NCBI GenBank assembly: GCA_016219275.1
Contig: JACRBM010000058.1
Span: 124,001-188,000 of the forward strand
Direction: 5' to 3'
DNA: 64,000 nucleotides
Origin: Chloroflexota bacterium
Lineage (GTDB): Bacteria; Chloroflexota; Anaerolineae; UBA4142
Part shown: piece by piece, positions 1-64,000 of the stretch
Layout: each line of letters begins with the position of its first letter
How positions within the stretch are numbered: position 1 is the first letter of the stretch
The notes under the pieces: model-generated
Database searches by the model: none
Told to the model about the DNA's origin: nothing
Seen by the model: the letters and a program-made list of their open reading frames with translations, nothing else
Made by a program: the position numbers and the translations under genes

Positions 1-396
1 TTCGTCGAAGGCAAAAGACCTGGCTATGTCAACTGGAATCAGTTGGAAGACATGGCAATCGCGGGAATGGAAATCGCATCGCATACTTTAGATCATCAGG
101 ATCTGAGTCGCTTGCCACGCGCGCTTCAGGTGAAGGAAATCGCCGAATCCAAAGCCGCCATCGAAACGCGCATCGGCACGCCGGTGAAAACGTTCTGTTA
201 TCCCGCCGGCAAATACACGGCGACGACGCTGGATGTGTTGCGCTCCGCCGGATACCTCGCCGGACTGACCGAAATTCAAGGCACGCGCCAATCCACGGAT
301 CAACTTTTTGAATTGCGCCGCATCCGCGTGCGCGGCAGTTATTCGGTCGCCGATTTCGGATACTGGATCAAATACTTTCTCGCAAGCGGCAAGTAA
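1..396 (+). CDS. Polysaccharide deacetylase, C-terminal part (5' end outside window)
   Basis: The frame is open from base 1, so the start lies upstream of the window; 131 residues are visible. The HTLDH segment (bases 82-96) matches the HxxxH metal-binding motif of the NodB/CE4 deacetylase family, and the later FCYPAGKY segment corresponds to the family's (F/R)xYPxG motif. Such enzymes remove N-acetyl groups from cell-wall or exopolysaccharide sugars and normally act outside the cytoplasm. The gene ends in TAA one base before the GTG start of the next gene, but the products look unrelated in function. The N-terminal export signal and first catalytic Asp cannot be seen. Family call is fairly safe; substrate unknown. 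Confidence 0.8.
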   Translation, partial: FVEGKRPGYVNWNQLEDMAIAGMEIASHTLDHQDLSRLPRALQVKEIAESKAAIETRIGTPVKTFCYPAGKYTATTLDVLRSAGYLAGLTEIQGTRQSTDQLFELRRIRVRGSYSVADFGYWIKYFLASGK

Positions 397-397
397 C

Positions 398-1018
398 GTG
401 CCTCCGTTCGCTGACCTCGAACTGGTTGCCCAGGCGGCGGTGCTCGTCGGCTTGGTCGCCGGGGCGTCCATCATCGTTCTGATTGCCGATTGGCGGGTTG
501 CCCTCTTTGCGCTGACCGCGCAGTACCTCCTCGCCACCGTTGTGCTCGACGCGCTCCTTCCGTTTGAAACCGCGATCCTCCGCGCGATTTCCGGCGCGCT
601 CGCCGTGTTGGTGTTGTACTTGACCGCGCGCCAAACCCGCGCGTACCACGCCAACATGTTCATCATCGGATTTTCGTTTCGCCTGTTCGCGCTCGCGCTC
701 GTCGCCGCGAGTATTTTCGGCATCGCCTCCTCGATGACGTTTTTGAATCTCGCGCCGCGCGTCTTGTTCAGCGGCTTGTTCCTCATCGCGACCGGTATCC
801 TTGTCGCGATTCTCTCGCGCAATGTGTTGCGGCTCGGCGTCGGCATTCTGTTGTTCAACAGTGGCTTTTGTATTCTGGAGACCGCGACCGAATCGAGTTT
901 GATGCTGTACGGATTGCTGAACATTGCCGACCTGTTGCTCGCGGTCGTCGTCGCACACCTTGCGAAAATTTCGCTCGACGAAGGTTTGGAACGCCATCGT
1001 CGCGGAGAAGCGCCGTGA
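398..1018 (+). CDS. HyfE-like multi-pass membrane protein (hydrogenase-4 component E family)
   Basis: About 206 residues and mostly hydrophobic, with six to seven predicted membrane helices and a short charged C-terminus (EGLERHRRGEAP). The GTG at 398 directly follows the previous stop and is the first plausible start. Length and the NuoK-like C-terminal half (RNVLRLGVGILLFNSG...) suit the HyfE family, whose members sit beside antiporter-like subunits in group 4 hydrogenases and related complexes. Its stop overlaps the GTG of the next gene (GTGA), which encodes an antiporter-like subunit, so the two are very likely co-translated. No hydrogenase or NADH dehydrogenase catalytic genes are in view. 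The family call is from pattern and context. Confidence 0.6.
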   Translation: MPPFADLELVAQAAVLVGLVAGASIIVLIADWRVALFALTAQYLLATVVLDALLPFETAILRAISGALAVLVLYLTARQTRAYHANMFIIGFSFRLFALALVAASIFGIASSMTFLNLAPRVLFSGLFLIATGILVAILSRNVLRLGVGILLFNSGFCILETATESSLMLYGLLNIADLLLAVVVAHLAKISLDEGLERHRRGEAP

Positions 1019-2373
1019 GCGTACTCCTTCTCGTTATCGCGTGCATCATCGCCGGAGTGGCGATTCGTTTTTTGCGCCGCTGGCCCCGCCTCGTGTTCAT
1101 CGCAACGTTGCTCGCCGCGCTCACGCTCGGCGCGATCATCGCGACCGCCTCCGACGCGCCGTTTAGTTTTTTCGGACGCGCGCTCGCGCTCGACGCCTCG
1201 TCGCGCGTGTTTCTGATTCCAGCCGTCGCGATTGCCGCCGCGCTGGCGTTTTTTGGTCCGCTCAATTTCGATGCGCCCAGCACTTCCTTCTCCCAGATTC
1301 TCGTCAACTCGCAAGGTGCGTTTTTATTTTGGAGTCTCGCGCCGCTCATCGTCGCGATTGCGATTGACAGCTTTCCGCTCGCGATCTTTTTCTGGGCGTT
1401 GGGTTTGATCGTGTTGATGTTGCTCGCGCAACCGCGTCGCGAAGGAAACGTGGGCGGCGCGGCGCAGTTCATTCTTGTCACGGTCATCGCCGTGTCAAGT
1501 CTCTTGCTCGCGAGCCGGCTCATGGATTTGTATCCGCTCACGCCGGAAAATCTCGAACTGATTCGCACGACCGTAATTCTGCTCGCGCTGGGACTGGGTA
1601 TCTTGCTCGCGGTCGCGCCGTTTCACGTGTGGCTGGGTCCGCTCGCCGATGAAATCCCCGCGCTCGGCGTCGCGTTCCTAGCCGGCGTCGCGCAACCGGT
1701 CGGCGTATGGTTGTTGTTCCAGCGCATGAACAACTTGTTTTGGCTAACCGATAAATCACCCTTGTTCACGGTTCTGCTTTTCGGCGGCGCGCTGACCGTG
1801 CCGGTCGGCGCGTTACTCGCGATCACCGAACAGCGCGATGGTCGCTTGATCGCGTACCTCGCGCTCGTGTCGCTTGGTCATGCCTTGATCGGACTGGGAT
1901 TGAATACACCGCTCGCGACGATGGGCGCGTTGGCAGCGTTGTTCGATCGCGCGCTGGGTGTCGCGCTCGTCGCCGGGGGTTTTAGCTTTGTGCGTCATCA
2001 TCCCGAGCGGCGCTGGCAATCCGTCGGCGCGCTCGCGATTTTACTTGGTGGGATGACGCTGGCAGGTGTTCCGCCCACGCCGGGATTTGCGGCGCGCTGG
2101 GTCATCTATCGCGAATTTGCCGCGACGAATGTCGAACTCGTCGCCTTGCTGGCAATCGCGAACGCGGCGGTCTTTTTGGCGACGGTGCGCGTGGTGTGGG
2201 GAATTCTCAACGCGCCCGCGCCAGAGCAGACGGACGAAGTCAAGGTCGTCCCGTACTTGTCCGCGCTGGTCGTCGCGTTGCTCGTTGTGTGTCTCGTCGT
2301 CGCGGGACTCGCGCCGCAACCGATGGCGAACGTGTTGACCCAGGTTATCGAAACCGCGCGGTACCTCAAATGA
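1015..2373 (+). CDS. Proton-translocating antiporter-like subunit (NuoN/NuoM/HyfF family)
   Basis: 452 residues, with roughly a dozen hydrophobic helices. The GTG start overlaps the HyfE-like stop by four bases. Around residue 202 the sequence PFHVWLGPLADEIPAL resembles the PFHxWLPDAHxxAP signature of the complex I/Mrp antiporter-like family. A segment near YLALVSLGHALIGLG corresponds to the family's histidine-bearing broken helix, and LAGVPPTPGFAARW to LAGIPPxxGFxxK, with Arg where Lys is usual. The protein would conduct protons as part of a membrane complex. The substituted Asp/His region and absence of neighbouring Nuo genes suggest a divergent or specialised complex. A radical SAM gene starts inside its stop codon (ATGA). 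Confidence 0.72.
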   Translation: MSVLLLVIACIIAGVAIRFLRRWPRLVFIATLLAALTLGAIIATASDAPFSFFGRALALDASSRVFLIPAVAIAAALAFFGPLNFDAPSTSFSQILVNSQGAFLFWSLAPLIVAIAIDSFPLAIFFWALGLIVLMLLAQPRREGNVGGAAQFILVTVIAVSSLLLASRLMDLYPLTPENLELIRTTVILLALGLGILLAVAPFHVWLGPLADEIPALGVAFLAGVAQPVGVWLLFQRMNNLFWLTDKSPLFTVLLFGGALTVPVGALLAITEQRDGRLIAYLALVSLGHALIGLGLNTPLATMGALAALFDRALGVALVAGGFSFVRHHPERRWQSVGALAILLGGMTLAGVPPTPGFAARWVIYREFAATNVELVALLAIANAAVFLATVRVVWGILNAPAPEQTDEVKVVPYLSALVVALLVVCLVVAGLAPQPMANVLTQVIETARYLK

Positions 2374-3488
2374 GCCGGCGCACTGAGTTCGTGCCGTACC
2401 AACCCAGGACGATTCTGAACAAGGGCAAGCGCGCCGACCACTGGTTTTGGACGCGATATAGCGCGTATCCGTACCTGGGTTGTCAGCACGGCTGCGAATT
2501 TTGTTACTGCCGCGAGCGCAAATTTTATCCGTACGAAAACGTGGATGATTTTGCGTTCGTCATCAAGGTGAAAGAGAATGCGCCCGCGCTGTTGCGCCGC
2601 GCGTTGAGCCGCGCGCCGGTGGACGCCGTTTTCACCGGCGATTATCAACCGGCTGAGAAAAAGTTTACGCTCTCGCGACAAATGCTCCAGGTCTGCGCCG
2701 AGCTTGGCTTTCCCGTTTTCGTCCTCTCCCGTTCCCCGCTCGTCCTGCGCGACCTCGATGTGTTGCAAACGATCAACGCGCGCACACGCGCGACCGTCGC
2801 GTTCAGCGTCATCGCGACGCCCGACTCGCCGCATCACGCGATCGCGCGCCAACTCGAACGACTCGCGCCGGTCGCGGAGAAACGATTTGCCGCGATGGAA
2901 CAGCTCGCGCGCGCGGGCATCACGACCGGCGCGTGCATGATGCCGATTCTGCCCGGTGTGTGCGACGACGACGCGAACATTCAGAATGTCGCGCGGTGGA
3001 CGGCGGAGCACGGCGGCAAGTTTGTGTTGGCGGGCGGCTTGACGCTGGCGGACCAACAGCGCGAATTTTTCTTCGGCAAACTGCGCGCGCAATTTCCGCA
3101 TCTCGTCGGACTGTACGAACGGCTCTATCCGGTCGGCAGTTACGCTCCGAGCGGTTGGTCCTCGCGCGAGGTGTTGCGGCGCGTGCGCGCGGCGTGCGAA
3201 CGCGTCGGCATCGGCGACCGAATGCCGCGCCCGATTATCGCGGGCGAGAAACGCGCGCGCAACAAACGCATCGTCGAGGTGTTGGCAAATCAGATTTACG
3301 CGATGGAGTTGGAAGACACGCCGACGCAACGCGTGTGGGCGTATCGTAAAGCCGCGTGGGCAATCGAGGATTTGGAACAAGACGTGGGTTTGGTGTATCG
3401 GACCCTGGGTCTGAGAGGACTCGAAGCGATTCCGAATGTCGCGCGTCCGCTCGCGCGCGAGATCGAACGATTGATGCAAACGATGTAG
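2370..3488 (+). CDS. Radical SAM protein, spore-photoproduct-lyase-like (Rv2578c-type) family
   Basis: 372 residues, starting at the ATG overlapping the previous stop (ATGA). Residues C38, C42 and C45 form the CxxxCxxC cluster motif (GCQHGCEFCYC) for the SAM-cleaving 4Fe-4S cluster, with a further Cys at 47. The arrangement of 'YxxYPYLGCxHGCxFCYxR' close to the N-terminus is typical of the Rv2578c/SPL-like radical SAM group, whose substrates are mostly unknown. Overlap with the antiporter subunit suggests co-expression but gives no clear function. The stop codon TAG is the first three bases of a perfect palindrome at 3486-3513 whose other end supplies the stop of the convergent MFS gene. Confidence 0.75.
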   Translation: MSRRTEFVPYQPRTILNKGKRADHWFWTRYSAYPYLGCQHGCEFCYCRERKFYPYENVDDFAFVIKVKENAPALLRRALSRAPVDAVFTGDYQPAEKKFTLSRQMLQVCAELGFPVFVLSRSPLVLRDLDVLQTINARTRATVAFSVIATPDSPHHAIARQLERLAPVAEKRFAAMEQLARAGITTGACMMPILPGVCDDDANIQNVARWTAEHGGKFVLAGGLTLADQQREFFFGKLRAQFPHLVGLYERLYPVGSYAPSGWSSREVLRRVRAACERVGIGDRMPRPIIAGEKRARNKRIVEVLANQIYAMELEDTPTQRVWAYRKAAWAIEDLEQDVGLVYRTLGLRGLEAIPNVARPLAREIERLMQTM

Positions 3489-3513
3489 GGAACGCTCCGG
3501 CGAGCGTTCCCTA
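3486..3513. repeat. Perfect 28-bp palindrome giving stop codons to both convergent genes
   Basis: Twelve-base arms (TAGGGAACGCTC / GAGCGTTCCCTA) flank a CGGC loop. The left TAG is the stop of the radical SAM gene and the right CTA, read on the minus strand, is the stop of the MFS gene. T-runs follow on the plus strand, so it can also act as a terminator. The core recurs at 15640-15661 and, with two changes, at 28220-28245. Confidence 0.9.
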
Positions 3514-4713
3514 CGTTTTTAGCGCGCGCGACGCAATGACGAGTGCGGACGCGGCGAACACACTGCCGAGCCAGTACGGCGCGGTGATCGCGATCGCATC
3601 GAACGACGCGCCGGCGATGGTTGGACCGACGATCATCGCGAGACTGAGGATCGCTTGCGTGCCACCCATCAGGCGACCTTGCTCGCGGGCGTCAACCCGT
3701 TGCGACACGAGACTCGTCAGCGATGGAATGCTCGTGCCGCTCCCCAACGCGCCGAGCGCAACGATCGGATACACCATCCAGTCTTGCGGCGCGACCGCAA
3801 TCGCGGCAAGACTTGCCATCATCAAACCCAGCCCTCCGATGACGCGTCGCTTTTCCCCAAAGACCGGTTGAATCTTGCCGAACAAGACTCCCTGAATCAG
3901 CACCGCGCAGACGCCGACGAACGCAAAGAAAAATCCGTTGCGCGTGCTGTCCCAGCCAAAGCGGGCTTGACTGAACAAGGGAAAATTTGTTTGCAGTCCG
4001 GCGAACGCGAGGTTGAGCAAAAACATCGCGAGCAACAACGCGCGGAGCGTTGGTAGTGCGATGACGCCGCGCAGTTGCGCGACCCAGTTTAGTGCGCGGT
4101 GTTCGGACGTGGTTTTGCGTTTTTCCGGTAGCAATGATTCCGGGAGAACGCGCCAGCCAAAGATCACATTCGCCAGCGCAATCGCGCACGCGACGAACGC
4201 GGGCACGCTCAATCCGAACGCGCTCAACAATCCTCCGAGCGCGGGACCGAGCATCAACCCCAAGCCAAACGCCGCGCCGACCAAGCCCATCCCGCGCGCG
4301 CGATTTTCCGGCGTGGTGATGTCGGCGATGTACGCGTACGCGGTCGTGAGATTCCCGCCGGTGATGCCGTCGAGCGCGACCGCGAGAAAAATGAGCGCGA
4401 GCGAATTCGCCAAGCCGAGCAACAGGAACGCCGTCGCGGTGCCAAGCAAACAGACGAGCAAAACCGGTCGGCGTCCGTGCCGGTCGGACAACTCGCCGAG
4501 AATTGGTCCGCTGACGAGTTGCATCAACGCGTACACTGAGCCAAGAGCACCGGCAAAGAACGCGCCCGCGTGTTGCTCCTGTACAAAGTACGGCAATAGC
4601 GGAATCATTATTCCATAGCCGAGCAGATCCACGAAAACCGTGACAAAGATGAACGCGAGCGGCGACCGTTGCGCGCGCGAATTCGAGGATGACGAATCCA
4701 TGCGTGCCATCAT
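3511..4713 (-). CDS. Major facilitator superfamily transporter (TetA/Bcr-like)
   Basis: About 400 residues with twelve hydrophobic segments. The loop between helices 2 and 3 carries GELSDRHGRRPVLL, the classic MFS motif (GxLaDrxGrkxxl). The helix 1 region FVDLLGYGIMIPLLPYF matches the drug:H+ antiporter (tetracycline/multidrug) branch. It would export small molecules from the cytoplasm; substrate unknown. Starts at 4713, 4710 and 4701 are all in frame with no clear ribosome-binding site; 4713 is chosen as the longest reasonable. It is convergent with the radical SAM gene and its stop lies inside the palindrome at 3486-3513. Confidence 0.8.
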   Translation of the reverse strand: MMARMDSSSSNSRAQRSPLAFIFVTVFVDLLGYGIMIPLLPYFVQEQHAGAFFAGALGSVYALMQLVSGPILGELSDRHGRRPVLLVCLLGTATAFLLLGLANSLALIFLAVALDGITGGNLTTAYAYIADITTPENRARGMGLVGAAFGLGLMLGPALGGLLSAFGLSVPAFVACAIALANVIFGWRVLPESLLPEKRKTTSEHRALNWVAQLRGVIALPTLRALLLAMFLLNLAFAGLQTNFPLFSQARFGWDSTRNGFFFAFVGVCAVLIQGVLFGKIQPVFGEKRRVIGGLGLMMASLAAIAVAPQDWMVYPIVALGALGSGTSIPSLTSLVSQRVDAREQGRLMGGTQAILSLAMIVGPTIAGASFDAIAITAPYWLGSVFAASALVIASRALKT

Positions 4714-4722
4714 ACCACAAAA

Positions 4723-4791
4723 GTAAGGGCGAGGCATTTGCCGAAGGTGTCCACTCAAAGCAACACGATTCGGCAAGTGACTCGCCCTTAC
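4723..4791. repeat. Imperfect inverted repeat (GTAAGGGCGAGGCATTTGCCG family)
   Basis: Left arm 4723-4743 and right arm 4771-4791 are near-complementary 21-base sequences separated by 27 bases. The same arms recur at 44463-44530. It lies between the divergent MFS and acyltransferase genes. Confidence 0.75.
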
Positions 4792-4826
4792 CGCGCGACC
4801 CAACCACGCGAAAATTGCCGGGGCGA

Positions 4827-4855
4827 TTGAAAAACGACGCGCAAGTAGGTATAAT
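4827..4855 (+). promoter_or_regulatory. Sigma-70-type promoter for the acyltransferase gene
   Basis: TTGAAA (4827-4832), 17-base spacer, TATAAT (4850-4855). The predicted transcription start near 4862 leaves only about eight bases before the ATG at 4870, so the message would be nearly leaderless; no Shine-Dalgarno sequence is present. Confidence 0.75.
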
Positions 4856-4869
4856 GCGCCCAACCAACT

Positions 4870-5778
4870 ATGGCGACGCAAACACTCGCATTGCCAATCC
4901 AAAACCAAATTGACGCGCTGACCCGTATCAATCTCGACGACATGCTCGATAATTTTGGGCTGGGCAAACTCGCGCATGGACGTCGCGTCATCGAGCGCGT
5001 CATGTGGGGACCCGCGCAAATGCTCGCGCGCCAGGTTGTGCGGCTCGATGAGCGCGTCGGCGCGGCGGGCGTTCAGGTCGCCGGACGCGAATTGCTGGAG
5101 CAGTACATTCGGCGGCTGGAGGTTGTCGGCGCGGAAAACATTCCGACGACCGGCGGTGTGTTGTTCGCGTCGAATCACCCGGGGATGGTGGACACGCTCG
5201 CGTTTTTCACGAGCACGCGCCGCGCGGACGTGCGACTTGTCTCGAATGATCGTCCCTTTTTGCGCGCGCTGCCGAACATCGCGGCGCATTTGATTTTCGT
5301 GCACGATGATCCGACCAAACGCATGATGGTGGCGCGCCAGGTGACGCGCGCGTTGCAAAACGGCGACGCGGTGTTCATCTGCCCGGCGGGTGAGATCGAA
5401 CCCGACCCTGCTGTGATGCCCGGCGCACGCGAATCGCTCGCGCGGTGGTCGGACAGTCTGGGGCTGTTCGTGCGCGCCGCGCCGAACGCCGTCGTCGTGC
5501 CGACGGTGATTAGCGGCGTGATTCATTACGGCGCGTTGACTAATCCACTGACGCGCGTGCGCCGCGCGCAAAAAGATCGCGCGCGCGTTGCCGCGACGAT
5601 TCAAGCCGCGTTGCACGCGGTTGGTTACTTGCGGCGCACGATGGTCGCGCGTATCGAGTTCGGCGCGCCGTTGCCCGCGCGCGAATTGGCGACGCGCGGC
5701 GACGCCGCCGCGATCACGCGCGCGATCATCCACGCGGTCGAACCGATGATCGAACGCGCGCGGCGCACATCTGATTGA
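4870..5778 (+). CDS. 1-acyl-glycerol-3-phosphate acyltransferase-like protein (PlsC family)
   Basis: 302 residues. H103 and D108 in NHPGMVD form the HxxxxD acyltransferase motif; CPAGEIEP at 171-178 corresponds to the family's FPEGT block, and the LVSNDRPFLRALPN region to the glycerol-phosphate binding block. Members transfer acyl groups to lysophospholipids or related acceptors at the inner face of the membrane. The first 90 residues are longer than in minimal PlsC proteins and carry no recognised domain. The exact acceptor is unknown. It has its own strong promoter and is followed by a small membrane protein with a separate ribosome-binding site. Confidence 0.78.
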   Translation: MATQTLALPIQNQIDALTRINLDDMLDNFGLGKLAHGRRVIERVMWGPAQMLARQVVRLDERVGAAGVQVAGRELLEQYIRRLEVVGAENIPTTGGVLFASNHPGMVDTLAFFTSTRRADVRLVSNDRPFLRALPNIAAHLIFVHDDPTKRMMVARQVTRALQNGDAVFICPAGEIEPDPAVMPGARESLARWSDSLGLFVRAAPNAVVVPTVISGVIHYGALTNPLTRVRRAQKDRARVAATIQAALHAVGYLRRTMVARIEFGAPLPARELATRGDAAAITRAIIHAVEPMIERARRTSD

Positions 5779-5828
5779 TGACTGGTTGCGTAATCTAAAT
5801 GGCTCGCGGTTGACGAGGAGGTTTGAAC

Positions 5829-6185
5829 ATGACGACAACGCGTTTCGGCGCACTGCAAATTATCATCGTGCTGTTGACGTTGGCGACGGCGCTCATCCAC
5901 TTGTGGCTGGGCATCGCGCAAGTCACTATGGGCATCATGGGCGGCGTGATGTTTCTACTGAACGCGGCGGGCTATGTGGGTTTGATTGCCGCGCTGTATC
6001 TGAACGTGCCCATCGAGTTCATCGCCAAGCGTCGTTCGCTAGTGCGGATTGCGCTCGTCGTGTTCGCGGCGATCACGATTCTGGGCTGGGCGGCAATCGG
6101 GGCGCGCAACGAAATTGGTTTTCTCGATAAAGCGATTGAAGTCCTGTTGATCATCTTGCTCGTGCTCGAGGCGCGTCAGGAATAA
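5829..6185 (+). CDS. Small four-helix membrane protein of unknown function
   Basis: 118 residues with four hydrophobic segments and a short polar C-terminus (EARQE). The ATG at 5829 is chosen over an upstream in-frame TTG because GAGGAGG (5815-5821) lies seven bases before it. I recognise no family. It sits 50 bp after the acyltransferase gene and 18 bp before ribA, and could be co-transcribed with either. Confidence 0.65.
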   Translation: MTTTRFGALQIIIVLLTLATALIHLWLGIAQVTMGIMGGVMFLLNAAGYVGLIAALYLNVPIEFIAKRRSLVRIALVVFAAITILGWAAIGARNEIGFLDKAIEVLLIILLVLEARQE

Positions 6186-6203
6186 CGCGCCCATTGTTGA
6201 TCT

Positions 6204-6854
6204 ATGGCTGACTATCAAATCAAGATGATGGAGTGCGCGCGCATTCCCACCGAGTTCGGCGAATTTCGTTTATGCCTGTACGAAAACAATCAAGATCGCA
6301 AAGAGCATCTTGCGCTGGTCATGGGCAACGTGCGCGATCAAGATAATGTGCTCGCGCGCATTCACTCCGAATGTTTCACCGGCGACGTGCTGGGTTCGTT
6401 GCGGTGCGATTGCGGCGAGCAACTTGCGCGCGCGATGCAATTGATCGCGGCGCAAGGGACGGGCGTCGTCGTGTATCTGCGGCAAGAAGGACGCGGCATT
6501 GGGTTGTTGAGCAAACTGCGCGCGTACAACTTGCAGGATGCAGGGTACGACACCGTGGACGCGAATCTCAAACTGGGTCACGATGTGGACGAACGCGATT
6601 ACACGCCCGCCAGTTTGATTCTGCGCGATCTGGGTGTGCGGTCGGTACGACTTATCACGAACAATCCCCGGAAACTCGACGCGCTCGACCGGCTGGGTGT
6701 GCAAATTACCGCGCGTGTGCCGATTCAACCGACGGTACATTCGCAGAATCGCGGTTACCTCGATACCAAGGCGCGGCGAATGAATCATCTCCTCGATCTC
6801 GCGCTGAAACCTAACGGCAACAATGGCGACAAGCCAAACGGCAATCACGCGTAG
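6204..6854 (+). CDS. ribA: GTP cyclohydrolase II
   Basis: 216 residues. It opens the imidazole ring of GTP in the first committed step of riboflavin synthesis; 5-deazaflavin (F420) synthesis draws on the same pathway. C57, C68 and C70 (SECFTGDVLGSLRCDCG) are the zinc ligands and RQEGRGIGL near residue 93 is the conserved catalytic block. Length is close to stand-alone RibA enzymes (about 200 residues), with no fused DHBP synthase domain. The C-terminus ends in an Asn/Gly/Lys-rich tail. The TAG stop lies inside the palindrome at 6849-6880. A RibD-type reductase follows directly. Confidence 0.93.
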   Translation: MADYQIKMMECARIPTEFGEFRLCLYENNQDRKEHLALVMGNVRDQDNVLARIHSECFTGDVLGSLRCDCGEQLARAMQLIAAQGTGVVVYLRQEGRGIGLLSKLRAYNLQDAGYDTVDANLKLGHDVDERDYTPASLILRDLGVRSVRLITNNPRKLDALDRLGVQITARVPIQPTVHSQNRGYLDTKARRMNHLLDLALKPNGNNGDKPNGNHA

Positions 6855-7515
6855 GGGCGTTTTATTGAACGCCCCTACGCGACCGTTTGTCACATTGTCG
6901 TTCGCGCAAAGTCTCGATGGAAGCATCGCCGCCGAGCCGGGCAAGCCGCTCCGTTTGAGTTGTCCCGAAGCGATGACCCGGACGCACGAATTGCGCGCAT
7001 CGCACGACGCGATTCTGGTCGGCATTGGCACGGTACTCGCCGACGATCCACAACTCACCGTGCGACTCGCGCCCGGTAAATCTCCGCGACCGATCATCCT
7101 CGATTCGACGCTCCGTTGCCCAACGCGCGCGCGCTGTGTGGACGCGACGCGCCGCACGATCATCGCGACGACGGATGCCGCGTCGCGCGAACGCGAACAC
7201 GCACTCGTTGCAGCCGGCGCGGTCGTGTGGCGATTTTCCGGCGCGCGCGTAAACTTGGACGCGTTGCTCGCGCGTCTAAACGACGAAGGCATCGCGTCGT
7301 TGATGGTCGAGGGTGGCGCGCGCGTGATCGCGAGTTTTCTGCGCGCGCGTTTGGTGGATCGCGTCGTCATCACGATTGCGCCGGTGTTGGTCGGCGGAGT
7401 GCGCGCCGTGCCGGAATTGATCGCGCACGGCGAATTATTTCCGCGTCTGCGCGATGCCGAGATGCAACAAGTGGGTACGGATTGGATCGTGTCAGGAACT
7501 GTCGAATGGAATTGA
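6823..7515 (+). CDS. RibD C-terminal-type pyrimidine reductase
   Basis: Up to 230 residues of the dihydrofolate-reductase-like RibD C-terminal domain, without the N-terminal deaminase domain of full RibD. Landmarks are FVTLSFAQSLDGSIA (substrate region), ILVGIGTVLADDPxLTVR and the glycine-rich MVEGGARVIASFL near the C-terminus. It should reduce the ribosylaminopyrimidine intermediate of riboflavin synthesis with NAD(P)H. Start is uncertain: ATG 6823 overlaps ribA by 32 bases, while an in-frame TTG at 6865 lies inside the palindrome at 6849-6880 and would start just before the conserved domain. A deaminase must be encoded elsewhere. Confidence 0.85.
   Translation: MATSQTAITRRGVLLNAPTRPFVTLSFAQSLDGSIAAEPGKPLRLSCPEAMTRTHELRASHDAILVGIGTVLADDPQLTVRLAPGKSPRPIILDSTLRCPTRARCVDATRRTIIATTDAASREREHALVAAGAVVWRFSGARVNLDALLARLNDEGIASLMVEGGARVIASFLRARLVDRVVITIAPVLVGGVRAVPELIAHGELFPRLRDAEMQQVGTDWIVSGTVEWN
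6849..6880. repeat. Palindrome GCGTAGGGGCGTT...AACGCCCCTACGC at ribA stop
   Basis: Thirteen-base perfect arms (6849-6861 and 6868-6880) around a six-base loop. The left arm contains the TAG stop of ribA; an in-frame TTG for the following reductase gene is formed at the loop/right-arm junction. A relative occurs at 26604-26629. Confidence 0.85.
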
Positions 7516-7518
7516 TTT

Positions 7519-7630
7519 AGGATTGTTGCGAGGAACAGAGCAAACCCCCACCCCCACCCTCCCCTGCGAAAGCGGGGGAGGGTGGGGGGGGGGGAGATTG
7601 CTTCGCCGCTTTGCGGTTCGCAATGACACA
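7519..7630. repeat. GC-rich palindrome nested in an ATTGCGA-type inverted repeat
   Basis: C-rich arm and G-rich arm around TGCGAAAGC (about 7544-7594) form one member of the CCCTCCCC family. It is flanked by GATTGTTGCGAGGA on the left and TTCGCAATGAC on the right, a variant of the ATTTCGA family seen at 10181, 20825 and 52749. No gene is visible here. Confidence 0.7.
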
Positions 7631-7645
7631 AGTGAGTACAAATAA

Positions 7646-8629
7646 ATGCAACGTCAAGCTGTGTGGTTTGAATCACCGTTTCACATCGCGGTGCGCGACG
7701 AGCCGATGCCGGCTCTCGCGCCCGACCAGGTGTTGGTTGAGACCATCGTCTCGGCAATCAGCGCGGGCACCGAGTTGTTGTTTTATCGCGGACTCGTGCC
7801 GGAGGATTTGCAGATGGACACGGCGATTGCGGTGCTGGCGGGCGAGGTGCATTATCCGTTGCAGTACGGCTACGCGTGTGTCGGTCGGGTGAGCGAAGTC
7901 GGCGCGGAGGTGCCGCGCGAGTGGCTGGGTCGCGTCGTCATTGCGTTTCAACCGCACGCCAGTCATTTTGTCGCGCGGCTCGATCAAGTGATGCGCGTGC
8001 CGGATGGCATCGTGCCGGAGCACGCGGCGTTTTTGCCGAATGTCGAGACGGCGGTGAATCTCGTGATGGATGGCGCGCCGATCATCGGCGAGCGCGTTGC
8101 AGTCGTGGGGCAAGGCATCGTCGGTTTGCTGACGACGGCGCTCCTCGCGCGTTTGCCGCTGGCGCGACTCGTGACGTTCGATCAATTCGCGTTGCGGCGC
8201 GAACGTTCGCGCGCGATGGGCGCGTACGAATCGTTCGAACCCGCGCCGCGCGCCCAGGATATGGATTTGACGTACGAGTTGTCCGGAAATCCGGCGGCGC
8301 TCGATCTCGCGCTCACGGTGACCGGGTTTGCCGGACGCATCGTCATCGGTTCGTGGTACGGGCACAAACGCGCGGCGATTGATCTCGGCGGACGTTTTCA
8401 TCGCAGTCGGATTCGCATTCTTAGTAGCCAGGTGAGTACGCTTGCGCCGGAATTTTCCGCGCGCTGGGACAAGGTGCGGCGACTCCAGGTCGCGTGGACG
8501 ATGCTCGCGCAATTGCCGTTGGCGCAACTCGTCACGCATCATTTCCCAGTGCGCGATGCCGCGCGCGCGTACGCGCTACTCGACCAGGAACCGGAGCGCG
8601 CGTTGCAAGTGTTGTTGACGTACTCATAA
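7646..8629 (+). CDS. MDR-family (zinc-type alcohol dehydrogenase-like) oxidoreductase lacking zinc ligands
   Basis: 327 residues of the medium-chain dehydrogenase/reductase fold. VVGQGIVG at 153-160 is the Rossmann dinucleotide-binding loop. The catalytic zinc Cys of the usual GICGSD block is replaced (SAISAGTELLFYRG), and the four-Cys structural zinc loop is missing, so it is a zinc-independent or divergent member. Such proteins are related to BchC/threonine dehydrogenase-like sequences; substrate unknown. It follows a 130-bp repeat-filled gap after the riboflavin reductase and has no clear promoter or strong ribosome-binding site. Confidence 0.72.
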   Translation: MQRQAVWFESPFHIAVRDEPMPALAPDQVLVETIVSAISAGTELLFYRGLVPEDLQMDTAIAVLAGEVHYPLQYGYACVGRVSEVGAEVPREWLGRVVIAFQPHASHFVARLDQVMRVPDGIVPEHAAFLPNVETAVNLVMDGAPIIGERVAVVGQGIVGLLTTALLARLPLARLVTFDQFALRRERSRAMGAYESFEPAPRAQDMDLTYELSGNPAALDLALTVTGFAGRIVIGSWYGHKRAAIDLGGRFHRSRIRILSSQVSTLAPEFSARWDKVRRLQVAWTMLAQLPLAQLVTHHFPVRDAARAYALLDQEPERALQVLLTYS

Positions 8630-8651
8630 TGCCGCGTTGCCGCGATCAATA

Positions 8652-8711
8652 TTATTGGGACGCGGATAAACGCGGATAAACGCGGATTGTTTTTTCTCCG
8701 CGTCCCAATAA
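8652..8711. repeat. Inverted repeat with internal AAACGCGGAT tandem copies
   Basis: Arms TTATTGGGACGCGGA (8652-8666) and its complement (8697-8711) enclose two direct copies of AAACGCGGAT and a T-run. It may terminate the dehydrogenase transcript. Confidence 0.75.
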
Positions 8712-8725
8712 CGTCCATCATAGAA

Positions 8726-8755
8726 AACGTGCGACGATTAGGTTCGTCGCACGTT
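8726..8755. terminator. Bidirectional terminator between convergent genes
   Basis: Arms AACGTGCGACGA (8726-8737) and TCGTCGCACGTT (8744-8755) with loop TTAGGT, followed by TTTTTG on the plus strand. The loop holds the TAA stop of the minus-strand NusG-like gene. Confidence 0.8.
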
Positions 8756-9277
8756 TTTGTTTGGTCGTTGCGGAAGCATCGGCGGATTCGTTTTGCGGAG
8801 CGCGTCCGAATCCAACTCGACGACTGCCAGGCGTTGGAGCAATTCGACGAGCACGCGCACGCGTCCCTGGGGCGATAAGCGCCGGTCAAAGACCGCATCC
8901 AAGTCCGCGAGAGGTCCAGAAGTGATGACGACGTGGTCGCCGGGTTTGAGGATTTCGCCGCGCGTATCTACGACGTCGGATTCCGCGAGCCGCCCGCGAA
9001 TCGCGTTGATCACGCGCTCGTCCACCGGCACTGGCTCGTCGCCGATCATCACGACGCGATTGACGCCGGGCGCATAGTGCAACGTCCACAACCCGACTTG
9101 TTTAATATCGGTCTTGATGAAAAGATAGCACGGAAAAAACGCGCGCGTGTCGCCGCGTCCGCGCCGGCGCGGGGCGGGCGTGGTCGGAAAGAACACGTCA
9201 TACCCGCGCTCGATAAAATATCCCTCGACTTGGCGTTCTTTGTGTGGTTTGGTGTGGATGGCGTACCAATGAAGCAT
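8738..9277 (-). CDS. NusG-family transcription antiterminator paralogue (RfaH/LoaP-like)
   Basis: 179 residues. The N-terminal WYAIHTKPHKERQVEGYFIERG is the NGN domain that contacts RNA polymerase, and EILKPGDHVVITSGPLADLDAVF near residue 110 is the start of a KOW domain. It lacks the acidic insert of housekeeping NusG and resembles the specialised paralogues that control long polysaccharide or biosynthetic operons. It sits alone between convergent and unrelated genes (cofE upstream, 64 bp away), so its target operon is not evident here. The stop codon is in the loop of the terminator hairpin at 8726-8755. Confidence 0.82.
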   Translation of the reverse strand: MLHWYAIHTKPHKERQVEGYFIERGYDVFFPTTPAPRRRGRGDTRAFFPCYLFIKTDIKQVGLWTLHYAPGVNRVVMIGDEPVPVDERVINAIRGRLAESDVVDTRGEILKPGDHVVITSGPLADLDAVFDRRLSPQGRVRVLVELLQRLAVVELDSDALRKTNPPMLPQRPNKNVRRT

Positions 9278-9341
9278 TTCTTTTTCCCTGTGGAATTGAC
9301 GGCTGACCGCCGACGGCAGACCGCGTATTTTTGGCGGTCGT

Positions 9342-10106
9342 TCAACGAAACAAATCGTGTTCCTTGGCGCGCACTATCGTACGCGCGGGGCTGACGTGTT
9401 CCGAGCGCGGGATGCCGCGCGCGTGAACGATCGGACGACCTTCGTCGGCTTGACCTTGCACGAGCGATGCCGCGGACGCGATTTGGTCCGCCAAGCCAAC
9501 GATGGTTGAGTGAAGTTGATACCCGAACAAATCAGATTGCCCGCGCATATCTTCGAGCGCGGGCAGACCGGCGACGCCAATCGCGATGCCGACCGCGCCG
9601 TTGCGCCACGCGCGTCCGTGCGTATCGTTGATGACGATGCCGAGCGCGTGCCCGGTGAGCGCCTGCAATCGCGCGCGCAATTTTCCGGCGGAGCGATCCG
9701 CGTCTTCGGGCAAACGCAAAACCCACTCATCGTCATCGCGCGGCGCGACATTCGAACGATCAATTCCCGCGTTCGCGCAGACCCAGCCCTGGTGTGTTTC
9801 GACGATGATGAGTTCGTGCCGCACGCGCACGATTTCGCGCGTGTCCCACAATACGACCTCGCAAAAGCGCGCGTCCTTGCCGGTCTGTTGCGCGAGTTCG
9901 AGCGCGCGCGGCGAAGGTGTCACATCGCGCAAACGCACCATGCGCCCTTCCGATTTGCTGACGATTTTTTGCGCGAGCACGAGCACATCGCCGTCGGCGA
10001 GCGCGAGGTGCGCGTCGTCCAGCCCGCGCAAAATAATCGCGGCGAGGTCATCGCCGCGCTGAATCAGCGGAATGTTCGGGAGAGCCGTGAGTGTCAGTTG
10101 AGTCAT
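9342..10106 (-). CDS. cofE: Coenzyme F420-0:L-glutamate ligase
   Basis: 254 residues, close to archaeal CofE length. It adds gamma-linked glutamates to F420-0 using GTP. Recognisable blocks include GDVLVLAQKIVSKSEGR, the HQGWVCANAGIDRSN segment (with acidic residues for metal/GTP), and GIVINDTHGRAWRNGAVGIAIGVAG, which is highly conserved in CofE/FbiB. No nitroreductase-like C-terminal domain is fused, unlike mycobacterial FbiB. npdG lies upstream on the same strand, so F420 is both made and used in this organism. Confidence 0.93.
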   Translation of the reverse strand: MTQLTLTALPNIPLIQRGDDLAAIILRGLDDAHLALADGDVLVLAQKIVSKSEGRMVRLRDVTPSPRALELAQQTGKDARFCEVVLWDTREIVRVRHELIIVETHQGWVCANAGIDRSNVAPRDDDEWVLRLPEDADRSAGKLRARLQALTGHALGIVINDTHGRAWRNGAVGIAIGVAGLPALEDMRGQSDLFGYQLHSTIVGLADQIASAASLVQGQADEGRPIVHARGIPRSEHVSPARTIVRAKEHDLFR

Positions 10107-10324
10107 TGTGAATTTGCCGCACGCTTGGCGTCACGCAGAATCGCACAGAATCACACAGAAAAAATCTCTAACAACTCAGATGTCATTTCGAGGAGCGCCG
10201 TTTGCGACGAGAAATCTCATTCCGCGGGGGGAAATGATTTCTCCCTTCGGTCGAAATGACAGTGAGCGGGGTATATACAAAGTTCTGTGCCTTTCTGCGC
10301 GGCGCGCAGCGTGCGGCTAATCAA
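10107..10324. other. Intergenic region between npdG and cofE
   Basis: Holds a short CACAGAAT direct-repeat run (about 10134-10160) and one ATTTCGA-family inverted repeat (10181-10261). I see no gene here. Confidence 0.6.
10181..10261. repeat. TGTCATTTCGA...TCGAAATGACA inverted repeat
   Basis: Outer arms TGTCATTTCGA and TCGAAATGACA enclose internal GAGAAATCTC/GATTTCTC sequences. Same family as 20825-20937 and 52749-52830. Confidence 0.8.
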
Positions 10325-10996
10325 TCAGCCGCGCGGCACGCCGACGAGACGAATGCCCGCGCCTTTGATTTTGTATTTGATGTTGACCGCGATCAGGATC
10401 GCGGTGAATGCTTCGACCGCGGACGCGTTCGCGAGCATGCCGCCGTCGAACGCGTCAATGCCGATGCGGCGAACCAGGTCAATCACGGTCGCGCGCGCGT
10501 CCTTGTCGTTACCGCAGACGAGCACGTCGGTGTCAATTTTTTCGGCGATTGATTCGAGTTTTTCCGGCGAAACATTTTGGAACGCACACACGACCCTGGT
10601 CGCGTTGCCAAAGAATTGTTGCACCTCGGCAGTGACCGAACCGGCGGGCGGCAATTTCGCGCGGCTCTTGCGTTCGGGGTCGAGCGACGACGCGATGTTG
10701 ATGACGATCTTGTTCTGCGCCGCGTCGCGTAAATCTTGTAGAATCGGATTCATGCCGCTGTACGGAATCGAAAGCAGTACGACATCCGCGCGCGCTGCCG
10801 CATCGCGATTCGAATATCCTTCGACGTTCGTTTGATTGATGCGTTGGTTGAGTTCGGTCGCCGCATTCTGCGCTTTCAGCGCGTCGCGCGAGCCGATGAG
10901 GACGCGCACGCCGGCGCGCGCAAAACGCGTCGCAAGCGCGTTGCCTTCCTTGCCGGTGCCGCCGATAATCGCGAGAGAGGGTGTGGTGGGTTGCAT
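10325..10996 (-). CDS. npdG: F420H2:NADP+ oxidoreductase (NADPH-dependent F420 reductase)
   Basis: 223 residues. It moves hydride between reduced F420 and NADP+. The N-terminal IIGGTGKEGNALATRFARAG is the variant Rossmann loop (GGTGxxG) that marks this family, followed by RVLIGSRD, where the Ser-Arg pair contacts the NADP phosphate. The central IPYSGM and C-terminal ANASAVEAFTAILIAVN segments also fit. It precedes cofE on the minus strand with 218 bp between them. Length is normal for the family. Confidence 0.9.
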   Translation of the reverse strand: MQPTTPSLAIIGGTGKEGNALATRFARAGVRVLIGSRDALKAQNAATELNQRINQTNVEGYSNRDAAARADVVLLSIPYSGMNPILQDLRDAAQNKIVINIASSLDPERKSRAKLPPAGSVTAEVQQFFGNATRVVCAFQNVSPEKLESIAEKIDTDVLVCGNDKDARATVIDLVRRIGIDAFDGGMLANASAVEAFTAILIAVNIKYKIKGAGIRLVGVPRG

Positions 10997-11009
10997 GGGA
11001 GAATTCGTT

Positions 11010-11079
11010 TACCACGGAGTTCACAGAGGGCACAGAGATTTTTCATTTTTCTCCGTGTCCTCTGTGTGCTCCGTGGTGA
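11010..11079. repeat. Inverted repeat ACCACGGAG...CTCCGTGGT
   Basis: Near-complementary arms of about 28 bases (CACGGAGTTCACAGAGG / CCTCTGTGTGCTCCGTG) around a T-rich centre, between npdG and the PA14 gene. It may terminate the PA14 gene on the minus strand. Confidence 0.75.
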
Positions 11080-11088
11080 AATTAGTTT

Positions 11089-12777
11089 TTATCGCGCGAC
11101 GAACTTGACCGCGTCGAAGACGATGCTCGTTGAAAGGAACGGTTCGTACGTCACATCGGAGAGCGAGACGTACTCGCCGCCGCGCGCGTGGAAATAGTAG
11201 GTGCCGAGCGAGACCCACTGGTTCGGGTAGAGCGCCTGAGCAACGCGGCGCATTTGGTACGCGCCGCCGTGCTGCACCCAGTAGCGCGCGTTGCGCGTGC
11301 TGGCAATGCCGGCGGGAATGTAAACGAACGTTTCGTAATAGCCCGCGGCGGGCAGCGTCGGATACCAGCGCGCCCAGTTGTAGTACGGCGCGGCGTACGT
11401 ATTGTTCTCGGTCCAGTACGCGAAACTGCCATAACTGTTCGGCGCTTGATGCCATCCGCTGGCGGAGCCGCCCTTGCTAAACCCAGGATTGCGTACATCC
11501 ACGATCACTTCACCGCCGGGTGGCGGGGGCGGCGGAGGATTGACGCCGGAGGCAATCGTCACGCGCAGCATCGAGCCGCCATCGCGTTGATAGTACTCGA
11601 CGCGCCAATCGTGCGCGCCCGCGTTGAGGTACACGGTGACCGCGTACGTCGTCGGCGCTTGATCGCGCCACTGGTCAATCAGGATGTTATTGTCCACCCA
11701 CACGCGCACCCCATCGTCCGACGTCGCAGCGACAGTGTAGTATCCATTGGCGTGCGTGTTACGGCGCGATGTAAATCGCGCAGACCAATTGGTGCCTGGG
11801 ATGCCCAAGCCGGGCGATTGTCCGTTCCAATTAAAGTTGAGGTTCGTATCATCGCGGAACAAGGTCGGCGCGCCGGAGAGATTCGGATTGTTGAAATACT
11901 CGCCGTGCCAGGTTTCGATGTCGGCAATCGTCGTCCAGGTGAGCACGGCGAGCGCCGCGCCGCCGCGTTGATAATACTCCATCTTGACCGCGTGATTGCC
12001 TTCGGTCAGCGCGATGTCGCCCGACCAAGCGGTAGGACCTTGATCAATCCAGCGATCAATGATGAGTTGATTGTCTACCCACAAACGCGCGCCGTCGTCG
12101 GTCGTCGTCGTGAAACGATAGTTGCCGGTGGCAAAGTACTGCGTGCGCGTCCACCGCACCGAAAAGTTGACGCCGGGAATGCCGCCGCCCGGACCCGCGG
12201 TGCCAAAGTTGAAATTGATCGCGGAATCGTTGCGGATGAAGACCGGCGACCCGGCGAGATCGGGATTGTTATAGTACTCGCCGCGCCAATCGGGATAACT
12301 CGCGGACGCGATTTGCAAACGCGCTTCGGCGGTACCGTCGGCTTGATAGTACTCCATCTTGACGAGATGAAAGCCCATCGCGAGATTGACGGTCGCGTTG
12401 TGCGCGGCGGTCGTTTGGTCGCGCCACTGGTCAATCACGAGCGTATCGTCCACGAACAGGCGCACACCGTCGTCGGTGATCGTCGTCAACGTCCAATTCC
12501 CGGCGCGGTCGAAATAGACCCAGCGAATCCAACGAACGGAAAAGTTTTGTCCAGGAATGCCGCCGCCCGGTCCGCCGCTGCCCCACACGAAATTGATGTT
12601 CGGGTCATCACGCGTAAAGACGGGATTGCCTTGCAGATTGCGATTCGAATAATAGAAACCGGTCCACGCCGTCGCGGTCTGCGCGTTGGGCGACGCGGCA
12701 ACGGATGTCGTACTCACGATTCCGGCAACGAGCAATGCCAGGACGATCAAAACGATGTGTAACGTCGTTCGCTTCAT
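11089..12777 (-). CDS. Secreted protein with three PA14 domains and a golvesin-type C-terminal domain
   Basis: 562 residues. Residues 1-30 are a Sec signal peptide (hydrophobic LHIVLIVLALLVAGIV, then ASPNAQ). Three PA14 repeats of about 125 residues follow (roughly 36-155, 160-285, 288-415), each with a WxGxYYxNxxLxGxPVFxRxD opening, NFxW.G.GPG.GIPG..FSVRW and TDDGxRxWVD blocks. A proline-rich linker (seven Pro) leads to a 130-residue domain resembling the golvesin/xanthan-lyase C-terminal carbohydrate-binding module. It is likely an extracellular glycan-binding or adhesion protein without a visible enzyme domain. The ribosome-binding site GGGGAGG lies just upstream. Confidence 0.82.
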   Translation of the reverse strand: MKRTTLHIVLIVLALLVAGIVSTTSVAASPNAQTATAWTGFYYSNRNLQGNPVFTRDDPNINFVWGSGGPGGGIPGQNFSVRWIRWVYFDRAGNWTLTTITDDGVRLFVDDTLVIDQWRDQTTAAHNATVNLAMGFHLVKMEYYQADGTAEARLQIASASYPDWRGEYYNNPDLAGSPVFIRNDSAINFNFGTAGPGGGIPGVNFSVRWTRTQYFATGNYRFTTTTDDGARLWVDNQLIIDRWIDQGPTAWSGDIALTEGNHAVKMEYYQRGGAALAVLTWTTIADIETWHGEYFNNPNLSGAPTLFRDDTNLNFNWNGQSPGLGIPGTNWSARFTSRRNTHANGYYTVAATSDDGVRVWVDNNILIDQWRDQAPTTYAVTVYLNAGAHDWRVEYYQRDGGSMLRVTIASGVNPPPPPPPGGEVIVDVRNPGFSKGGSASGWHQAPNSYGSFAYWTENNTYAAPYYNWARWYPTLPAAGYYETFVYIPAGIASTRNARYWVQHGGAYQMRRVAQALYPNQWVSLGTYYFHARGGEYVSLSDVTYEPFLSTSIVFDAVKFVAR

Positions 12778-12829
12778 CGAGTCCTCCCCAAGTTAATGCG
12801 CGGTCAAGGTGTTTGGCATTCTTAAGGCA

Positions 12830-12857
12830 AGTATACAACAAAACGAAATTTTCGCAA
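12830..12857 (-). promoter_or_regulatory. Promoter for the PA14 gene
   Basis: On the minus strand TTGCGA, 16-base spacer, TATACT, placing the start about 46 bases before the ATG at 12777. Confidence 0.55.
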
Positions 12858-12925
12858 TACGTGAGTCGGGTAGCCGGGTGGTTAGGTGGTTGGATAGTTG
12901 GGGCTGGGATTGGGTGAGCGAGTTC

Positions 12926-13058
12926 CTTCTCCTCACCCTTGCCCTCTCCCCAAAGGGGCGAGGGATTTTGCTCCCTCTTCCTTGCAGGGAGAGGGTTGGG
13001 GTGAGGGTGGCGCATGTTCCCTCCCCTGCGAAGCGGGGGAGGGTCAGGGTGGGGGGTT
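12926..13058. repeat. Cluster of CCCTCCCC-family GC-rich palindromes
   Basis: Three adjoining C-rich/G-rich inverted pairs (about 12926-12964, 12970-13006, 13018-13057), preceded by a GGTGGTTGGATAGTTGGGG run. They fill most of the 325-bp gap between the divergent PA14 and TIR genes; apart from the two promoters nothing else is seen there. Confidence 0.75.
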
Positions 13059-13059
13059 T

Positions 13060-13088
13060 TTGAGTTTTTGGCAAGAGTTTGGTAGAAT
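13060..13088 (+). promoter_or_regulatory. Promoter for the TIR-FGE gene
   Basis: TTGAGT, 17-base spacer, TAGAAT (13083-13088); predicted start about eight bases before the ATG at 13103, so nearly leaderless. Confidence 0.6.
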
Positions 13089-13102
13089 GTAGACGAATCA
13101 CA

Positions 13103-14344
13103 ATGCCTCCCAAATTCTTCATCACGCACTCGTGGAAAGACATTGATTTTGCGCGCAAGTTGTGCGACGATTTGCGCGCAAATGGGCTGGACGGATTTTT
13201 CGACGCGTACTCGATCAAGCCGGGCGATTTGATTTCAAAAGAAATTAGCGATGGCTTGGAAAAGTGCGACGTTTACGTACCGATTCTTTCGCACGCCGCG
13301 CTGAAATCGCCGTGGTGCGATGAAGAGATTCACGCCGCACTTACACTGGGAAAATTTCCCGGACGCAGTGGACGCCCGCGCATTATTCCGATTTTGGTTG
13401 AAGATTGCCAGGAGGCGATGCCAATTTTATTGCGGACGCGGCTCTACATCATGTTTGACGGATGTTACGATGACGCGTTCCGCGAATTGCTGATCAAAGG
13501 ATTTGGCGTTGCACTTCAAACACCTACGCCCAAATCACAGCCGCCGGAAGTCTTGGCGCTACCCTCTCCGAAAGTTGTATCACTACTTCGGAGAATTATG
13601 AGCCCAGCGCATTCCATCATCCACCCAAAGGCCAAGAAAGAAATGATCCTGGTTCCCGCCGGTGAATTTGTGATGGGCGACGATAAAGGAGGCAAAGACG
13701 AAAAGCCGTCACACAAGGTTTTCCTGAACGCGTTCTATATTTCACGCTACCCAGTGACAAACGCTGAATACAAAAAATTTGTGGACGCCACGAAACACAG
13801 AATCCCACGTCATTGGCAGAACGAAGAGATTCCAACGGGCAACGAAAATGATCCGGTTGTCTATGTGAGTTGGGAAGACGCGGTGGGATATTGCAAATGG
13901 GCTGGCGTGCGCTTGCCAACCGAAGCGGAATGGGAAAAAGCCGCGAGCTGGGATGACGCGAAAAAATTGAAACGAGTTTATCCTTGGGGTGATGAGTTTG
14001 ACGCGGATAAGTGCAACACATCCGAATCGAAAATTGGCGACACAACTCCAGTTGGCAAGTACTCACCTCAGGGTGACAGCGAGTACGGTGTGGGCGATAT
14101 GGCAGGGAATGTTTGGGAATGGTGCGCGGATTGGTACGATGGAAACTATTACAAGAATTCTCCGGCACAAAATCCGCAAGGACCGGATTCTAGATCGCAA
14201 CGTGTCCTTCGTGGCGGGTCATGGAACCTCAGTCGAGATTTCGCGCGTTGTGCGATCCGCGACCACGTCAATCCTCATAACCGTAGCTACGTTATCGGGT
14301 TTCGCGTTGCCGAGTCTTTCCCTGGGGTTGGTTCTGTCTCCTGA
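13103..14344 (+). CDS. TIR domain - formylglycine-generating-enzyme-like (SUMF1) protein with a putative DGR variable region
   Basis: 413 residues. Residues 1-130 are a TIR domain: KFFITHSWKD at the N-terminus, then SHAALKSPWCDEEI, with the Glu expected for a TIR NADase or signalling site. Residues about 180-405 are an FGE/SUMF1 C-type-lectin-like fold (MILVPAGEFVMGDD, YPVTNAEYKKF, VSWEDAVGYCKWAG, RLPTEAEWEKAA, GDMAGNVWEW, RGGSWN...GFRVAE). The closing stretch between RGGSWN and GFRVA is unusual: almost every non-conserved codon ends in C or T (14228-14293), as expected if AAY codons had been mutagenised at adenines by a diversity-generating retroelement. A perfect GC-rich hairpin follows 51 bp after the stop. 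ATG 13103 is preferred over an upstream in-frame GTG at 13079 because the promoter lies between them. Confidence 0.85.
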   Translation: MPPKFFITHSWKDIDFARKLCDDLRANGLDGFFDAYSIKPGDLISKEISDGLEKCDVYVPILSHAALKSPWCDEEIHAALTLGKFPGRSGRPRIIPILVEDCQEAMPILLRTRLYIMFDGCYDDAFRELLIKGFGVALQTPTPKSQPPEVLALPSPKVVSLLRRIMSPAHSIIHPKAKKEMILVPAGEFVMGDDKGGKDEKPSHKVFLNAFYISRYPVTNAEYKKFVDATKHRIPRHWQNEEIPTGNENDPVVYVSWEDAVGYCKWAGVRLPTEAEWEKAASWDDAKKLKRVYPWGDEFDADKCNTSESKIGDTTPVGKYSPQGDSEYGVGDMAGNVWEWCADWYDGNYYKNSPAQNPQGPDSRSQRVLRGGSWNLSRDFARCAIRDHVNPHNRSYVIGFRVAESFPGVGSVS

Positions 14345-14395
14345 TTTCTGACCGCTTCGCGTGTTTTCTGTTCTGCTGTTTTTCTTGGGGGGAGT

Positions 14396-14426
14396 CCAGA
14401 GGGGGGCGTAGTTTGCCCCCCTCTGG
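14396..14426. repeat. Perfect GC-rich hairpin downstream of the FGE variable region
   Basis: Twelve-base arms CCAGAGGGGGGC / GCCCCCCTCTGG with a seven-base loop (GTAGTTT), 51 bases after the TIR-FGE stop. DGR variable regions are known to be followed by a DNA hairpin that aids retrohoming; a simple terminator is the alternative, although no T-run follows. Confidence 0.8.
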
Positions 14427-14495
14427 TCGCGCGGGGAAAGATGACAACGGACAAGGGCGGATTGAACGGACAAAAGACCCATCAAGAAAATTGGT

Positions 14496-14525
14496 TTCAG
14501 TATTTGCGCGTGATTGTGATATAAT
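14496..14525 (+). promoter_or_regulatory. Extended -10 promoter for the toxin-antitoxin operon
   Basis: TGATATAAT (14517-14525) is an extended -10; a weak TTCAGT lies 18 bases upstream. GGGAGG follows at 14532-14537 before the ATG at 14545. Confidence 0.7.
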
Positions 14526-14544
14526 CCTTGCGGGAGGAAAAACT

Positions 14545-14781
14545 ATGGCTAGCACAATCAGCCGCAAACGGCGGCGCGGCGTTGCGGATATGACGGTGGA
14601 TGAATTGCAGACATTGATCGAGCGCGTGGTTGATCGCAAAATGTCCGAGTGGGCAAGCGACCCGCGTATTGCACGTCGCCGCGCGGCAATTGCCGCAAAT
14701 GCCATCACTACACGCGCCGAGTATCGCGCGGGCAAGGTGCGGCGTGGAACTGCTAAAGAGTTACTTGCCGAAGTCGAATGA
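14545..14781 (+). CDS. Putative antitoxin of a RelE/YafQ-type pair
   Basis: 78 residues, basic at both ends (SRKRRRG; RRGTAKELLAEVE) with a helical middle (MTVDELQTLIERVVDRKM). The ATG is chosen because it follows the promoter and the GGGAGG site; a longer upstream frame would cross the promoter. It overlaps the next gene by four bases (ATGA). Small proteins with an MTVDEL...LI..VVD.KL core are common antitoxin partners of RelE-type toxins. It would bind and neutralise the toxin and probably repress its own promoter. The assignment rests mostly on the partner. Confidence 0.68.
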   Translation: MASTISRKRRRGVADMTVDELQTLIERVVDRKMSEWASDPRIARRRAAIAANAITTRAEYRAGKVRRGTAKELLAEVE

Positions 14782-15062
14782 GAAACCTGGTCTGGGGTTC
14801 GTCATTCAAACGCGCGCTCAAGCGAACTTTGCGCCGCCATCCCAAGTGGCGCGAGCGGATTGCGGATGTGCTGGATGACCTCGCGGCTGACGCGTTCACC
14901 CCACAACTCGAAACGCACAAACTGAAAGGTGAACTGGCTGGCTTGTGGGCTTGTACCGTTGAGTACGATTGCCGTATTGTGTTCGAGTTTGTCAAGCATC
15001 TACAAATCGGCGAAGAAGAAATCTTGTTGATTGATATTGGTACGCACGATCAGGTTTATTGA
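14778..15062 (+). CDS. RelE/YafQ-family mRNA interferase toxin
   Basis: 94 residues with the RelE-fold layout: helix-rich N-terminus (SSFKRALKRTLRRHPKWRERI), then LETHKLKGELAGLWACTVEYDCRIVFEF and ILLIDIGTHDQVY. The KLKGELAGLWACxVxYDxRI(V/I) block and the final IGTHDxVY are characteristic of this toxin family, where His and Arg residues support ribosome-dependent mRNA cleavage. It overlaps its antitoxin by four bases. A strong terminator-like palindrome follows at 15075. Length and motifs look intact. Confidence 0.85.
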   Translation: MRNLVWGSSFKRALKRTLRRHPKWRERIADVLDDLAADAFTPQLETHKLKGELAGLWACTVEYDCRIVFEFVKHLQIGEEEILLIDIGTHDQVY

Positions 15063-15074
15063 TCAAAACAACAA

Positions 15075-15118
15075 GACCCGTCAGGTCGCTAGCGCGAAAA
15101 CCTGACGGGTCGTTTTTT
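15075..15118 (+). terminator. Terminator from a GACC(C/T)G-family palindrome
   Basis: Arms GACCCGTCAGGT (15075-15086) and ACCTGACGGGTC (15100-15111), loop CGCTAGCGCGAAA, then GTTTTTTTA. The loop sequence recurs in the palindrome at 25070-25110. Confidence 0.85.
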
Positions 15119-15354
15119 TACGTTCTGGCTAATTGCATTTGTGCGGTGATCGGAATAGATAGAATGTCTGTGCCGGTAAACCGTCGCGAGAAATTCAGGA
15201 TGGTGATCCCTTCAACATTCCGAGTTTTGGGATTGAGTCGCACGACCATGTCATCGCCCATTTCTTGCGATTCTTGTTCGGGATAGGGTTGCCCTTGCGA
15301 AAAGTACAGAATATCCGCCTCACGATCATAGTAAAAACTCAATCGCTCGCCCAT
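15118..15354 (-). CDS. DUF2283 family protein
   Basis: 78 residues. The opening LSFYYDREADILYFSQGQP and central VVRLNPKTRNVEGITILNFSRRF match DUF2283 (YuzE-like), small all-beta proteins often found beside small toxin-like genes; no biochemical activity is established. It is convergent with the toxin gene and shares the downstream palindrome. Its start overlaps the end of a truncated gene (15339-15524). Confidence 0.8.
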   Translation of the reverse strand: MGERLSFYYDREADILYFSQGQPYPEQESQEMGDDMVVRLNPKTRNVEGITILNFSRRFTGTDILSIPITAQMQLART

Positions 15355-15524
15355 ACTACTTCTCCATTTACTCGCGTCCGTGTGAGATACGCGGATAAAA
15401 CAAAAGACCGACCATTCGTTCTCACAACGACCGCCAAATTTTTTCCACCAAGAATCTCAGCGTAGAACCGATAAAAGATCAGCGTTTCAACATCGCGTTG
15501 GCTTCGCGCTAACGCGCCATTGCG
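15339..15524 (-). pseudogene. 5'-truncated remnant of the gene usually paired with DUF2283
   Basis: On the minus strand the frame from 15524 reads ...DVETLIFYRFYAEIL, then GGKNLAVVVRTNGRSFVLSAYLTRTRVNGEVVW and stops at 15339, overlapping the DUF2283 start. From memory, the pattern 'GKxLxVVV...FVLTAYLTxxxxxGExLW' is shared by small nuclease-fold-like proteins encoded next to DUF2283 genes. Upstream, a TAG (15525-15527) interrupts the frame and no start codon with a ribosome-binding site is present, so the N-terminal part seems lost. The 15.5-15.7 kb repeats lie exactly at this broken end. Confidence 0.5.
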
Positions 15525-15580
15525 CTATCACTCTCTCTAGAGCGAATTCCGATTCGATTTACGGTATGCGTTGTATCCAA

Positions 15581-15612
15581 GACCTGTCAGGTTTCGAAAA
15601 ACCTGACAGGTC
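15581..15612. repeat. Perfect palindrome GACCTGTCAGGTTT/AAACCTGACAGGTC
   Basis: Fourteen-base arms with a CGAA loop. Member of the GACCTG family. Confidence 0.85.
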
Positions 15613-15639
15613 TCGCTTTCGTCACGTACTTTCTGTCAC

Positions 15640-15705
15640 CGAACGCTCCGGCGAGCGTTCGCTACAACAATCCAACGATCCAACCACCCAACCACCCAAC
15701 TATCC
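15640..15705. repeat. GAACGCTC palindrome followed by a CCAAC-type short tandem run
   Basis: The palindrome (15640-15661) has the same core as 3486-3513. Next come irregular CCAACGATCCAACCACCCAAC units, running up to the stop of the response regulator gene at 15700. Confidence 0.75.
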
Positions 15706-16359
15706 CTCGACTTCGATCAACCCCTTGCGAATCGCGTACTTGACCAACTCGGTGCGGCTGTGCAGGTTGAGTTTCGCCATGATGTTCGCGCGATGCCGCT
15801 CGACCGTTTTCACGCTGATCGTCAACCGGTCCGCGATTTCCTGATTCGTCAGTCCGTCCGCGATGTGGCGCAATACTTCTTGCTCGCGGTCCGTCAAGCC
15901 GTCGAGCGACGCGCGGTCTTCGCCTTGCGCCGCGCGTCCCATGTAATCGCGCACGAGCGCCTTGGCGAGCGACGGGTACAGAAACACGTTGCCTTCGCGC
16001 ACGGTGCGAATCGCGGTAATGAGATCGGTGGGCGCGGCTTTTTTCGGCACATAGCCGGACGCGCCGGCTTGCATCATCTTGAAGAAATACTCGTCGCTCT
16101 CGTGCATCGTCAGCGCGAGAATCGCGGTGTTTGGCAGCGCGCGTTTGATTTGCCGCGTCGCCTCAAAGCCGTCGAGGTCGGGCAACGTAATGTCCATCAA
16201 AATAATATCGGGTTTCAGTTCCTTGGCGCGTTCGACCGCGGTGCGTCCGTTGTCCACTTCGGCGATAATCTCAATATCATCCTGGGTCGAAAGCAACATC
16301 CGCAGACCCGCGCGCACGATTTCGTGATCGTCCACGAGCATCAATCTGATTTTTGACAC
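15700..16359 (-). CDS. NarL/FixJ-family response regulator
   Basis: 219 residues. The receiver domain carries D10/D11 and the phosphoacceptor D56 (IILMDITLP); the C-terminal LuxR-type helix-turn-helix is SLDGLTDREQEVLRHIADGLTNQEIADRLTISVKTVERHRANIMAKL. It should bind DNA when phosphorylated by the kinase encoded 52 bp upstream on the same strand. With the NrfD/ferredoxin genes further upstream it forms the second copy of a repeated module; the first copy's regulator is at 22206-22856. Confidence 0.92.
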   Translation of the reverse strand: MSKIRLMLVDDHEIVRAGLRMLLSTQDDIEIIAEVDNGRTAVERAKELKPDIILMDITLPDLDGFEATRQIKRALPNTAILALTMHESDEYFFKMMQAGASGYVPKKAAPTDLITAIRTVREGNVFLYPSLAKALVRDYMGRAAQGEDRASLDGLTDREQEVLRHIADGLTNQEIADRLTISVKTVERHRANIMAKLNLHSRTELVKYAIRKGLIEVEG

Positions 16360-16411
16360 GCCATACCTCTCAACACCGAAAGGATGAAGGATGAATTTTT
16401 CATCCTATCCT

Positions 16412-18364
16412 TCATCCTTGCATTTTCACCGGAATTTCCACGATCAGTTTTGTCCCACATCCTGGCTCGGACTCGATGGTGAATTTGCCGCCGACGAGTT
16501 CGACGCGCTCTTGCACGCCGAGCAAGCCCCACGCGCGGCGCACCGGATACTTGCCCATCACCTGATTCACTTCGAACCCGACGCCGTCGTCGTCCACGAC
16601 GAGCGTGACCTTGTCCGCGCCGAAAGCGAGTTTTACGTTCGCGTGTTTGGCGCGCGCGTGGCGACCGACATTGTTCAACGCCTCTTGCGCGATGCGAAAC
16701 AACACCGTCTCGACCTGGGTTGGCAAGCGGCGTTTCGTGCCAACCACTTCAAAGTTTGCCGGCACGTTCATGCGTTCGGAGAATTGTTGCATGTACCAAC
16801 GCACCGCCGAGACCAAGCCCATATCGTCGAGCAGCGAGGGACGCAAATCGGAAACGAACTGGCGCAAGTTTTCGATTGCGCGCATCGTCACATTTTTCAG
16901 TTCGCCGACCTGGCGTTCCGCTTTCGGCGGATCGGTCGCGACGGTTTGCTCGACCGCGCCCAAGCCGACCGCGAGCGCAGTGAGCATCTGCCCGGTCTCG
17001 TCGTGCAATTCGCGCGCGATGCGTTTGCGTTCTTCCTCTTGCGCCGCGACCGCGCGTTCGAGCAATTCACCGCGCAACACATCGCGCTCTTGCACCTGCA
17101 AGTACAACTGCGAATTCTCGATCGCGATGGCGATTTGACGCGCGAGCGTGTGAATCACCGCAAAATTCGAGAACGCGCGTTGATGCGCGAGACACAACAC
17201 GCCGACCGTTTTTTCTTTCGCGATGAGCGGCACGGCAATCGTCGCAATGTCCGAATCGGACAAGGGGTTGTACGTCACTTCGCCGGTTTCGAACGCGCGT
17301 TGCACGCCATCGCTCAGATACCGACGTTCCGGCTCGGTCAAGGTCAACTTGGGATCGCGTGTGCGTTGCGCGCGCAGGACGAGCGTGTTCTGGAGTGGAT
17401 CAACGAGGTAGACCATGCCCGATATGAGCGGCTGGAGATTCGTCACGATCTTGGCGAGCGAATCGTCGAGCAAGCGATCCATGTCCAAGGACGAGCCGAG
17501 CACGCGGCATGTTTCGAACATCACCATCAATTCGCGCGCGGCTTCTTCTTGCGCGTCAAAGCGCGCGCGATTCGCTTCGTCCAAGCGCCGCGCGTACTCC
17601 ACCTCGAACACGCGCAGCACGCGAATCATAAAGAACGCGAACAAGCCAATCGCGAGGATGCGAAAGACTTCGACCGGCACGCCGACCGTGTGCAGGAACA
17701 CTTCTTTGTTGATCACGTTCGACGGAACGAGTGTGGTCGGAGGCACGATGATTTGATCGAGCACACCGTACCACGCGAGCGCGAGCGCCGCGCCAACCAG
17801 GTCGCGTCCGAACTGGGGCATCTGCTGTGTGACGAGCGCGCGGCGTTCCATCAACAACGCCAACGCGGCAAAGGTGGTGGCGGGCAAACCGAGCATGTAA
17901 CTCGTCCACACTCCGGCGAGTTCCATGCGCGTAATGAACGGCGCGGGACCGTTGATGATGCGAAGCAGTTGCAGTCCCGCCGCGTAGATGCCGAGTGAGA
18001 TGAGCGGCAGCGCGACAAACCGGCGCGAGCGTTCGGGCAGGACGGCGCTCAACAATTGCACGGCAAACAGAAATAATGCAAAGAAGGAAATGCCTTCCAG
18101 ACTCAATTTGACGATTTCCGCCCAGCCGGGTTCCTGCACGAACGTCGGAATCGCCGCCGCGAGTTTCGAAAGCATTTCGAGCCACTCGTTGACCGCGTGC
18201 GTCAACGCGAACAGCGCGAGGAAGGGCAAGGCGCGCGTCAAGGGTAGTTCGCTCCGCCGACCCATTTCGAGCGCGACGGCAAAGCCGGTCAAAAAGTGCG
18301 CTAGCCCGTAGAAAAAATAAATTAGGATGATGTTCGCTTGAAAAAACGCGGTTAGCTCAGTCAT
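16412..18364 (-). CDS. Sensor histidine kinase (HisKA_3/NarX-DegS type) with 7TM-like sensor and GAF domain
   Basis: 650 residues from the ATG at 18364; the frame extends 14 codons further but without a better start. About seven hydrophobic helices fill residues 10-255, then a GAF domain (about 275-420), then the dimerisation helix with H454 in ERKRIARELHDETGQ, and an ATPase domain (FRIAQEALNNVGRHARAKH, DDDGVGF, GLLGVQERVELVGG). It would sense a signal in or near the membrane and phosphorylate the adjacent NarL-type regulator. Upstream on the same strand lie the NrfD and iron-sulfur genes. Confidence 0.9.
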   Translation of the reverse strand: MTELTAFFQANIILIYFFYGLAHFLTGFAVALEMGRRSELPLTRALPFLALFALTHAVNEWLEMLSKLAAAIPTFVQEPGWAEIVKLSLEGISFFALFLFAVQLLSAVLPERSRRFVALPLISLGIYAAGLQLLRIINGPAPFITRMELAGVWTSYMLGLPATTFAALALLMERRALVTQQMPQFGRDLVGAALALAWYGVLDQIIVPPTTLVPSNVINKEVFLHTVGVPVEVFRILAIGLFAFFMIRVLRVFEVEYARRLDEANRARFDAQEEAARELMVMFETCRVLGSSLDMDRLLDDSLAKIVTNLQPLISGMVYLVDPLQNTLVLRAQRTRDPKLTLTEPERRYLSDGVQRAFETGEVTYNPLSDSDIATIAVPLIAKEKTVGVLCLAHQRAFSNFAVIHTLARQIAIAIENSQLYLQVQERDVLRGELLERAVAAQEEERKRIARELHDETGQMLTALAVGLGAVEQTVATDPPKAERQVGELKNVTMRAIENLRQFVSDLRPSLLDDMGLVSAVRWYMQQFSERMNVPANFEVVGTKRRLPTQVETVLFRIAQEALNNVGRHARAKHANVKLAFGADKVTLVVDDDGVGFEVNQVMGKYPVRRAWGLLGVQERVELVGGKFTIESEPGCGTKLIVEIPVKMQG

Positions 18365-18441
18365 GGAATTTTGATTGGCAAGACAATGTAGAAAATTGCC
18401 CTGCACGTACCACGATTATACAAACGCATTGGTAGAAATGC

Positions 18442-18508
18442 AAAACCCTCCCCTGTTCGCCGGCGCGAAGCGTGCGAACGGGGGAGGGCAAGGGTGGGGG
18501 TCGGATCG
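18442..18508. repeat. CCCTCCCC-family palindrome
   Basis: AACCCTCCCCTGTTCG...CGAACGGGGGAGGG with an inner CGCCGGCGCGAAGCGTG section, between the kinase start and the NrfD stop. It could terminate or attenuate transcription within the minus-strand gene series. Confidence 0.75.
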
Positions 18509-18509
18509 T

Positions 18510-19850
18510 TTACGCGTGTTGTGTTTGCAGTACTTCTTGCGCCGCGGGTTTTTCTTCTTCTTCGCGTTTCAGTGTGCCTTCAAACAACGGCAGATAGTGT
18601 CCGACGAGTGTGTAGACCGTGATGATGCCGGCGAACACGCCGACTTGAATCGCGAGTTCAATCGGGCTGGGCCAGTAGGTATAGCCCTCGACCGAGCGGA
18701 GTGCGAACCACGCCACGTCGAAGCGATTCAACAAGATGCCGAACAGGACGAACGCCGCGCCGATGAGCGAGAGCATCCGACTGGCTTGCACGCGCTTGAG
18801 CGCAAAGTACACGATTGGGATCGCGACGCCGATGATCAACTCTGCCGCGTACATCACACTGTAGATGCCGCTCGTCCAAAGCATTTCGATTTCGCCCATC
18901 GTCAACAACTCGCCCAGTTTGAGCACGAGATACACGCCGAGCACCCAGGGCAGGAACGACGCGAGATCGCCGACGAGTTTTTGTTTGAGACTGCGCTTGA
19001 ACACCCAGAAACTTACCGTCGCGCCGCCGACGACCATCGCCAAGCCCGCGGCGATTGAAGAGATGTAGAACTGGAGCGGGATGATCGGCGAATACCACAA
19101 TGGGTGGAGTCGTTCGCTGATGATTACGAACAGCGAACCAAGCGACGATTGGTGGAGCGTCGAAAGCGTCGAACCGATGATGACGAGCGGGATGGTAATG
19201 CTTTTGACGAACGCAAGCCGCCGCTTTGATCCGATGCGTTCCAAGATGACCGGGCTGAACTCGGACACGAGCACGGTCGTGTAGAGCAGGATGCACCAAC
19301 TGACTTCGAACAATGCCGAGTTGATGTTCGGGTAGATGACAAAGTGATAGAAGCGGTCCCAGCGACCCAGGTCCATGAATAGAATCACCAACACCGAAAT
19401 GTAACCCAGCAGACCGGTCAGTACGGTTGGTCGAATCGCCGCGTGAAAGTGGTGCATCTGGAAAATGTACACCAACGTCGCGAGCGTGAACGCGCCGCCG
19501 GAGAACGCGACCATGAACAGATCGAAACCGATCCACAAGCCCCAGGGGTACGCCTGGTTCAAGTTCGTGGATGCGCCGAGTCCGACGACCAAGCGATAAA
19601 TTCCGGCGGCGACGCCAATCACCGCGAACATCGCCATGGCGGGCAGCCACGCGGGCAGCGCGTCGAGTTCGCGCGTGATGAATTTGAACCACGCCGGTCG
19701 CGGTCGCCGGGGTTCTTCGGCGGGCTTGCCGTCGCGCAGTTTGCGTTCGATCCAGTATCCGATGGTCAAGACGAGCAAAAGGGGTATGCCGACACGCCCG
19801 AAAAAGAACACGAACATCATGAGCGCGTCAACCAGAATTTGCAGATCCAT
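18510..19850 (-). CDS. NrfD/HybB-like membrane subunit (copy 1)
   Basis: 446 residues, about ten membrane helices. The family blocks AYPWGLWIGFDLFMVAFSGGAF, GRWDRFYHFVIYPNINS, FEVSWCILLYTTVLVSEFSP and STLHQSSLGSLFVI (quinone-site region) are clear. HybB/DsrP-like members pass electrons between a membrane quinone and a periplasmic iron-sulfur subunit. An extra N-terminal helix precedes the core and holds the pattern RVGIPxxLxxxxGYWIERKL, also found in copy 2 and two small neighbours. Its ATG overlaps the stop of the 4Fe-4S gene by one base (TAATG). No catalytic subunit is nearby. Confidence 0.87.
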   Translation of the reverse strand: MDLQILVDALMMFVFFFGRVGIPLLLVLTIGYWIERKLRDGKPAEEPRRPRPAWFKFITRELDALPAWLPAMAMFAVIGVAAGIYRLVVGLGASTNLNQAYPWGLWIGFDLFMVAFSGGAFTLATLVYIFQMHHFHAAIRPTVLTGLLGYISVLVILFMDLGRWDRFYHFVIYPNINSALFEVSWCILLYTTVLVSEFSPVILERIGSKRRLAFVKSITIPLVIIGSTLSTLHQSSLGSLFVIISERLHPLWYSPIIPLQFYISSIAAGLAMVVGGATVSFWVFKRSLKQKLVGDLASFLPWVLGVYLVLKLGELLTMGEIEMLWTSGIYSVMYAAELIIGVAIPIVYFALKRVQASRMLSLIGAAFVLFGILLNRFDVAWFALRSVEGYTYWPSPIELAIQVGVFAGIITVYTLVGHYLPLFEGTLKREEEEKPAAQEVLQTQHA

Positions 19851-20752
19851 TAGTGACCTCCATTCTCGTCATTGGCAACGATGGGCGCTAATTCCATCTC
19901 ATTGCGTTTCTTGACGAGCCAGTAGACGCCACTCAATGCCATCGCCATTCCTGCCGCGACCGTCGGCGTCGAGTGCATGATCGTCGCGTTGATTTCCGCC
20001 GGCGCCTCTTCGGGCAACACGGGGAAACCCAATTGCTCGAACGGGATCGCCGAGATGTACATCACGGCTGTGCCGCCAATCTCGCGCTCGCCGTAAACGT
20101 GTTTCACATACGCGCTCTTGGCAGAGTACACGCGTTCGTTTGCGATGGTTAATAACTCCGTGCGGTCACCGTACGAAAGTGCGTTTGCCGGACACGCTTG
20201 CACACATGCCGGCGCTTGCCCCTTGGCTTGCAAATCCGCGCACCCGTTGCACTTGCGAATGAGCGAGAGTTGCTTGCTCCACTCGAACGTCGGCACGCCG
20301 AACGGACACGCGTACATGCAGTATCGGCAACCGATGCAGCGGTTCTCGTCGTACACAACCGGACCCTCCGGGGTTTTCTGCAACGCGCCGACGGTGCACG
20401 CGGCAACGCAACTCGGATTGACACAGCTCATACATTGTCGCTTGACCGGTTGGTTCTTGGGTTTTTCGTTCACGAGCACGTTCCGCATTTCGACGACGGA
20501 CAACGCGCTCGCGCTCAAAATGGTCGTGCGGGTGTCTTGGGGCAAATTGTTTTTCTTTTGACATGCCAATTGACACTGTTTGCAACCGACACATTTACTC
20601 AGGTCTACCAACGTGGCTTTGCTGGCACGCGGCGAAATTGGAACGTGGTTTTGTGGTGCGCTCACAAAGCTGGGTGCCGTCTTGGCACCGATGCCAAGCA
20701 GGGCAACGCTGGCGCCGGCGACTTTGAGAAAATCACGTCTGGTCATACTCAT
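19850..20752 (-). CDS. Tat-exported HybA-like 4Fe-4S ferredoxin subunit (copy 1)
   Basis: 300 residues from the ATG at 20752, which follows GGAGG at the right distance; an upstream GTG-type extension would cross the promoter. A twin-arginine signal (MTRRDFLKVAGASVALLGIG) directs folded export. Four Cys clusters suit four 4Fe-4S centres: CVGCKQCQLAC, CMSCVNPSCVAAC, CIGCRYCMYACPFG and the split CNGC...CVQACP. A C-terminal hydrophobic stretch (VAAGMAMALSGVYWLV) can anchor it to the membrane. It should carry electrons to or from the NrfD subunit encoded immediately downstream. Confidence 0.9.
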   Translation of the reverse strand: MSMTRRDFLKVAGASVALLGIGAKTAPSFVSAPQNHVPISPRASKATLVDLSKCVGCKQCQLACQKKNNLPQDTRTTILSASALSVVEMRNVLVNEKPKNQPVKRQCMSCVNPSCVAACTVGALQKTPEGPVVYDENRCIGCRYCMYACPFGVPTFEWSKQLSLIRKCNGCADLQAKGQAPACVQACPANALSYGDRTELLTIANERVYSAKSAYVKHVYGEREIGGTAVMYISAIPFEQLGFPVLPEEAPAEINATIMHSTPTVAAGMAMALSGVYWLVKKRNEMELAPIVANDENGGH

Positions 20753-20765
20753 CGAACACCTCCAA

Positions 20766-20794
20766 TCTATAAGATCAATCCCGGTACCGCTCAA
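20766..20794 (-). promoter_or_regulatory. Promoter for ferredoxin/NrfD copy 1
   Basis: Minus strand TTGAGC, 17-base spacer, TATAGA; the predicted start falls close to the GGAGG and the ATG at 20752. Confidence 0.55.
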
Positions 20795-20824
20795 CGCGGT
20801 TTATTTTTGTAACTCTGCCTATTT

Positions 20825-20937
20825 GTTATTTCGAGCGAAGCGAGAAATCTCCGCTGTTGGCTAGATGAGATTTCTCGTCGCACACTTGCCCTGGCGGGAA
20901 CGCAAGTGCCAGGGAACTACCCTCCTCGAAATGACAG
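20825..20937. repeat. ATTTCGA-family inverted repeat with a nested GGCACTTGCG hairpin
   Basis: TTATTTCGAGCGAAGCGAG on the left, CTCGAAATGACAG on the right, internal GAGATTTCTCGTCGC. A nested CACTTGCCCTGGCG/CGCAAGTGCCAGGG element sits inside. It lies between the copy 1 module and the TolB-like gene. Confidence 0.75.
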
Positions 20938-20950
20938 ACTAGGCAGGCGC

Positions 20951-21901
20951 TTATTTTTTCTTCGGCGCGCACGAGCACGAGGGCTGGGCGTTGGACGCTA
21001 GACTGCTCGTCAAATTCACGCGTCGCAAATTTCCCAGGTCAATCGCGACAATCTCCGAATCGGACTCGTAGAGAATCCGCGCGCCGTCGGCGGACCAACT
21101 CGGCGATTGATTGATCGCTAGACTTTTGGTAAGTCGCCGCACGCCCGCTCCATCGGCATTCATCATGTAAATTTCCCACGCGCGATCGCGCGTCGAGGTG
21201 AATGCGAGGTACTGACCATCGGGCGACCATGCCGGGTCGCGCGCATCGAAGGGCGGATGCGTGATGCGTTTGAGCTCACCCGTCGCGGTGCTCAATGTGT
21301 AGATTTCCCAACGTCCATCGCGGTCGGAAGTGAACGCCAGGTATTTGCCGTCGGGCGACCACGCGGGTTGCCAATCGTAGGTGGGATTATCGGTAAGCCG
21401 CGCGACGTTCGACCCGTTCGCGTTCATCACGTAAATGTTCCAGTTGCCGTCGCGGTCGGAGGCGAATGCGATACGCGCGCCGTCCGGCGACCAGGTCGGT
21501 TGCCAATCGAATCCTGGGGCGTTCGTCAATCGCGTGACGTTCGAGCCGTCCGCGTTCATCACATAGATTTCATAGTTGCCATCGCGGTCGGAAGCAAACG
21601 CGATGCGTTCGCCGTCGGGCGACCAGGCAGGCGTTTTATCGTCCGCGAGATTTTCGGTGAGACGTCGCACGTCCGTCCCGTCCGCGTTCATCGTGTAAAT
21701 ATCAAAGTAGAAACAGCGATCGCGATCTGAGGTGTAAACGACGCGGCTCGCTTGCGCGGTTGCCGACATCAGGATACTCGTGGTATCACGCGTGGGGGTA
21801 GGTTTAGAAAATGTGGAGAGAGCCGTGTCGCTTGGTCCGCACGACATGCTGATCAAAAGTGGTAAAATTAATTTGCCGATCCAGAGTGTAAACTTGAGCA
21901 T
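20951..21901 (-). CDS. TolB-like beta-propeller (PD40 repeat) exported protein
   Basis: 316 residues. A hydrophobic N-terminus (LWIGKLILPLLISMSCGPS) is a signal peptide with an imperfect lipobox ending in Cys. Six PD40 repeats follow, each with WSPDGxxIAFxSDRDGxxEIYxMNADGSxVxRLT, predicting a beta-propeller. The C-terminus is SCSCAPKKK. Such proteins in Chloroflexota are often cell-surface or periplasmic with unknown ligands. It lies between the two ferredoxin/NrfD modules on the same strand and is flanked by repeats, so membership of either operon is uncertain. A TATAAT (minus strand, 21963-21968) lies about 60 bp before its start. Confidence 0.82.
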   Translation of the reverse strand: MLKFTLWIGKLILPLLISMSCGPSDTALSTFSKPTPTRDTTSILMSATAQASRVVYTSDRDRCFYFDIYTMNADGTDVRRLTENLADDKTPAWSPDGERIAFASDRDGNYEIYVMNADGSNVTRLTNAPGFDWQPTWSPDGARIAFASDRDGNWNIYVMNANGSNVARLTDNPTYDWQPAWSPDGKYLAFTSDRDGRWEIYTLSTATGELKRITHPPFDARDPAWSPDGQYLAFTSTRDRAWEIYMMNADGAGVRRLTKSLAINQSPSWSADGARILYESDSEIVAIDLGNLRRVNLTSSLASNAQPSCSCAPKKK

Positions 21902-22205
21902 CGCTCACCCCGCTTGGTTGTTCAATGAATAATTCCATCTGCAGTATAGGGTGGCGCGCGAAATTATATAACAGGTACTTGACGGGTGTTGACCCTAGGG
22001 GTTCATTCGGTTTTTATCCCGGCAAATTCGAGGGGTATGATTTGGGGAGATTACGGGGACGCGTACCTGGGTGGACCTTCGTTTACCCGGTAAAAACACC
22101 GGGCAGATACCCCGATGATAGACCGGGGGTTACCCCGGAAACAAAAAAGGACGACCCAGCGGGTCGTCCCACAGATACAGATAGTTGAATTGTATAGACG
22201 CGCGA
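21902..22205. other. 304-bp intergenic region rich in short hairpins
   Basis: Contains, in order, a minus-strand -10 (21963-21968), two TTGAC sequences (about 21979 and 21989), several GGGG/CCCC-containing short inverted pairs (for example CCCGGTAAAAACACCGGG near 22089 and CCGGGGGTTACCCCGG near 22123) and the terminator at 22149. An 87-codon plus-strand frame here has no ribosome-binding site and looks non-coding. Confidence 0.55.
22149..22169 (-). terminator. Terminator of the heme-kinase/regulator operon
   Basis: Arms GGACGACCC / GGGTCGTCC with an AGC loop; on the minus strand it is followed by TTTTTTG and lies 36 bases after the regulator stop. Confidence 0.85.
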
Positions 22206-22856
22206 TCAATTGCTTTTTTCGGTCAAGCCATGTTCCAGCGCGTAGCGCACCAAGTCCGCAACGGTGTGCGCGCCCAACTTGCTCATCAAATTCGCGCGAT
22301 GCCACTCGACGGTTTTGACGCTGATCGAAAGCGCGGACGCGATTTGCGAATTGGTTTCGCCGAGCACGATGTGTTGCAAAATTTCCAACTCGCGCGGCGT
22401 GATGGATTCCGTCACGGAGCCATTGCCTTCTTGATGCCGCAATTCTTCGACGACCGCGGTTGCCGCCGAGGGATACAAAAACGTTTCGCCGCGCGCGACG
22501 ACGCGTAACGCGCCGATCAAATCGTTGCCGAGCGCGCGCTTGGAGACGTACCCCGATGCGCCGGCTTGGAGCAACGGCAGCACGTACTGCCGATCTTCGT
22601 GTTGCGTGAGCACGAGCACGCGCGTCTCGGGATGGCGCTGGCGGATGATGCGCGTCGCTTCGACGCCATTCATCCCCGGCATCGCAATGTCCATCAGCAC
22701 GACATCCGGCGACAATTCGTTCACGCGCGCAATTGCTTGCGCGCCGTCTTCCGCCTCGCCGACGACCTCGATATCGTTATAGTAACTCAGCAACGCGCGC
22801 AAGCCCTCGCGCAGGATTGCGTGATCATCCGCCATCAGCACGCGAATTTTCGACAT
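22206..22856 (-). CDS. NarL/FixJ-family response regulator (partner of heme kinase)
   Basis: 216 residues. Receiver domain with D10/D11 and phosphoacceptor D56 (VVLMDIAMP), then a LuxR helix-turn-helix (SITPRELEILQHIVLGETNSQIASALSISVKTVEWHRANLMSKL). Its start lies 32 bases inside the end of the upstream kinase gene, implying translational coupling. It resembles the regulator at 15700-16359 closely in layout, as expected from module duplication. Its targets may be the adjacent ferredoxin/NrfD genes. Confidence 0.92.
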   Translation of the reverse strand: MSKIRVLMADDHAILREGLRALLSYYNDIEVVGEAEDGAQAIARVNELSPDVVLMDIAMPGMNGVEATRIIRQRHPETRVLVLTQHEDRQYVLPLLQAGASGYVSKRALGNDLIGALRVVARGETFLYPSAATAVVEELRHQEGNGSVTESITPRELEILQHIVLGETNSQIASALSISVKTVEWHRANLMSKLGAHTVADLVRYALEHGLTEKSN

Positions 22857-24777
22857 GGATTGCCTCCTCCATCGGCGCAGGCACGCGTACGAAAATCAAG
22901 GTGCCTTCGCCGGGCGTGGTTTGCAGTTCGAACGTTCCACCCAAAATTTCCGCGCGTTCCTGCATCCCGCGCAGTCCCAGCCCCAAGCCCGGCGAATTGG
23001 AAACGTCCAGGTTGCTTGGATCGAACCCGCGCCCGTTATCGCAAATGGTGAGCGTGACCCAGCCGCGTTCGTGTTTCACGCGCACCCGAACCCGCGTTGC
23101 CTGGGCGTGGCGCGCGATGTTCGTGAGCGCCTCTTGCGCGATGCGAAAGAACGACGTCTCCACGACCGGCGGCAAACGCGCCGGCTGTCCCACTTCTTCG
23201 ATGCAGACTTGAATGCCGAGCGGCTCCAAGCGTTGTTCGCCGTACCAGCCGATTGCCGGCACCAAACCCAAATCGTCGAGCAGTGTGGGGCGCAGATCGG
23301 CGATGATGCGGTGAATGTTTTTCAACAATCCTTCGGCGATGGATTTGGTGCGCTTGAGATACACGTTCGCTTTTTGCGCGTCCTGTGCGAGCGCCATCGG
23401 AATCGTATCCATGCCGACCATCAACGCCGAAAGACCCTGGCTCGTTTCGTCGTGCAGTTCGCGCGCGATGCGTTTGCGTTCGTCTTCTTGCGCGGAAATG
23501 ACGCGATGCAGTAACTCGCCGCGCAAGTGTTCCTTGTGTTGCAGTTCCGCGTAGAGCCGCCGATTTTCGCGCGCCGCCGCTTCGTACGCCGCGGTGCGTT
23601 CTTGCACGCGCGCGTCCAGCTCGCGATTCCACGCTTGGATTTCTTCGTGCGAGTGGCGCAAACGCACGCGCATCTCGTCGAACGCGCGCGCCAGCACGCC
23701 AACCTCGTCATGCCCGAAGGTTTTAAGCGGCGAGTTCAAATCGCCGGCGGTGATGCGCCGCGTCGCGGCGGTCAGTGCTTGCACTGGGCGAATGACGCTG
23801 CGCGTCGTCAAGTACGCCATCGCGAGCGCGCCGACCAACATCACGACGAGCAAGGCAAAGATGCGCATCTGCAGGGTGCGCGTCGAGCTGAACACTTCTT
23901 CTTCACTCTGGCGCACGGTCATGCCCCACTGCGCGCGTTCGAGCGGCGCGAAGGCGAGCACCTCGGCGCGGGGTCCGGCATTCGCGGTGGATTGCGTGTG
24001 GCAATCGTGGCACGCCGAAACCGAGGGACGATGATCGCGAATCATCCCCATCAAACTGAAACCGTGATCGCTATCGCCGTCCACGCGACCTTCGCGCGTG
24101 CTCGCCAAAATGCGTCCGCTCAAATCCACCAGATCCATGTAGCCGGATTCACCCAAACCGATCGGGTGCGTGAACGCGCGAATTTTCGCGCCGGAAAAAT
24201 TCAGCGCGATGACGAGCGCGCCGCTCACTTTGTTCGACGCGTTGCGAATCGGCGACGCGGCGACGATGAATGGCGGCTGTCCGTTGGCGGATTGCGCGAC
24301 GTGCGCGACGGAAAAGGGTGTGCCGTTGAGCGCGGTCATGACCGGCGGAAAATCGCCGAACGAAATTTTGGCGTTGCTCTCCGGCTTGGATGCCAAGACG
24401 TGACCTTTGGTGTCCACGAGGAAGACGTGCGACGCGACAAAATTCAAACGTTGGTACGCCTGGTCGAGGTACACGTTGGCGCGAGCGGTGTCGGACCAAT
24501 AATCTTCGGAAGCGGTATACGTAAGGACGTTTTCAATGTGATCGAGCAACGCGTCCACGTAGCTCGCGGACATTTGCGCGAGGACGACGCGCTCTTGCAG
24601 GTTGCGTTGGGTGTTGTCGCTCAACGCCGCCGTGCCGAGGTACGCAAAGAGACCGATCATCGAAAAGGTGCCGATGACAACCAAGATGCCGATCTTGGTG
24701 CTCAACCCGATGCTCGCGCTGAATTCCAGGATTCGTTTGACGAGGGAAGTTTCAGTTTCAGTTGATCTGTCGTTCAT
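22825..24777 (-). CDS. Sensor histidine kinase with periplasmic Cache-like domain carrying a CxxCH heme motif
   Basis: 650 residues. TM1 (about 29-52), an external double-Cache-like sensor domain (about 55-300), TM2 (about 303-325), HAMP (about 326-380), coiled coil, HisKA_3 domain with H442 (ERKRIARELHDETSQG) and an ATPase domain. Within the external part, residues 256-260 read CHDCH, a c-type heme attachment motif (CxxCH), preceded by the SLMGMIRDHRPSVSA linker. A covalently bound heme would let the kinase sense redox state or a gas outside the membrane. It has its own promoter and overlaps its regulator gene. Ordinary Cache kinases lack such Cys pairs. Confidence 0.9.
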   Translation of the reverse strand: MNDRSTETETSLVKRILEFSASIGLSTKIGILVVIGTFSMIGLFAYLGTAALSDNTQRNLQERVVLAQMSASYVDALLDHIENVLTYTASEDYWSDTARANVYLDQAYQRLNFVASHVFLVDTKGHVLASKPESNAKISFGDFPPVMTALNGTPFSVAHVAQSANGQPPFIVAASPIRNASNKVSGALVIALNFSGAKIRAFTHPIGLGESGYMDLVDLSGRILASTREGRVDGDSDHGFSLMGMIRDHRPSVSACHDCHTQSTANAGPRAEVLAFAPLERAQWGMTVRQSEEEVFSSTRTLQMRIFALLVVMLVGALAMAYLTTRSVIRPVQALTAATRRITAGDLNSPLKTFGHDEVGVLARAFDEMRVRLRHSHEEIQAWNRELDARVQERTAAYEAAARENRRLYAELQHKEHLRGELLHRVISAQEDERKRIARELHDETSQGLSALMVGMDTIPMALAQDAQKANVYLKRTKSIAEGLLKNIHRIIADLRPTLLDDLGLVPAIGWYGEQRLEPLGIQVCIEEVGQPARLPPVVETSFFRIAQEALTNIARHAQATRVRVRVKHERGWVTLTICDNGRGFDPSNLDVSNSPGLGLGLRGMQERAEILGGTFELQTTPGEGTLIFVRVPAPMEEAIHVENSRADGG

Positions 24778-24792
24778 CTTCGTTTTGCAATT

Positions 24793-24821
24793 ACTGTACT
24801 GTGTAAATCCTTAAAAGTCAA
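24793..24821 (-). promoter_or_regulatory. Promoter for the heme-kinase operon
   Basis: Minus strand TTGACT, 17-base spacer, TACAGT; predicted start within about ten bases of the ATG at 24777, so the leader is very short. Confidence 0.7.
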
Positions 24822-24867
24822 ACCTATTCCGACCCACACGGTTTTTCAATAGTTCAACGCAGGAGAG

Positions 24868-24985
24868 GGAATCCATCCCCACCCTAACCCTCCCCCGTTA
24901 GCAGAAACCGCTGGCAGGAGAGGAAACAACTCCCTCCCCTGTTCGGCGCAGTTTGTCGAACGGGGGAGTGCTGGGGTGGGGGTTT
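24868..24985. repeat. Double CCCTCCCC-family palindrome
   Basis: Two adjoining C-rich/G-rich inverted units, the second with an inner CTGTTCGGC...TCGAACGGGGGAG arm pair. With the 25070-25110 element and an AACAGGGCACGCGGA/TCGCGTCCCCTGT pair (about 25017-25057) it fills the 343-bp gap between kinase and NrfD copy 2; no gene is seen. Confidence 0.75.
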
Positions 24986-25069
24986 GAGTAACCTTGTTCC
25001 GATCCCAAGATACCAACAGGGCACGCGGATCATTTTTCATTCGCGTCCCCTGTCGGATACTTGGTGGAG

Positions 25070-25110
25070 GAGACCCGAAGGGTCGCTTGCGCGAAAATCC
25101 TTCGGGTCTC
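25070..25110. repeat. GACCCG-family palindrome
   Basis: Arms GAGACCCGAAGG and CCTTCGGGTCTC around GTCGCTTGCGCGAAAAT, almost the same loop as at 15087-15099. It lies 10 bp after the NrfD copy 2 stop. Confidence 0.85.
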
Positions 25111-25120
25111 GTGCCGCGTA

Positions 25121-26566
25121 CTATACTTTGGCGTGTTCGTGTTCGTCAGTAAAGAGCGGCAGGAATTTTGCCGCGAGTGCGAAGGCGACCACACCCAAAC
25201 TCACGATCGAGACCGTAATCCAGATTTCACTCCACGCTGGGACGTAGGTCGCGCCGCCGTTCGCATACGCCCACCAACCCAGGAGCGACGTATTCAAGCG
25301 ATTCAGGATCACGCCGCCGACGATCAAACCGCCGGAGGCAAACACCACACGCGGATTTTCGCGACCCCGTTTTGTGGCGAGCACGACCATTGGCACAATG
25401 ACACCCAGGATCATTTCGATTCCGTAGAGCGTGGTGTGGAATCCCGAAATGGTGAGCGCCGACCATGCGCCGCGCATCGTCAAATCCGCGATCTTGGCGA
25501 TGAGGTAAATGCCGAGCACGACCGCCGCCGCGCGTCCCAGACCCTTGAGCAGGTTGCTTTCCAATTCGCGACCGAACGCGCGCGCACTCAAATTCGATTC
25601 GACAATCGTCATACCCAAGCCGACCGCAACCGCGCTGATGAAGAAGAACACGGGCATCAACGGCGAGTACCACAGCGGATTGATTTTTTCCGGCACGATC
25701 AGGAACAGACTGCCGAGCGACGATTGGTGCAACGTCGAGAGACACATGCCCAGGATCACGAGTGGCAGTGTGATCGCGCGTACCACCTTGAGGGGCCATT
25801 TCAATTGGAAGCGTTCAAAGATCATCGGACTGAACTCGAGGACGAGCACGGTCGTGTAGAGAATCACGCACCACGCGACTTCGAGCATCGGCGAGTGGAT
25901 GTTCCACATGTAGAACACATGCCAGATATTGTACCAGCGACCCAGGTCGAAGAGTAAGCCGACGATGACAAGCAAGTAGCCGAGCAGCGCGGTCAAGATC
26001 GCAGGGCGGACGATGGGATTGTACGCTTTCAGGTTGAACACGTGCACCGTGCCAGCCATAACGAATCCACCCGCCGCCAGCGCCACACCGCTCACCACGT
26101 CGAACCCGATCCAGAGTCCCCAGGGAAACTCGTTGCTGAGGTTCGTCGTATAACCGATCCCGAAGAAAAAACGTGCCACTGCGATGCCAATCGCGACGAT
26201 CCACAATATGGCGATGAACGTCACCGCCAACACCGTCCTTGCCGGGATGCTCGGCACCTGGATGCGCTTTAGGACCGGGTAGCGCTCGCTGAGTGGTTTG
26301 CTATCACGCGCGGCATCGGGATTCATTTTGCGTTCGACCCACATGCCGAGTCCGAGCAACAACGCGATCGGCAAACCGACGCGAAAGACGAACAGGTACG
26401 CGAGCACTGCCGCGTCGCGGAACCACAAGAACAGATCAATGAACTGATTCGTCGCCAATGTGTAGATGACGACGCCGGCAATCGCGAGCGCGATCACGCC
26501 AGCCAAGACGAGCAGGATGTTGCGAAGGGCAATTCGGCTTTGAGTTTTCGTAGTGGTCGTAAACAT
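25121..26566 (-). CDS. NrfD/HybB-like membrane subunit (copy 2)
   Basis: 481 residues and about eleven helices. It shares with copy 1 the blocks EFPWGLWIGFDV, LFDLGRWYNIWHVFYMWNIHSP, EVAWCVILYTTVLVLEFSP and CLSTLHQSSLGSLFLI. The N-terminal extension is longer: one extra helix (about 15-37), then RVGLPIxxxLGxGMWVERKM. The function would be quinone-linked electron transfer with the 4Fe-4S protein encoded 60 bp upstream. It forms with that gene and the downstream kinase/regulator the first copy of the repeated module. No molybdenum or nickel catalytic subunit is present. Confidence 0.87.
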   Translation of the reverse strand: MFTTTTKTQSRIALRNILLVLAGVIALAIAGVVIYTLATNQFIDLFLWFRDAAVLAYLFVFRVGLPIALLLGLGMWVERKMNPDAARDSKPLSERYPVLKRIQVPSIPARTVLAVTFIAILWIVAIGIAVARFFFGIGYTTNLSNEFPWGLWIGFDVVSGVALAAGGFVMAGTVHVFNLKAYNPIVRPAILTALLGYLLVIVGLLFDLGRWYNIWHVFYMWNIHSPMLEVAWCVILYTTVLVLEFSPMIFERFQLKWPLKVVRAITLPLVILGMCLSTLHQSSLGSLFLIVPEKINPLWYSPLMPVFFFISAVAVGLGMTIVESNLSARAFGRELESNLLKGLGRAAAVVLGIYLIAKIADLTMRGAWSALTISGFHTTLYGIEMILGVIVPMVVLATKRGRENPRVVFASGGLIVGGVILNRLNTSLLGWWAYANGGATYVPAWSEIWITVSIVSLGVVAFALAAKFLPLFTDEHEHAKV

Positions 26567-26603
26567 GATTATTTCTCCCGATTCGTTTGAATAGTGTTTC
26601 CGA

Positions 26604-26629
26604 TAGGGGCGTTCAATTGAACGCCCTTA
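26604..26629. repeat. Palindrome TAGGGGCGTTC...GAACGCCC(T)TA at ferredoxin stop
   Basis: Relative of the 6849-6880 element. The right end (TTA, 26627-26629) is the TAA stop of ferredoxin copy 2 on the minus strand. Confidence 0.8.
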
Positions 26630-27529
26630 CTTATTCGTCACGCGGACGGGCGCTTCGGTCAACTTGCCGGCTTCATGGCGATGCGTCCACCAAGCGATGC
26701 CGCTCAATAATGCCAACGCGGACGCAAACACGGCAGGAATTTTCGATTGGACGTTCCAGGTATAGTTCGGTTTGGCTTCGTGCGGCAAATCCATCCGGAA
26801 ACCGAGTTGCTCGAACGGCGTCGCGCTCAGGTACAGCATCGCGGTCCCGCCGACTTCATGCTCGCCGTAGATGTGGTGCACGTACTTGTCCGGCGCTTGC
26901 GCGATGCGATCGCGCGCAATCGTCAGCAACTCGTCACGCGGTCCATAGTAGAGCGCGCGGCTGGGACATGCTTGCACGCACGCCGGGGTGTTGCGTTTGC
27001 CATCCGCCATACAACTTTGCGAGCACTTGTTGATCTTGGGGCTGGCGGAATCCCAGTTGTATTTCGGCGCGCCAAACGGACACGCCATCATGCAGTAGCG
27101 ACAACCGATGCACTTGTCGGCATCGTACTGGACCGCGCCGCTCGGCGTCTTTTCGAACGCGCCGACCGGGCACACCGATGCGCACGACGGTTCTTCGCAG
27201 TGCATACATTGCATCTTGACCGGCTTGATGACCGGTTTCTTGGGATCCTGGGAGATGTTCTTCATCTCGACGAACGTCAGCGTCGTTGCCGAGAGACCGA
27301 CCGGCGTTTCATTCGTCGGCAGATTGTTCGCGACCTTGCACGCGTTCTGGCAACTGCGGCACCCGACGCACCGGGATGCATCAATCAGAATGCCATTGCC
27401 GGCTTGAGGATACACGGGCACGGTCTTGGCATTGCCGGTCAGCACTTGCGGCGCGACATTCGCGCCGACGGTCAACATCGCCGCGCCCGCGCCGCACGCT
27501 TTCAAAAAATCACGTCGAGTGAGACTCAT
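26627..27529 (-). CDS. Tat-exported HybA-like 4Fe-4S ferredoxin subunit (copy 2)
   Basis: 300 residues from the ATG at 27529, which follows GGAGGT; an earlier in-frame ATG at 27571 lacks such a site. Twin-arginine signal (LTRRDFLKACGAGAAMLTVGA), then Cys clusters CVGCRSCQNAC, CMHCEEPSCASVC, CIGCRYCMMACPFG and CSQSC...CVQACP for four 4Fe-4S centres. A C-terminal hydrophobic segment (VFASALALLSGIAWW) can anchor it. It is the same length as copy 1 and clearly paralogous. Its stop codon lies within a palindrome. Confidence 0.9.
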   Translation of the reverse strand: MSLTRRDFLKACGAGAAMLTVGANVAPQVLTGNAKTVPVYPQAGNGILIDASRCVGCRSCQNACKVANNLPTNETPVGLSATTLTFVEMKNISQDPKKPVIKPVKMQCMHCEEPSCASVCPVGAFEKTPSGAVQYDADKCIGCRYCMMACPFGAPKYNWDSASPKINKCSQSCMADGKRNTPACVQACPSRALYYGPRDELLTIARDRIAQAPDKYVHHIYGEHEVGGTAMLYLSATPFEQLGFRMDLPHEAKPNYTWNVQSKIPAVFASALALLSGIAWWTHRHEAGKLTEAPVRVTNK

Positions 27530-27563
27530 GGGGTACCTCCGAGGGATCAGTTCGTTCGAATGA

Positions 27564-27920
27564 TTATGCAACTTTGGTTTGTGGCTTGTAGAGCGCGCAG
27601 GAAAAACAATCTTCGCGCACTTTGTGTCCGTCGGCTTGCAGCGCGAGCCAGCAGGGCAGGTCGGGATGTTTCGTCGCCGCGCATTTCGCGCGGGTGGTCG
27701 AATCGCAGTGTTTGAAATCCCAGCAATGCAGACGGATCACTTTAGTTGGCGTGCGGCGTTCCATCTCATTTTTGCGCGTGCCGTTTTCTTCGGGTGGGCG
27801 CATTTTCTTTTCAAGCCAGCGCCCCACCAAAATGGTTAGCGCAATTGGGATGCCGAGTCGCAGCGCGAACATGCCAATCAAGCCGAGCCATTCGATAAAG
27901 GTTTCGATCATCGCTTCCAT
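27564..27920 (-). CDS. Small membrane protein with Cys-rich two-CW-like cytoplasmic domain
   Basis: 118 residues. One membrane helix near the N-terminus ends in RLGIPIxLTILVGRWLEKKM, the same pattern as the N-terminal helix of both NrfD copies. The second half holds seven Cys in the order HCWDFKHC, AKC, PCW, EDCFSC, resembling the 'two-CW' Cys-rich domain found in sensors of anaerobes; it could bind zinc or an iron-sulfur cluster. It lies 34 bp upstream of ferredoxin copy 2 and overlaps the 55-residue gene before it. A regulatory or assembly role in the NrfD module is my inference. Confidence 0.72.
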   Translation of the reverse strand: MEAMIETFIEWLGLIGMFALRLGIPIALTILVGRWLEKKMRPPEENGTRKNEMERRTPTKVIRLHCWDFKHCDSTTRAKCAATKHPDLPCWLALQADGHKVREDCFSCALYKPQTKVA

Positions 27921-28075
27921 CCCACACCTCCATCGTTTGATCCTTGCGAAGGTTTGAGAACTTTCGCAAGGTTGAGTTTGCGCTCAACCAGCGCGCCGAG
28001 CGCGAGCATCGCGACGATGGGGAGAACTAGACGTGTGACAAACAACGTCGTGAGGAACAGGATTTCGCTTACCAT
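27908..28075 (-). CDS. 55-residue single-helix membrane peptide at the head of the NrfD copy 2 operon
   Basis: Starts at ATG 28075 after AAAGGAGA (minus strand) and stops at TGA 27908-27910, overlapping the next start by 13 bases. The product has one membrane helix (about 5-29) ending in RLVLPIxxMLALGALVERKL, the same pattern as in the NrfD copies and the 118-residue neighbour, then a polar tail (SQGSNDGGVGWKR). Shine-Dalgarno, overlap and shared pattern support it as real. Function unknown; possibly a small subunit that packs against NrfD. Confidence 0.7.
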   Translation of the reverse strand: MVSEILFLTTLFVTRLVLPIVAMLALGALVERKLNLAKVLKPSQGSNDGGVGWKR

Positions 28076-28169
28076 TTTGTTCTCCTTTGGAATCGCTCTC
28101 TTCTGCCTCTGTTATACTTCTTTTTCCTATGCACCCGCCATTCGTAGAACACTTGATTTTTGCAACAAG

Positions 28170-28199
28170 AAAACACCCCATTCACGCGTGGGGTGTTTT
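28170..28199 (-). terminator. Terminator of the glp operon
   Basis: Arms AAAACACCCCA / TGGGGTGTTTT with an eight-base loop, 44 bases past the glpC stop on the minus strand; it also shields the downstream NrfD operon from read-through. Confidence 0.75.
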
Positions 28200-28219
28200 G
28201 TGTATATCAGCACCGTTTT

Positions 28220-28245
28220 GGGAACGCTACGGTGAGCGTTCCCTA
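28220..28245. repeat. GGGAACGCT palindrome supplying the glpC stop codon
   Basis: GGGAACGCT ACGGTG AGCGTTCCC followed by TA; CTA 28243-28245 is the TAG stop of glpC on the minus strand. Variant of the 3486-3513 element. Confidence 0.85.
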
Positions 28246-29508
28246 CGGATTTTTCAACTGGCGTTTTTCCAAATCGAACAAACCGTACGCCGCTGCGAGA
28301 ATTTCGACTGGCGCGCGTCCCTTTTTTTGCGTGCCATGTTGCAATTGCCAGCGGCAGATTTCGGAATCGGCGGTGACGAACGACGCGCCGGCTTGCGCGT
28401 CTACAAAACGAAACGCCTCTTGTCCAACCTTCATCGCGATATCGTACTTTTCCGCTTTGTACCCATACGTCCCGGCGAGTCCACAACATTTCGCGTCGCC
28501 CTCGCGCACGTCGAGACCTGGGATCAACGTCATCACGTCGAGTGACGGTCTGCCCATGCGATGCGCGCGCACTTGGCACGAGACGTGGTACGGCAGAACC
28601 ATTTGCAAATCGCGAAACTCGGTGTCGAGTTCACCGCGGTCGTGCAGGTCGCGCAAAAATTCTGACATGTCCCAGACCGCGTTTTTGAAACGCTGTGTGT
28701 GGTCGTTTTCGAGGTCGAGCATTTCGGACGCTTCTTCGCGCAACACCAGAACGCAACTCGTGCTCGTGCCGACAATCGGATAGCCCTTGTCCGCGAACGG
28801 CAGAAGTTTGGTGAGATTGTTTTGGTACAGATTTTTCGCGGCGGGAAATTCGCCATTGTTCAGCATCGGCAAGCCGCAACAATTTTGCGGGGGCACGATC
28901 ACTTCGAACCCGTTGCGTTCGAGCACCATCACCGCGGCTTGCCCGACGGCGGGTTCGTAATAATTCGTCGAGCAACCATGAAAGTACACGACCTTCTTGT
29001 CCGATTTCAATCGCGCGCTTTGTGTGCGCCGAAACCAGGTTGTGAAACTACCGCCGGTCGCCCAGTGCGGAATCGGCGCGTGGCGCGCGACGCCCATGAT
29101 TTTTTCCGCCATAAACCGGCTGAACGGATTGTGAAATCCCAGGTTGGCGATCTGCGGCGCGAGGTTGCCGATGCGACCCAGGATTTCGTTGCGTCCGAAA
29201 AACCAGTTGCGGAGTGGGATGCCGCGCTCGGCGACGATCTGCGCTTTGGCGCGCGCGTTGATCTCGGCGATGCGAACACCGGTCGGACACACTTCGTTGC
29301 AGACGCGGCATGCGGAACAATAATCTACCGAGTGATCGGGCGAGTGCGTTTGGACGCTCGCGCGAAATCGTTGTGCTTGCGGACCCACGTACTTGGGTCC
29401 GGGAAATTTATCCGTGACTGCCGCGACCGGGCAGTACGATGTGCAGATGTTGCACTTGATACATTCGTCGAGCGTCGTGCTGACGGAATGCCAGGATTGG
29501 GTATGCAT
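28243..29508 (-). CDS. glpC: Anaerobic glycerol-3-phosphate dehydrogenase subunit C (HdrD-like)
   Basis: 421 residues. N-terminal ferredoxin domain with CIKCNICTSYCPV and CSACRVCNEVCPTG (two 4Fe-4S centres). Then two Cys-rich CCG domains: HGC...NCCGLPMLNNG and HVSCQ...KCCGLAGTYG. It links the GlpAB dehydrogenase to the quinone pool at the membrane. Slightly longer than E. coli GlpC (396). It is the last gene of glpABC, 53 bp after glpB, with the stop in a palindrome and a terminator following. Confidence 0.9.
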   Translation of the reverse strand: MHTQSWHSVSTTLDECIKCNICTSYCPVAAVTDKFPGPKYVGPQAQRFRASVQTHSPDHSVDYCSACRVCNEVCPTGVRIAEINARAKAQIVAERGIPLRNWFFGRNEILGRIGNLAPQIANLGFHNPFSRFMAEKIMGVARHAPIPHWATGGSFTTWFRRTQSARLKSDKKVVYFHGCSTNYYEPAVGQAAVMVLERNGFEVIVPPQNCCGLPMLNNGEFPAAKNLYQNNLTKLLPFADKGYPIVGTSTSCVLVLREEASEMLDLENDHTQRFKNAVWDMSEFLRDLHDRGELDTEFRDLQMVLPYHVSCQVRAHRMGRPSLDVMTLIPGLDVREGDAKCCGLAGTYGYKAEKYDIAMKVGQEAFRFVDAQAGASFVTADSEICRWQLQHGTQKKGRAPVEILAAAYGLFDLEKRQLKNP

Positions 29509-29561
29509 ACAAGCTCCAAGTTTAAAATGAAAAGTTAAATGTGAATTGCGGCGGTCGGTGG

Positions 29562-30818
29562 TCAGCGGTCGGCGGTCGCTTTGCCGACTGCCGTGCCGGT
29601 CGCAATCGCAATGCCTTCGAGACTGCGTTCGCGGATCGCGTCGGCGTGCGCGAGAATGCCGCCCGCCGCGTACAGATTCTCAAACACGCGCGCGCCGTTT
29701 GCGTCCACCGGTTGAAAATCGCGATTGACGCGGACGCCGGTGCGAAAGACCGGATGTCCTTGCGAATCAATAAAGCGCGTGCGAAACCAATCGGTGCGCT
29801 GTGCAGGCGCGGCGAGCGGCAATCCGAAAACGACCTCCCAGGTTTTGCCGGTGTGATCGCTGTTGACGCCCCCGCCGAGAATCCCGCCGGTCGCGAGCAC
29901 GAACACGTCGCCGCGATGTTTGAGCGGACGACCGCTCGTCTCGCTTTCGACGTACTGGATGCGCCCGTTCTCTGCGTGGAACGCGGTCACTTGCATATTC
30001 ACATCCACGCGCACACCCAGCTTTTGCAAGTGCTGATTCAACGCGGTGTTCAGGCGAATGCCTGGCACGCTCGGCGGCAAGGTTGGAATCTCGAAAATGT
30101 CCGCGCCGGTCGCGTCTCGCAAATCTCCTATCACGTCGTCGTGTACGTTCATGCCGAGAATCGCCGGCAAGCCGATGCGTTCGCCTGCGCGGACAAGTTG
30201 TTTGAGCGCGCCACCCAGTTTCGCGCGCGTCGCCGTATCGTCGAGAGTGGATGCAAGTTGCACCGTGTTGCTGTCGTGCCGTGCGGTGATGGTGTCGAGC
30301 GGTAGAAACGCCGCGCGCGCGGCGTGTCCTTGCTTACTCAAATTCTCCGCGATCAGTTCCGGATAAAAATCGCGCATCCCGCGCAAGCCGACGATGAGCA
30401 TTGGTTGTTGGCGACTCAAATCGCCGGTGAGCTGCGCGCGCGGAGCGATGAATGCCGGACGCGCCGCGCCAACCGGCGAAGGCAACCACAAATTTTTCGT
30501 CGCGTTGCCTTCGTACGGCAAACCGATCTCGCGCGTGAGCGCGGCGAATTGCGCGAACGCGTCGGCAATCGCGCGGCGGTCAATCAGTGCGTACGGATGA
30601 TTCGGTTCGGCGTGCGTCAACGCGTCGAGTGAATCGAATACGTTTTGCGCCGGTGATTTTTCGTCGGGATAATAACCGAGTGCGTCAATCGTTCCCGCGC
30701 TCCAATGTGTTGCGCCCCAGCCCTTGGCGACGATCTTGACGCGCGCGCCATTTTTCGCGGCGTGATACGCGGTGACGAGTCCCGCGAGTCCTGCGCCGAT
30801 GATGACGACCTCAGTCAT
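29562..30818 (-). CDS. glpB: Anaerobic glycerol-3-phosphate dehydrogenase subunit B
   Basis: 418 residues, the same as E. coli GlpB (419). FAD-binding GxGxxG motif at the start (VVIIGAGLAGLVTAYHAAKNGARV), an N-terminal GATHWSAGTIDALGY segment and a C-terminal NLYAAGGILAHADAIRERSLEGIAIATG block typical of GlpB. It forms the soluble dehydrogenase with GlpA and passes electrons to GlpC. Its start overlaps the glpA stop by eight bases. The TGA stop falls in a CGGTCAGCGGTCGGCGGTC short-repeat run (about 29549-29580). Confidence 0.9.
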   Translation of the reverse strand: MTEVVIIGAGLAGLVTAYHAAKNGARVKIVAKGWGATHWSAGTIDALGYYPDEKSPAQNVFDSLDALTHAEPNHPYALIDRRAIADAFAQFAALTREIGLPYEGNATKNLWLPSPVGAARPAFIAPRAQLTGDLSRQQPMLIVGLRGMRDFYPELIAENLSKQGHAARAAFLPLDTITARHDSNTVQLASTLDDTATRAKLGGALKQLVRAGERIGLPAILGMNVHDDVIGDLRDATGADIFEIPTLPPSVPGIRLNTALNQHLQKLGVRVDVNMQVTAFHAENGRIQYVESETSGRPLKHRGDVFVLATGGILGGGVNSDHTGKTWEVVFGLPLAAPAQRTDWFRTRFIDSQGHPVFRTGVRVNRDFQPVDANGARVFENLYAAGGILAHADAIRERSLEGIAIATGTAVGKATADR

Positions 30819-32523
30819 GTTTCACCTCGGCTGCGCCGGTCTGCGTGTAAAAATCGCTCATTGGACTAGATAGATTTTCGTCCGGCAAATGGTCCGCGTT
30901 CATCAGCGCGAGATAGATCAACTCATCCAAGCGTTCTTGCTTCAACTGGCGTCCCCACAAAATCGGCGTGAGACCTTTCCAGCGTTCCTGGAGAAAATCG
31001 CGGAGCAAAAGATTGGGATTGGAGGTTGGAGGTTGGAGGTTGGAATTTGGAGATTGATTGCGCGAAGGTGATTGCAAATTCGCGACGTTCCAAACGTTTG
31101 CTTGTTCACTATTGACTGTTAACTGTTGACTGTTGACTGTCAACTCGTGGACAATCCCCGCCGCGCGGTACGTGCAGAATCCGCCCTGGCACGGACCCAT
31201 GCCTAGTCGTAGATCGCGCCGCAAGTCGTCGAGCGTGAATGTCGGATTGTTGCGCGCGGCATTTTCGAGCATCGCGCGTGTGACGAGTTCGCATTCGCAC
31301 ACGAGTTCACTTTGCAAATGGTTCTCTTCAACTTCGGCGAGGCGATGACCGAGCCAATAGTGCCCGTGTTCCGCGCCGGGCACCGGCGTCGTCGCGGTGA
31401 TGCACGGCTTGCGCGTGCCGAGTTGCTCGCACACCTTGTTCAGCGTGATTTCCGCCATCAAGCGGAACGTCGTCCACTTGCCTCCGATGATCGTGAGCAG
31501 ACCAGACATCCCATCGCGCGCTTGGTGATCGAGCAGAGTCAAGCCGCGCGTCGCGTCGCGGCTCGCGCCGGTGAAATGTTCTTGGTAGAGTGGACGCACG
31601 CCCGCCCACGCGCGCACGACGCGCGCGCGGCTGATCCCAGGAATCAGTTTGTCGCCTTCATTCAACAACAGTTCGACTTCCCAGGGTTCGATGCTCAAAT
31701 TTTCCGGATGCGGCACGCGTTCGTCGGTCGTGCCGATCACCGCGACGGTGTGAATCGGCACGATGATGTCGCCGTCGTCCGGCATCTTGCAGCGATTGAG
31801 GACGGTGTTGATGAGCCGATGATTCATCGCGAGCATCACGCCCTTGCCGGGAATCACGTCCACGCGCAGTCCCGCCGTCTGCGCGATCAAGCCCGCCCAC
31901 GCACCGGACGCGTTGAGCGTCATCGCCGCGCGAATCTCGACGTCCTCGTCGTGCATCACATCGCGCACACGCGCGCCGACGACGCGATTTGTTTCGACGA
32001 GCAGTTGTAAAACTTCGTGGTACGTGAGGATGCGCGCGCCGGCTTGTTGCGCGGCTTGCGCGGTCGAGTGTGTCGCTTGAAAACTATCTGCCGAACCATC
32101 GGGCACCTGGAAAACTCGACTTGCGCGCGGATTCATCAGCGGCTCGCGTTTGCGCGCGGCGTCCACCGAAATTTCTTCGCACGGCACGCCGGTTTGTTGA
32201 CACGCCGCGACGAACTTGTCCGGGTACTCTCCTTCGTCCGCCGGTGTCACGACGAAAAATCCGCTCGTGTCTTCGATGCAGTGCGCGTGCGTTTTTCGCA
32301 AGGTACGATTTTCTTGAATGCACTCGACCGCGCTCTGCGGGTCTTTGACGACGTAGCGACCGCCGCTGTGGAGCAAGCCGTGATAGCGTCCGGTGGTGCC
32401 GTGCGTCAGGTCGCGTTTCTCGACGAGGACGACGCGAAAGCCGCGCAACGCCGCGTCCCACGCGATGCCCGTCCCGGTCGCGCCGCCGCCAATGACGAGA
32501 ATGTCTGTCTCTAGACGTTTCAT
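30811..32523 (-). CDS. glpA: Anaerobic glycerol-3-phosphate dehydrogenase subunit A, with in-frame repeat-derived insert
   Basis: 570 residues from the ATG at 32523 (an upstream in-frame ATG at 32586 would cross a palindrome). FAD domain VIGGGATGTGIAWDAALRGF; RYHGLLHSGGRYV; a C-terminal BFD-like 2Fe-2S domain with CECE and GPCQGGFC. It oxidises glycerol-3-phosphate to dihydroxyacetone phosphate. After the 2Fe-2S domain a low-complexity stretch (LTVNSQQLTVNSEQ..., then QSPNSNLQPPTSNPN) is the translation of heptamer-type tandem repeats at 31015-31146, splitting the C-terminal tail (RDFLQERWKGLTP...). Length is about 28 above E. coli GlpA (542), close to the size of the insert. Confidence 0.9.
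   Translation of the reverse strand: MKRLETDILVIGGGATGTGIAWDAALRGFRVVLVEKRDLTHGTTGRYHGLLHSGGRYVVKDPQSAVECIQENRTLRKTHAHCIEDTSGFFVVTPADEGEYPDKFVAACQQTGVPCEEISVDAARKREPLMNPRASRVFQVPDGSADSFQATHSTAQAAQQAGARILTYHEVLQLLVETNRVVGARVRDVMHDEDVEIRAAMTLNASGAWAGLIAQTAGLRVDVIPGKGVMLAMNHRLINTVLNRCKMPDDGDIIVPIHTVAVIGTTDERVPHPENLSIEPWEVELLLNEGDKLIPGISRARVVRAWAGVRPLYQEHFTGASRDATRGLTLLDHQARDGMSGLLTIIGGKWTTFRLMAEITLNKVCEQLGTRKPCITATTPVPGAEHGHYWLGHRLAEVEENHLQSELVCECELVTRAMLENAARNNPTFTLDDLRRDLRLGMGPCQGGFCTYRAAGIVHELTVNSQQLTVNSEQANVWNVANLQSPSRNQSPNSNLQPPTSNPNLLLRDFLQERWKGLTPILWGRQLKQERLDELIYLALMNADHLPDENLSSPMSDFYTQTGAAEVKHD
31015..31146. repeat. Short tandem repeats inside glpA
   Basis: TTGGAGG-type units (about 31016-31060) and TTGACTGT/TTAACTGT units (about 31108-31146) lie in frame in the glpA coding sequence. 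The same unit types occur between genes at 50137, 52636 and 55229. Confidence 0.8.
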
Positions 32524-32542
32524 TTTTTGATTTCCTTTGTGC

Positions 32543-32575
32543 AGACCTGCGAGGTCTGCAAGACCTCGCAGGTCT
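32543..32575. repeat. Perfect palindrome AGACCTGCGAGGTCT/AGACCTCGCAGGTCT
   Basis: Fifteen-base arms with a GCA loop between the thioesterase stop and the glpA start. GACCTG family. Confidence 0.85.
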
Positions 32576-32578
32576 CGT

Positions 32579-33022
32579 TCATGCACTCCCGCTGACCGTT
32601 GCTTCCAAGTCGTGGATGCGTTGTTTCAAATCATCGGGCAACCGGGTTTTTTTCTTTTCGCGATAATTATACGCGACGATGACGCCTTCGCCCTCCGCCG
32701 CGATGCGGTGTGCCTGGTGGCTCACGATGCAATGCTCCATCACAAAACGATCTTCTTCGATGTGGGTGATGCGTGTGCCAACCGAAACGATATCGGGATA
32801 GGTCAGCGGCATTTTGAACTTGCATTGCACCGAACCCAGGATCGGTCCGACGTTCGATTGCGCGTTCACGCCAAAGAATCCCAGTTTTTGAAAATACGCG
32901 ATGCGCGCGCTTTCAAAGTAGCGAAGATAAATAGTGTTATTCACGTGACCCAGCGCGTCCATGTCGCCCCACGCCACGGGAATTTCAATCACGACCGGAT
33001 ATTTCGCTAGCAACTTGTTCAT
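32579..33022 (-). CDS. Acyl-CoA thioesterase, 4-hydroxybenzoyl-CoA thioesterase (hotdog) family
   Basis: 147 residues from the ATG at 33022, preceded by AAGGAAA. The catalytic block IPVAWGDMDALGHVNNTIYLRYFESAR, with the nucleophilic Asp in WGDMD, and the LGSVQCKFKMPLTYPDIVSVGTRI segment are typical of YbgC/4HBT hotdog thioesterases, which hydrolyse short-chain or aromatic acyl-CoAs in the cytoplasm. It lies upstream of glpA on the same strand with a palindrome between them, so read-through is possible but functional linkage to glp is not obvious. Confidence 0.85.
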   Translation of the reverse strand: MNKLLAKYPVVIEIPVAWGDMDALGHVNNTIYLRYFESARIAYFQKLGFFGVNAQSNVGPILGSVQCKFKMPLTYPDIVSVGTRITHIEEDRFVMEHCIVSHQAHRIAAEGEGVIVAYNYREKKKTRLPDDLKQRIHDLEATVSGSA

Positions 33023-33281
33023 TTGAGTTTCCTTGCATGGGAATTTGCGCGTGATTATACCGCGAGTGATGTGAAAACCCAAGATGGATTCCAACCCCCT
33101 CCCTCACCCTCCCCCGTCAAAGACAGGGGAGGGAATTTGAAAAGCCATGAATGCAAATCCACATAACTTGTCGCCGCGCGATGATTATGCTACAATGGCG
33201 CCATCGCTCCGAAGAGTTACATCGGACCGAGACATGCTCTACTCACTTTTGTGCGCTCCCATTTAAGGTAAAGTATACCCA
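33023..33281. other. Divergent intergenic region
   Basis: Holds a CCCTCCCC-family palindrome (33094-33134) and the promoter at 33169-33196; a second possible -10 (TATACC) lies just before the ATG at 33282. Confidence 0.6.
33169..33196 (+). promoter_or_regulatory. Promoter upstream of the O-antigen ligase gene
   Basis: TTGTCG, 16-base spacer, TACAAT (33191-33196), 85 bases before the ATG at 33282. Confidence 0.5.
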
Positions 33282-36200
33282 ATGCTTACACGCCTCTCCA
33301 ACTTTTGCGACAAACTGCTCGAAGCCGGCTGGCTCGCCGCGCTCATCGTCGCGCCGATTTATTTTGACATCTACTCCAGTCGCGTGTTCGAGCCGGACAA
33401 GGCGGGGCTGGTCCGTTCACTCGCACTCATCATGGTTGCCGCGTGGGTGATCAAGCGCGTCGAGACCGGTTTTCTGCGCGCGCCGCTGCGCGCGAGTATC
33501 CTCGAATGGACGCGCGAAAATCCGCTCTTGTTGCCGACGCTGGCGGTGGTCATCGTCTATCTCATTTCGACGCTGTTCTCTGTCGCGCCGAGTGTGAGTT
33601 TCTGGGGTTCGTATCAACGCTTGCAGGGCGCGTACTCGATGTTCTCGTACATCGTGATTTTCCTGATGACGGTCACATCGCTCCGCACGCGCGCGCAATT
33701 GGACCGCGCACTCAACGTCGTCGTTCTGACCAGTTTCCCGGTCGCGTTCTACGGTTTGCTCCAACACTTTGAAATGGATCCGTTGCCCTGGGGCGGCGAT
33801 ACCACCGTCCGCATCGCGGCGAATATGGGCAACTCGATTTTCGTCGCGGCGTACTTGATCATGGCGGTGCCGCTCGCGCTCGCGCGTTGGATGCAATCGC
33901 TCGCGCGGGTCAGCGCGGATACCTTGCCACGCGTGCCCATTGTCGCGGCAGCGGCGCTCGCGCTCGCGGCGTTGATGACGTTGTGGCTGTTTAATTTTAT
34001 GGCGGGCACGATATTCGCGATTGCCCTACTCGTCGTCGCGTTGATCGTCGCGTGGCTTACGCGAACACCGCTGCGCGATTGGCTCGTGCTCGCCTCGTTT
34101 ACGTTGATTCTCGCGGCGCAAGCGGTCGCGATTTTCTTTAGCCAAAGCCGCGGACCCTGGCTGGGTTTGGCGGGCGGTCTGTTTGCGTTCATCGTGATCT
34201 ACGCGCTCGCGCGCGGCGCGCGCAAGGTGATGCTCGGCGCGATTGGCATGGCGATCTTGGCGGTCGCGTTTCTCGTCCTCTTCAATTTGCCGAATACGCC
34301 GCTCGCGCCGCTCAAGCAAGTGCCGTACCTGGGTCGCCTGGGACAGGTCTTTGATGCCGAACCTGGTTCGACTGGACGCGTCCGCGAGTTGATCTGGGAA
34401 GGCGCGTTGCAACTCGTTGTCCCGCACGCGCCACTCTGGTCGCCGCTGTCTGGCGACGACGCGATCAACGTGATTCGTCCGCTCGTCGGGTATGGTCCCG
34501 AAGCGATGTACGTCGCGTTCAATCCGTTCTATCCGCCGGAACTGGGACGCACCGAAGCGCGCAATGCGTCGCCCGACCGTTCGCACAATGAAACCTTCGA
34601 CGCGCTCGTGACGACCGGCTTGTTGGGATTCGGCGCGTACATTCTCTTGTTCATTTCGGTTTTTTACTTTGGGCTCAAGTGGCTGGGATTTATTCAATCG
34701 TCCGATCAGCGCAACGCGTTCGTCGCGCTGTGGCTCATCGGTGGGTCTCTCGCCGCGCTCGTCGTCGGCGCGTGGCGCGGCTGGAATTACATCGGCGTTG
34801 CCTTACCCGCCGGGATGGTTGTCGGGTTGCTCGTGTTTCTCGTCCTCGACGCGTTGCGTGCGCGCGATTTCGCGCGGATCGAAGGCGAACGCGCGTTGTT
34901 GCTCTCCGCACTGCTCGCCGCGCTCATCGCGCACTTTTTTGAAATTCACTTTGGAATCGCAATCGTCGCGACGCGCACCTACTTTTGGTTCTACGCCGCG
35001 TTGCTCGTGCTCATTGGCATGAATCGCCTGAGCGACGAGACGCGCCCAAGCCCCGCGCCGGAATCGGCGCGCGTCGAGCCGGAAGAGTCGCCGAAGGATG
35101 CGCGTCGTCGCAAACGGCGTTCCACTGCGCGACCGGTCGAGCCAGCGCGCCGCGAGGCGGAGATGTCGCCCGCGCCAGTGCTGGGTTGGACGGCGGCGGC
35201 GACACTCGTAATGTTGACGCTCGCGTTTTGCTTTGTGACGAATCAAGCTGGCTCGCCGAGCGCGTTCGGCGCATTGGAGCGCGCCTTGCTTTACAAAGGT
35301 ACAGAGCAAACATTCGGGGTATTGTTGTTGTTTTTGCTGACCTGGATCATCCTGGGTATCGTCGGCTTGAGCGCGGAAATGCCGCGTAGCGGCGTCACGC
35401 GCGACGCGTGGACACTTTCGATTGCGTTGTACGCGGTGCTCTCGTTTACCGCGTGGGTGTGGTACGTGTTGTTGCAACTGCGTTGGCTCACGCAACCGGG
35501 CGATCAGACCGAGATGTTTATCAACGCCCTGGGTCTGTACTATATCGCGTTCCTGCTCGCGGTCGGCGTCCTGGGATTTGCGCTCGCGGCATCCGCGCGC
35601 GGCGAGGCAGTCGCGCGCTTTCAGCCGGCGAATATGGTCGCCACGCCGTTGCTGATTCTCGTGGTCGGCGGATTGATCTACACGACGAATTTTGCCGGCG
35701 TGCAGGCGGACATTTATTACAAAGCCGGCACGAACTATGACGCGGCGGGCGCGTGGGATCGCAGCATCACCGCGTACCAACGCGCGTTCGATCTGCAGCC
35801 GACCCAGGATTTCTACGCGCTGTTCCTGGGGCGCGCGTATCTCGAAGGCGCGCGCGCGATCAACGACTCGGCGCAACGCACATCACTGCTGACCGCGAGT
35901 CAACGCACGCTCGAACTCGCGCGCCAGATGAATCCGCTCAACACCGATCACTCGGCGAATCTCGCGCGCTTGTTCCGCTTGACCACGACGTTGACGGAGG
36001 CGCCGGCGGAAAAAACCGCGCGCATCCAAAAATCCATCGGCTATTACGGCGATGCCACGCGCTTGTCGCCGAACGCGGCGCATCTGCGGAACGAGTGGGC
36101 GCTCACGTACATGCTCGCGAACGATTTGCCCAAGATGCGCGAGCAACTCGATATTTCACTCTCGCTCGACACGACGTTCGCGCAAACGTATCTGTACTGG

Positions 36201-37061
36201 GGCGAGTACTATCGCATCACGGGCGATTTGAACAAGGCGATTGATTTCTACTTGCAGGCGCTCGCGCGTGATGTAACGGCTTTGTCCGATCCAACCGGCG
36301 CGCCGTTGCCCGATCCGTTCACCGTCCTCGCGCGACCCGAGTTCATGTCGCGCACCGTCGAGGCGTACCGCGCCGTGCTCGCCAAGAGTCCGAACCTCGC
36401 CGCGCGACTCGTGCTCGCCGAGTTGTACGAAGGAAACGGGCAACTCGACCGCGCGCGCCAAGAGTTGGAGCAAGCCGTCCAGACCGCGCCGAACGAAATC
36501 AACGCGCATCTCGCCTTGGTAAATTTCCTATCGCAAAACGGACAGATCGAACCGGCGGTGAAGGCGATGCAACGCATGATGGAATTGTACGCGCCGAGCA
36601 ATCCGGACTATGCGCGCCTACAAGAATTTTTGCGGCAGTTGCAAAATCTCCAGACCGCGATTCAGAACGCGCAAAAAGCGCCGAACGACCCCAAGCCGCA
36701 TCGCGATCTCGCGGCGATGTGGCGCGCGCGCGGTCAGCCGCAGTTTGCCGTGCCCGAGTACGCCATCGTCGCGCGTCTCGCGCCGACCGAGTACGACGCG
36801 CAGAAAAACCTGGCGCTGTTGAATTTGCAGTTAGGTAAGATGGATGACGCGCAGAGCGCGCTCGTCGCCGCCGTGGCGCTCGCGCCGGAAAACGAAAAAT
36901 CGTTTTGGCAGAACGCGCAAGCCGTGCTCAACGCGCACAAGGCGCGTCAATTCGACGAGGCGATGCGCGCCGCGCAAGCCGCCGTGGCGCTCGCGCCGGA
37001 GAATGATCGTCCGGCATTGCAGGCGTACATCCAGTTGTTAAAAGATCAAGCGAAAAAATAG
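33282..37061 (+). CDS. O-antigen ligase/polymerase-like membrane protein with TPR C-terminus
   Basis: 1259 residues. The first half has about twelve helices with a large external loop in the Wzy_C/O-antigen ligase style (FSQSRGPWLGLAGGLFAFIV; GSTGRVRELIWEGALQLVVPHAPL...; the NASPDRSHNETFDALVTTGLLGFGAYI block is diagnostic). An Arg/Lys-rich loop follows (about 585-630), three or four more helices, and then tetratricopeptide repeats from about 800 to the end (AGAWDRSITAYQRAFDLQPT...; VALAPENEKSFWQNAQ). It probably joins or ligates surface glycans. Three sugar-nucleotide or lipid-carrier genes follow, which supports a polysaccharide role. Confidence 0.82.
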   Translation: MLTRLSNFCDKLLEAGWLAALIVAPIYFDIYSSRVFEPDKAGLVRSLALIMVAAWVIKRVETGFLRAPLRASILEWTRENPLLLPTLAVVIVYLISTLFSVAPSVSFWGSYQRLQGAYSMFSYIVIFLMTVTSLRTRAQLDRALNVVVLTSFPVAFYGLLQHFEMDPLPWGGDTTVRIAANMGNSIFVAAYLIMAVPLALARWMQSLARVSADTLPRVPIVAAAALALAALMTLWLFNFMAGTIFAIALLVVALIVAWLTRTPLRDWLVLASFTLILAAQAVAIFFSQSRGPWLGLAGGLFAFIVIYALARGARKVMLGAIGMAILAVAFLVLFNLPNTPLAPLKQVPYLGRLGQVFDAEPGSTGRVRELIWEGALQLVVPHAPLWSPLSGDDAINVIRPLVGYGPEAMYVAFNPFYPPELGRTEARNASPDRSHNETFDALVTTGLLGFGAYILLFISVFYFGLKWLGFIQSSDQRNAFVALWLIGGSLAALVVGAWRGWNYIGVALPAGMVVGLLVFLVLDALRARDFARIEGERALLLSALLAALIAHFFEIHFGIAIVATRTYFWFYAALLVLIGMNRLSDETRPSPAPESARVEPEESPKDARRRKRRSTARPVEPARREAEMSPAPVLGWTAAATLVMLTLAFCFVTNQAGSPSAFGALERALLYKGTEQTFGVLLLFLLTWIILGIVGLSAEMPRSGVTRDAWTLSIALYAVLSFTAWVWYVLLQLRWLTQPGDQTEMFINALGLYYIAFLLAVGVLGFALAASARGEAVARFQPANMVATPLLILVVGGLIYTTNFAGVQADIYYKAGTNYDAAGAWDRSITAYQRAFDLQPTQDFYALFLGRAYLEGARAINDSAQRTSLLTASQRTLELARQMNPLNTDHSANLARLFRLTTTLTEAPAEKTARIQKSIGYYGDATRLSPNAAHLRNEWALTYMLANDLPKMREQLDISLSLDTTFAQTYLYWGEYYRITGDLNKAIDFYLQALARDVTALSDPTGAPLPDPFTVLARPEFMSRTVEAYRAVLAKSPNLAARLVLAELYEGNGQLDRARQELEQAVQTAPNEINAHLALVNFLSQNGQIEPAVKAMQRMMELYAPSNPDYARLQEFLRQLQNLQTAIQNAQKAPNDPKPHRDLAAMWRARGQPQFAVPEYAIVARLAPTEYDAQKNLALLNLQLGKMDDAQSALVAAVALAPENEKSFWQNAQAVLNAHKARQFDEAMRAAQAAVALAPENDRPALQAYIQLLKDQAKK

Positions 37062-37091
37062 CGACGACCCGTCGTCATCCCAATCCGAACC

Positions 37092-38087
37092 ATGACGAAC
37101 TTGCTTTTGATATTTGCCACCGCGCTCGTTTTTGCGATTGCCGCGACGCCCATCGCGCGGCAGATCGCGTTGCGTGTCGGCATCATCAACGCGCCAAAAG
37201 CGAACCGCTTTTCGACCAAGCGCATTCCGATGCTGGGTGGCATCGCGATGTACGCCGCGTTCATTCTCGCGGTGATATTGTTCGCCGACCGGTTTTACAT
37301 TTCGCAAATGATCGGCATTCTCGTCGGCGCAACCTGGGTGTCGTTGCTCGGCGTGTGGGATGATCGCGCGACGCTCCATCCGTTCGTCAAGCTGATCGGA
37401 CAAATTCTCGGCGCGCTCATTTTGGTGATGACCGGGTTGACCGTCGAGTTCCTGCATCAACCGGTGTTGAACGCGGCGGTCACGGTACTCTGGGTCGTGG
37501 GCATCACGAACGCGATCAATTTTCTGGACAATATGGATGGTCTATCGAGCGGCGTGGCGGCAATCGCGGCGCTTTTTTTTCTGCTCCTTGCCGCGTGGAA
37601 TGGACAAATCCTGGTCGGGAGTCTCGCCGCCGCGTTGCTCGGCGCGTCGCTCGGTTTCTTGCTGTACAATTTCAATCCCGCCTCCATTTTCATGGGCGAT
37701 GCGGGATCGTTGTTCATCGGCTTTGTGCTCGCGGCAGTTGGCATCAAGTTACGTTTTCCAAACAATGTAGACCTCGTGACCTGGATGGTGCCGGTGTTTG
37801 TGCTCGGTTTGCCGATTTTCGACACGACGCTCATCACCTTATCGCGGATGCGGCGACGCGTGCCGTTCTACGTCGGTGGTAAAGATCACTTGTCGCATCG
37901 GCTTGTCAAGCTGGGTCTGACGACGCGGCGTGCGGTGCTGACGTGTTACGCGCTGGCGGCGATCCTGGGTTTGCTCGCGCTGTTCGTTTCACAAGCCGAT
38001 GTGATGCAGGCGTACATCGTCGCGGCGCTGGTCGCGCTTATCGCGCTGGTCGCATTGTGGCGGCTCGAACGCTCCTTGGTCGTTTGA
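37092..38087 (+). CDS. Undecaprenyl-phosphate GlcNAc-1-phosphate transferase-like (WecA/TagO/MraY superfamily)
   Basis: 331 residues, eleven helices. Family motifs are NRFSTKRIPMLGGIAMY, LLGVWDDRATLHPFVKLIGQ, NAINFLDNMDGLSSG (catalytic Asp region), YNFNPASIFMGDAGSLFIGF and VGGKDHLSHRLVKLGLT. It loads a sugar-1-phosphate onto the lipid carrier, starting glycan assembly at the cytoplasmic face. The HLSHRL block favours WecA/TagO over MraY. It follows the O-antigen ligase gene by 30 bp. Confidence 0.88.
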   Translation: MTNLLLIFATALVFAIAATPIARQIALRVGIINAPKANRFSTKRIPMLGGIAMYAAFILAVILFADRFYISQMIGILVGATWVSLLGVWDDRATLHPFVKLIGQILGALILVMTGLTVEFLHQPVLNAAVTVLWVVGITNAINFLDNMDGLSSGVAAIAALFFLLLAAWNGQILVGSLAAALLGASLGFLLYNFNPASIFMGDAGSLFIGFVLAAVGIKLRFPNNVDLVTWMVPVFVLGLPIFDTTLITLSRMRRRVPFYVGGKDHLSHRLVKLGLTTRRAVLTCYALAAILGLLALFVSQADVMQAYIVAALVALIALVALWRLERSLVV

Positions 38088-38130
38088 CCCACACGTTGCA
38101 CTATTGCTTATTCCTATCTATGTGGAGGCG

Positions 38131-39495
38131 ATGTTGAATCTCAAAACAAAAATCGGTAAACGTCAAGCGCACGTCGCGGTGATTGGGTTGGGTTATGTGG
38201 GTTTGCCGCTCGCGGTTCAATTCGCGCGCGAAGGTTTTCCGGTGGTGGGGGTAGATATTGACGCGCGCAAAATCGCGAGTCTGGCAAAGGGGGTGAGTTA
38301 CATTCCCGATGTGCCGACCGATGACTTGTTGCGCGTGATCGCGAAAAAGAAATTTGCCGCGACCACTGATTACGCTTTGTTGAGCGATGCGGACGTGATT
38401 TTTATTTGTGTGCCCACGCCGTTCGACAAGATGAAAGCGCCCGATCTCAAACCAGTGATTGCGGCGACCGAAGGCATCGCGCCGCGCTTGCAACGCGGGC
38501 AACTGGTGATCTTGCAGAGCACGACGTACCCTGGGACAACGGAAGAAGTCTGCTTGCCGATTCTCGAAACGAGTGGACTCAAAGCCGGTGTGGATTTTCA
38601 TCTCGCCTTTTCGCCGGAGCGGATTGATCCCGGCGCGACGAATAGCGCGGGTTGGAACGTCAAGAACACGCCCAAGGTGCTCGGCGGTCTCACGCCGCGC
38701 TGCACCGAGTTAGCGAAGGCGTTGCTCGTGCATCTCACGCCGGCGGTACACGTCGTTTCGTCGCCGCGCGCGGCGGAGATGAGCAAACTGCTCGAAAATA
38801 TTTTTCGGTCGGTCAACATCGCGCTCGTCAACGAGCTGGCGCACTTGAGCGAGCGGATGGATATTGATATCTGGGAAGTGATTGACGCGGCGAAGACGAA
38901 ACCGTTTGGGTTTATGCCGTTCTATCCGGGAGCTGGAGTGGGTGGCCACTGCATTCCGGTTGACCCGTACTATCTTTCGTGGAAGGCGCGCGAGTACGAT
39001 TTCTTTACGCGTTTTATCGAACTGGCGGCGGACATTAACGCGGGGATGCCGTACCACGTTGTGAAACTTGTGAGCGACGCGTTGAGTGATCGCGGCAAGA
39101 CGTTGCATGGCGCGAACGTGCTCGTGCTCGGCGTCGCGTTCAAATCGAACGTGGACGACGCGCGCAACTCGCCAGCCGAACGCGTCATCGAGATTTTGCT
39201 CGAACGCGGCGCCAAGGTGAACTATCACGATCCGTATGTTCCAGAGTTTCATGTCGGCGACGATGTGTTTTATCGCGAACGCGTGACCTTGCGCTCGGCG
39301 CCGCTGACGCGTCAGACGCTGCGCGCGAGTGATGTTGTCGTCATCGTCACCGCGCATCGCGATGTAAACTACCAACTCGTCGTGACGCACGCGCCAGTGC
39401 TCGTGGATTCGGCGAACATTACAAAGAACCTGGGTCACGCGGAAAAAATCACGCGGCTGGGCGCGCCGCCGCGAAGGAAAGCAAGTCATGTCTGA
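38131..39495 (+). CDS. UDP-N-acetyl-D-hexosamine 6-dehydrogenase (WbpA/TuaD-type, nucleotide sugar dehydrogenase)
   Basis: 454 residues from ATG 38131, just after GTGGAGG; a TTG at 38104 would add nine residues. NAD-binding loop VIGLGYVGLP (17-26), STTYPGTTEEV, SPERIDPG and the catalytic C274 in GVGGHCIPVDPYYL; a C-terminal UDP-binding domain follows (VLGVAFKSNVDDARNSPAERVIEIL). The FSPERIDPG and IPVDPYYL context fits enzymes making UDP-HexNAc uronates for surface polysaccharides. The gmk start overlaps its end by eight bases. Confidence 0.88.
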   Translation: MLNLKTKIGKRQAHVAVIGLGYVGLPLAVQFAREGFPVVGVDIDARKIASLAKGVSYIPDVPTDDLLRVIAKKKFAATTDYALLSDADVIFICVPTPFDKMKAPDLKPVIAATEGIAPRLQRGQLVILQSTTYPGTTEEVCLPILETSGLKAGVDFHLAFSPERIDPGATNSAGWNVKNTPKVLGGLTPRCTELAKALLVHLTPAVHVVSSPRAAEMSKLLENIFRSVNIALVNELAHLSERMDIDIWEVIDAAKTKPFGFMPFYPGAGVGGHCIPVDPYYLSWKAREYDFFTRFIELAADINAGMPYHVVKLVSDALSDRGKTLHGANVLVLGVAFKSNVDDARNSPAERVIEILLERGAKVNYHDPYVPEFHVGDDVFYRERVTLRSAPLTRQTLRASDVVVIVTAHRDVNYQLVVTHAPVLVDSANITKNLGHAEKITRLGAPPRRKASHV

Positions 39496-40117
39496 TTCTG
39501 AAACATTGACGATCCCATCCTTGCAGCAACCGGCGTTGTTGATCGTCGTGTCGGGTCCATCGGGGGTCGGCAAAGACGCGGCGCTGAAACGAATGCGCGA
39601 GCTGAACTATCCGTTTCACTTTCTCGTCACGTGCACCACGCGACCCAAACGCGAGAACGAAGTGGACGGCACGGACTATCACTTTATCACGAAAGAACAA
39701 TTCGCCGAGATGCGCGCGCGCGATGAGTTTCTCGAACACGCGGTCGTGTACGGGCACGAGTACGGCAATTCCAAGCAAGAAGTGCGCGCGGCGCTCACGC
39801 GCGGCGAGGACGTGATCATGCGAATTGACGTGCAGGGCGCGTCCACGGTGCGTAAGATCGTGCCCGATGCCGTGTTCATTTTCCTACTGCCGCCTTCGAT
39901 GCAAGTGTTGGAACGGCGCCTGCGTTCGCGGCGCACCGAGCCAGAAGAGTACTTGCAGATTCGTCTGCACGCCGCGCGACTCGAAATGAACGAAGTAGAC
40001 AAGTTCGACTATGCGATTGTGAACGAAGACGACGCGCTCGATGAAACGGCGGATGCGATTCAAGGCATCATCGAAGCGGAAAAACTTCGCGTCAAACCGC
40101 GGCAAGTGAATTTATGA
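39488..40117 (+). CDS. gmk: Guanylate kinase
   Basis: 209 residues. It phosphorylates GMP to GDP with ATP. P-loop GPSGVGKD (23-30) has Asp where Ser/Thr is usual at the end; TCTTRPKRENEVDGTDYHFITKEQF is the GMP-binding region and RIDVQGASTVRK the second conserved block, followed by the LID (SRRTEPEEYLQIRL). It overlaps the preceding sugar dehydrogenase by eight bases. Length is normal. Confidence 0.95.
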   Translation: MSDSETLTIPSLQQPALLIVVSGPSGVGKDAALKRMRELNYPFHFLVTCTTRPKRENEVDGTDYHFITKEQFAEMRARDEFLEHAVVYGHEYGNSKQEVRAALTRGEDVIMRIDVQGASTVRKIVPDAVFIFLLPPSMQVLERRLRSRRTEPEEYLQIRLHAARLEMNEVDKFDYAIVNEDDALDETADAIQGIIEAEKLRVKPRQVNL

Positions 40118-40211
40118 TTTTCGATTTAGAATTTCAAAAACCCAAATCCAAACGATCAGACGGACGCGTGGCACGATGCGCCAGTTGATATGGATGTTGA
40201 ACGCGTACTAT

Positions 40212-40240
40212 TTTTGAATTTCAAAATCGCGTGGTATAAT
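40212..40240 (+). promoter_or_regulatory. Promoter for yebC-ruvC-ruvA
   Basis: TTTTGA, 17-base spacer, TATAAT (40235-40240); start about 27 bases before the ATG at 40274, which has GGGAGG at 40262-40267. Confidence 0.65.
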
Positions 40241-40273
40241 GCGATTGAACTCGTCAATGATGGGAGGACGTCA

Positions 40274-41029
40274 ATGTCTGGACATTCTAAATGGGCGCAG
40301 ATCAAACGGAAAAAGGGCGTCGCCGACGTCAAGAAAGGCGCGATCTTTACCCGGCTTGGACGCGAAATTTCGCTCGCCGCGCGTGAAGGCGGTGGCGACC
40401 CCAACGCGAATTTTACGTTACGTCTCGCGGTGGACAAGGCGCGCGCATCGAACATGCCGAAGGAAAACATCGAGCGCGCGATCAAGCGCGGCACCGGCGA
40501 GTTAGCGGAAGGCGGACAACTCGAAGACGTGATGTACGAAGGGTACGGACCCGGCGGCGCGGCATTGCTCGTGCAAATCCTGACCGACAATCGCAATCGC
40601 GCGGCATCCGAAGTGCGACACTTGTTCACGCGCGGCGGCGGCAACCTCGCGACGGCGAACGCAGTGGCGTGGATGTTCGAGAAACGGGGCGTCATCACGC
40701 TCGAACATATCAAGAACCCGGACGACCTCGCGCTCGAATTGATTGATGCGGGCGCGGAGGATTACAAAGCCGACGGCGGCACGCTGGATTTGTTCTGCGC
40801 GCCGGAGAATTTGAAAACGCTGCGCGACGAACTCAACAAACGCAAGATCCCGATCACCTCGGCGGAACTCGCGTGGATCGCCAAGAACCCGGCGACGGTG
40901 ACGGACGAGCAAGCCGTCTCGACGATGAAATTGATGGAAGCGCTCGAAGAACACGACGACGTCCAAAAAGTGTTTTCGAACCTCGACATCTCCGATGCGA
41001 TTATGGCGAAATTCGAGTCCGCCAAATAA
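40274..41029 (+). CDS. yebC: YebC/PmpR-family transcriptional regulator or translation factor
   Basis: 251 residues, typical length. ATG 40274 is chosen for its GGGAGG site and because the longer frame from 40190 would cross the promoter. MSGHSKWAQIKRKKGVADVKKGAIFTRLGREI and the NMPKENIERAIKRGTGE and YEGYGPGGAALLVQILTDN blocks are signatures of the family. YebC proteins act as DNA-binding regulators and, in recent work, as factors helping ribosomes through difficult sequences. It is followed at once by ruvC (one base gap), a common arrangement. Confidence 0.94.
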   Translation: MSGHSKWAQIKRKKGVADVKKGAIFTRLGREISLAAREGGGDPNANFTLRLAVDKARASNMPKENIERAIKRGTGELAEGGQLEDVMYEGYGPGGAALLVQILTDNRNRAASEVRHLFTRGGGNLATANAVAWMFEKRGVITLEHIKNPDDLALELIDAGAEDYKADGGTLDLFCAPENLKTLRDELNKRKIPITSAELAWIAKNPATVTDEQAVSTMKLMEALEEHDDVQKVFSNLDISDAIMAKFESAK

Positions 41030-41030
41030 A

Positions 41031-41522
41031 ATGATCATCTTGGGAGTAGACCCAGGAACGGCGATCACCGGCTATGGTCTGATTGCCAGTGACGGCGATG
41101 AACTCCACCTGATCGCGTACGGCGCGATTACGACGCCCGCCGATTGGCACATGCCGCGGCGTTTGCAACACATCTATCGCGAACTCACCACGCTCATCGC
41201 CAAGCATCAGCCGACGGACGCCGTTGTCGAAAAATTATTTTTCAGTAAGAATGTACGCACCGCGCTGTCTGTCGGTCAGGCACGCGGTGTCGCTTTGCTT
41301 GCCGCCGCGCAAGCGAACATCATGCCGCACGAGTACACGCCGCTCGAAATCAAACAAGCGGTCGTCGGTTACGGGCGCGCGGACAAAGCCCAAGTCCAGC
41401 AAATGGTGCGGTTGCTGTTGCAACTCGATCACGTGCCCCAGCCGGACGATGCGGCGGACGCGCTCGCGGTCGCGATTTGTCACGCGCATCGCGCGCGCTT
41501 TGAAAGGTTGACCCAGGAATGA
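41031..41522 (+). CDS. ruvC: Crossover junction endodeoxyribonuclease RuvC
   Basis: 163 residues. It cleaves Holliday junctions together with RuvAB. Catalytic acids: D7 (ILGVDPGTAITGYG), E67 (AVVEKLFF) and D140/D143 (QPDDAADALAVAICHA). The start at 41031 follows the yebC TAA directly. It overlaps ruvA by four bases (ATGA). Length is close to the E. coli protein (173). Confidence 0.95.
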   Translation: MIILGVDPGTAITGYGLIASDGDELHLIAYGAITTPADWHMPRRLQHIYRELTTLIAKHQPTDAVVEKLFFSKNVRTALSVGQARGVALLAAAQANIMPHEYTPLEIKQAVVGYGRADKAQVQQMVRLLLQLDHVPQPDDAADALAVAICHAHRARFERLTQE

Positions 41523-42097
41523 TTGCAACGATTCACGGCAAGTTACAATCGCGCACCAACGATTCGTTCGTGGTGAACGTCGGCGGCATCGGTCTGCGCG
41601 TGCGCGTGACGAGCGGCACGGCGGCAAACCTGGGCGCGCTCGGCAGCGATGTGATGTTGTTCACGCACTTGCGCGTGCGCGAGGACGAACTTTCGCTGTA
41701 CGGATTTGCGACCGAAGACGAACTGGGGTTGTTCGAAACCCTGCTCACCGTCAGTGGCATCGGTCCCAAAGTGGCGATGGGCATTCTCTCCGCCGCGTCC
41801 ACCGACACACTACGGATGGCAATCGCGCAAGGCAACGTGGATGTGCTGACGTCCTTTCCGGGCATTGGCAAGAAAACCGCGCAGAGATTGGTGCTTGAAC
41901 TCAAGGGTAAGGTGAACGTGAGCGGCTTGGGCGAGGTGAGCGAATTGACGCCGCTCGATGAAGACGTGCTCAACGCGTTGATCAACCTGGGTTACAGCGC
42001 GGCGGAAGCGGCGCGCGCCGCGCGCGCCGTGCCCGCGTCCGCCAAGACGCTCGAAGACCGCTTGCGTGTTGCGTTGCAGTACCTGGGCGGAGGATAG
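41519..42097 (+). CDS. ruvA: Holliday junction branch migration protein RuvA
   Basis: 192 residues. N-terminal OB-fold (MIATIHGKLQ...DELSLYGFATEDELGLFETLLTVSGIGPKVAMGIL), two helix-hairpin-helix motifs (SGIGPKVA; FPGIGKKTAQRLVLELKGK) and a C-terminal domain III (DVLNALINLGYSAAEAARA) that binds RuvB. It binds the four-way junction and loads RuvB. ruvB does not follow; two unknown genes occupy the position. Length is normal. Confidence 0.95.
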   Translation: MIATIHGKLQSRTNDSFVVNVGGIGLRVRVTSGTAANLGALGSDVMLFTHLRVREDELSLYGFATEDELGLFETLLTVSGIGPKVAMGILSAASTDTLRMAIAQGNVDVLTSFPGIGKKTAQRLVLELKGKVNVSGLGEVSELTPLDEDVLNALINLGYSAAEAARAARAVPASAKTLEDRLRVALQYLGGG

Positions 42098-42100
42098 CCG

Positions 42101-42754
42101 ATGCAAAAACTCCAACAATCGTCCAACCAAAACCTGGGACGTGGTTGTTTGCTCGTGTTCGCGATTTTCTGGACGCTCATTTCGTGTGTCATCGGCGCGA
42201 TGTCGGCAGGCGGCGCGATCCTGGCATGGAGCGTGTCCGAACGCAGCGGCTTTGAATGGTTCATGTTGTTTCCGGTCATTTTCAGTTTGCCATTCATCGG
42301 CGTCGGTATCTTTTTGCTCACGGTTGCTTTGCGTCCATTCATCGCGGGCACGCGGTTGGAAAAAGCGGAGATCACGGTCTCGACGACGACCCCGCGTATC
42401 GGAGACGAAGTGACCCTGACGTACTCCCAAGTTTTCAAACGCGCGACGGAGGTTGAGAGCATTCAATTCAAGTGGCTCTTGCGCGAAACGGCGCGCTATC
42501 GCCGCGGCACGAATACCTACACGGTGACGCACGATAAGGTTGCGCAAGAATTTTCGTATCCCGCGCGGCGCTACGAAGCGAGCGAACGCTTGAACGTACG
42601 CCGCGACTTGGTCGTGCCCGACGATGCGATGCACACGTTCCTCGCGACGAACAACAAATTGCAATGGTTCATCCAAGCCACCATCAAGATGAAGGGTTGG
42701 CTCGACTATGTCGAAGAGTACGAAATGACGGTGATGCCGGAAGTGAGGCAGTGA
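42101..42754 (+). CDS. Two-TM protein with soluble beta-rich C-terminal domain, unknown function
   Basis: 217 residues. Two hydrophobic helices (about 14-42 and 52-78) are followed by a 135-residue soluble domain of alternating beta pattern (RLEKAEITVSTTTPRIGDEVTLTYSQVFKRATEVESIQFKWLLRETARY). It reads like a DUF3592/arrestin-type sandwich. It begins three bases after ruvA and overlaps the next gene by one base, so it rides in the ruvCA operon. No named family is recognised with confidence. Confidence 0.6.
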   Translation: MQKLQQSSNQNLGRGCLLVFAIFWTLISCVIGAMSAGGAILAWSVSERSGFEWFMLFPVIFSLPFIGVGIFLLTVALRPFIAGTRLEKAEITVSTTTPRIGDEVTLTYSQVFKRATEVESIQFKWLLRETARYRRGTNTYTVTHDKVAQEFSYPARRYEASERLNVRRDLVVPDDAMHTFLATNNKLQWFIQATIKMKGWLDYVEEYEMTVMPEVRQ

Positions 42755-43149
42755 TGGCGAACGCGGAATTTCAAATCACTCTGCGCGAGGGCGAACCGGC
42801 GGGCGCGTTGATGCAGTACGCGCCGAACGGCGTGATTCGCGGCGAGGTGCGCTTGACGACCGATGGCGCGGTCAACTGTCGCGGCGCGTACTTGCGTTTG
42901 ATGTGGCACACCGAAGGACGCGGCGACCGCGACGAAGAGAAACTGGGAGAGATTGTCCTATCGCCCGGCGCGCTACCGGCGAACGCAAACATTCAACGCG
43001 CGTTCGAGTTTACGTTGCCGATCGCGCCGTGGAGTTATGCGGGACAGTATATCAACATCGTTTGGGAAATCGTCGGCGTGGTGGATTTACCGCTGGCGAA
43101 GGATATTGTCGCGCGCGAGCCGTTCATCGTCGCGCCGCGTCGCACGTAG
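42754..43149 (+). CDS. Small arrestin-like beta-sandwich protein, unknown function
   Basis: 131 residues, no signal peptide or membrane helix. The pattern EFQITLREGEPAGALMQYAPNGVIRGEVRLTTDGAVNCRGAYLRLMWHTEGRG and IQRAFEFTLPIAPWSYAGQYINIVWEIVGVVDLPLAKDI resembles the N-lobe of arrestin/SpoOM-like proteins. It is co-translated with the two-TM gene before it (TGATG). The TAG stop is the left end of the palindromic element at 43147-43191. Function unknown. Confidence 0.6.
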   Translation: MANAEFQITLREGEPAGALMQYAPNGVIRGEVRLTTDGAVNCRGAYLRLMWHTEGRGDRDEEKLGEIVLSPGALPANANIQRAFEFTLPIAPWSYAGQYINIVWEIVGVVDLPLAKDIVAREPFIVAPRRT

Positions 43150-43191
43150 CGCAAATTGGAAATTTGCACTGGCAAGTTGGAAACTTGCCTA
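43147..43191. repeat. Twin palindrome supplying stop codons to both convergent genes
   Basis: TAG, then GCAAATT-GGA-AATTTGC (43151-43167) and GGCAAGTT-GGA-AACTTGCC (43171-43189), then TA. The TAG ends the plus-strand arrestin-like gene and CTA (43189-43191) ends the minus-strand ATPase gene. Confidence 0.9.
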
Positions 43192-43851
43192 CAGAATCGC
43201 GCGTAATCGTTCGGCAGTGATCGGCTCGGCGCGTTCCAGGCGTTGAAACACGTCGTACAGGAAATGATCGAGCGCGCGCAAATCGCCGCCAAAACGCTGG
43301 CTTAAAAACTGAATTGCGTCGGGTGTGAACGTAATCGCGCGTGACTCGCCGCGCGCGAAATAGTCGAGGCGCGTTTGCAAGATCGCGGCGAGGTGCGCGG
43401 CGGTTGCCGGTTCGAGGCGTAGCGCGGTGAGCGGCAAGCCGTGCCGCGCAAACTCGCGAGTGAAATCGGTATGCGTGCCGAGCACGAGCCGCGTGTGTGA
43501 TGCGGCACCGAGCAAGCGGTTGCGCTCGCGCGAGCCGAGCCGTTGCGCTTCGTCGAGCAAGAACACGTCGAGCGAGTCGGCGTCGGTTGTAAAACGCGAT
43601 TGCCCTTCGGCGCGGTACTCGTACGCGACGCGCTTGCCGGCGCGTTTGAATCGCGCCGCGAGCGCGAGGAGCATCGTCGTTTTGCCAAACCCGCGCGCGC
43701 CGAGGATTTGTACATGCGCGTTATCGCGCTCAATCGTCGCGATGAACGCATCCGGCAAAACCGCGATGTCCGCCCACTCGTCGTCGGTGAGCGCGCGAAA
43801 CGGATTGCACTGCAAGCCCAGCGCGTGAAATGGAAAATAGCGGTTCGACAT
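43189..43851 (-). CDS. Small AAA-type ATPase (ExeA/TniB-like)
   Basis: 220 residues from the ATG at 43851; the longer frame would overlap the divergent exonuclease. N-terminal HALGLQCNPFRALTDDEWADI, Walker A GARGFGKTTM, Walker B DVFLLDEAQRL, an arginine-rich sensor region (GSRERNRLLGAA), and a C-terminal lid (DAIQFLSQRFGGDLRALDHFLYDVFQRL). It resembles small ATP-binding proteins of the ExeA/TniB type, but no transposase or secretion gene is nearby. Role unknown. Confidence 0.7.
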   Translation of the reverse strand: MSNRYFPFHALGLQCNPFRALTDDEWADIAVLPDAFIATIERDNAHVQILGARGFGKTTMLLALAARFKRAGKRVAYEYRAEGQSRFTTDADSLDVFLLDEAQRLGSRERNRLLGAASHTRLVLGTHTDFTREFARHGLPLTALRLEPATAAHLAAILQTRLDYFARGESRAITFTPDAIQFLSQRFGGDLRALDHFLYDVFQRLERAEPITAERLRAIL

Positions 43852-43932
43852 CGCGGGATATTTTACGAGACATCGGCTCGAAATCCAAATCGAAAACCGC
43901 AATCGAAAATCGCAAATCGAAGGGAGGTTATC

Positions 43933-44466
43933 TTGAACGACATTTTCTTCGACCTCGAAACGCAAAAGTCGTTTCAAGAAGTCGGCGGGCGCGAGAACCT
44001 CAAGTTGTTGCGCGTGTCGGTCGCGGTGACGTTTGCGACCGCGACGAATGAGTTCAAAGCGTACACTGAAAAAGACGTACCCGCGTTGATCGCGGATTTG
44101 AAAGCGGCGGAGCGGGTGATCGGTTTCAACATTCTCAACTTTGATTATCCGGTATTGAAAGCGTACACGAACGAACGCCTCAACGATTTGAAATCACTCG
44201 ACTTGCTCGACGACCTGTACAACAAGCTGGGTTTCCGAGTTAGTCTCGATACGCTCGCGAACGCGACGCTCGGCAAAAATAAATCGGCGGATGGCTTGCA
44301 AGCGATTCAATGGTTTCGCGAGGGCAAGCTGGAGGAATTGATCGCGTATTGTCGCGATGACGTCGCGGTGACCAAGCAATTGTTCGAGTTTGGACGCGAC
44401 CAGGGTTACGTGCAGTATCGCGACAAATTCAACCGCGCACATCAAGTTCGTGTGACGTGGCAGTAG
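43933..44466 (+). CDS. DEDD-type 3'-5' exonuclease / RNase H-like protein
   Basis: 177 residues from a TTG start five bases after GGGAGG (43922-43927). Exonuclease motifs: FFDLET (Exo I, Asp-Glu), IGFNILNFDYPVLKAY (Exo II, Asn/Asp) and YCRDDVAVTKQLFEFG (Exo III). This matches the YprB-like RNase H-like group. The stop TAG starts the repeat at 44463-44530. It is divergent from the small ATPase gene with 81 bp between them. Confidence 0.78.
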   Translation: MNDIFFDLETQKSFQEVGGRENLKLLRVSVAVTFATATNEFKAYTEKDVPALIADLKAAERVIGFNILNFDYPVLKAYTNERLNDLKSLDLLDDLYNKLGFRVSLDTLANATLGKNKSADGLQAIQWFREGKLEELIAYCRDDVAVTKQLFEFGRDQGYVQYRDKFNRAHQVRVTWQ

Positions 44467-44530
44467 GGGTGAGGTATTTGCAACGGATCCGGAATTCGGA
44501 CGCGCGATGTGGCAAATGCCTCGCCCGTAC
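44463..44530. repeat. GTAGGGGTGAGGTATTTGC inverted repeat at exonuclease stop
   Basis: Left arm 44463-44481, right arm GGCAAATGCCTCGCCCGTAC (44511-44530). Same family as 4723-4791. Its TAG is the exonuclease stop codon. Confidence 0.8.
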
Positions 44531-44534
44531 AATT

Positions 44535-44562
44535 TTGCCGCGTCGCACAATCGGCATATAAT
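44535..44562 (+). promoter_or_regulatory. Promoter for the BMP lipoprotein gene
   Basis: TTGCCG, 16-base spacer, TATAAT (44557-44562). The leader of about 135 bases before ATG 44705 holds two GGAGG sites (44634 and 44692) but I recognise no riboswitch. Confidence 0.65.
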
Positions 44563-44704
44563 TACAGACGAACCCCTATCACAATCCCCATCAAATCATT
44601 TCGGTCGGTCGATGTGAAGCGACTCGCGAGAGGAGGTGATGCGTCCCCAAACTTGCACACCTAACCACTCGGAGTCAGGTTCAGAATCCAAAGGAGGAGT
44701 AGGA

Positions 44705-45763
44705 ATGCGTACTCGAATGTTCGTGCTCGTCGCTTTGCTCGTTGCTGTCGCGTTGGTCCTGGGCGCGTGCGCTGGTCCCGCCGCCACAACCGGTGGCAAG
44801 CTCAAGATCGGTCTCGTCACCGATACCGGCGGCGTGAATGACAAATCGTTCAACCAGTCGGCGTGGGCGGGCGTACAAAAAGCCGTCAAAGACCTGGGCG
44901 GCGAAGCCAAGTTCATCGAATCGAAACAGCCCACCGATTACGAAAAGAACATTGATCAGTTCGCCACCGAAAAGTACGATGTCGTCATCAGCGTTGGTTT
45001 CTTGATGGGCGATGCCACGGCGGCGAAAGCCAAGCAGTACCCCAACTTGAAATTCGCGATCATTGACAACGCGTACTTTCCGACCAAGGGTGACAAGAAT
45101 TGCCCAGAAACGGTCAAGGATTGCTACGCCGATGGCGGACTCAAGAATGTCACGTCGTTGATGTTCCAGGAAGATGAAGTTGGATTTCTCGCGGGCGTGG
45201 TGGCGGGCGGCATGACCAAAACCAATGTCGTCTGCACGATTTCTGGGATGGAAATTCCTCCCGTCGTTCGCTTTGTCGTCGGTTTCCAGAACGGCGCCAA
45301 GTGGATGAAGCCGGGTGTGCAAGCACTCAACACATACATCCCCTCGTTCACGGATCCCGCCAAGGGTAAAGAGACCGCGACGCAAATGATCGGACAAAAA
45401 TGCGACGTGGGCTTTGGCGTCGGCGGCAACACCGGCAACGGTGGTTTGCTCGCGATGAAAGAAAAGGGCTTGATGGCGATTGGCGTGGACGTGGATCAGT
45501 ACATCACGTACCCCGAAGTGAAGGACGCGCTGGTCACGAGCGCGGCGAAGAACGTGGACGTTGCCGTGTTCAATTACTTGAAGGCGGTCAGCGAGAAATC
45601 CGACAAAGCCGGCATGAGCACCGCGAATTTGAAGAACGGCGGTGTGGGGCTTGCGCCGTATCACGACTGGGAAAGCAAAGTTCCGGCCGATGTGAAAGCG
45701 AAAGTGAAGGAAGCGACCGACGCGTTGATTAGCGGCAAACTGGCGACCGGTTACAAGCCGTAA
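44705..45763 (+). CDS. BMP family (PnrA-like) nucleoside-binding lipoprotein
   Basis: 352 residues from ATG 44705, seven bases after AAAGGAGG; an earlier in-frame GTG (44636) gives no signal peptide. Signal and lipobox FVLVALLVAVALVLGAC, with Cys at residue 20. The binding domain KIGLVTDTGGVNDKSFNQSAWAGVQ, DVVISVGFLMGDATAAKAKQYPNLKFAIID and GIGVDVDQY(I) type blocks fit the BMP/PnrA family, which delivers purine nucleosides to ABC transporters. The three transporter genes follow. Confidence 0.92.
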   Translation: MRTRMFVLVALLVAVALVLGACAGPAATTGGKLKIGLVTDTGGVNDKSFNQSAWAGVQKAVKDLGGEAKFIESKQPTDYEKNIDQFATEKYDVVISVGFLMGDATAAKAKQYPNLKFAIIDNAYFPTKGDKNCPETVKDCYADGGLKNVTSLMFQEDEVGFLAGVVAGGMTKTNVVCTISGMEIPPVVRFVVGFQNGAKWMKPGVQALNTYIPSFTDPAKGKETATQMIGQKCDVGFGVGGNTGNGGLLAMKEKGLMAIGVDVDQYITYPEVKDALVTSAAKNVDVAVFNYLKAVSEKSDKAGMSTANLKNGGVGLAPYHDWESKVPADVKAKVKEATDALISGKLATGYKP

Positions 45764-45793
45764 ACGCGACAACTGAATAACGATTCAACACGC

Positions 45794-45823
45794 AAGGTGC
45801 TGTGCCACGCGGCACAGCACCTT
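45794..45823 (+). terminator. Terminator after the BMP gene
   Basis: Arms AAGGTGCTGTGCC / GGCACAGCACCTT with an ACGC loop and T-run. It probably sets a higher level for the binding protein than for the transporter genes. Confidence 0.9.
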
Positions 45824-45836
45824 TTTGTAGATTGTA

Positions 45837-45882
45837 CCCCTCCCTCACCCTCCCCTTGCCAAGGGGAGGGATGGGGTGGGGT
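45837..45882. repeat. CCCTCCCC-family palindrome
   Basis: CCCCTCCCTCACCCTCCCCTTGCCAA with a matching G-rich arm (GGGGAGGGATGGGGTGGGG), between the BMP terminator and the ATPase gene. Confidence 0.85.
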
Positions 45883-45896
45883 TGCAAGGAGCACCA

Positions 45897-47441
45897 ATGA
45901 CCTTTGCTCTTCAAGCCAACGGGATCACGAAACGGTTTCCGGGCGTGCTCGCGAACGACAACGTGAGTTTCGATTTGAAACGCGGCGAGATTCACGGCTT
46001 GCTCGGCGAGAATGGCGCGGGCAAAACGACGCTGATGAATATTCTGTACGGTTTGTATCAACCGGACGAGGGACAGATTTCACTCGACGGCAAACCGACG
46101 CGCATCACCAGTCCGCACGATGCGATCGCGCAAGGCATCGGGATGGTGCACCAACACTTTATGCTCGTGCCGCCGCTCACCGTGACCGAAAACATTATGC
46201 TGGGTCAGGAGGCATTGCGACCGGCGATGCAATTCCTGGGTCGCCTCGCGCCGCTCGACCGCAAGACCGCGTCCGCGCGCATCCGCGAATTGTCGCACCA
46301 GTACGGATTGGATATTGACTCGGACGCGTACGTCAAGGATTTGTCGGTCGGCGCGCAACAACGCGTCGAGATCGTCAAGGCGTTGTATCGCCGCGCGGAT
46401 ATTTTGATTCTCGACGAGCCAACCGCGGTGCTCACGCCGCAAGAAGCGGACGATCTGTTTCACATCATGAGCGGGATGGCGGTCTCCGGCAAGTCCATCA
46501 TTTTCATCACGCACAAATTGCGCGAGATGCAAATCGTGGCGGATCGCATTAGCGTGATGCGCGGCGGCAAAATGGTCGGCACGACGACGCCGCACGAGGC
46601 GACCCAGGAAATGCTCGCGGAGATGATGGTCGGACGCAAGGTGATTTTGCAAGTGGATAAAGCGCCGATGCGCGCGGGCGATGTGGTGTTGCGCGCCGAA
46701 AATTTGCAGGCACAGGATGATCGCCACCATCAAATTGTCAATGGCGTGTCGTTCGAGGTGCGCGCCGGCGAAATCCTGGGGATTGCCGGCGTGCAGGGCA
46801 ACGGACAACGCGAGTTGGTCGAGGCGCTCACCGGTTTGCGTCACGTTACGGGCGGCAACATCGAATTGCTGGGTCACGATGTCACGCGCGCGACGCCGCG
46901 CCACATCACCGAGTTGGGCGCGGCGCACGTGCCCGAAGACCGGCACAAACACGGCTTGGTGTTGAGTTTTCCGATTCGCGATAATTTTGTCCTGTGCACG
47001 TACTATAAATCGCCGTTCGTGACGGGCTGGGAGTTGGACGAGGCGCGCATCGCGCAAGAGGCGGACAAGTTGGTGCGCGAGTTTGATGTGCGCACGCCGA
47101 GCATCGAGACGCACGCGGGATCGTTGTCCGGCGGCAATCAGCAAAAGGTGATCGTCGCGCGCGAGTTGGATCGCCCGGTGAAATTGCTGATCGTCAATCA
47201 ACCGACGCGCGGCTTGGACGTTGGCTCGATTGAATTCATTCACAAACGCATCATCGCCGCGCGCGATAGCGGCGCTGCCGTATTGCTCGTCTCCGCCGAG
47301 TTAGACGAAGTGCTCTCGCTCGCGGATCGCATCGCGGTGATGTACAAAGGCAGTATCTTGCAAACGCTCGATGCGCGCGACGCGACGCGCGAACAACTGG
47401 GTCTGTTGATGGCAGGCGTCAAGGAAGGCAAACATGTCTAG
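45897..47441 (+). CDS. Nucleoside-type ABC transporter ATP-binding protein (two ABC domains)
   Basis: 514 residues from ATG 45897, six bases after AAGGA. Two ABC cassettes: first Walker A GENGAGKTT, signature LSVGAQQRVEI and Walker B ILILDEPTAVL; second with a degenerate Walker A GVQGNGQRE, signature LSGGNQQKVIVAREL and degenerate Walker B LLIVNQPTRGLD. This layout is typical of BMP-linked transporters (NupO/YufO type). It energises import through the two permeases encoded downstream, overlapping the first by eight bases. Confidence 0.92.
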   Translation: MTFALQANGITKRFPGVLANDNVSFDLKRGEIHGLLGENGAGKTTLMNILYGLYQPDEGQISLDGKPTRITSPHDAIAQGIGMVHQHFMLVPPLTVTENIMLGQEALRPAMQFLGRLAPLDRKTASARIRELSHQYGLDIDSDAYVKDLSVGAQQRVEIVKALYRRADILILDEPTAVLTPQEADDLFHIMSGMAVSGKSIIFITHKLREMQIVADRISVMRGGKMVGTTTPHEATQEMLAEMMVGRKVILQVDKAPMRAGDVVLRAENLQAQDDRHHQIVNGVSFEVRAGEILGIAGVQGNGQRELVEALTGLRHVTGGNIELLGHDVTRATPRHITELGAAHVPEDRHKHGLVLSFPIRDNFVLCTYYKSPFVTGWELDEARIAQEADKLVREFDVRTPSIETHAGSLSGGNQQKVIVARELDRPVKLLIVNQPTRGLDVGSIEFIHKRIIAARDSGAAVLLVSAELDEVLSLADRIAVMYKGSILQTLDARDATREQLGLLMAGVKEGKHV

Positions 47442-48789
47442 CGTAGCAGAAGCGCGTGCACCGCGCGCGGATTGGTTGCGCGTGCTCGACCTCCTCAGTA
47501 TGCCCGCGCTCGCGATGGTGTTGGCATTCGTCGGCGGCGCGCTGATTATTTGGATCACGAGTGGCAGTCTGATTACCGTTGGCGAGGCGTACGGCGGGAT
47601 GATCAATGGCGCATTCTTCAAGACGCGCGGGTTTAGCGAAACCTTGGTCGCGACGACGCCGTACATTTTCCTGGGTCTTGCGCTCGCGCTCGGTTTCAAA
47701 GCCGGGTTGTTCAACATCGGCGTCGAGGGGCAATTTTTCGTCGGCGCGATTGGCGCGGCGTGGGTCGGCAGCGCGTTCTCTGGTCTGCCGGCGATCATTC
47801 ATCTGCCGCTCGCGCTGGGCGCGGGCGCGCTGGGCGGCGCACTCTGGGCAATGATTCCTGGTTACCTCAAAGCGAAAACTGGCGCGCACGAAGTCATCAA
47901 CACGATCATGATGAATTACATCGCGTTTCGCCTCACCGAGTTTGTGGTCAGCGGTCCGTTGCGCGACGCCCATTCGAGCGCGGTGCAGACGCCGCGCGTT
48001 GCGCCAAACGCCGAGCTGTGGTCGCTGTATGCGATTCCCGAACGCTTGGGCGATCCGCTGAACGCGTTGGGCGTCGCGCTCGTGTGCGCGTTTCTCGGTT
48101 GGACGTTCGCAACCTGGCAGACTGCGCGTCCGAGTGCGGCGCGCCGTTTTGCGTCCGCGTCACAACGCCGCCTCGCAACCCTGGGTGTCGGCGCGGTAGT
48201 CGGCATCGTGACGTTTCTCGTTTTGCCGCCGCTCACACGCGCGTGGTGGCTCCTGAACGATCAGTACGATCGTTTGCACATCGGTATTTTCCTCGCGCTC
48301 GTGACCGCAGTTGCCGTGTGGCGTTTGTTGTGGAAGACGACGCTCGGCTTTGAGATGCGAATGGTCGGCGCGAATCCGGACGCGGCGAAGTACGCCGGCA
48401 TCAACAGCACGCGCAACATCGTCGTGACGATGGCGCTCTCGGGCGCGCTCGCCGGCGTCGCGGGTACGATCGAGGTGCTAGGCGTTTCGATCTGTCGTTG
48501 TTTGCCGTTGTTCTTTTCGAGCGGGTACGGTTTCGACAGCATCGCGATTGCGTTGCTCGCGCAGAATCATCCGTTCGGCATCGTGCTCGGTTCGTTCGTG
48601 TTTGGCGCGATGCGGAACGGCGCAGATTTGATGGAACTGAATTCCGGTGTGTCCAAGTACGTCATCTCGCTGATCCAGGGTTTGGTGTTGTTGTTCGTCG
48701 CCGCGCCGGCGATGGTGCGCTGGCTGTTGCGTTTGCGCGCGCGCGCGGGCGAAGAGCAAGCGACGATCACGCGGGGGTGGGGGGGATAA
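47434..48789 (+). CDS. ABC transporter permease, BMP-linked nucleoside type (first)
   Basis: 451 residues, about ten to eleven helices. Family blocks: FKAGLFNIGVEGQFFVGAIGAA, AKTGAHEVINTIMMNYIAF, FEMRMVGANPDAAKYAGI and ALSGALAGVAGTIEVLGV. It forms the membrane channel with the permease at 49029. Translationally coupled to the ATPase gene (eight-base overlap). The coding end runs into a G-rich tract (GGGGGTGGGGGG). Confidence 0.9.
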   Translation: MSSVAEARAPRADWLRVLDLLSMPALAMVLAFVGGALIIWITSGSLITVGEAYGGMINGAFFKTRGFSETLVATTPYIFLGLALALGFKAGLFNIGVEGQFFVGAIGAAWVGSAFSGLPAIIHLPLALGAGALGGALWAMIPGYLKAKTGAHEVINTIMMNYIAFRLTEFVVSGPLRDAHSSAVQTPRVAPNAELWSLYAIPERLGDPLNALGVALVCAFLGWTFATWQTARPSAARRFASASQRRLATLGVGAVVGIVTFLVLPPLTRAWWLLNDQYDRLHIGIFLALVTAVAVWRLLWKTTLGFEMRMVGANPDAAKYAGINSTRNIVVTMALSGALAGVAGTIEVLGVSICRCLPLFFSSGYGFDSIAIALLAQNHPFGIVLGSFVFGAMRNGADLMELNSGVSKYVISLIQGLVLLFVAAPAMVRWLLRLRARAGEEQATITRGWGG

Positions 48790-48904
48790 CGGATAGGAAC
48801 GGATAAACGGAGAAACGGATCGGAAGCGGAGAAACGGATCGGAAGCGGAGAAACGGATCGGAAACGGATAAGCGGATCGGAAGCGGATGAGCGGATAAGC
48901 GGAT
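48790..48904. repeat. Short tandem repeats between the two permease genes
   Basis: CGGATAA-type units leading to about three copies of a 19-base unit (CGGAGAAACGGATCGGAAG), then degraded CGGATAAG copies. The gap to the next gene (239 bp) otherwise shows nothing. Confidence 0.8.
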
Positions 48905-49028
48905 GTAAAATCGTTTGTTCGTCAATACCTGCGCCAGTCAAAATTGAATGCAGAATCGTGGGGCAATTTTCCAAAATTGCCAAACCTAATGTGCGTGTGG
49001 CGAAGGGATTGTTTGTTGGAGATGGGAC

Positions 49029-50141
49029 ATGGCGAATTCGATGATCAGAAAATCTGCGCCCAATCAAGTGGGATTCTCGGCGAAGGCGCGTCAATGGGTG
49101 ACAGCGGTGTTCGTTGTCGTGGGACTTGTCGCGGCGTTCCTGATTTTCAATGCGGTGATCGGCGGCAAGTGCGATTCGCACTGCGTGATCGGCATGTTGA
49201 ATCAAACGTTGCGCTATGCCGCGCCGGTCGCGCTCGCCGCGTTCTGCGGCATTATGTGCGAACGCGCGGCGGTCGTCAACATCGGCATCGAAGGGATGAT
49301 GTTGATGGGCGCGATGGTCGCGTACGCGGCGAATCTTTTTTCGTTCGTCGCGATGAAGAGCGCGGGACTCGATCCGGCAACCGCGGGCGAGGTGAGCCGC
49401 GTGCTCGCGCTCGTCGCGGCGATTGCGGCGAGCGGGTTGCTGGCGCTCTTGCACGCGTTCGTCTCGATTCGTTTTCGCGCGGATCAAATCATCAGCGGCA
49501 CCGTCATCAACATTCTCGCGATTGGTATCACCGGCTATTTCTATCGCCAGTTCCTCTCGCAGGACATTCCGGCGGGACCCGGCACGTTTCCGCCGTTCGA
49601 TATTCCGCTTCTCGCGCAAATCCCGGTCATCGGCGCGATTTTCTTTAGCGGGCAAAAGCCCATCGTTTACTTGATGCTGATCCTGACGGTCGCGATTCAT
49701 TTCGTCTTGTTCTACACGCCCTGGGGCTTGCGAACGCGCGCGGTCGGCGAGAATCCGCGCGCGGCGGATACGCTCGGCATTGACGTGTACCGTGTGCGGT
49801 ACATCAACGTGTTTGTCGGTGGCTTGATCGCGGGCTTGGGCGGTGCGTGGTTCACGCTCGAAGCGGTGGACGTGTTCAATCCGTTGATGACGAACGGGCT
49901 GGGTTTCATCGGACTCGCCGCGATGATTTTTGGCAGTTGGGCGCCGATTGGCGCGTGGGTCGGCGCGCTGATCTTCGGTCTCGGCAGTACGGTCACAACG
50001 ACGATCAGCATTTTCCGCCCGGACATTCCGTCGCAGTTGCCGCAAATGTTGCCGTACATTTTGACGATGATCGTGCTCGCCGGGTTTGTTGGGCGCGCGG
50101 TACCGCCGGCGGCGGATGGACAGCCGTATGAAAAGCAGTGA
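49029..50141 (+). CDS. ABC transporter permease, BMP-linked nucleoside type (second)
   Basis: 370 residues, about nine helices. Blocks: LRYAAPVALAAFCGIMCERAAVVNIGIEGMMLMGA, IRFRADQIISGTVINILAIG, WGLRTRAVGENPRAADTLGIDV and NGLGFIGLAAMIFGSW match the second permease of this transporter type. It pairs with the permease at 47434. Tandem repeats have spread into the spacer, so coupling to the upstream genes depends on read-through. It starts with no strong ribosome-binding site, GGAGATGGG being the closest. Confidence 0.9.
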   Translation: MANSMIRKSAPNQVGFSAKARQWVTAVFVVVGLVAAFLIFNAVIGGKCDSHCVIGMLNQTLRYAAPVALAAFCGIMCERAAVVNIGIEGMMLMGAMVAYAANLFSFVAMKSAGLDPATAGEVSRVLALVAAIAASGLLALLHAFVSIRFRADQIISGTVINILAIGITGYFYRQFLSQDIPAGPGTFPPFDIPLLAQIPVIGAIFFSGQKPIVYLMLILTVAIHFVLFYTPWGLRTRAVGENPRAADTLGIDVYRVRYINVFVGGLIAGLGGAWFTLEAVDVFNPLMTNGLGFIGLAAMIFGSWAPIGAWVGALIFGLGSTVTTTISIFRPDIPSQLPQMLPYILTMIVLAGFVGRAVPPAADGQPYEKQ

Positions 50142-50200
50142 GCAGTGAACAGTGAACAGTGGGATGTGATGAGTGATGCGTAATTGGTAATTCGAGAGGA
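50137..50200. repeat. GTGAACA-type tandem heptamers
   Basis: GTGAGCAGTGAACAGTGAACAGTG and related bases after the permease stop, before the GGAGG of the NACHT gene. Confidence 0.7.
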
Positions 50201-50940
50201 GGCGCGCGATGATCGAATGGGTTGCGATTGCGACGGCGCTGGCGGCTGCCGCGCAAACGGTCGGCGGCGAGTTGGTGAAAGAAGGTTTGAAATCGTCGCT
50301 CAAGCCGGCGAGCGAACAGTTCAACGCGAATTTCTTGCGCGGCTATAAAGCCAAGCAACACGAAAACAATTTGCGCCGCGCGCTCGAAGCGACCGAGACC
50401 GCGTTCCGCGCGACGCCGAGCTTGACCACCGCGCAAGCGGACGCGGTGCTGACGCGCGTCACGCAACTCGCGCGTAACCCGCGATTGCAAAAGCAAACGC
50501 TCGCGCTGCTCCTCACGTTTCGACGATCAAAGCCCCTCGCGCATCCCCGACGATTTCTTGCGCGCGTTCGGTCTCACCGACGAACTGCGTCCCGCGCTTG
50601 CCGCGTTTCTCTACGAACTCCGTTCGCATTTCGCGCAGATCAAACAGTACGAGCCGTTGATGCAATTCGCGCTTGATTTACGCGCACAGAAAAAACGCGA
50701 TGAAACGAACGCGTGGCTCGCGGCGATGGCCGGCGCGCAAGGCATTCTCGCGACGAGCGACGACGCGCAAGCGTTGAAGGATTACCTCGCGCACGTCCGC
50801 GAAAAACGTACCTACCTCTCGTTCCTCTTTGTTCGCCCGCGCTCGCGTGAAGCGACGACCGAAGCCGAACTCGAAGCGGTGTTCGTGCCGCTTCAAGTGC
50901 AAGACCCGGAACAAGAAGAAAAAATGCGGCGCAAATCGTC

Positions 50941-50973
50941 AGACCTGTCAGGTCTCAAAGACCTGACAGGTCT
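50941..50973. repeat. Perfect palindrome AGACCTGTCAGGTCT/AGACCTGACAGGTCT inside coding sequence
   Basis: Fifteen-base arms with a CAA loop, translated as SDLSGLKDLTGL in the NACHT-FGE frame. GACCTG family. Confidence 0.9.
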
Positions 50974-52283
50974 CGAGCGCGAGAAACCGTCAACGATCAA
51001 CGACATTCTGCCGCGCTACGATTGCCTCTTGCTCAAAGGCGCGCCCGGTTCCGGCAAGACGACACTGTTGCGTCACCTTGCGCTCGCGTTTGCGAATGGC
51101 GACGCGCGCGAAAAACTCGCGTGGCAGGGCGAGCCGCTTTTGCCGATTCTCGTGCCGCTCCGCAACTTTGGCGCGTACCTTGACGCGCATCGCAAAGAAT
51201 TTCCCGACCCCGCGCCCATGTCTCTGCTGACCTACATCCAGCAACACTTTGGGCAGAACGCGCTCGCACAACTCTCCGCGTTTTTCCGCGACCGCGAGGG
51301 CGGCAAGGACGCGTCGGACACCTGGGCGCGGCGGTTCCTCGTCGTCGCGCATCAACGCAGCGGCTTGTACGTCGAGGGTGCGCCGAACCTCTACAACTTT
51401 TCGCACTCGAACTTTCGAGAGTATCTTGCCGCGACCGAACTCGTCAAGGAACTCGATAGCGATCTCGTCCGCATCGTGTTGGAACACGTGGGCGACGCGT
51501 GGTGGGAAGAAACGATTTTGCTCGCGATGGCGTTGAAGGAACTGGGCGACCCGCGCCGCAAGTTGGTGATGGACGAATTGTTGGCGCGCGGACATTTATT
51601 GATGGCGGGCAAGTGCGCGGTGGATATGAGCGACCGCCTGCCTGCGCCATTGCGCCAGGAGATCACGGATAAATTGCTCGCGCAGATGCAGGCGTTGCGC
51701 GCGCCGATCAAAACCCGCGCGTCCGCCGGCGAAGCGCTCGACGCGCTTGGCTGGCTTCCCCCCGACCTCGACACGTTCGTCCACATTCCTGCTGGTGAAA
51801 CGACATTCAACGACGAGCGCGTGCGCGTGCCGGAATTTTTCGTCGCCAAATATCCGGTTACCAATTACCAATTCCAAAAATTTATTGACGCCGGCGGCTA
51901 CGAAAACGAAACCTACTGGCGCGATCAACGCGGCGTGGACGAAAAGGGGCGCGAACAAAACTTGAAAGACGAAGCGTGGAAGTGGTTGCAAGAACGCGGC
52001 GGTGTGGAACGCCGACCGTTTTACTGGGACAATCCGCGCTTTCACCGCGCCGGCTATCCGGTGATTGGCGTGACATGGTACGAGGCGAGCGCGTACTGCA
52101 AGTGGCTGACGGAGCAAATCGCGAATGGTGGATTGCTGATGGCAGATAGTCAGTGGCAATCGGTCAACCCGCTTTTGCTTTCTGCTATTCGCAATCAGCC
52201 ATCTGCGCTTGTTTTCCGTTTGCCCACCGAACTGGAGTGGGTGCGTGCAGCGGGTGGCGACGCGAATAATCGGTATCCCTGGC

Positions 52284-52336
52284 AATCCCCAACCCCACCC
52301 CAGCCCTCCCCTTTGCAAGGGGAGGGTGAGGGAGGG
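52284..52336. repeat. CCCTCCCC-family palindrome inside coding sequence
   Basis: CCAACCCCACCCCAGCCCTCCCC paired with GGGGAGGGTGAGGGAGGGG, translated as a Pro/Gly-rich insert (PTPPQPSPLQGEGEGG) in the FGE domain. Confidence 0.88.
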
Positions 52337-52635
52337 GTGATTGCGCGCGCGAATGTGAAGGAGAGCGACCTGGGTGGCACAACGCCGGTCGCAATGTACC
52401 CCGACGGCGCGCGCGTAACGGAAGGAGGTGAACGCATATTTGATCTAGCCGGAAATGTCTGGGAGTGGACAAGCAACACTTTTGAAAAATCGTACCGAGG
52501 CGCGTGGATGCGCGGTGGATCGTGGGCTTGGAACGCAGACCCCGCTTCCGTCTCGTCGCGCATCGACCTCAACCGCCACTCCGACTACCACAACTACGGT
52601 TTGCGCGTGTTCGCCCAGTAATTTTCCTGAAGCAC

Positions 52636-52668
52636 TTGACAACTGACAACTGACAACTGACAACTGAT
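52636..52668. repeat. CAACTGA tandem heptamers
   Basis: Four consecutive ACAACTG-type units just after the NACHT-FGE stop. Related units occur in glpA and at 55229. Confidence 0.8.
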
Positions 52669-52684
52669 CTCACCCCATCCCCGT

Positions 52685-52729
52685 CCCTTCCCCTGCTCCT
52701 GACGATTTTTGTCAGGAGCAGGGGAAGGG
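52685..52729. repeat. Perfect 19-bp-arm hairpin downstream of the NACHT-FGE variable region
   Basis: Arms CCCTTCCCCTGCTCCTGAC (52685-52703) and its complement (52711-52729), loop GATTTTT, 63 bases after the FGE stop. It could be a C-rich-family repeat, a terminator, or the hairpin that follows DGR variable regions. Confidence 0.8.
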
Positions 52730-52748
52730 GGGACAAGGGTATTGTCAT

Positions 52749-52830
52749 TGTCATTTCGACGAGCGGTTTGTGCGAGGAGAAATCTCCGTTCACACAGGGA
52801 CAAGATTTCTCGCTCTGCTCGAAATGACAG
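52749..52830. repeat. TGTCATTTCGA...TCGAAATGACA inverted repeat
   Basis: Third clear member of the ATTTCGA family, with internal GAGAAATCTC and AGATTTCTCGC. It lies between the NACHT-FGE gene and the reverse transcriptase fragment. Confidence 0.85.
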
Positions 52831-52873
52831 GTAGGTGCGACTTTGACAAAACCCTAAAAGGGGACACGAGACG

Positions 52874-53020
52874 ATGAAAACCTACAAACATCTCTACGAA
52901 CAAATCGCGACGTTCGAAAATCTGCTGCGCGCGTTCGACAAGGCGAAACGGCACAAGCGGATGAAACGACACGTCGCGGAATTCGAGCTGAACCTCGAAC
53001 ACAACCTGCTCGAACTGGAA
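52874..53020 (+). pseudogene. N-terminal fragment (49 codons) of a DGR-type reverse transcriptase
   Basis: Reads MKTYKHLYEQIATFENLLRA, then FDKAKRHKRMKRHVAEFELNLEHNLLELE. The order LYExIxxFENLLxAxxKAxxxKRxxxxVxxFExNLExNLLxLxxEL is the N-terminal signature of diversity-generating-retroelement and related reverse transcriptases, just ahead of the first polymerase motifs. All later parts (including the YADD-type catalytic box) are missing. A perfect palindrome (53021-53047) sits at the break, so an element insertion with deletion is likely. The frame continues by chance into the nucleotidyltransferase gene, which has its own promoter. The position, right after an FGE-type variable protein, is where a DGR RT is expected. 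Confidence 0.72.
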
Positions 53021-53047
53021 CCCGAAGAGTCTTGGAGACTCTTCGGG
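53021..53047. repeat. Perfect palindrome at the RT break point
   Basis: CCCGAAGAGTCT-TGG-AGACTCTTCGGG followed by TTTTGG; could also terminate transcription. Confidence 0.88.
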
Positions 53048-53053
53048 TTTTGG

Positions 53054-53082
53054 TTGCCGCGCGTCACGATTCATGCTACAAT
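53054..53082 (+). promoter_or_regulatory. Promoter for the MNT/HEPN pair
   Basis: TTGCCG, 17-base spacer, TACAAT (53077-53082); the transcription start would nearly coincide with the ATG at 53090 (leaderless). Confidence 0.65.
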
Positions 53083-53089
53083 ACCGACG

Positions 53090-53449
53090 ATGAAAGACGA
53101 AAAATTTGCCGAGTACTTGCCGGGTATTCGCCGACGATGGAACGCCGAACGCGACGCGTGGGCACAGCGACGCGCCCACGCGTGGCATGGCGCGCGTCGC
53201 GCGGCGGAGGTGTTGCGTCAATTTGGCGCGACGCGCGTCATCGCATTCGGCTCGCTCACGCGCACTGGCATGTTCGACGCGCGCTCGGACATTGATCTCG
53301 CGGTGCAAGCCATTTCTCCCGATCAGTTTTGGGATGCCTATGTCCAAGCCGCAATGGTCGTCGGCGATTTTGAATTTGACCTGGTTGATCTTGATCACTG
53401 TGTCGCTCATCTGCGCGATGAGATTCTACAAAACGGAGTGCCGCTATGA
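53090..53449 (+). CDS. MNT-type nucleotidyltransferase (antitoxin of HEPN/MNT pair)
   Basis: 119 residues from ATG 53090. The minimal nucleotidyltransferase motif is GS...DxD: FGSLTRTGMFDARSDIDLAV, with G54-S55, D67 and D69; a third acidic residue lies in FDLVDLD near 100. Such antitoxins counter the HEPN RNase partner, in some pairs by adding AMP residues. It overlaps the HEPN gene by four bases (ATGA). A longer open frame to 52874 is a fusion with the RT remnant and is not adopted, since a promoter lies between. Confidence 0.82.
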   Translation: MKDEKFAEYLPGIRRRWNAERDAWAQRRAHAWHGARRAAEVLRQFGATRVIAFGSLTRTGMFDARSDIDLAVQAISPDQFWDAYVQAAMVVGDFEFDLVDLDHCVAHLRDEILQNGVPL

Positions 53450-53937
53450 TTTCGCGCTATCAAGTCTTTCGCGAACGGATTGCCAATGAGTGGCACGACA
53501 TTCGCCGCGCCGCCGATAAAGCGCAACAGGCATTTCACATCTCGGCGCGCGGCGGCAAGGACGAAACGTTTTATCTCGATTCGACTGCGCTGAATCTGCA
53601 TGGATTCTACAACGGTGTCGAACAACTCTTTGAATGGATTGCCAAAGAATTCGACGACACGGTGCCCAGTGGCTCGGCTTGGCATCGGCAACTCTTGGCG
53701 CAAATGCAAATCGCCGTGCCAACCGTGCGCCCGGCGGTGATTCGCCCGACGACGCGGCTGGCATTGGAAAAATATCTCGGCTTTCGTCATATTGTCCGAA
53801 ATCTCTACACTTGGGATTTTGATGTTAAACGCATGACGAGTCTCGTGGATGATTTGCCACAAGTGCTTTTGGATTTGCAAACTGATCTTGAACAGTTTCG
53901 CGATTTTCTCGACGCGGCTGGTCACGCCGACGAATGA
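53446..53937 (+). CDS. HEPN-domain (HepT-like) toxin
   Basis: 163 residues, all-helical. The segment KYLGFRHIVRNLYTWDFDVKRM carries the conserved F-R-H-x-x-R-N-x-Y pattern of HepT-like RNases of this subgroup, preceded by LNLHGFYNGVEQLFEWIAKEFD. HEPN toxins cleave RNA and are held inactive by the MNT partner encoded just upstream. The following peptidase gene begins inside its stop (ATGA), an unusual continuation of a toxin operon into an exported protein gene. Confidence 0.75.
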   Translation: MISRYQVFRERIANEWHDIRRAADKAQQAFHISARGGKDETFYLDSTALNLHGFYNGVEQLFEWIAKEFDDTVPSGSAWHRQLLAQMQIAVPTVRPAVIRPTTRLALEKYLGFRHIVRNLYTWDFDVKRMTSLVDDLPQVLLDLQTDLEQFRDFLDAAGHADE

Positions 53938-55220
53938 TTGATTTCATTTTTCCCACAACGGCGCGGGCAGTTCTCCGCGCTGTTTTGATTGGCGCAGGAA
54001 TCGGTACTGCCATTGCCGCGCTCATCGTGTTCGCGTTCGCTAACGCGTTGCCCGATCTCGTCGTCGAAAAATATCACTCGCTCCGTTATCGCGTCGCCGA
54101 GTACTTGCCCCAGCCCACGATCCCCGCGTTCGTGCCCACGCCGCTTGCAACCGCCGAATCAACTAACCAACCAACAACCCAACAACCCCACGATCCAGCG
54201 ACCCAACGATCCAACGACCCAACGACCCAACGACCTAACCACCCAATTGCTACCCTGTCACCGACTCGTCGCCCAACTAGTCAACGCTCCAACCATCAAA
54301 CCATCCAACCGACCGTGATGTTACGCGGTTTCAAACACGATTACCAACGTTGGAACAATTGTGGTCCGACGACGCTGGGAATGATGCTGAGTTATTTCGG
54401 TCGCGCGGATACGCAAGCCGAGATTGCCGCGTTCACGAAACCGAATTACGACGACCGCAACGTGCGCCCCGACGAACTGTCCGCGTATGTGGATCGCACT
54501 GGTCTGCACGCGATCATTCGCGTCAATGGCACGCTCGATGAACTCAAAACATTTTTGTCGAACGGCATCCCGGTGATCGTCGAGACTGCGCTCGTCAAAC
54601 AGCCGCAAGGATGGATGGGGCACTATCGTTTGTTGAGCGGGTACGACGCCAAACAATTTTCGACGCTCGATTCGTACGATGGACCGAGCGTCAAGATCAC
54701 GTTCGACGATCTCGACAAGGATTGGCGCGCGTTCAACCGGCTCTATCTCGTCGTCTACACCGAGGACCAAGCCGCGCGCGTGCGCGCCATCATCGGCGAG
54801 GCGATGGATGACCGCGCGATGTACACGCAAGCCGTAACGCGCGCGCGTGAAGAGATTGCGGCGAATCCACAAGACGCGTTCGCGCAGTTCAACCTGGGAA
54901 TGAGTTTGGTCGGCTTGAAGCGTTACGCCGAAGCCGCCGCCGCGTTCGACAAAGCGCGCAACCTGGGATTGCCGTGGCGCATGTTATGGTACCAGTTCGG
55001 TCCGTACGAGGCGTACTTGCAGACCAAACGGTACGACGAAGTGTACGGTCTTGCCAACGCGTTGCTCGCCGGGTTCGATGGTTTGGAAGAGTCGCACTAT
55101 TACAAAGGACTCGCGCTCCGCGCCCAAGGTCGCGCCGACGACGCGCGCGCCGAGTTCCAAATCGCGCTCAAGTACAACAAAAACTATCGCGATGCCCAAC
55201 GCGCGTTGAAAGACCGCTGA
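53934..55220 (+). CDS. Exported C39-like peptidase with TPR C-terminus
   Basis: 428 residues. An N-terminal membrane anchor (about 13-37) is followed by a low-complexity linker (about 74-126: TTQQPHDPATQRSNDPTTQ...), the translation of CCAACGA/CCCAACA-type tandem repeats (54155-54310). The papain-like domain has C143 (NNCGPTTLGM), H229 (GHYRLLSGYD) and an Asp near 247 (LDSYDG), as in C39-type peptidases. Tetratricopeptide repeats fill residues 300-428 (NPQDAFAQFNLGMSLVGLKRYAEAAAAFDKA...). It would act outside the membrane, perhaps cleaving leader or surface peptides. It shares an ATGA overlap with the HEPN gene. Confidence 0.8.
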   Translation: MIDFIFPTTARAVLRAVLIGAGIGTAIAALIVFAFANALPDLVVEKYHSLRYRVAEYLPQPTIPAFVPTPLATAESTNQPTTQQPHDPATQRSNDPTTQRPNHPIATLSPTRRPTSQRSNHQTIQPTVMLRGFKHDYQRWNNCGPTTLGMMLSYFGRADTQAEIAAFTKPNYDDRNVRPDELSAYVDRTGLHAIIRVNGTLDELKTFLSNGIPVIVETALVKQPQGWMGHYRLLSGYDAKQFSTLDSYDGPSVKITFDDLDKDWRAFNRLYLVVYTEDQAARVRAIIGEAMDDRAMYTQAVTRAREEIAANPQDAFAQFNLGMSLVGLKRYAEAAAAFDKARNLGLPWRMLWYQFGPYEAYLQTKRYDEVYGLANALLAGFDGLEESHYYKGLALRAQGRADDARAEFQIALKYNKNYRDAQRALKDR

Positions 55221-55280
55221 CCTCGAACACACGCCAACTGTTCACTGTTCACTGTCCCCTGACCACTCGACCATCTAACC

Positions 55281-56627
55281 ATGCGACTATTCTCCGACCG
55301 CCGCTTACTCATCTCCTCCGCCATCGTCGCGAGCGGATTCGCCGCGAGCAAAATCCTGGGTCTGCTCCGCGAAATCATCATCGCGCGCGCGTTCGGCACG
55401 GGCGGCGACCTCGACGCGTTCTTCGCCGCGACCTCATTCGCCGATCTGTTGTTCGCGGTTGTCGCGGGCGGGTCGCTCGCGTCCGTGTTCATCCCCGTGT
55501 TCAGCGGCTACCTCGTGCGCGATCAAGCCGCGCGCGCGGCGGGCTGGCGTTTCGCAAGCGCAGTCGTCACCGATGTGTTTCTCGTCGTCGCGAGTTTGTC
55601 CGCACTTGGCATGGTATTTGCGCCGGAAATCGTCGGCGGAATTCTCGCGCCTGGTTTTTCGCCGGCGCAACGCGCGCTCACCGCCGAATTGTTGCGACTC
55701 GTGTTGATCTCGACCTCGATTTTTGGCGTCAGCGGCACACTCACCGGGATTCTGCATGCGCATCAACATTTCGCGCTGCCCGCAATCGCGCCGTCGCTTT
55801 ATAATTTCGGCATCATCGCCGGCGCGATGTGGCTCGCGCCGCAGTTTGGCATCCTAGGCGTCGCGTACGGTGTTGTCGCCGGGAGCGCGGCGCATTTCCT
55901 CGTCCAGGTTCCCGCTCTGATCTATTTTCGCGCGCACTACACGCCGACGCTTGGCGCGCGCGATTCAGGCGTCGGTCGCTTGCTGGCATTACTCGGTCCG
56001 CGTCTCGTGACGATGCTCGTTGTGCGCGCCACGTGGTTAATGATGACGAATCTCGCGTCGCGTCTGGGTGAGGGGAGCGTCAGCGCGTTGAGTTACGCGT
56101 ACTCGCTATGGCAATTTCCCGAATCGCTGATCGGTACGGCGATTGCGCTCGCGGTCTTTCCGCGTCTCGCGCGCCACGTCGCGGCAAACGAATTCGCGCA
56201 ACTGCGTGCGACGTACACGCGCACACTCGCGCTGATTCTCGGTTTGGCGATTCCCGCGATGCTCGCGCTCGTCGTGTTCGCGCGTCCCATCGTCGCGTTG
56301 TTGTTCGCGCGCGGCGCGTTCGGCGCGGCGTCAACCGAGCTGGTCGCGACAGTGTTGCAAATCTACGCGCTCGCGATTGTCGGCGAGTCCGCGCTCGAAT
56401 TGACCGCACGCGTGTTTTACGCGCAACACGACGCGCGCACGCCGATGTTCGTCGCGCTCGTCGCGATGTTGGTGCGCGCCGGGTTGATGGTGTGGTGGAG
56501 TGGTACGTGGGGTGCGCCCGGACTCGCGCTCGCGTACGCGGTCGGGGTTGCCATCGAAGGTGGCGCACTGGGTTGGCTCGCGCGTGCGCGATGGGATCGC
56601 GATCCAATGAAAAGACCTGCCGAGTGA
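55281..56627 (+). CDS. murJ: MurJ-family lipid II flippase (MVF)
   Basis: 448 residues, twelve to fourteen helices. ASKILGLLREIIIARAFGTGGDLDAFFAA is the family's opening signature, and GILHAHQHFALPAIAPSLYN, SLWQFPESLIGTAIALAVFPRLA and TARVFYAQHDARTPM follow in the expected order. It flips lipid-linked cell-wall or glycan precursors across the membrane. It starts after a CACTGTTCACTG-type repeat spacer. A GACCTGCC/GGCAGGTC hairpin (56614-56636) overlaps the stop. Confidence 0.88.
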   Translation: MRLFSDRRLLISSAIVASGFAASKILGLLREIIIARAFGTGGDLDAFFAATSFADLLFAVVAGGSLASVFIPVFSGYLVRDQAARAAGWRFASAVVTDVFLVVASLSALGMVFAPEIVGGILAPGFSPAQRALTAELLRLVLISTSIFGVSGTLTGILHAHQHFALPAIAPSLYNFGIIAGAMWLAPQFGILGVAYGVVAGSAAHFLVQVPALIYFRAHYTPTLGARDSGVGRLLALLGPRLVTMLVVRATWLMMTNLASRLGEGSVSALSYAYSLWQFPESLIGTAIALAVFPRLARHVAANEFAQLRATYTRTLALILGLAIPAMLALVVFARPIVALLFARGAFGAASTELVATVLQIYALAIVGESALELTARVFYAQHDARTPMFVALVAMLVRAGLMVWWSGTWGAPGLALAYAVGVAIEGGALGWLARARWDRDPMKRPAE

Positions 56628-56994
56628 AGGCAGGTCGTCGTTCCTGATGAGGAACTGTGTGAGGGAAACACAATCAAGTGTTCCGGGATGTTGAGTGTAT
56701 TCAGTTGTGAAAGTGAGCCGCGTCAGGTCATGTAGACCATCACCACCTTTATGTACTATGATGAATGGATGATTGAATCAAATCTCGGGTGAATTCGGTT
56801 TTATCGTTGTCCGAGTCAGGTCATATCTGTCACCACCTCCTCTACAGTGTGCTGTGAATTGATTGCGGAATCAAATCGCTTGTCTCGAAATTTGCCGACG
56901 GTTGAACGCTTTGCCCTATCTGTCTCCTTTCTCCTTCAATGCTGTCGTCACGCGAGGTCATCAATATCTACACCTCCTTTTGCTCGCGTGTCAC
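56628..56994. other. Region with three copies of a Shine-Dalgarno plus ATGACC unit
   Basis: On the minus strand, (A)GG(A/T)GGTG...ATGACCT occurs at 56954-56981, 56814-56844 and 56722-56751. The last two read ATG ACC TGA, a two-codon frame, the first opens a 39-codon frame. No larger gene is visible in this 367-bp stretch. Confidence 0.6.
56842..56961 (-). CDS. Possible 39-residue peptide
   Basis: ATG 56961 follows AAAAGGAGGTG on the minus strand and runs to TAG 56842. The product is polar (TSRDDSIEGERRQIGQSVQ...) with no Cys and no membrane helix. The strong ribosome-binding site and position 33 bp after the 51-residue membrane gene argue for it; short length and lack of known relatives argue against. 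Function unknown. Confidence 0.35.
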   Translation of the reverse strand: MTSRDDSIEGERRQIGQSVQPSANFETSDLIPQSIHSTL

Positions 56995-57150
56995 TTACGC
57001 ATTTGGTTGGGTTTCCAGTTCGGTGAAGTTGTCAGGATATCCTCTGCCACCCCGCAAGAGGGCTATGGCGACGAATACACAGAGGACCATGATGGGAGGG
57101 AATACAGCCAATCCGATGAGTGTGGCGTGTGCCCAGTCATTCCAGTTCAT
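56995..57150 (-). CDS. 51-residue single-TM protein
   Basis: ATG 57150 follows GAGGAGA on the minus strand and stops at TAA 56995. One helix (LIGLAVFPPIMVLCVFVAIALL, split here by description only at about 11-32) and a polar tail (GGRGYPDNFTELETQPNA). It lies 33 bp after the 222-residue membrane gene, on the same strand, and is likely a small partner of the radical SAM/STAND locus. No family recognised. Confidence 0.6.
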   Translation of the reverse strand: MNWNDWAHATLIGLAVFPPIMVLCVFVAIALLRGGRGYPDNFTELETQPNA

Positions 57151-57183
57151 GTGTTCTCCTCTATCAAATCGTGAGTGCCTGAC

Positions 57184-57852
57184 TTATGCAATACGTCGGA
57201 ACCTGAAGATGCGACCATCGCGTTCGTACTGTTTGGCTCGACAAAGTTCCGCGCGACGGAGTTCTTTCTCGTCGGCTGTTTGCTCGTGTCCTACGATAAT
57301 TGGATTGGGGTCTGAATCGGGTTCGTCGGCTTGGATCGTTTTGACCGATGAATTGAATGTGCGTACGCGTGCTGGCGCTGGGTGTAACGAATTGTCGAAC
57401 AAGGATCGGAGTGACGGGATGGTCAAACCGCCGGGTTGCCTGATGACCAGGTAAGCGACGACCACAATAGGAATCCACCTGATCACATCTGACAGTGCCG
57501 CGACGACCAGTCCAATCCAATTCGGCAAATTCCGATTCCACTCACGCGCTTGTTCTGCTTCCAACGCCGCTTGCGTTTGGCGTTTTTGCTCGTCCAAGCG
57601 TGTCGTTTCGAGGCGGTGATCGTTTTCGATCTTTCGGCTGCGAATCTCTTCCTCTGTGCGGTCGTTGGCGAGTTTCTTTTCGCGCGCCTCTTCGGATTTC
57701 ACTTGCGCGAATGCTGGACCGATGTCGCTGTGGAGCCATTGAAGCCGGTCGAGCGCAACCGCGCCGACGATGAATGCGGCGACCAAGAGTCCGGCGACAA
57801 ACAGCACTAGGGCGATTGTTCCGCTATCGTTGGGTCGAAATTGTCCCTGCAT
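57184..57852 (-). CDS. Two-TM coiled-coil protein of unknown function
   Basis: 222 residues. TM1 (about 14-36), then a charged coiled coil (about 50-105: KSEEAREKKLANDRTEEEIRSRKIENDH...), TM2 (about 112-137), and a 85-residue soluble tail with RTFNSSVKTIQADEPDSDPNPIIVG and a basic end (RAKQYERDGRIFRFRRIA). No known domain recognised. It is preceded by a terminator for the radical SAM gene and may have its own promoter. In context it could be the membrane-acting part of a conflict system; this is inference. Confidence 0.6.
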   Translation of the reverse strand: MQGQFRPNDSGTIALVLFVAGLLVAAFIVGAVALDRLQWLHSDIGPAFAQVKSEEAREKKLANDRTEEEIRSRKIENDHRLETTRLDEQKRQTQAALEAEQAREWNRNLPNWIGLVVAALSDVIRWIPIVVVAYLVIRQPGGLTIPSLRSLFDNSLHPAPARVRTFNSSVKTIQADEPDSDPNPIIVGHEQTADEKELRRAELCRAKQYERDGRIFRFRRIA

Positions 57853-57940
57853 ATTTTCCTCCTCGCTCTCGATTTCCTTTCATGTCTGCATTATCCACGC
57901 CGAAACTGACACTGCAAGATACGAAAACGAACAAATAAAA

Positions 57941-57968
57941 AACGGGAAGGTTACATTTCCTTCCCGTT
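57941..57968 (-). terminator. Terminator after the radical SAM/SPASM gene
   Basis: Arms AACGGGAAGG / CCTTCCCGTT with an eight-base loop, followed on the minus strand by TTTTTATTTG. Confidence 0.88.
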
Positions 57969-57999
57969 CAATCACAGAACCCTTTCACTTCGCTGTCAC

Positions 58000-59493
58000 C
58001 TAACTGACACAGCCGTTTTGCTTGAGCAAGCGTAGTCCTTCGAGCCGAAGCGCCGCTGGAAACAGTGTTTGGTAAATCCGGCAATTGGGGCTGGATACAT
58101 CCCAACGTCCCGTCGCGCGAAAGGTTTCGAGGGGACAGCCGCCCGCGCAACGATAGCGATAGGCGCAATCGCGACAACCCACTTTTTCGTCAACGGCGAC
58201 GTTTCGAATCGCACCACTTGACACGCGATTCAGCAACGATCCGTCGAGTGTGTCGCTCGCCGGTTTGTCCAAGTGCATTTGGCACTGCGCGAGTTTTCCA
58301 TCATGCGAAATCACCAGATAGGCGAACCCGACTCCGCACGTGTGCGTGTGTGCTTCAGCTTGGACGCGATCGAGCAACCCGTTGAAGAACGGACGCGTCG
58401 GCAGACGCGACTCGAAGACGGCATATGCCGCGAGCATCCCTTCGATGATCGCCGATTCCTCCAGCGCGAGTTCTTGTCGCGACGTGGACAGGATGTTCTG
58501 GCGATAAAAATTCAGACTGACCGGCAAATCGCGTTCTAATGCCCATTGCACGGCATCCGCCGCGCCCGCCGCGTTGACGCGCGTGACGGTGATCGTGATG
58601 TCGGGACGAATTTGGCGCGGCAACAGTACTCGATCAACCGTGTCTTGGATGATGCCGAAAGAATCACGTCCATCTTTGAACGCGCGCAAGCGGTTGTGCA
58701 TTTCGCCTACCCCATCAAGCGAGATCATCAGCTTGACGCCGGTGTTGGCGAACCAATCGGCATCTTCCGGTTTGATGCGTGTTCCGTTGCTCAAGACTAC
58801 TTGCCGCAATCCGATTCCCGTTTCGTCCGAAATTTGTCGCGCATGTTCGACCAGACGACGAATGAGTTGGAAATGCAAGGTCGGCTCACCGCCGGCGTAC
58901 TTGAGTTTGACGCGCGAAAAATGATGCGCTTGCGCCGTCCGGAAAATGCGCTCGACCGCGCGCAAACCGATTTCTTCGCTCATCCGCGCCGATGATTTTC
59001 GGACGTAGCAATATGGACAGTCGAGGTTGCAAGCATTGGTGATGTGAAGCCAGCAGGTCAACGTTTCGGGCTTTGAATCGCGCGCGATAGGTTTGTTGCC
59101 GCGTGGCAGGATCAGACGTTGTGTAGCAAAGGTTCGATCCACTGGTTGGGTCAGTGGTTGGGGATCAGTAAATGACTGCCAGCGCGACCAAGCCGTTGGA
59201 TTCAACACACTTGGACCGAGCGGCGCGTACGGACTGTAAACCAGTTTAAATCCGAGTGGAAGATCGGCGATATGCGTGTTGGATGAGCGAACAAAATTCT
59301 GGGCTGGTTTCCACGTCGGCGAGGAAAGACGCGGTGTGTCTGGGCAAGCACAATCATTTTCAAGATCAGCGCATTCGTCTTCATCAAAAGTGAGTGCGAG
59401 CGCTCCATCCGGGCAGGCGCAGTCTTCATCGCGCGTATTCGTCTCGGCAGTGAAGACGATGGGAGACCTAAAGTCAGTATCATTCGGATCCAT
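58000..59493 (-). CDS. Radical SAM/SPASM enzyme with Cys-rich N-terminal extension (RiPP-maturase-like)
   Basis: 497 residues from ATG 59493, preceded by AAAGGA. Core: C155, C159, C162 in ACNLDCPYCYV (CxxxCxxC), KYAGGEPTLHF, LSNGTRI and ISLDGVGEMHNRLR. A C-terminal SPASM region has CGVGFAYLVISHDGKLAQCQMH, CRDCAYRYRCAGGCPLE and SPNC for two auxiliary clusters. Such enzymes modify peptides or proteins. The first 55 residues are unusual: acidic with two copies of DCACPD(G/T) (24-30 and 47-53) and another Cys at 41, like a Cys-containing core peptide fused to its own maturase. Residues about 75-130 (LPLGFKLVYSPYAPLGPSVLN...) may be a peptide-binding domain. It starts 12 bp after the TPR-ATPase gene. 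Confidence 0.82.
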   Translation of the reverse strand: MDPNDTDFRSPIVFTAETNTRDEDCACPDGALALTFDEDECADLENDCACPDTPRLSSPTWKPAQNFVRSSNTHIADLPLGFKLVYSPYAPLGPSVLNPTAWSRWQSFTDPQPLTQPVDRTFATQRLILPRGNKPIARDSKPETLTCWLHITNACNLDCPYCYVRKSSARMSEEIGLRAVERIFRTAQAHHFSRVKLKYAGGEPTLHFQLIRRLVEHARQISDETGIGLRQVVLSNGTRIKPEDADWFANTGVKLMISLDGVGEMHNRLRAFKDGRDSFGIIQDTVDRVLLPRQIRPDITITVTRVNAAGAADAVQWALERDLPVSLNFYRQNILSTSRQELALEESAIIEGMLAAYAVFESRLPTRPFFNGLLDRVQAEAHTHTCGVGFAYLVISHDGKLAQCQMHLDKPASDTLDGSLLNRVSSGAIRNVAVDEKVGCRDCAYRYRCAGGCPLETFRATGRWDVSSPNCRIYQTLFPAALRLEGLRLLKQNGCVS

Positions 59494-59504
59494 AGCAACG
59501 TCCT

Positions 59505-62500
59505 TTAATCATACGTTCCAAAACAGGACTGAAGATAACTTTCTACATCGCCCAAATCTACCGGTTTGATTTCGCCTGTCTTGTACTTTTCGCGGGCGTT
59601 GCGAATGTGTTCCTGCAAGTCGTTCAGTTCAGTCAGATTGAATTTCTTGGCATCCTCGTAAAGGCGATCATAAATAACCGTGAGTGCGAATGAACGCGGT
59701 GAAAGGAGTTGTGCGTAACCGACACCGCGCACATACGCCTCTGCGGCAGTGCGAAGATGCTCTTGCGCCTGGGAATCTTGATGGACAAATTGATGCAGTT
59801 CCGGTTTTTTCGCCTGAGGATTATCTTTTTCAATTTCCTCGGTGCGTTGGCAAAAGCGCCCAACACTCATCTGCGCGCGCAAGTGCTCGATCTTGCTCGC
59901 CTGAGTATAAACGTACAGATCATCGCGTTCGGCGGATGGCAATTTGGAATTCTCTTGAATCAGCGCGTCCGGCGGAATCAGACCATTCTCAAGAATTGCC
60001 GCCAGCGTCTTCTCTGCCTGGGCGTAGTCGTTTGCATAATAGTTTGCCCAAGCAAAGTTGACCCGCGCATCCAACTCGAGACGGGGATTCTTGATCTCGT
60101 GTGCCAACTTGATGGCTTCATCCAAATAGTGAAGAGCATCACGGTAGCGGAGATGCCATTTGTCCGGCGACAGGTCGAGGTCAATCAGAATGCGATCACG
60201 GTGCAAACAACCCAACTCGATCAAGGTCTCGACGCGCCGTACTGGTTCACCTTTGGCAGAACTTTCGGTGAATAGTTTGAGCGCTTCGTTGACCGCTAGT
60301 TCTGCTTGGTCATAGATGATTTCAGCCGGTTCGGCAAACACGCGCCCAGCAGTCCGCGCCTCATTCGCCAAACGACGCAACGCTTCCCCTAGCTGAATCA
60401 AAGCGAGTCCCAAGCCGCGTGACTCTTCGACTCGGCGAAAGTATGCTACCGCCGTTGCCGCTTCGCTCCAAGCCAAGTCTTGACGCAAATGGCGGTTGTC
60501 AATTAGCGCCAGCGTATTATATGAATAGGCAATCGGGACCTCCGCCCCTATGTCTTTTTTCATCGCTAAACCGTCTAGACAGACGCGACGCGCGCGCAAA
60601 CGATTCATATCTGAAAACGCGCGCGCGAGGTTCGTGAGCACTTGGGCTTTGTGCGCTTTTGATTCAGTGCCGCGCGCATACTTGAGCGCCAAACCGTACA
60701 TTTTCACCGCTTTGCCAAGCCGTCCGATGGTCACAAATCCATAGCCGGCAAAATTGTATATCAACGAGATGGTGCGCCGCAAACGACCTTCCGCAGGATG
60801 TCCGATAAAGCCGCATTCGTCGCGTTCGGAAAACACAGGTGTGTTTTGGTCCTTTGTTGCCAACTGGACTAATTCACCCGCTGTGTCTTCCAATTTCCTA
60901 CAGAAATCGAGAATGTCTGCGCCTTGCATCACCCGCGCGTACTCGCGCCAACAGGTTCGTTCGCCACGCGCAAATGTGTGGCTCCAGCTTCTCTTCTCAT
61001 TCGGAGCCATCTCCTGGATCGCGCTTTCTACTCGCTGACTGAAATCAATCGCGCGTTGCCGGTCTTGCCGTAATACGAATCGTTGGATCCAGCGGATAAC
61101 ATCGTCTTGACGAACCGCGCGGCGCAATACCTCCTCCTCTGTTTCGCCACGCTTCTGCGGTGCGGTTCGCGGTTTCATGTCGGCAAACTTGAAGGTGAAG
61201 GGATCACTCATTACGCGCCACGACTCGGCTTGCGCCGTTGCCTCGGCTTCTTCATCTTGAGCAAGCCACCTATTTTTACCTATATCAAAAGCAATGTTGC
61301 TGAAATTATATGGACTCAACAAGAGGGTATAGTGCATTTCCTCAGTCTCAAAGTCGAGAATTTTCTCGCGAATTTCAATTCGCCTTTCCTCTTCTCGGTC
61401 TGTAATCTTTGGAAACTGAACTGACAGCGCTTTAGTAGGAGAAGTGAATTGCAACTGCAACCGTTCCACGTCTCTTGTTTGGAATTCCTTACGTTCCTCC
61501 TCAAGTGGACGTCGAGTGAATTCTGCCCAGTCCTTCAACTTGGCATAGAGTCTTTGGCGCGCTTTTGTCTCGTCTTGGCGGTCTTGGGGATTGACAGCCA
61601 TGTGCTCGGCATAAATTCGATAGATTTCGTCTTGCAATCCTAATCGCTCACCCGGACGACGCTTGATGATGGATAGCTGGCGCATTCCATCAAGATCATT
61701 GCGAATCTCTTCCTGTTTTATCGGATTGGGTTTCCACTCTTCGGCTGTCATACCGGCTGGACTATGCAATGCAAAATGAAGTTGGTCCGCGTCCAAGCCA
61801 GGGCGCGCTCGCACCAATGCCTTGAGGATTTCAGAGCGCGAACCGGGATAAGCAAAGAGAACTCGGATGAATTCGTGCTCAATATCCCACCGCGCTTGTT
61901 CCAACTCTGGAGTAACTTTATTGACGGGATCATCGGTTTTGACCCGCGCGTGCGCTTGCTCCGGCGAATCCCCCAACGGCGCGGGAATGGTCCGCCCATC
62001 AACAATCAAATCGGCGTAGAGTGATAATCGAACCGGTTGTCCAGCGGTGTACAGCCATAGCACATCGGTGTGCTCCTGCGCGGACAATTCCCGCATTGTG
62101 CTAGCAATCTTTTTGTAATCGCTAGATTGAGCGGCACGTTGTTGCCATTCCTGGCTTAGATATTGGAAATAAGTCTGTGTGTCCGATTCGCTAAAGGGTT
62201 CGATAGAAATGTCGGTGATCTCGCAAGGTGACTGAGCTTGTGAGACCGCCTTCGAGATTTCGTCAAAGAAGCGCTTGCCTTCTTCGTACCTACCAGCCAA
62301 AATCAATGTTGTATTGAGCAGAGTCCCACTGCGAATCTGATCCACCAGCCACTGCAACGTGTTGAATGAGATCTCCTCTGAACGGATCAGACCGCCTTCG
62401 ATAAGCCATTCGGAGGTAGTGATGACCAGTTGTTCCGCCGTATCAATCGTCCACACCAACCGACGCCGATTCGCGTTTTCCTTATGATCCTGCAAGAATG

Positions 62501-62969
62501 CCGACTCGGCTTGTCTGCCGACTTCTTGGACGGTGAAATAGTCCACGCCTTGCTCGCGCAATCGCTGATGACGCCAGAAGGCAGTATCGTAGTGAGGAAA
62601 ATCCGCGAGGTTAGTCCACTTGATCGCGTCGCGCATCGCGCGTATAAAATTGGTGCGCGTGTGCAAACGCGTGTCGGAGAGGTCTATCAGATCGGAGACG
62701 AGCGCATTACCCAACCGAGTCCAATCCCATTCGGCCGGCTGTTCGGAATGCTCGCGTTGCGATTCGGCGCGCGCTTGCGAGTTGCCGGCGCGTTCGATCA
62801 CTTCTTCGACAAGGCGCGACTTGCCCATCCCACCCTTGCCGCGAATGAGCACAATCTGACAGGATTGATCAGCGCGATAAATCGCCTTTTTGATCTTTTC
62901 AAGTTCAATCGTTCGATTGACGAATCTTTCTGTGCGCCGCGCCGCGGCAAAGAGTTGATCGTTCATCAC
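59505..62969 (-). CDS. STAND-type P-loop NTPase with TPR-like C-terminal repeats
   Basis: 1154 residues. Walker A GKGGMGKS (44-51) in VLIRGKGGMGKSRLVEEV and Walker B-like LVWTIDTAEQ (171-180), with the winged-helix region beyond (about 380-480). From about 720 to the end it is helical with TPR-like repeats (RTISLIYNFAGYGFVTIGRLGKAVKMYGLALKYARG; HKAQVLTNLARAFSDMNRLRARRV; LDARVNFAWANYYANDYAQAEKTL). STAND proteins are signal-sensing switches that oligomerise on stimulus. No effector domain is fused. The neighbouring radical SAM gene (12 bp away) and a second ATPase gene upstream suggest a multi-gene system. Confidence 0.8.
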   Translation of the reverse strand: MMNDQLFAAARRTERFVNRTIELEKIKKAIYRADQSCQIVLIRGKGGMGKSRLVEEVIERAGNSQARAESQREHSEQPAEWDWTRLGNALVSDLIDLSDTRLHTRTNFIRAMRDAIKWTNLADFPHYDTAFWRHQRLREQGVDYFTVQEVGRQAESAFLQDHKENANRRRLVWTIDTAEQLVITTSEWLIEGGLIRSEEISFNTLQWLVDQIRSGTLLNTTLILAGRYEEGKRFFDEISKAVSQAQSPCEITDISIEPFSESDTQTYFQYLSQEWQQRAAQSSDYKKIASTMRELSAQEHTDVLWLYTAGQPVRLSLYADLIVDGRTIPAPLGDSPEQAHARVKTDDPVNKVTPELEQARWDIEHEFIRVLFAYPGSRSEILKALVRARPGLDADQLHFALHSPAGMTAEEWKPNPIKQEEIRNDLDGMRQLSIIKRRPGERLGLQDEIYRIYAEHMAVNPQDRQDETKARQRLYAKLKDWAEFTRRPLEEERKEFQTRDVERLQLQFTSPTKALSVQFPKITDREEERRIEIREKILDFETEEMHYTLLLSPYNFSNIAFDIGKNRWLAQDEEAEATAQAESWRVMSDPFTFKFADMKPRTAPQKRGETEEEVLRRAVRQDDVIRWIQRFVLRQDRQRAIDFSQRVESAIQEMAPNEKRSWSHTFARGERTCWREYARVMQGADILDFCRKLEDTAGELVQLATKDQNTPVFSERDECGFIGHPAEGRLRRTISLIYNFAGYGFVTIGRLGKAVKMYGLALKYARGTESKAHKAQVLTNLARAFSDMNRLRARRVCLDGLAMKKDIGAEVPIAYSYNTLALIDNRHLRQDLAWSEAATAVAYFRRVEESRGLGLALIQLGEALRRLANEARTAGRVFAEPAEIIYDQAELAVNEALKLFTESSAKGEPVRRVETLIELGCLHRDRILIDLDLSPDKWHLRYRDALHYLDEAIKLAHEIKNPRLELDARVNFAWANYYANDYAQAEKTLAAILENGLIPPDALIQENSKLPSAERDDLYVYTQASKIEHLRAQMSVGRFCQRTEEIEKDNPQAKKPELHQFVHQDSQAQEHLRTAAEAYVRGVGYAQLLSPRSFALTVIYDRLYEDAKKFNLTELNDLQEHIRNAREKYKTGEIKPVDLGDVESYLQSCFGTYD

Positions 62970-63005
62970 ACTGATTCCTCCCTTCGATTTTCCGACGCGC
63001 CAAAA

Positions 63006-64000
63006 TCACAGGCGTAAAAGCTCCCACAGCCCTTCAGATACTTTATATCGTTGCGCGGAATTTGTGGAATTGAAAATGATGCCGTATTGGAAAAGCTGAT
63101 TGATAAGATCATCGTTGATGTCCAGTTTCAGTTTTTCAAGTTCGTCACTGGTCCATTCTTTATCCAGCGATCGGGCAATTTGTATAAGGCAATCCAAAAC
63201 ATTCTGGGTAAGAGGCATGTATCTGGGTTTGCCATTTTGATCTGGGCGTCGAATCAGATTGTCAATACACCCGGAGATATCAGTGCGAGTCAACACAGAA
63301 ACGGGGAAACTCGTCGCGCGTGGGACCGCGCGATCAAAAAGGAAAGCATTGATATAGGGGTGATCCCAGTTGTAGCCCGTGCAATCGGGGAGAACCGATT
63401 CATGACCCTGCATCAGCGGTAACGCTTGAAGTTGTCCGAATGTGAGATTTTGGACTGTTGGATAATGTTTTTTCACGAACCCCAAAAATTGCTCGACGGG
63501 ATCTGCGAGAGCATCCAGAGGCATCGAAGGTAGGCACTGGTTTTTGCGCAAGACGAAACTATCAATCGAACCTTCGTCGCGTAGCGCAATGAACATTCGA
63601 ATGCACTCGCGACTCAAAAAACGTTCCAAGATTTGTTCATCTACATCTTGACGGATTTTCTTTTCGACTTCTTCATAGCCATCCACGATCACAATCGGCG
63701 AGGGATGTAGATCACAGCGAAGGCAAAGGTCATTTACGAGCCGGTCAATGTTTTGCGCAATTGTGGCATCTGGATCAATTGCCCTAACGTCAGGACAAAC
63801 TTTGCGCGCATCCTGTTGGATCTCACCAAGCCATTTCAATATCGCTTCATTTTCCAACCCAACACCAGGTTTGACAAGCTCGGGGACTTGGACAAAAAAT
63901 ACAAGCCGCTTGGGAGGAGAATCGTGTCCGCGCAATTCCTCCCGAGCGGCTTGCAAGAACCAGGTTTTGCCCATGCCGGCTGGCGCAACAATCGCCCAGA
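63006..64000 (-). CDS. P-loop ATPase (STAND/AAA-like), N-terminus beyond the window
   Basis: The frame is open to the window edge; 331 residues are visible. Walker A is near the edge (APAGMGKTWFL), Walker B-like IVIVDGYEEVEKKI with the acidic pair follows, then an arginine sensor region (MFIALRDEGSID) and a C-terminal winged-helix-like part (DLINQLFQYGIIFNSTNSAQRYKVSEGLWELLRL). It is smaller than the next ATPase and has no repeats. The gap of 36 bp to the larger ATPase implies one operon. An N-terminal domain of unknown kind, possibly an effector, lies outside the window. Confidence 0.72.
   Translation of the reverse strand, partial: WAIVAPAGMGKTWFLQAAREELRGHDSPPKRLVFFVQVPELVKPGVGLENEAILKWLGEIQQDARKVCPDVRAIDPDATIAQNIDRLVNDLCLRCDLHPSPIVIVDGYEEVEKKIRQDVDEQILERFLSRECIRMFIALRDEGSIDSFVLRKNQCLPSMPLDALADPVEQFLGFVKKHYPTVQNLTFGQLQALPLMQGHESVLPDCTGYNWDHPYINAFLFDRAVPRATSFPVSVLTRTDISGCIDNLIRRPDQNGKPRYMPLTQNVLDCLIQIARSLDKEWTSDELEKLKLDINDDLINQLFQYGIIFNSTNSAQRYKVSEGLWELLRL

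Follow-up and report, generated by a model that had tools for sequence, protein, structure and literature searches.

A TIR-FGE gene in a Chloroflexota genome is very probably a remote target of a DGR on another contig

The window analyzed here, a 64,000-nt stretch of a Chloroflexota draft genome, contains a gene for a TIR-FGE protein whose 3′ end resembles the variable repeat (VR) of a diversity-generating retroelement (DGR), and no template repeat lies inside the window. This raises the question of where the template of this gene resides, and whether the gene is still being rewritten from it. The features that bear on this question are as follows (all on the plus strand of the window).

13103..14344, +: TIR-FGE variable protein gene, 413 aa; the reading frame is open from TTG 13079
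13115..13492, +: TIR domain with WCDEE (residues 71–75), whose last Glu aligns with that of other bacterial TIR proteins
13637..14311, +: FGE-sulfatase / C-type-lectin domain, a high-confidence prediction (pLDDT block means mostly 92–98)
14210..14324, +: DGR VR; template at C45:55996–56110 in the same genome
14228..14293, +: variable codons 376–397, changed at their first and second positions but never at the third
14294..14324, +: conserved VR 3′ end (IMH), differing from the template end (IMH*) at TR positions 105, 108 and 113 in 4/4 VRs
14325..14395, +: spacer from VR to hairpin, rich in TTCTG/TTTCTG units
14396..14426, +: GC-rich hairpin with arms of 12 bp and the loop GTAGTTT, probably a DGR target-site element

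A domain search with the TIR-FGE protein gave TIR_2 at residues 5–130 (E 7.7e-27) and FGE-sulfatase at residues 179–403 (E 3e-63), and the FGE-sulfatase family fold is present. The gene (open reading frame 13079/13103–14344), its VR and the hairpin lie where the original prediction had located them. The aligned Glu of WCDEE is presumably the catalytic one. The variable stretch lies between RGGSW at residue 370 and GFRVA at residue 399. We take the catalytic cysteine pair of FGE to occupy W+2 and W+7 in the C-terminal segment; by these positions, the corresponding residues 376 and 381 are Leu and Ala, and the sole Cys of the VR is residue 383. AlphaFold2 modelled the FGE domain with high confidence and the linker (115–151) with low confidence, and Foldseek with this model retrieved FGE structures together with the T. 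denticola variable protein 2y3c. Given the FGE/C-type-lectin fold and the match to TvpA, it is plausible that the VR forms a tunable binding face of a TIR effector, as originally proposed. PADLOC returned weak, partial TIR matches only for the window, and a search of a plasmid collection gave distant matches only.

A search of the window's own draft assembly (G000; 6.16 Mb, 107 contigs, 97.9% complete, 2.4% contamination) with window positions 14190–14345 as query returned four near repeats: C58:120747–120890, C45:53964–54107, C45:59037–59181 and C45:55996–56107. The last of these, taken as C45:55996–56110, matches the window VR with E 5.8e-27, lies just downstream of a DGR RT gene and an Avd gene, and carries no FGE gene end. 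The window VR differs from it at 21 positions, 15 of them template adenines (hypergeometric p = 1.4e-6); for the other three VRs, 15/20, 13/16 and 16/20 mismatches fall at A. IMH and IMH* differ by the same three changes in all four VRs. Judged by its sequence, C45:55996–56110 is the template of the window VR; a repeat with adenines at the variable positions, which the original prediction expected elsewhere in the genome, is thereby located beside an RT and an Avd gene.

The RT domain (C45:54554–55201) scores over the RVT_1 cut-off and contains the motifs IGNLTSQ, which we take to be the DGR form of that motif, and YVDD. The Avd gene matches NF033474 (E 8.8e-26, above the cut-off) and Pfam bAvd, and both genes are open reading frames. 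The best RVT_1 score in the genome belongs to contig C80, which was set aside because it has no Avd or FGE match. RT and TR lie on a different contig from the window VR; if both are on one molecule, template and TIR-FGE gene are at least 118 kb apart. A shared locus is not a required DGR feature, because DGRs with remote targets have been described. That contig C45 is a binning contaminant, so that template and target do not belong to one cell, is very improbable: the assembly is a draft with some contamination, but C45 has a tetranucleotide correlation of 0.974 with the window (close relatives also correlate well), its GC content is 0.572 vs. 0.578, and a related genome has trans pairs of its own.

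The template matched four VRs in all: the window TIR-FGE gene, two targets local to the C45 template, namely a NACHT-FGE gene (C45a) and a NACHT-HEAT-FGE gene (C45b), and C58:120756. The latter belongs to a TatA-DUF4062-FGE gene (C58:119331–120959) about 3 kb before the window, which is broken by one in-frame TAA inside the FGE domain. A single template thus served four sensors with different front ends, the tip of a TIR effector coming from the same source as those of STAND-type sensors; this is a clear new case of a single template supplying different alarm proteins. Three more DGRs with their own templates are present in the genome (C67, C68 and C96), with 15–19 of 17–20 mismatches at A. 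Another FGE protein in the window (50558–52621) matches none of the templates found. After this P-loop/FGE protein comes a DGR-type RT remnant of 37 residues (52874–52984), and the locus as a whole, window 50558–52984, is probably a decayed DGR.

Examination of the mismatches outside adenines shows that those in the body of the repeat recur at template positions 22, 26, 46 and 71, at each of which several letters occur among the VRs, as would be expected of a former template A. Four of the six non-A mismatches of the window VR would fall at A in a template that carried A at these positions, and the remaining two are IMH/IMH* marks. The templates of two relatives of the same family, G004:C253 and G005:C270, do have A at 22, 26, 46 and 71, and G005:C270 adjoins an RT and an Avd that are 71% and 66% identical. 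Against a template with the adenines restored, the window VR has 18 mismatches, 16 of which are at A; the other two, 108 and 113, are IMH/IMH* marks common to all four VRs. The letters of the current template are found at the four sites in C45a (4/4) and largely in C45b (3/4). By these letters, the VRs of the window and of C58:120756 were last fully written from an older template. Since it matches that version, the window VR was written in trans, and its last complete rewriting predates the four changes. The original prediction, with no template in the window, had placed diversification in trans or in the past; the template proved to be on another contig, and the VR fits its older version better.

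A second, unassembled template with A at the four positions would also account for the four sites at which the present C45 template departs from what the window VR needs. We consider it rather unlikely, as the 97.9% complete assembly, searched as a whole, gave no second template besides that of C45, and the VRs C45a and C45b record this one template in transition from the old letters to the new. A more serious alternative, to which we give somewhat under an even chance, is that the window VR is a fossil, rewritten in trans by the C45 DGR in the past and no longer, the gene now encoding a fixed TIR-FGE protein. Its letters at TR 22, 26, 46 and 71 fit the older template, in contrast to those of C45a and C45b, and the other C58 target carries an in-frame stop. 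However, the IMH and hairpin of the window are intact, with perfect hairpin arms, the frames of the C45 RT and Avd are open, and few rewriting events may have occurred since the template change.

Relative to the adenine-restored template, the window VR has 6, 8 and 0 differences at codon positions 1, 2 and 3 across 14228–14293. In the original prediction's list of variable codons, the bracketed CGA, which had been set apart, is also variable (CAA in the old template, CTA in the current one). As a control, five stretches of equal length from non-DGR FGE genes of the same genome showed 41–54 differences spread over all three codon positions, with about 40–50% at A. Normal divergence of FGE C-termini, with no DGR involved, might be considered because many proteins have a variable loop at this C-terminus; the template match, the A-bias and the paralogue control refute it, and we give it practically no weight.

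All four changes in the C45 template hit adenines, of which there are about 34 in its 115 bases; the probability of this by chance is <1%, which is no more than suggestive. Single sites similar to the lost adenines of the C45 template are also seen in the templates of C96 and G012:C66. We offer as a speculation, itself doubtful, that the template erodes at adenines as if the DGR occasionally rewrote its own template, so that VRs would keep a dated record of earlier templates and the range of target specificities would drift; combined with the supply of NACHT, TIR and DUF4062 sensors from a single template, the result would be a shared, evolving repertoire for several alarm outputs. In a literature search on how DGR templates evolve, the only related finding was template variants in T. 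denticola.

The hairpin arms (14396–14407 and 14415–14426) are perfect and begin 51 bp past the stop codon (14342–14344), in agreement with the original description of arms and distance, and the single-strand DNA fold z-score of the hairpin is −4.45. The hairpin follows all four VRs of the C45 template, although it is imperfect at C58up. The motif GGGGGGCN{3,9}GCCCCCC occurs four times in the 6.16 Mb genome (control count zero), and all four occurrences lie beside VRs, namely after C45a, C45b, the window VR and the C67 VR. Because the motif occurs in this genome only after DGR VRs, the earlier reading of the hairpin as a DGR element is strengthened, and it is probably a target-site element. 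Of 16 VRs from this genome and its relatives, almost every one is followed by a GC-rich hairpin, in most cases beginning 45–71 bases past the VR; the downstream copy in G008 is not of this type. None of the templates examined in the same genomes is followed by a hairpin of this sequence type, and none was found after non-DGR FGE genes. Across 20 genomes of the order, an automatic pattern placed 13 of the 17 hairpin loci examined 24–59 bases past the stop of an FGE C-terminus; two of the remaining loci follow similar C-termini by eye, and two others have no assignment.

The position of the hairpin past a stop codon, and the presence of AAAATTTT after several of its copies, would also suit a mere transcription terminator lying outside the DGR. 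This is unlikely, given that a terminator scan does not call the window hairpin, that the exact motif occurs in this genome nowhere but beside VRs and that non-DGR FGE genes do not carry it. The spacer of TTCTG/TTTCTG units follows nearly all VRs seen in this family and is absent after templates. Palindromic repeats of the AGACCTGTCAGGTCT type were also observed near several DGR targets of the family, downstream of VRs (L045:8870–9020, L153, L213 and L214).

Examination of related genomes shows that the arrangement of a TIR-FGE gene with a remote template recurs in one of them. Contig C107 of G012 encodes a 420-aa TIR-FGE protein (TIR 73% and FGE 63% identical) matched by a template on another contig, C66, which also serves a local gene, with 18/19 mismatches at A. 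A second TIR-FGE gene of G012, on C102, is matched by the C116 template, with 22/23 mismatches at A. In G011 and G008, TIR-FGE genes adjoin their own template; for the VR of the TIR-FGE gene on G011:C23, no full template was found in the G011 draft genome. With TIR-FGE genes matched by both local and other-contig templates in relatives, DGRs thus target TIR-FGE repeatedly here, both in cis and in trans. The genus of the window's genome comprises this one genome; at the level of the family, Avd-like matches occur in 13/14 genomes and exceed the cut-off in 8. A TIR-FGE gene with a VR-type hairpin is also present on G006:C194, in a draft genome without any Avd match, and is possibly an orphan target.

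The template, RT, Avd, A-specific mismatches and shared IMH and hairpin make the window TIR-FGE gene very probably a remote (trans) target of the C45 DGR. Homing through an RNA template, mutagenic cDNA and replacement of the VR is established for DGRs. The C45 element would make RNA from its template, which the RT with Avd would copy with random bases at adenines, and the cDNA would replace the VR of any gene with a matching IMH and GC-rich hairpin, the window TIR-FGE gene included. The residues that have been rewritten lie within the C-terminal part of the FGE/C-type-lectin domain, a fold varied in other DGR proteins. In its likely role as an intracellular sensor, the protein would bind a phage or other foreign ligand with its lectin-fold tip and so activate the TIR domain, which would then deplete NAD+ or produce a signal, stopping the infected cell. 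TIR-FGE would then be the sensor and effector of a cell-suicide type response, its ligand, activation and NADase activity being putative.

Published work already describes DGR lectin domains joined to TIR-like and NACHT domains, as well as remote targets and activity in trans (PMC7517822, PMC10907252, PMC7159879, PMC4891356), and the window gene is a new case of a known kind of system; its hairpin is of a variant form and its VR records an older template. Like the cyanobacterial remote DGR proteins (PMC7517822), it has a C-terminal C-type-lectin variable domain, which in that group joins various N-terminal domains including TIR-like ones, and lies far from the RT with template identity at its 3′ end; unlike them, it comes from another lineage, the template of the TIR target is pinned down, and a genome-specific hairpin marks the targets. 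The putative antigen sensors of Thiohalocapsa PB-PSB1 (PMC10907252) likewise involve several DGRs per genome, STAND/NACHT and TIR on diversified lectin domains, and targets best explained by trans activity. Their trans VRs agree with the template at every non-A site, and population diversity was seen, whereas the window VR matches an older template and is known from one assembly. The TvpA DGR of Treponema denticola (PDB 2y3c; PMC4891356) shares the FGE-type variable fold and, in the consulted parts of that paper, remote targets fed by one template and one remote VR that fits another template version; TIR or NACHT effectors are not described in those parts.

As in the BPP-1 DGR with its hairpin/cruciform (PMC3240598), a GC-rich inverted repeat lies downstream of the VR. 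Published phage DGR hairpins have 7–10 bp stems, a 4-nt GRNA loop and a distance of 4–34 bp from the VR (PMC3240598), whereas those described here have 8–12 bp stems, non-GRNA loops of 3–7 nt and mostly 45–71 bp to the VR, about 70 bp in the case of the window hairpin, and therefore represent a variant form. Contig-based surveys miss remote DGR targets (PMC8144416), and a hairpin unique to them within a genome offers a simple DNA tag for finding them. The pairing of C45 with TIR-FGE lends support to the view that bacteria diversify sensors of the immune type before they are needed.

Two further observations concern the surroundings of the TIR-FGE gene. Just downstream of the hairpin (window 14548–15062), a small gene is followed by a YafQ/RelE-family toxin gene, likely a toxin-antitoxin pair. 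On the minus strand, window 11089–12777 encodes a 562-aa protein with internal repeats that, by sequence, seem to resemble PA14-type units.
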